From Ardenticatenales bacterium (GTDB lineage Bacteria > Chloroflexota > Anaerolineae > Ardenticatenales > Ardenticatenaceae), in assembly GCA_013812995.1 (NCBI GenBank), contig JACCSL010000285.1:1-10762 (forward strand): a DNA stretch of 10,762 nucleotides. The letters are read 5' to 3'. The notes beneath the pieces are model-generated. The model did not search any database and was not told the origin of the DNA. It saw nothing but the letters and a program-made list of their open reading frames with translations. Both the position numbers and the translations under genes were made by a program. Positions 1-10,762 of the stretch are shown here, piece by piece (position 1 is the first letter of the stretch; each line of letters opens with the position of its first letter).

Positions 1-30
1 TGCATCATGTTGATGGCTATTCCTACCACT

Positions 31-120
31 AGAAAGGAGATTGCCAGGCGATGGCAACGCTTTTCCGCGCCGCGCCATTCCTCCCACGGCTTAAGCTCGT
101 GGGTCTCCTGGCGCTTACCT
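31..120 (+). repeat. Right-end module of a repeated (HEARO/IS605-like) element, copy A
   Basis: This block reappears in expanded form before rpmH (4474-4715). Shared parts, in order, are AGAAAGGAGA (31-40), GCCAGG (43-48), TGGCAA (52-57), GCTTTT, GCGCCGCGCCATTCCTCC, a CCCACG/CGTGGG hairpin (83-103) and CTCCTGGCGCTTACC (105-119). Two unrelated housekeeping genes sharing a long leader that stops at their start codons is best explained by insertion of the same mobile element twice. The CCCACG-type terminal hairpin resembles the subterminal hairpins of IS200/IS605-related elements. Only the right end is in view: whatever lay upstream (omega-RNA, nuclease gene) is outside the window. The left boundary is unknown; the right boundary is at about 119-121. 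Alternative: a shared cis-regulatory leader rather than a transposon end. Confidence 0.6.
33..39 (+). promoter_or_regulatory. AAAGGAG Shine-Dalgarno-like site inside the repeated module
   Basis: AAAGGAG lies 11 nt before ATG 51, the start of a possible leader ORF, and 82 nt before the metG ATG at 122. The metG start has no purine-rich site of its own (GCGCTTACCTT precedes ATG). The same motif recurs at 4476-4482 in the rpmH copy. A 6-bp pairing, GCCAGG (43-48) with CCTGGC (107-112), would loop out most of the intervening RNA. GGAGA (36-40) can also pair with TCTCC (104-108), a competing structure that would hide the site. Confidence 0.4.
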
Positions 121-125
121 TATGA
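51..125 (+). CDS. Possible 24-residue hydrophobic leader peptide coupled to metG
   Basis: ATG 51 opens a 24-codon frame starting MATLFRAAPF and ending LLALTL. It is preceded by AAAGGAG at 11 nt, and its TGA (123-125) overlaps the metG ATG in an ATGA junction. That is the classic arrangement for translational coupling and would supply ribosomes to metG, which has no Shine-Dalgarno of its own. Against it, the frame lies wholly inside the repeated module. The rpmH copy has a TTG at the matching position and a 1-nt length difference, so the peptide is not conserved between copies; the sequence similarity looks like DNA or RNA conservation. The peptide has no recognisable function. It may be a fortuitous ORF that happens to be used. 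Confidence 0.3.
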   Translation: MATLFRAAPFLPRLKLVGLLALTL

Positions 126-1894
126 GCGACACGATTGGTATCTTTGTTGCCTGGCCCTATGCCAACGGCGACCTTCATCTGGGCCATGTGGCAGGGGCCT
201 ATCTGCCTGCCGACGTTTTCGCGCGCTACCACCGCCTGAAGGGCAACCGGGTCTTGATGGTCTCGGGCTCCGACACGCATGGAACACCCATCACAGTACA
301 GGCCAAGGAAGAAGGGGTCACGCCCCGCGCGGTGTTTGAGCGGTACCACCATCAGTTTCTTAAAGGATGGCAGGGGTTGGGAATCACCTTTGACCTCTAC
401 ACCCATACGGATACAGAAAATCATCATGCCATCGCCCAGAGCATCTTTCGCAAGCTGTACGAGCAGGAAGATCTCTACGTGGCGACGGAGAAGCAGCTCT
501 ACGATGAGCAGGCCGGGCAATTCCTGGCGGATCGCTACGTTGAGGGGACCTGCCCCTACTGCGGCTTTGAGAACGCGCGGGGCGATCAGTGCGATAACTG
601 TGGCCGCACCCTGGACGCGCCCGAGCTGAAGAATCCTCGCTCCCGCCTCTCTGGCACCACGCCCGTCATCCGCGAGTCTGAGCACTTCTTCATCAACCTG
701 CCCGCCTACGCCGAGGAGCTGCGTCAGTATATTGAAGCGCAGGAGCATTGGCGGCCTACCGTGCGGAACTTTGTGCTGGCATGGCTGAAGGAGGGTCTCA
801 AGCCCCGCTCGATGACTCGTGATCTCGGATGGGGGATTCCTTCCCCCGTCGAGGGCTGGGAGCAGAAGGTGATGTATGTCTGGTTCGAGGCCGTGATTGG
901 CTACCTGAGCGGCTCCATCGAGTGGGCAAAAAACCAGGGGACGCCGGAGGCTTGGGAAAAGTGGTGGAAGGATAAGGAAGCTCGCACCTATTATTTCATT
1001 GGAAAGGACAACACACCCTTTCATACAGTTCTGTGGGTGACCGAGCTGCTGGGCTATGACCGCGAGTTGAACATTCCCTATGATGTGCCCGCCAACGAGT
1101 TCTTGAATCTGGAGGGGCAGCAATTCTCGAAGAGCCGCCGCTGGGCGATCTGGCTGCCCGATTTCCTGGAGCGCTACGACCCTGACCCGCTGCGCTACTA
1201 CCTCACTGCGATTGCACCCGAGACGAAGGATGCCGATTTTACCTGGGATGGGTTCGTCACGCGGAACAACAGCGAGTTGATCGCCGCCTGGGGGAACCTG
1301 GCCAATCGCGTGTTGAGCTTCGCACACAAGCGATACGATGGAAAGGTTCCCGTACCGCAGGCGCTGGACAAGCGGGACAAGGAGCTACTCCAGACCATTG
1401 AGCAGGGCTTTGAGAGTGTCGGTGCGCTCTATGAGCAGGTGCGGTTGCGGGACGCCCTCAAAGAAGCGATGAGTCTGGCACGCGAGGTCAATCGCTATCT
1501 TGATGAGAAGGCTCCCTGGAAAGCAATCAAAGAAGACCCTGGCGCGGCGGGCACCTCCGTCTATGTGGCCCTGCGCGCCATTGACTCTCTCAAAATCATT
1601 CTCGCGCCGGTGCTTCCGCATACGAGCCAGCAACTCCACGAGTTCTTTGGCTACCAAGAGCCCCTTTTTGGACAGCAGAGGGAGGTGCACTATGAGGAAG
1701 CCACGCGTGGCCACGATGCCGTGATCTACGAGCCGACGGAGGCGGAGCAGGGCAGCAAGAATCGCTGGAAGCTCAGTACTCTCCAACCTGGCACCCCCAT
1801 TCAACCCCCAACCCCGCTCTTCAAAATACTGGATGAGGCGATCATCGAAGAAGAGGTCCAGCGGCTGGGCACGGACGACATTGTGATTCGCTAG
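122..1894 (+). CDS. metG: Methionyl-tRNA synthetase
   Basis: Cytoplasmic class I aminoacyl-tRNA synthetase that charges tRNA-Met with methionine, feeding both initiation and elongation. 590 residues. The Rossmann-fold catalytic domain has the HIGH-type motif HLGH at residues 19-22 and the KMSKS-type motif as FSKS at 335-338. The inserted connective peptide has four cysteines, CPYC (144-147) and CDNC (157-160), the MetG1-type zinc knuckle. A helical anticodon-binding domain follows (about 380-520). The C-terminus stops near residue 590, so the EMAP/Trbp111-like tRNA-binding domain of longer MetG proteins is absent. The start at 122 gives the canonical N-terminal strand leading to YANGDLHLGH. 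It has no Shine-Dalgarno and follows directly on a repeated element end. Identification is very secure. Confidence 0.97.
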   Translation: MSDTIGIFVAWPYANGDLHLGHVAGAYLPADVFARYHRLKGNRVLMVSGSDTHGTPITVQAKEEGVTPRAVFERYHHQFLKGWQGLGITFDLYTHTDTENHHAIAQSIFRKLYEQEDLYVATEKQLYDEQAGQFLADRYVEGTCPYCGFENARGDQCDNCGRTLDAPELKNPRSRLSGTTPVIRESEHFFINLPAYAEELRQYIEAQEHWRPTVRNFVLAWLKEGLKPRSMTRDLGWGIPSPVEGWEQKVMYVWFEAVIGYLSGSIEWAKNQGTPEAWEKWWKDKEARTYYFIGKDNTPFHTVLWVTELLGYDRELNIPYDVPANEFLNLEGQQFSKSRRWAIWLPDFLERYDPDPLRYYLTAIAPETKDADFTWDGFVTRNNSELIAAWGNLANRVLSFAHKRYDGKVPVPQALDKRDKELLQTIEQGFESVGALYEQVRLRDALKEAMSLAREVNRYLDEKAPWKAIKEDPGAAGTSVYVALRAIDSLKIILAPVLPHTSQQLHEFFGYQEPLFGQQREVHYEEATRGHDAVIYEPTEAEQGSKNRWKLSTLQPGTPIQPPTPLFKILDEAIIEEEVQRLGTDDIVIR

Positions 1895-1903
1895 CAGTGC
1901 TAG
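1891..1903. other. Short perfect palindrome at the metG stop codon
   Basis: CTAGCA-G-TGCTAG, 6-bp arms around a single base, spans the metG TAG. Just downstream, GGGCGG and CCGTCC (about 1905-1918) can form a small hairpin with no T-tract. It may be a weak operator or a processing or terminator-like structure before the next gene, or chance. Nothing ties it to a known regulator. Confidence 0.2.
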
Positions 1904-1933
1904 AGGGCGGGCAACCGTCCGTCCTCTTCCTCT

Positions 1934-3250
1934 ATGTCTCCTATGGCGCTTCCACACCGCGTACTTCCCCTGATTATTTTCATCGCCACCTTTTGCCTGG
2001 CGGCGCTTTTTGCCTGGCGAACACCGCCCTGGCTGGCCCCAGATGAACCCGCTCACTACGCTTATGTACAGCATGTCGCCACCACGGGCAGGCCGCCGCG
2101 CCTGGAGGCTCGCTGCTATGATGAGCCCTACAAGAACGCGCTGACCTCAACCAACTTTGCTGACGAGGTGGACCTCAGCCGATTCTGCTACGAGGGCCAC
2201 CAACCCCCCCTCTTCTACTACCTGGCCGCCCCGATCTACCTACTGAGTGACGGATCGCTGCTGGCGCTGCGCCTTTTCTGCGCCCTGCTGGGCGCGGGCG
2301 TGGCAGTGGCCGCGTGGGGCATCGTGCGGGCAGTGGGTGGCAGCGAGCGACTAGCACTGGCAACTGCCGGGATGGTTGCCCTGCTGCCGCAGCACCTGGC
2401 GATGATTGGCTCCTTGAACAACGATGCGCTTACGTTTTTGATCGTGGCGCTATCCGTCTGGCAGATGCTCCGACTGCTGGTGCTGGGCTCCCATACCTCC
2501 CATACGGCTTGGCTCAAGCTTGGTTTCCTCGTCGGTCTCGCCCTGCTGACGAAGACACTGGCATGGGTCGTTTTGCCTCTCTCGGTGCTTACCCTCCTGT
2601 TGCTGAGGGTCAAGGAACCCACACTCTCAATTCCTTCTCTGACACAACGGGGACTCCTCGTGATGGCCGTTGCGGCTCTCTGCATCGTGCCCTGGTTCGG
2701 GCGCAATATCGCCGTCTACGAGGGAACCGATCTGTTGGGACTCCAGAAACATGATGAGATTGCCGTCGGACAACCTCGGACAACGGAAGAAATCGAGCGG
2801 CGCGGGCTGGAGGGAACAGTGAGCAACGGGTTGCAGACCACCTTCAACTCGTTCTGGGGTCAGTTTGGCTGGATGAAGGCTCCCTTAAAACCGCGCGAGT
2901 ATCTGCTGTTACGGATAGTCTCGGGGGCAGCGCTGCTGGGGCTGGCACGCTGGCTGTGGCAGCGTGGGGCATCCAGGGAAGGAATCGATGCGCGCGCCCT
3001 ACTGCTCTTTGCCGTGTGGCTCTTTCTGAACGCAGGTGCCCTGTTCTATTACAACCTGGAGTTTGTTCAGTATCAGGGGCGCTACCTTTTCCCCGCCCTG
3101 ACGCCCTTGGCCTTCTTCTTTATGATGGGGCTGGGTGCGCTCCTACCTGGTCGGGCACGGCCTGTGCCCTGGCTGCTTTTTCTTCTCTTTCTCCTCTATC
3201 TCGATTTTCTTGCTGTCATGGAGCGGCTACCGGGAATGCTGACCTACTAG
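1934..3250 (+). CDS. Polytopic GT-C / DUF2142-like membrane protein, putative glycosyltransferase
   Basis: 438 residues with about ten hydrophobic segments across the whole length (first at about 10-28, last at about 410-430). The first extracytoplasmic loop carries APDEPAHYAYV (D37, E38) and later HQPPLFYYL. An acidic pair after TM1 and a H-x-PP-x-x-Y loop are features of GT-C-fold membrane glycosyltransferases and the related DUF2142 group, which use polyprenyl-phosphate sugars. SFWGQFGWM and QGRYLFPALTPLA in the second half are typical of these proteins as I recall them from Chloroflexota. The likely role is transfer of a sugar to a cell-surface glycan or protein; the substrate cannot be told. 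ATG 1934 has no clear Shine-Dalgarno, and ATG 1943 is an alternative. Its TAG is 1 nt before the original start of the Nudix gene, suggesting co-transcription. Confidence 0.75.
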   Translation: MSPMALPHRVLPLIIFIATFCLAALFAWRTPPWLAPDEPAHYAYVQHVATTGRPPRLEARCYDEPYKNALTSTNFADEVDLSRFCYEGHQPPLFYYLAAPIYLLSDGSLLALRLFCALLGAGVAVAAWGIVRAVGGSERLALATAGMVALLPQHLAMIGSLNNDALTFLIVALSVWQMLRLLVLGSHTSHTAWLKLGFLVGLALLTKTLAWVVLPLSVLTLLLLRVKEPTLSIPSLTQRGLLVMAVAALCIVPWFGRNIAVYEGTDLLGLQKHDEIAVGQPRTTEEIERRGLEGTVSNGLQTTFNSFWGQFGWMKAPLKPREYLLLRIVSGAALLGLARWLWQRGASREGIDARALLLFAVWLFLNAGALFYYNLEFVQYQGRYLFPALTPLAFFFMMGLGALLPGRARPVPWLLFLLFLLYLDFLAVMERLPGMLTY

Positions 3251-3251
3251 C

Positions 3252-3347
3252 ATGGCCCGCTGGCACAATCTTCTGCATCCTTTCTGACGGCGTGCCCCGC
3301 TCTGGCTCCGTCGTCGCCTGATCTGGGCGGGGACAGCGAAGTTTTGC
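3252..3347 (+). pseudogene. N-terminal segment of the Nudix gene, interrupted by an in-frame TGA
   Basis: ATG 3252 starts 1 nt after the stop of the membrane-protein gene, in the same frame as the Nudix ORF. It reads MARWHNLLHPF, then TGA (3285-3287), then RRAPLWLRRRLIWAGTAKFC running straight into the Nudix start at GTG 3348. Hydrophobicity and sequence continue as one N-terminal region across the stop. The position would suit Trp (TGG) mutated to TGA. Other genes here end in TGA (rnpA, jag), so the codon is a normal stop in this genome. It could be a true nonsense mutation, a base-call error, or a site of readthrough. Confidence 0.5.
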
Positions 3348-3728
3348 GTGGGGGTTGCTGCCCTCTGTTTGAATCCGCGCAACGAGTTGCTCCTGCTGGA
3401 ACATCGTTTTCACAATGAGCATCCCTGGGGAATGCCTGGTGGCTGGCTTGACCGTGGGGAAACGCCCCCGGCGGCGGTTCTGCGTGAGATCACAGAGGAA
3501 ACAGGACTCCAAGCAACCATTGTTGACACACTGATGGTGGATGGCGATGGGGAGTGGGTCGAGGTCTACTACCTCTGTCGCGTACCCGACGCAGAGTTGA
3601 CGCTCCAGGCCAGCGAGATGCTTGGATATCGTTGGGTGGACCCGCACGCGAGGGGGCTCAACCTGACACCCAACCAGGAGCGGGCTCGGACGCTTCTGGC
3701 AGCCCGCCTGAAGGCTGAGAAAGGATAG
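3348..3728 (+). CDS. Nudix hydrolase (N-terminally shortened by an upstream in-frame stop)
   Basis: Nudix enzymes cleave nucleoside diphosphates linked to another moiety, using a divalent metal. The complete Nudix box GX5EX7REUXEEXGU is at residues 32-54: G32, E38, R46, E47, E50, E51, G53, L54. The preceding HPWGMPGGWL is standard for the family. From GTG 3348 the protein has 126 residues, but this start falls inside the first beta strand (KFC-VGVAALCLN), so the usual N-terminus is missing; no Shine-Dalgarno precedes GTG 3348. The full frame begins at ATG 3252 and is broken by TGA 3285-3287. All catalytic residues are intact, so the lesion may be recent or bypassed. Substrate unknown. The next gene starts 5 nt after its TAG. 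Confidence 0.8.
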   Translation: MGVAALCLNPRNELLLLEHRFHNEHPWGMPGGWLDRGETPPAAVLREITEETGLQATIVDTLMVDGDGEWVEVYYLCRVPDAELTLQASEMLGYRWVDPHARGLNLTPNQERARTLLAARLKAEKG

Positions 3729-3733
3729 AAGCA

Positions 3734-4042
3734 ATGGGCTTTTTGGAGCGCCTCTTTGGCAAGAAAGCGCCCGAGGATACAGGTATCTACTTTTTCGTGC
3801 GCTGCGTTCATTGCCAGCGTGTGCTGCACACTCGTCTCGATCCCCAGAATCAGCTCTCGCCGCGCGATGAGGGCGGCTACGAGGTTCACAAGGAGCTTAT
3901 GGATGACCGCTGCTTCCGTCGCCTGACCCTCCATGCGACCTTCGATGCCCAGCGCACCATCCTCAGTGCCTTCGTCGATGGGGGCACCCTGATTGACCGT
4001 GAAAGCTGGGAAGCAGAGAAAGATTTGCCCCGCCGTTCGTAA
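3734..4042 (+). CDS. Conserved-looking small CxxC protein, function unknown
   Basis: 102 residues, cytoplasmic by composition. It opens with an amphipathic MGFLERLFGKK followed by YFFVRCVHCQRV, whose C24-x-x-C27 pair and later C60 could bind zinc or form a disulfide; the rest is a mixed alpha/beta region rich in charged residues. The layout (short basic/amphipathic head, CxxC, RLDPQN-type segment, late RCFRR) resembles small hypothetical proteins I associate with Chloroflexota, but I cannot name a family. AAAGGA (3720-3725), overlapping the end of the Nudix gene, is the likely Shine-Dalgarno. It is probably the last gene of the metG-side transcript, because a new promoter follows at 4056. Confidence 0.7.
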   Translation: MGFLERLFGKKAPEDTGIYFFVRCVHCQRVLHTRLDPQNQLSPRDEGGYEVHKELMDDRCFRRLTLHATFDAQRTILSAFVDGGTLIDRESWEAEKDLPRRS

Positions 4043-4055
4043 ATCCCCCCACTTT

Positions 4056-4083
4056 TTGTCAAAGCAAGGGGAATCGGTATAAT
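4056..4083 (+). promoter_or_regulatory. Sigma70-type promoter of the rpmH-rnpA-yidD-yidC-jag cluster
   Basis: TTGTCA (4056-4061) and a consensus TATAAT (4078-4083) are separated by 16 nt. This is the best promoter in the window and points at rpmH. Transcription should start near 4090, giving an unusually long leader of about 630 nt that includes the stem-loop at 4096-4144 and the whole putative HEARO element. Confidence 0.75.
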
Positions 4084-4095
4084 GACGCCAGGAAA

Positions 4096-4144
4096 AACAC
4101 CGCAACCGGGTGGCTGCAAGGTCGAGCCTACCAGAAGCGGTGTT
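4096..4144 (+). promoter_or_regulatory. Stem-loop at the 5' end of the rpmH leader transcript
   Basis: AACACCGC (4096-4103) pairs perfectly with GCGGTGTT (4137-4144). Inside it GGTGGCT pairs with AGCC(T)ACC through one bulged T, capped by a loop of about 9 nt. It begins within about 10 nt of the predicted transcription start. Possible roles are mRNA stabilisation or an autoregulatory ribosomal-protein leader. There is no T-tract, so it is not an intrinsic terminator. Confidence 0.4.
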
Positions 4145-4169
4145 CTCATATTTAATAGGACAACCATAC

Positions 4170-4175
4170 GGAAGG
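4170..4175 (+). promoter_or_regulatory. Candidate displaced (ancestral) rpmH ribosome binding site
   Basis: GGAAGG sits just left of the proposed element boundary, now about 540 nt from the rpmH ATG. Deleting the proposed element (about 4181-4715) would bring it to 5-10 nt from ATG 4719, a normal spacing. This supports the insertion model but depends on the assumed boundaries. Confidence 0.35.
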
Positions 4176-4189
4176 TATATCGTCAGCGA

Positions 4190-4210
4190 CCCACGGATAG
4201 AATCCGTGGG
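4190..4210. repeat. Left-end hairpin, perfect 8-bp inverted repeat
   Basis: CCCACGGA (4190-4197) and TCCGTGGG (4203-4210) flank a 5-nt loop, TAGAA. It matches the style of the CCCACG/CGTGGG hairpin at the right end of both copies, as expected for strand-specific DNA hairpins bound by IS200/IS605-type TnpA. Its 3' arm shares GGG (4208-4210) with the first stem of the RNA below, so both cannot form at once on one strand. Confidence 0.6.
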
Positions 4211-4436
4211 CTTGTGAGAACAAGCCCGTGCTGACCATGGCCTAAGCCCTTTGGGGGCTACGTTATCCTGGTCATGACACCCTGGAATGCGCGCCAGTTC
4301 CAGGCTCTGTCGCCCAGTGTTAAACAGTTTGAGGGTCTAGGACAGTGCACTAGGCATTACAAGCCATGATAACTTTGGCAAGGCACACATTACCCGCGTA
4401 AGCGGTGGTGGCCCGGGGGGAGCCCGGTCGAAAGAT
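4208..4436 (+). ncRNA. HEARO-like (IscB omega-RNA-like) structured RNA, no nuclease gene attached
   Basis: Successive helices are visible on the plus strand. GGGCTTGT (4208-4215) pairs with ACAAGCCC (4220-4227), a perfect 8 bp closed by a GAGA tetraloop. TGACCA (4232-4237) pairs with TGGTCA (4269-4274), enclosing AGCCC/GGGCT. CCTGGAA (4281-4287) pairs with TTCCAGG (4298-4304). CTGTC (4307-4311) pairs with GACAG (4341-4345). CCGG-rich pairs occur near 4413-4428. The stretch ACAAGCCCGTGCTGACC resembles the ACAAGCC-x-GTGCT segment I recall from the OgeuIscB omega-RNA scaffold and HEARO (Rfam HEARO family). In IscB systems this RNA lies just inside the left end and the guide is the flanking DNA upstream, here about 4160-4180. 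Transcription would come from the promoter at 4056. The family name is a recall-based inference; the structured nature is directly visible. Confidence 0.5.
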
Positions 4437-4473
4437 AAAATCCCCCTCCTCTATTCCATCATCCCTTATCACA

Positions 4474-4717
4474 AGAAAGGAGAAGCCAGGGCAGGACTTG
4501 GCAAGGCTTTTTCAGCGCCGCGCCATTCCTCCTACGCTTGCAAAGATACTGTTGGTAAATTCGGTGTCCGTTCGTTTGACGCCCCAAAAGTGCTGCAAAC
4601 AACAGGGCATTTAGGGAAAACCTTGCCTGCCCATGCGGCTAAATGGAGTGAGGATTACAGGCCAAATGAATTTGCCAACAGCATCTTGCAAAGCGTGGGT
4701 TTCCTGGCGCTTACCCC
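4474..4717 (+). repeat. Right-end module of the repeated element, copy B (expanded hairpin)
   Basis: Matches copy A before metG: AGAAAGGAGA (4475-4483 region), GCCAGG (4485-4490), TTGGCAAGGC, GCGCCGCGCCATTCCTCC (4515-4532), hairpin, then TTTCCTGGCGCTTACC (4700-4715). Where copy A has a 21-nt hairpin, copy B has a long imperfect inverted repeat with a loop of about 105 nt. GCCAGG (4485-4490) can pair with CCTGGC (4703-4708) exactly as in copy A. The module stops 3-4 nt before the rpmH ATG. AAAGGAG at 4476-4482 is the only good Shine-Dalgarno-like site upstream of rpmH within the element. Confidence 0.6.
4531..4699. repeat. Long imperfect inverted repeat inside copy B
   Basis: Arms 4531-4562 and 4668-4699 are complementary over about 32 nt, with a few wobbles or mismatches and two single-base bulges; CTGTTGG(T/C)AAATTC is the best-matching inner part. 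The loop of about 105 nt holds a smaller hairpin (GGGCA...TGCCC with an inner AGG...CCT near 4605-4632). It occupies the place of the short CCCACG/CGTGGG hairpin of copy A, so it is either a lengthened terminal hairpin or a small MITE nested in it. Confidence 0.6.
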
Positions 4718-4718
4718 T

Positions 4719-4871
4719 ATGAAACGTACCTGGCAACCGAAGCGCCGCAAGCGCATTCGTACGCACGGCTTTCGCTCTCGCATGGCAACCAAGGATGGGC
4801 GCAATGTCCTGAAGCGACGCCGCGCCAAGGGCCGCCATCGTCTGACCGTGACGATTGCGCGCCGCTACTAG
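4719..4871 (+). CDS. rpmH: 50S ribosomal protein L34
   Basis: 50 residues, very basic, starting [18 protein letters not shown] and containing the family's R-x-R-M-x-T-x-x-G-R-x-V-L-x-x-R-R-x-K-G-R core. L34 is a late-assembling protein of the large ribosomal subunit that contacts 23S rRNA. A longer in-frame extension back to 4590 exists but is not L34-like; MKRTWQP is the invariant start. The ATG is not preceded by a Shine-Dalgarno (GCGCTTACCCCT) and follows directly on the repeated element's right end, which is strange for a highly expressed ribosomal protein. dnaA, the usual upstream neighbour of rpmH in many bacteria, is not on this side. Confidence 0.98.
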
Positions 4872-4885
4872 ACACAGAAAGTTAT

Positions 4886-4926
4886 AGAAAAGCGGAGGCG
4901 GGGCAGATCCCTGGCTCCGCTTTTCT
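4886..4926 (+). terminator. Attenuator / partial terminator hairpin between rpmH and rnpA
   Basis: AGAAAAGCGGAG (4886-4897) pairs perfectly with CTCCGCTTTTCT (4915-4926), 12 bp, with GGG/CCC (about 4901-4911) pairing possible inside the 17-nt loop. It is followed by a T-rich stretch (CTGATTTCCCC) rather than a clean T-tract. It could reduce read-through so that L34 is made in excess over RnpA, or act as a processing or stability hairpin. The rnpA GTG lies 11 nt beyond its base. Confidence 0.55.
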
Positions 4927-4937
4927 CTGATTTCCCC

Positions 4938-5291
4938 GTGCATCGCGATCTTCGACTCCGCAAGAACAGTGATTTTCAGCGCGTTCGCCAGGCGGGCAAA
5001 AGCGTGGCAAACCAGTTGCTTGTTCTGGTTCACGCGGCTAATGCTGAGGGCCAAAGTCGCTTTGGCTTTGCTGTCGGGAAAAAGTTGGGCGGCGCGGTAG
5101 AACGCAATAAAATTAAACGACGGCTACGAGAGCAGGTGCGGCTCCACCTTCGCGCCAACCGCTTGCGAGGCGGGGTGGATGTGATCATCATTGCGCGCCC
5201 TGGCGCACGCGGTACTGATCACAACGCATTAACTCGGGCGTTGGATGATCTCATTCGACGAGCAGGGCTATGGCAGGGGGAGAAGGGCTGA
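4938..5291 (+). CDS. rnpA: Ribonuclease P protein component
   Basis: 117 residues. RnpA binds the catalytic RNase P RNA and aids 5' maturation of pre-tRNA. The N-terminus [18 protein letters not shown] is the usual start region, with the F and basic residues of the central cleft. The RNR signature appears as [10 protein letters not shown], preceded by [13 protein letters not shown]. The start is GTG 4938; no ATG fits, and no Shine-Dalgarno is visible because the space is taken by the hairpin at 4886-4926, so translation may be weak or linked to that structure. The TGA overlaps the yidD ATG by one base. Confidence 0.96.
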
Positions 5292-5500
5292 TGCAACCGC
5301 TACTGATTGCCTTGATTCGCTTCTACCAGCGACGCATCTCGCCCCTGACCGGACCGAGTTGTCGATTTCATCCCACCTGCTCTCATTATACCCTGGAAGC
5401 CATTCAAAAATATGGGGCGCTCAAAGGGAGCTGGCTTGGCGCTCGACGTATTCTGCGGTGTCATCCGTTCCATCCGGGCGGCTATGATCCCGTACCGTGA
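5291..5500 (+). CDS. yidD: Membrane protein insertion efficiency factor YidD
   Basis: 69 residues from ATG 5291, chosen because it gives the family start ([19 protein letters not shown]), overlaps the rnpA stop (TGATG) and has GGGGGAG 8 nt upstream; an in-frame ATG at 5270 would only add a few residues. Family marks: [20 protein letters not shown] with two cysteines, a central [17 protein letters not shown], and the closing [12 protein letters not shown]. YidD is a small membrane-associated protein that assists Sec/YidC-dependent insertion. Its place between rnpA and yidC is conserved across bacteria. Confidence 0.95.
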
Positions 5501-5539
5501 CGGTGATGGAAGAATCCGCACCGAGGAGGACAAGTAGGT

Positions 5540-6433
5540 ATGTGGGACTGGTTTGTTGGACTGATAGTAGACGCCCTGGAGCTATTTCATGGCAGTTTGG
5601 GTGACAACTGGGGGCTGGCGATCATCCTCTTCACGGTTGCCATCAAGGTGGTCACATGGCCGCTCACCTCAAAGCAGATCAAATCATCGAAGATCATGCA
5701 AGAGATGCAGCCCAAAATGAAGGCCATTCAGGAGAAATTCAAGGACGATAAAGAAGCTCAGTCGCGGGAGATGATGAAGCTCTACCAGGAGGCTGGTACC
5801 AACCCTGTGATGGGCTGCCTCCCCATGCTGATTCAGTTCCCAGTCTGGATTGGCCTGTATCAGGCCATCTTGAAGCTGGCCGCTGATAAGCAGTTGGATG
5901 GAGGGTTTCTGTTCCTTCCGAGCCTCGCCTTCCCCAATAATGATCTGAGTTGGCTTACCGATTTCGCCAGCTACGGTCAAAATTGGGTCTATTTCATCTT
6001 ACCTATCCTAACCGTGCTCACACAGGTGGCTATCAGTCGCTTTATGACACCGCCTACCACAAGCAACCAGAACAGCGATGATCCCTCTGTCATGATGATG
6101 AAGCAGATGACAACGATCATGCCGCTGATGTTCGGTGTGTTTGCGCTGCAATTTCCAGCGGGGTTGGCGCTGTACTGGGTGACCAACAATATCCTGACCG
6201 GCGTCCAGTATGCCGTGGTCAATCGCCAGGGAACCCCATCGGGCGGTGATGATTCCCCTTTTAACGGGCAGGTCATTGAACACCCGGTTGCCCCATCCCG
6301 ACCCAAACAGCGGGCTGTTCCCCTGATTGAGGCAGCGGGTCAGACGGTGATGGAAACACCTGTGGAGAGCACTGATTATTCAAAGGAACCAAGCAAAGAT
6401 GGGAAGTCACGGCGCAAGCGGAAAAAGCGTTGA
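5540..6433 (+). CDS. yidC: Membrane protein insertase YidC/Oxa1, short form
   Basis: 297 residues. Inserts and folds inner-membrane proteins, alone or with SecYEG. The protein starts near the first conserved helix (residues 24-43) without the large periplasmic domain of Proteobacterial YidC, as in Gram-positive and Chloroflexota forms. K36 in the first helix (ILFTVAIKVVTWPLT) takes the place usually held by the conserved groove arginine. The cytoplasmic coiled-coil hairpin follows (about 45-85, KIMQEMQPKMKAIQEKF), then GCLPMLIQFPVWIGLY, two further helices, and FALQFPAGLALYWVTNN. The C-tail is polar and ends in KSRRKRKKR, a basic tail that in related proteins contacts ribosomes. GAGGAGG lies 10 nt upstream. 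The last 35 nt overlap jag. Confidence 0.96.
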   Translation: MWDWFVGLIVDALELFHGSLGDNWGLAIILFTVAIKVVTWPLTSKQIKSSKIMQEMQPKMKAIQEKFKDDKEAQSREMMKLYQEAGTNPVMGCLPMLIQFPVWIGLYQAILKLAADKQLDGGFLFLPSLAFPNNDLSWLTDFASYGQNWVYFILPILTVLTQVAISRFMTPPTTSNQNSDDPSVMMMKQMTTIMPLMFGVFALQFPAGLALYWVTNNILTGVQYAVVNRQGTPSGGDDSPFNGQVIEHPVAPSRPKQRAVPLIEAAGQTVMETPVESTDYSKEPSKDGKSRRKRKKR

Positions 6434-7250
6434 GGCCAGCGGCCGCACGGTCGATCAGGCTATAGAGACGGCATTGACCCGCCTGGGTCGTCGTCTGGAA
6501 GAGGTAGACGTACAGGTACTTAGAGAGGCCAGTAAGGGGGTTCTGGGCTTTGGGGCCCACGATGCCATCGTGCGCGTGATGGAGCGGCTTCCCGTCGAGG
6601 TTGTTCAGGAAGAGCGGCAGGAGGAAGGGCGGCCACCGGAGATCATTGCCAGCCCTCCACCCCCACCAGTGATAGAGGTAGCGGTAGTTCCCGAGGTGAT
6701 CCCGTCTTCCCCTGCCAAACGTGCGCCAGCGCCGCCTCGCGATGAGGACGATGAGCGCTATAGTCATGGCAAGGCAAGCCGTGATGAGTTGATGAACGTC
6801 AGCCGGGAAGTGCTGCTGGATATCCTCCAGCGTATGAACATTCTGGCAGACGTGCTTGCCACCTGGTCCGAGCCGGAGGACAATCAGGAAGAGGCCGCCC
6901 TCGTGCTCGACATCGTTGGGGACGACCTCGGGCTGCTCATCGGGCGGCGCGGGGAGACCCTGCGCGACCTACAGTACATCCTGCGCTTGATCGTGGGGCA
7001 CCGTATCCAGGGCTGGGCCAATCTCGTCGTGGATGTGGAAGGGTACAAGCAGCGGCGCGAGCGCGCCCTGCGCCAACTGGCGCAACGGATGGCCGAGCGC
7101 GTCATCGACACGGGCCGTCCCGTTCATATGGAGCCGATGAACCCCTACGAGCGGCGTATCGTCCACCTCGAACTGCGCAAGCTCGGCGAGGTTACCACTA
7201 AGAGCACGGGCGAGGGGGAGCATCGTCGGGTTGGAATCTTCCCTGCCTGA
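6399..7250 (+). CDS. jag: Jag / KhpB-type RNA-binding protein (Jag_N-KH-R3H)
   Basis: 283 residues. Jag_N domain at about 10-58 (VEASGRTVDQAIETAL, then KGVLGFGAHDAIVRV). A proline- and acid-rich linker follows (about 65-125). The KH domain holds G178-LLIGRRGETL-188, the GxxG loop. The C-terminal R3H domain has R252-x-x-x-H256 and ends KSTGEGEHRRVGIFP. Jag/KhpB proteins bind RNA, often with KhpA, and affect cell elongation and division in Gram-positives; the gene almost always follows yidC. The start at ATG 6399 lies inside yidC in another frame (35-nt overlap) with AAAGGA about 11 nt upstream, indicating translational coupling. Confidence 0.94.
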   Translation: MGSHGASGKSVEASGRTVDQAIETALTRLGRRLEEVDVQVLREASKGVLGFGAHDAIVRVMERLPVEVVQEERQEEGRPPEIIASPPPPPVIEVAVVPEVIPSSPAKRAPAPPRDEDDERYSHGKASRDELMNVSREVLLDILQRMNILADVLATWSEPEDNQEEAALVLDIVGDDLGLLIGRRGETLRDLQYILRLIVGHRIQGWANLVVDVEGYKQRRERALRQLAQRMAERVIDTGRPVHMEPMNPYERRIVHLELRKLGEVTTKSTGEGEHRRVGIFPA

Positions 7251-7273
7251 TTTGTCCTTGAGGAGAATTGCAG

Positions 7274-7744
7274 ATGAAAACCGAGAATATCACATTGTTT
7301 TTTTCGCTTCTGGCCCTGGGTTGGGGCTTCTGGAACCATCGCCGCGCCAGCCAGACGCAGGAGCGGCTGGAGAATGTGCGAAATTCCCATTTCCGGCTCG
7401 CCGATCAGATGCGGGAGCAGGTGGGCAAGCTGGAGGACGAGGTGCGCTCGCTCCACCAGCAGCTTCGCACGGCCAAGGGCGGCGCAACGCTCTTCCACGC
7501 CGAGATGACTATAGCCGAGGCGATGACTGTGGAGCCGCGTGCCACTGAGGTGCTGGGAGCCTTCCACATTGGCGGCTGTTCCAGCTGCGCGGTGAGCCCG
7601 GAGGATACGCTCCGCCAGGCCGCCGAGGCGAATGAGCAGAACATCCAGCAGGTGCTGGAGGCGCTCAACAAGCTCGCGGGCAGCGAGGCCGCCGATGTTC
7701 AGTCGATGTTGGAGCGCCGACCCAACGTGCAGATTTCGCTCTAA
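7274..7744 (+). CDS. Membrane-anchored coiled-coil protein with DUF1858-like CxxC domain
   Basis: 156 residues. ATG 7274 is preferred over TTG 7268 because AGGAG (7261-7265) is 8 nt upstream of it and only 2 nt from TTG. One N-terminal hydrophobic helix (about 6-20, ITLFFSLLALGWGFW) is followed by a charged heptad-like helix (about 25-66), then a C-terminal domain (about 72-135). That domain has the DUF1858/ScdA_N-like order: MTIAEAMTVEPRATEVLGAF, GGCSSC (C102, C105), EDTL, and a helix. DUF1858 domains are usually stand-alone small proteins or part of redox and hybrid-cluster contexts; a membrane anchor plus coiled coil is unusual. Function unknown; the cysteines suggest redox or metal chemistry. 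It is the last gene before a strong terminator. Confidence 0.75.
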   Translation: MKTENITLFFSLLALGWGFWNHRRASQTQERLENVRNSHFRLADQMREQVGKLEDEVRSLHQQLRTAKGGATLFHAEMTIAEAMTVEPRATEVLGAFHIGGCSSCAVSPEDTLRQAAEANEQNIQQVLEALNKLAGSEAADVQSMLERRPNVQISL

Positions 7745-7764
7745 TTTTAAAGAAGCCGATAGAG

Positions 7765-7798
7765 AAGCCAGGGGACCATCCCCTGGCTTTTTCTTTTT
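7765..7798 (+). terminator. Rho-independent terminator
   Basis: AAGCCAGGGGA (7765-7775) pairs perfectly over 11 bp with TCCCCTGGCTT (7779-7789) across a 3-nt CCA loop and runs into TTTTTCTTTTT. This is the clear 3' end of the rpmH-to-DUF1858 transcription unit. Confidence 0.92.
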
Positions 7799-7821
7799 GG
7801 CTAGCTGTGCCCCCGTGAGAC

Positions 7822-7830
7822 TGCTATAAT
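7822..7830 (+). promoter_or_regulatory. Extended -10 promoter for lpdA
   Basis: TGC-TATAAT (TATAAT at 7825-7830) is a consensus extended -10 element 46 nt before the lpdA ATG; no convincing -35 lies 16-18 nt upstream. Between it and the gene, TCTCGAT occurs twice in tandem (about 7842-7855), which might be an operator half-site pair. AAGGAG at 7865-7870 is the lpdA ribosome binding site. Confidence 0.65.
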
Positions 7831-7875
7831 GCGCCCTATTGTCTCGATTCTCGATAGCACTAGCAAGGAGCAGGC

Positions 7876-9282
7876 ATGGCAGAGGAGTTCGATGTGATTG
7901 TCCTTGGGGGCGGGCCGGGCGGCTATGTGGCTGCGATTCGGGCGGCGCAGTTGGGGTTGAAGAGCGCCTGCGTGGAAGCCGAGAATCTTGGGGGCGTCTG
8001 CCTGAACTGGGGCTGTATTCCCAGCAAGGCGCTGCTGGCAAACGCCCAGCTTGTCTTCAATATCCGCAACCATGCGCGCGATTTCGGGCTCAAGTTCGAG
8101 AAGTTCGAGGCCGACTATGCGGTAGCGGTCAAGCGGAGTCGGACGATTGTGCGGCGGCTGGTCGGTGGTGTGGGCGGGCTCTTCAAGAAATATGGTGTCA
8201 CGCACATCAAAGGATATGGAACACTCACCAGCGCCACCACCGTCGAGGTAGAGGGTATGACCTACCAAGCGAAAAATATCATCATTGCGACGGGCGCAAC
8301 CTGGAATCGCCTGCAAGATGTTCGTGCGGAGGGCGAGCTGGATGGGGAGCGCATTGTTTCCTACCGCGATGGCATCGTGCAGGAGGACACGCCCGGCACA
8401 GTCATTGTCATCGGCGGCGGGGCCATCGGCGTGGAGTTCTCCTACATCTACAATTCCTACGGCGCGGACGTGACCATTGTGGAGTATCTACCTACTCTTC
8501 TCCCCCTCGAAGATGCGGAGGTTTCCGCCGAGCTTGCCAAGCAGTACAAGCGGCAGGGCATCAACCTGCGTACCGGGACAGCGGTCAAGAAGGTCGAGCG
8601 ACGGGGCGACAAGGTGCACGTCGTGGTGGCACCTGCACAGGGCGGAGAGAGCGAAACCCTGGAGGCGGACCGTGTGCTCGTCGCGATTGGTTTCCGCCCC
8701 AACTCCGGGAACATCGGCCTGGACAAGGTTGGCGTCCAGATGACACCGCGTGGTCATATCATGATCAACGACCAGATGCGAACCAACGTGCCAGGCATCT
8801 ACGCCATCGGCGACGTGTCCAACAATGGGTTGGCGCTGGCCCACGTCGCGAGCCACCAGGGCGTGGCGGCGGCAGAGGCGATTGCCGGGCACGAGCACGC
8901 GCCGCTAGACTACAAGATGATGCCTCGCGCTACCTACTGCAACCCGCAGGTCGCCTCAATGGGCTACACGGAAGAAGAGCTAAAAGCGCAGGGAGTTCCC
9001 TACAATGTGGGTCGCTTCCCGCTAAGTGCCAATGGCAAGGCGATGGGGCTGAACGAGGCGGTTGGCTTCGTGAAGATCCTGGCCCATGCCAAGTATGGAG
9101 AGATTCTGGGGGCGCATCTGATTGGCCCCGAGGTCACGGAGATGATCTCGGAGTTTACCGTGGCGCGCGAGCTGGAATCTACCCCGACGGAGATGTTCCG
9201 CGCGGTTCACCCTCACCCCACGATCTCCGAGGCGATTGCCGAGGCAGCGATGGATGTCGAGGGGCAAACCATCAATTTCTAA
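7876..9282 (+). CDS. lpdA: Dihydrolipoyl dehydrogenase (E3)
   Basis: 468 residues, usual length. FAD flavoprotein that reoxidises dihydrolipoamide of 2-oxoacid dehydrogenase or glycine cleavage complexes, producing NADH. FAD site GGGPGG (11-16); redox pair in GGVCLNWGC, C42 and C47; NAD-binding VIGGGAIGVEF in the middle; second FAD contact YAIGDV; C-terminal dimer interface with the active-site HPHPTISE (H447 and E452). AAGGAG sits 5 nt before ATG 7876. No E1 or E2 genes are nearby: it is paired only with a peroxiredoxin 12 nt downstream, so it may serve several complexes or feed electrons to peroxide defence. Confidence 0.96.
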   Translation: MAEEFDVIVLGGGPGGYVAAIRAAQLGLKSACVEAENLGGVCLNWGCIPSKALLANAQLVFNIRNHARDFGLKFEKFEADYAVAVKRSRTIVRRLVGGVGGLFKKYGVTHIKGYGTLTSATTVEVEGMTYQAKNIIIATGATWNRLQDVRAEGELDGERIVSYRDGIVQEDTPGTVIVIGGGAIGVEFSYIYNSYGADVTIVEYLPTLLPLEDAEVSAELAKQYKRQGINLRTGTAVKKVERRGDKVHVVVAPAQGGESETLEADRVLVAIGFRPNSGNIGLDKVGVQMTPRGHIMINDQMRTNVPGIYAIGDVSNNGLALAHVASHQGVAAAEAIAGHEHAPLDYKMMPRATYCNPQVASMGYTEEELKAQGVPYNVGRFPLSANGKAMGLNEAVGFVKILAHAKYGEILGAHLIGPEVTEMISEFTVARELESTPTEMFRAVHPHPTISEAIAEAAMDVEGQTINF

Positions 9283-9294
9283 CCAGGAGGAGAG

Positions 9295-9765
9295 ATGACT
9301 GTAATCGAGGTAGGGGCCGAGGCACCGGACTTCAAGCTGAAAGATCAAAGCCGAACCGAGCACAAGCTGAGCGACTACCGGGGAAAACCCGTGGTTCTGC
9401 TCTTTTACCCGTTGGATTTTAGCTCGGTGTGCTCCGAGGAGATGAGCTGCGTTCAGGATAACCTAACACGTTTTAGCCAGTTGGACGCGCAGGTGTTCGG
9501 CGTAAGCGTGGACAGCCACCACTCCCACCGCGTCTTCGCCGAGCAGCGGGGCATCAGCTATCCCCTGCTGGCAGACTTCCACCCGAAGGGCGAGGTCAGC
9601 CGCGCCTATGGGCTCTACATGGAGGAGTGGGGCTATAGCTCGCGGGGCTACGTCGTGATTGGCCCGGATGGTAAGGTTGCCGCGGCGAAAGAAACCGGGC
9701 CTGCCACCATCCCCGACATGGACGAGGTTGCGGCGGCGGTGGCGCAGGCCCAGGGTAGCGCCTAA
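9295..9765 (+). CDS. Peroxiredoxin, AhpE/Bcp-like
   Basis: 156 residues, thioredoxin fold. Reduces hydrogen peroxide and organic peroxides. The peroxidatic motif is PLDFSSVCSEE with C46; the usual PxxxTxxC threonine is replaced by S43. A second cysteine, C52, lies six residues later in the same helix; a typical 2-Cys C-terminal resolving cysteine is absent, so it is 1-Cys or atypical 2-Cys. VGAEAPDFKLKD at the start and SSRGYVVIGPDGKV near the end are family features. AGGAGG lies 4 nt upstream, with a 12-nt gap after lpdA: one operon. Its stop overlaps the stop of the convergent DUF420 gene. Confidence 0.93.
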   Translation: MTVIEVGAEAPDFKLKDQSRTEHKLSDYRGKPVVLLFYPLDFSSVCSEEMSCVQDNLTRFSQLDAQVFGVSVDSHHSHRVFAEQRGISYPLLADFHPKGEVSRAYGLYMEEWGYSSRGYVVIGPDGKVAAAKETGPATIPDMDEVAAAVAQAQGSA

Positions 9766-10187
9766 AACGTCGCTTTATACAGGAGATAGTAAATTAGCCA
9801 GCCACTTGCCGCCACATAGAGCCATATCGGCAGGGTCACCCGGCCGACGGTTCGATGGGTACTAAAATCCCGCTTCTTCAAAGCCAGATAGATAAGATAG
9901 AGTGCAAGCGGTCCCACGGCGATGGCAAGGATGATGTGGGGAACGAGGTTGGCAAGGTAGAAAATCTTCCAACCCCCTTCTCCCTCAAATGGCTTGGAGC
10001 CAAACATCGCCCAGCGGGTCACATAGGCAACGAGAAAGAGTCCAGCAAAGGTAGTGGCCGCCAGCATCGTGTTCTGATGAAGCTGGCGGTTTTTGCGCCA
10101 GCGAATAAAGTACCAGCCGAGCAGCAGGCTCAGGCCGCTCAGTACGATAAAGGCGGTACTCATAGAGGTGAGCGTCTCAAGTGTCAT
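9762..10187 (-). CDS. DUF420 membrane protein (CtaM/YozB-like)
   Basis: 141 residues, four hydrophobic helices. The DUF420 pattern is visible: a helix ending in RWRKNRQLH (H37), then LFLVAYVTRW, PFEGEGG, a helix with LANLVPHIILA (H84), a loop with STHRTVGR (H111), and a last helix with IWLYVAASGW. The spaced histidines suggest metal or haem contact. DUF420 includes CtaM, needed for maturation of aa3-type terminal oxidase in Staphylococcus, so a role in respiratory oxidase assembly is plausible; no oxidase gene is in view. Its ATG overlaps the upstream gene's TGA (ATGA), so it is translationally coupled. Last gene of the minus-strand operon. Confidence 0.85.
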   Translation of the reverse strand: MTLETLTSMSTAFIVLSGLSLLLGWYFIRWRKNRQLHQNTMLAATTFAGLFLVAYVTRWAMFGSKPFEGEGGWKIFYLANLVPHIILAIAVGPLALYLIYLALKKRDFSTHRTVGRVTLPIWLYVAASGWLIYYLLYKATF

Positions 10188-10489
10188 AGGATCTCGTGTT
10201 TATCCTTGGTGGTATCGGGTAAATTGGAAAGCTCAGCTTCCTGAACTAGCAGCCCGGTGCGGTGCAGTAGAAGGAGCAGCCCCCCACTGACCAGCGTTGC
10301 GCCCACCAGCGCCCCAGTGAAAATCGCGGAATCGCGCAGGTAGACATTGCCCGCCCAGGCTCCCGCCGTCCCCGCTAGCATGACCAGCAGAATGGTGGTC
10401 AGAGAGAAGCGATCATCGGGGAACAGTTGGGAAAGCATGGTCGTCATGATGAAGGAAGCGGCAAGAAAGCCAAGCATAGACCAGAGCAT
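10184..10489 (-). CDS. Small integral membrane protein, function unknown
   Basis: 101 residues from the ATG at 10487-10489, chosen because it overlaps the TAA of the acetyltransferase (TAATG) and has GGAGG 4 nt upstream; a longer frame to 10591 would run through that gene. Three hydrophobic stretches (MLWSMLGFLAASFIMTTML; LTTILLVMLAGTAGAWAG; IFTGALVGATLVSGGLLLLL) and a charged tail ending KDKHEIL. The glycine/alanine-rich helices resemble the GlsB/YeaQ small membrane protein type only loosely; I would not name it. Sandwiched and overlapping with GNAT and DUF420 genes. Confidence 0.75.
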   Translation of the reverse strand: MLWSMLGFLAASFIMTTMLSQLFPDDRFSLTTILLVMLAGTAGAWAGNVYLRDSAIFTGALVGATLVSGGLLLLLHRTGLLVQEAELSNLPDTTKDKHEIL

Positions 10490-10761
10490 TATGCCTCCAG
10501 GGGTTTGATAAGGGTGAGGCGCTCCGTCTCGAATCCAAATGCCTCGTAGAGTGATCTGGCGCGTTCGTTCTGCCAGGCAACGGTAAGACAAAGCTCGCGG
10601 TCGCCTCGTGCGCGACTGGCTGCCTCCGCCGCCGCCAGCAGCGCGCGGGCGATGCCCTGGCCGCGCAGCGCGGGCTCCACGAAAAGATCATAGAGATAGC
10701 CGCGCCGCCGCCCCGTGTACGCATCGCGGGCCTCGCCCAGCCATACCTGGCCGACATTGCT
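10489..10761 (-). CDS. GNAT family N-acetyltransferase, 5' end outside window
   Basis: The open frame runs off the window edge; 90 residues are visible. YLYDLFVEPALRGQGIARALL is the GNAT beta4 strand plus the R/Q-x-x-G-x-G/A acetyl-CoA pyrophosphate loop (here RGQGIA). Later WQNERARSLYEAFGFE is the typical motif B (N-x-x-A-x-x-x-Y-x-x-x-GF). It transfers an acetyl group from acetyl-CoA to an amine; substrate unknown. The GTG at 10678-10680 is internal (within LFVEP) and is not the real start. It heads the visible part of the minus-strand operon. Confidence 0.88.
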   Translation of the reverse strand, partial: SNVGQVWLGEARDAYTGRRRGYLYDLFVEPALRGQGIARALLAAAEAASRARGDRELCLTVAWQNERARSLYEAFGFETERLTLIKPLEA

Positions 10762-10762
10762 A

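Follow-up and report, generated by a model that had tools for sequence, protein, structure and literature searches.

The window analysed here, meaning the whole stretch of 10,762 nucleotides, is a complete contig of an Ardenticatenales bacterium; the assembly is 5.03 Mb in 1069 contigs and is 83.6% complete. It contains rpmH, the gene for ribosomal protein L34, preceded by a sigma-70-like promoter and, between promoter and start codon, by a structured non-coding block (Table 1). The promoter-like site agrees with the consensus at 11 of 12 positions, one such site being found against 0.6 expected in shuffled sequences, and its −10 hexamer lies 98 nt from the block. An earlier interpretation made from the letters alone (the sequence-only reading) had placed a HEARO or omega-RNA-like element at this position. 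The placement agrees with ours, and the family call was borne out: in a covariance-model scan of the window, HEARO (Rfam RF02033) matches at full length, model positions 1-211 of 211, scoring 151.3 bits where the gathering score is 83 (E = 1.3e-32). The eight further Rfam matches listed for the window at E up to 10 each fall far under their own cut-offs.

Table 1. Features of the window; positions are counted from its first nucleotide.
Feature	Position	Strand	Remarks
Right end of a second element	24-121	+	Abuts the start codon of metG on its 5′ side (ATG 122, ATGA); left end past the contig end
Sigma-70-like promoter	4056-4083	+	TTGTCA 4056-4061, 16 nt, TATAAT 4078-4083; upstream of rpmH and of the omega-RNA
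Predicted omega-RNA guide ATACGGAAGGTATATC	~4166-4181	+	5′ flank of the left end; position relative to the HEARO start
Whole non-autonomous IscB-type element	4182-4718	+	537 nt; parts the rpmH SD from the start codon; insertion point predicted by comparing the sequence with other copies
HEARO/omega-RNA scaffold	4182-4393	+	RF02033, 151.3 bits; left end of the element, begins GTCAGC
SD-like AAAGGAGA within the right end	4476-4483	+	Precedes the 5′ arm of a possible closing stem
GCCAGGG, 5′ arm of the possible closing stem	4485-4491	+	Would draw AAAGGAGA close to the ATG
Right-end hairpin	4520-4718	+	Outer arm GCGCCA, TTCCTCC internal loop, inner stem; through ...TGGCGCTTACCCCT immediately 5′ of ATGA
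Inverted-repeat insert of ~150 nt	4539-4692	+	Apical loop of the rpmH right end; single occurrence in the genome
rpmH (ribosomal protein L34)	4719-4871	+	TIGR01030 and PF00468, residues 1-44 on profile 1-44

The sequence-only reading had drawn the block from 4181 to 4715. The block is real, although its better ends are those in Table 1, with the guide just 5′ of it. As that reading also said, the right-end module is common to another locus: positions 4473-4718 recur at 24-121, before metG. The features of an IscB-type element were found at rpmH, namely two ends that are common to other copies, a target-adjacent motif in the right flank and a subterminal hairpin at the right end. No nuclease or transposase gene was seen among the open reading frames of the window, read by eye, in agreement with the earlier description of a standalone RNA, and no HNH/IscB frame lies directly downstream of the HEARO RNA, the IscB genes being on other contigs. 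The rpmH HEARO is filed here as a standalone RNA copy and not as a complete HEARO-plus-ORF element. What the sequence-only reading missed is that the block is a whole, two-ended, non-autonomous mobile element, that it ends exactly at the start codon, and that this is a habit of its family. As a side observation, the inverted-repeat ends of the insert at 4539-4692 lengthen the inner stem of the rpmH right end; no second copy of the insert was found in the genome.

A search of the genome for iscB and for further copies, which had been proposed with the first description, was productive. It gave 26 HEARO matches, 20 of them above the cut-off, 24 matches to the IscB domain RRXRR and nine to the Y1 transposase (Y1_Tnp). 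All four IscB proteins scanned have both RRXRR and HNH domains, the two tested against NCBIfam IscB NF040563 score 450.5 and 329.2 bits (cut-off 175), and the solved structures related by sequence to the genome's IscB proteins include several IscBs. IscB is apparently encoded intact in this genome. Some IscB-domain matches are partial (C425, C122), and the reading frame of C448 departs from its relatives. The copy closest to the rpmH element (C587) is 85% identical over the first 349 nt, shares both ends with it and carries no iscB between them; elements without iscB and with both ends resolved are those at rpmH and in C587, C94 and C999. Separately, a repeat, GCCAACAGTAGGCGC, occurs 32 times in the genome at up to one mismatch (reversed control, 0) and is followed by TTTAGGCG in the two copies read; its sites (e.g., C94:10145-10159, C448:283-297 and C912:71-85) include HEARO RNAs, one right-end loop and, apparently, an iscB gene.

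The element separates rpmH from what was presumably its Shine-Dalgarno (SD) sequence. This sequence, GGAAGG at 4170-4175, lies inside the predicted guide ATACGGAAGGTATATC, and when the site is rejoined without the element it reads GGAAGG, six bases and then ATGAAACG. The ATACGGAAGGTATATC flank has a predicted anti-SD duplex of −7.1 kcal/mol and fails the strict SD-tetramer rule that is applied to left flanks below. On the other side, the rpmH ATG and the A after it (ATGA, from 4719) constitute the motif that flanks the right end. A start of rpmH at the upstream in-frame GTG at 4590 was judged unlikely, because the sequence ahead of it showed no SD and the rpmH alignment begins at residue 1. 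At 4095-4145, in what remains of the original rpmH leader upstream of the element, AACACCGC...GCGGTGTT form an inverted repeat.

Altae-Tran and co-workers reportedly found in 2021 that an IscB omega-RNA has its 5′ flank as the guide. At up to two mismatches, the 16-nt guide has one match in the 5.03-Mb assembly, its own locus, with no target elsewhere, and the predicted target is therefore the uninterrupted rpmH allele. The sequence-only reading had proposed a guide RNA usable in trans by IscB proteins encoded elsewhere. One part of that idea stands, in that IscB proteins able to use such an RNA are encoded in the genome; action on other loci of the genome finds no support in the single guide match. 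A standalone guide directed in trans at other sites in the genome would accord with the presence of IscB genes on other contigs, but with no second site in the assembly searched, which is 83.6% complete, we consider it very improbable.

Right ends were sought throughout the genome with a 16-nt motif at up to two mismatches, which gave 63 places (23 for the reversed control). By eye, 33 of the 63 were kept as right ends on account of a hairpin and a terminal GGNGCTWA-like motif; an ATG was not a criterion. ATGA (22 copies), ATGG (7) or GTGA (2) stands 4-6 nt past the end motif in 31 of the 33. The other two, C700 and C1015, are followed by ATAA, and the start-codon rule for right ends is not absolute. 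These two right ends are near-identical and have, at about position 120, ATAA, a hairpin and a run of T, with no start codon. The outer hairpin arm GCTCCA is found in all seven ATGG copies and also in two ATGA copies.

Judged from the frames and protein families that follow them, right ends in this genome are mostly at real gene starts. An open reading frame of at least 100 codons opens at 21 of the 29 right ends with at least 330 nt downstream, versus 462 of 1904 control ATGR sites (binomial, 6e-8). The remaining eight are rpmH itself, which has 50 codons, and C330, C122, C498, C700, C1015, C999 and C852, among which C852, C498 and C999 open short frames only. A family match was obtained for 19 of the 29 downstream proteins scanned (C234 was below the cut-off), and 18 of the 19 fit a start at the right-end codon. 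The genes that begin at right ends include rpmH, metG, panC and rplY, and the products of panC and rplY (L25) align from profile position 1. The right end of C122 is inside a glyoxalase-like frame, its downstream protein corresponding to the interior of the glyoxalase domain. An additional standalone element (C94) is located where a gene begins with GTGA; its 433-residue product has four S1 domains, and we call this gene rpsA (S1 protein). As a post hoc remark, three ribosomal protein genes have an element at the start codon, rpmH (C605), rpsA (C94) and rplY (C936), which looks like many for so small a gene class.

The pattern extends, more weakly, to other organisms. Among the best 80 of 175 IscB loci from named genomes, 72 have a HEARO RNA; one locus (L236) was excluded because its HEARO match is cut at the 5′ end, and another (L187) holds two copies, so that 71 loci contributed 72 flanks. 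In Desulfobacter latus, each of the 22 right ends has the form ...CATTTT-ATGA, and the sequence beyond is unrelated. Long frames open at 12 of the 22 (16% of 1056 controls), and 11 of these 12 downstream proteins have Pfam matches, none of which contradicts a start there; the families include semialdehyde dehydrogenase, class I tRNA synthetase (W and Y), LptE and SelO. Among copies with a left flank, 10 of 21 are gene-start-like versus 13.7% of controls, the tandem elements of L187 having been scored negative with the first right end paired to the second left end, and about half of the copies in D. latus lie away from gene starts.

Outside D. latus, 53 of 58 loci were inspected and 37 right ends were picked by eye; six loci were omitted as unclear (L197, L204, L207, L208, L216 and L230), and ten had no identifiable right end. 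Because the 37 were chosen as ending before NTGR, motif counts among them are circular, the frame, left-flank and SD tests less so; moreover, several share one genome or group and are not independent. Long frames open at 23 of the 37 versus 22% of 1110 controls, and 17 are gene-start-like versus 9.5%. The control sites used throughout still contain true start codons and right ends, which makes them conservative. In four of nine annotated plasmid loci the next gene's annotated start is exactly the right-end ATGA; in one it falls 8 nt further on and in a different frame, and the remaining four lack a start there (a tenth plasmid record has no annotation). For example, a Trichormus plasmid has the order parA, element, parB, and the annotated start of parB is the right-end ATGA. 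D. latus and the annotated plasmids thus agree with the start-codon pattern more weakly than does this genome.

Scored by the presence of AGGA, GGAG or GAGG at −18 to −4, with shifted controls, 13 of 26 left flanks in this genome have an SD tetramer versus 41 of 260 controls, and none of 26 do on the antisense strand. The corresponding numbers are 8 of 22 versus 14 of 220 in D. latus and 13 of 36 versus 39 of 360 for the other left flanks. The Ktedonobacteria are the one set in which no SD enrichment was found (2 of 14 versus 21 of 140); the other three of the four sets are enriched. Scanning left flanks for anti-SD pairing energy yielded a modest signal only, the tetramer count being clearer.

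The right ends themselves carry a signal like that of a ribosome-binding site, and two layouts recur. In the first, an SD stands directly before the start codon, about 9 nt away in some copies; in the second, a stem closing the entire hairpin comes after the SD, with 3-12 nt remaining before the start codon. Under a fixed rule, an SD of either layout is present in 28 of 33 right ends in this genome (19 direct, 10 stem, one both) and in 30 of the 37 from named genomes, versus 147 of 1110 control NTGR sites. The outer hairpin stem is perfectly paired in 25 of 33 right ends, in five combinations with both arms varying (GCTCCA/TGGAGC, GCGCCA/TGGCGC, GCTCCT/AGGAGC, GCGCCC/GGGCGC and GCTCCC/GGGAGC); of the remaining eight, six contain one or two imperfect pairs and two yielded no 3′ arm under the rule. 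The arms of the closing stem co-vary as well (GCCAGG/CCTGGC, GCCCGG/CCGGGC and, with one G-U, GCCGGG/CCTGGC). The minimum-energy fold predicted for the rpmH right end lacks the closing stem and has the SD about half paired, and the folds predicted for several right ends hide the SD. Where a right end is of the GGAGC type, the SD is within the outer stem (predicted unpaired probability 0.02 in C870 and 0.33 in C468), and its SD likeness could therefore be a by-product of the hairpin.

An alternative account of these data is that the rpmH block is a plain decay product of an IscB element, stranded by chance, with ATGA being merely the nuclease motif and start codons over-represented because insertions within genes have been purged. 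The NTGR motif would by itself put an ATG beside the right end, copies at non-start sites do exist, and the partial IscB-domain matches (C425, C122) and the one aberrant frame (C448) speak of decay in the family. However, purging of in-gene insertions should leave intergenic non-start sites common, whereas most right ends here with enough sequence are at real gene starts; nor would decay predict the SD enrichment of left flanks in three of four sets, or SD-like signals in right ends far above control. We regard this account as unlikely, though it is the alternative that deserves the most weight.

A further question is whether the block is a leader that belongs to rpmH. The gene was identified in 28 of 29 related loci, most of which have a purine-rich SD near the ATG, and no HEARO-like block is present in these 28 leaders (about 140 nt upstream, read by eye in both respects). 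HEARO occurs in four of 120 genomes of the class, this genome included, two of the four being above the cut-off, and in none of the four other family-member genomes listed. An ordinary leader or riboswitch was rejected, since HEARO alone passes its Rfam cut-off in the window and the related loci that were read lack the block. The sequence-only reading had set its family call against an ordinary leader conserved at rpmH, and what was found is a strong HEARO match, 26 matches in the genome and no such block at related rpmH genes. In an observation on the same loci, the rpmH product here starts MKRT whereas most related L34 proteins start MPKRT (4719-4733); with no proline codon, the start of the gene is ATGAAA, which fits the motif of the element.

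A further alternative is that the HEARO block has been domesticated and controls rpmH, for instance through IscB binding or a switch in the fold of the right end. The 3′ arm CCTGGCGC can pair with either GCCAGG or GCGCCA, giving mutually exclusive folds, and the elements at rpmH, rpsA and rplY could be taken as a sign of regulation. Against this, the lack of the block at the related rpmH genes that were read and of HEARO in the four listed family members means that there is no conservation of the kind that would indicate selection, and we consider domestication improbable.

The explanation that we favour, with a probability of roughly 0.7, is that the rpmH block is a start-codon-targeting transposon of the IscB family (HEARO), with its guide RNA made from a borrowed host promoter and with a substitute ribosome-entry signal of its own. 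A 537-nt non-autonomous element would have inserted between the SD and start codon of rpmH, where the flanking ATGA would serve at once as the target-adjacent motif of the nuclease and as the start codon of the gene. The rpmH promoter would transcribe the omega-RNA, with the rpmH leader just 5′ of the element as its guide. An IscB encoded elsewhere in the genome could load this RNA in trans and cut the uninterrupted allele, which presents both the guide match and ATGA; such cutting of the empty allele may cause the element to be retained, or to be copied back after loss. With the ribosome-binding site parted from the gene by the insertion, an SD-like signal in the right end would keep the gene translatable: at rpmH this is AAAGGAGA, which a stem can bring near the ATG, and in other copies it is a direct SD about 9 nt off. 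The earlier interpretation is partly supported by this outcome, and the observation on which it was built is confirmed.

More generally, HEARO elements with NTG-purine flanks may be parasites of start codons, with a motif that is the start codon, a guide taken from the ribosome-binding region, a promoter provided by the host and a replacement ribosome-entry signal. Hosts would then tolerate insertion into essential genes, while cleavage of the empty site would punish loss. We give this wider proposal even odds. If true, it would explain why IsrB and HEARO-type IscB have NTGA-like motifs, in that the nuclease reads start codons, and it would provide an ecological logic for the IscB/IsrB group, the presumed source of Cas9, in which the invaded gene's promoter makes the guide RNA and the repair of translation is built in. 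It would also yield testable predictions of landing sites and of host tolerance in essential genes, rpmH and rpsA among them.

The original description of HEARO by Weinberg in 2009 is said to have noted insertions 5′ of ATGA or GTGA. New here is that the right ends of guide-RNA elements sit on start codons; in the literature searched, with the main subscription papers outside it, neither a start-codon habit nor an SD-bearing right end was found for these elements. Read from the flanks, the elements studied here have as their motif a bacterial start codon plus a purine, and this likeness of NTG plus purine to a start codon would be the reason why the family favours such codons. According to PMC9581776, IsrB enzymes recognise NTGA (TTGA at 60 degrees), NTG or NTGG, motifs that fit start codons, and the words "start codon" are absent from its main text. 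The IsrB RNA belongs to the same Rfam class as HEARO (PMC12286853). Other motifs given in PMC13180657, NTAAA for OrufIscB, NWRGNA-type motifs for OgeuIscB variants and NWRRN-type motifs among IscBs, differ, so that the match to start codons is not general for IscB.

The element can be compared with several known systems. It is like the HEARO/omega-RNA of IscB and IsrB (RF02033) in its full-length match, in the GTCA at its left end and in the presence of IscB genes in the genome, but unlike them it has no nuclease gene and sits between an SD and a start codon. With the IscB/ISC-type IS200/IS605 elements it shares an omega-RNA left end, a hairpin right end, an NTGR right flank and Y1 genes in the genome, but it is non-autonomous. 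Standalone omega-RNAs of Ktedonobacter were reportedly described by Altae-Tran in 2021; the rpmH copy likewise has no adjacent nuclease in a genome with IscB, and it differs in its place at an essential ribosomal gene and in having its two ends resolved. Finally, IStrons (PMC4227781) are transposons that make their own insertion tolerable to the host, in their case by being spliced out of the RNA. The rpmH element resembles them in this tolerability but would achieve it by a different route, apparently remaining in the mRNA and replacing the ribosome-binding site that its insertion displaced.
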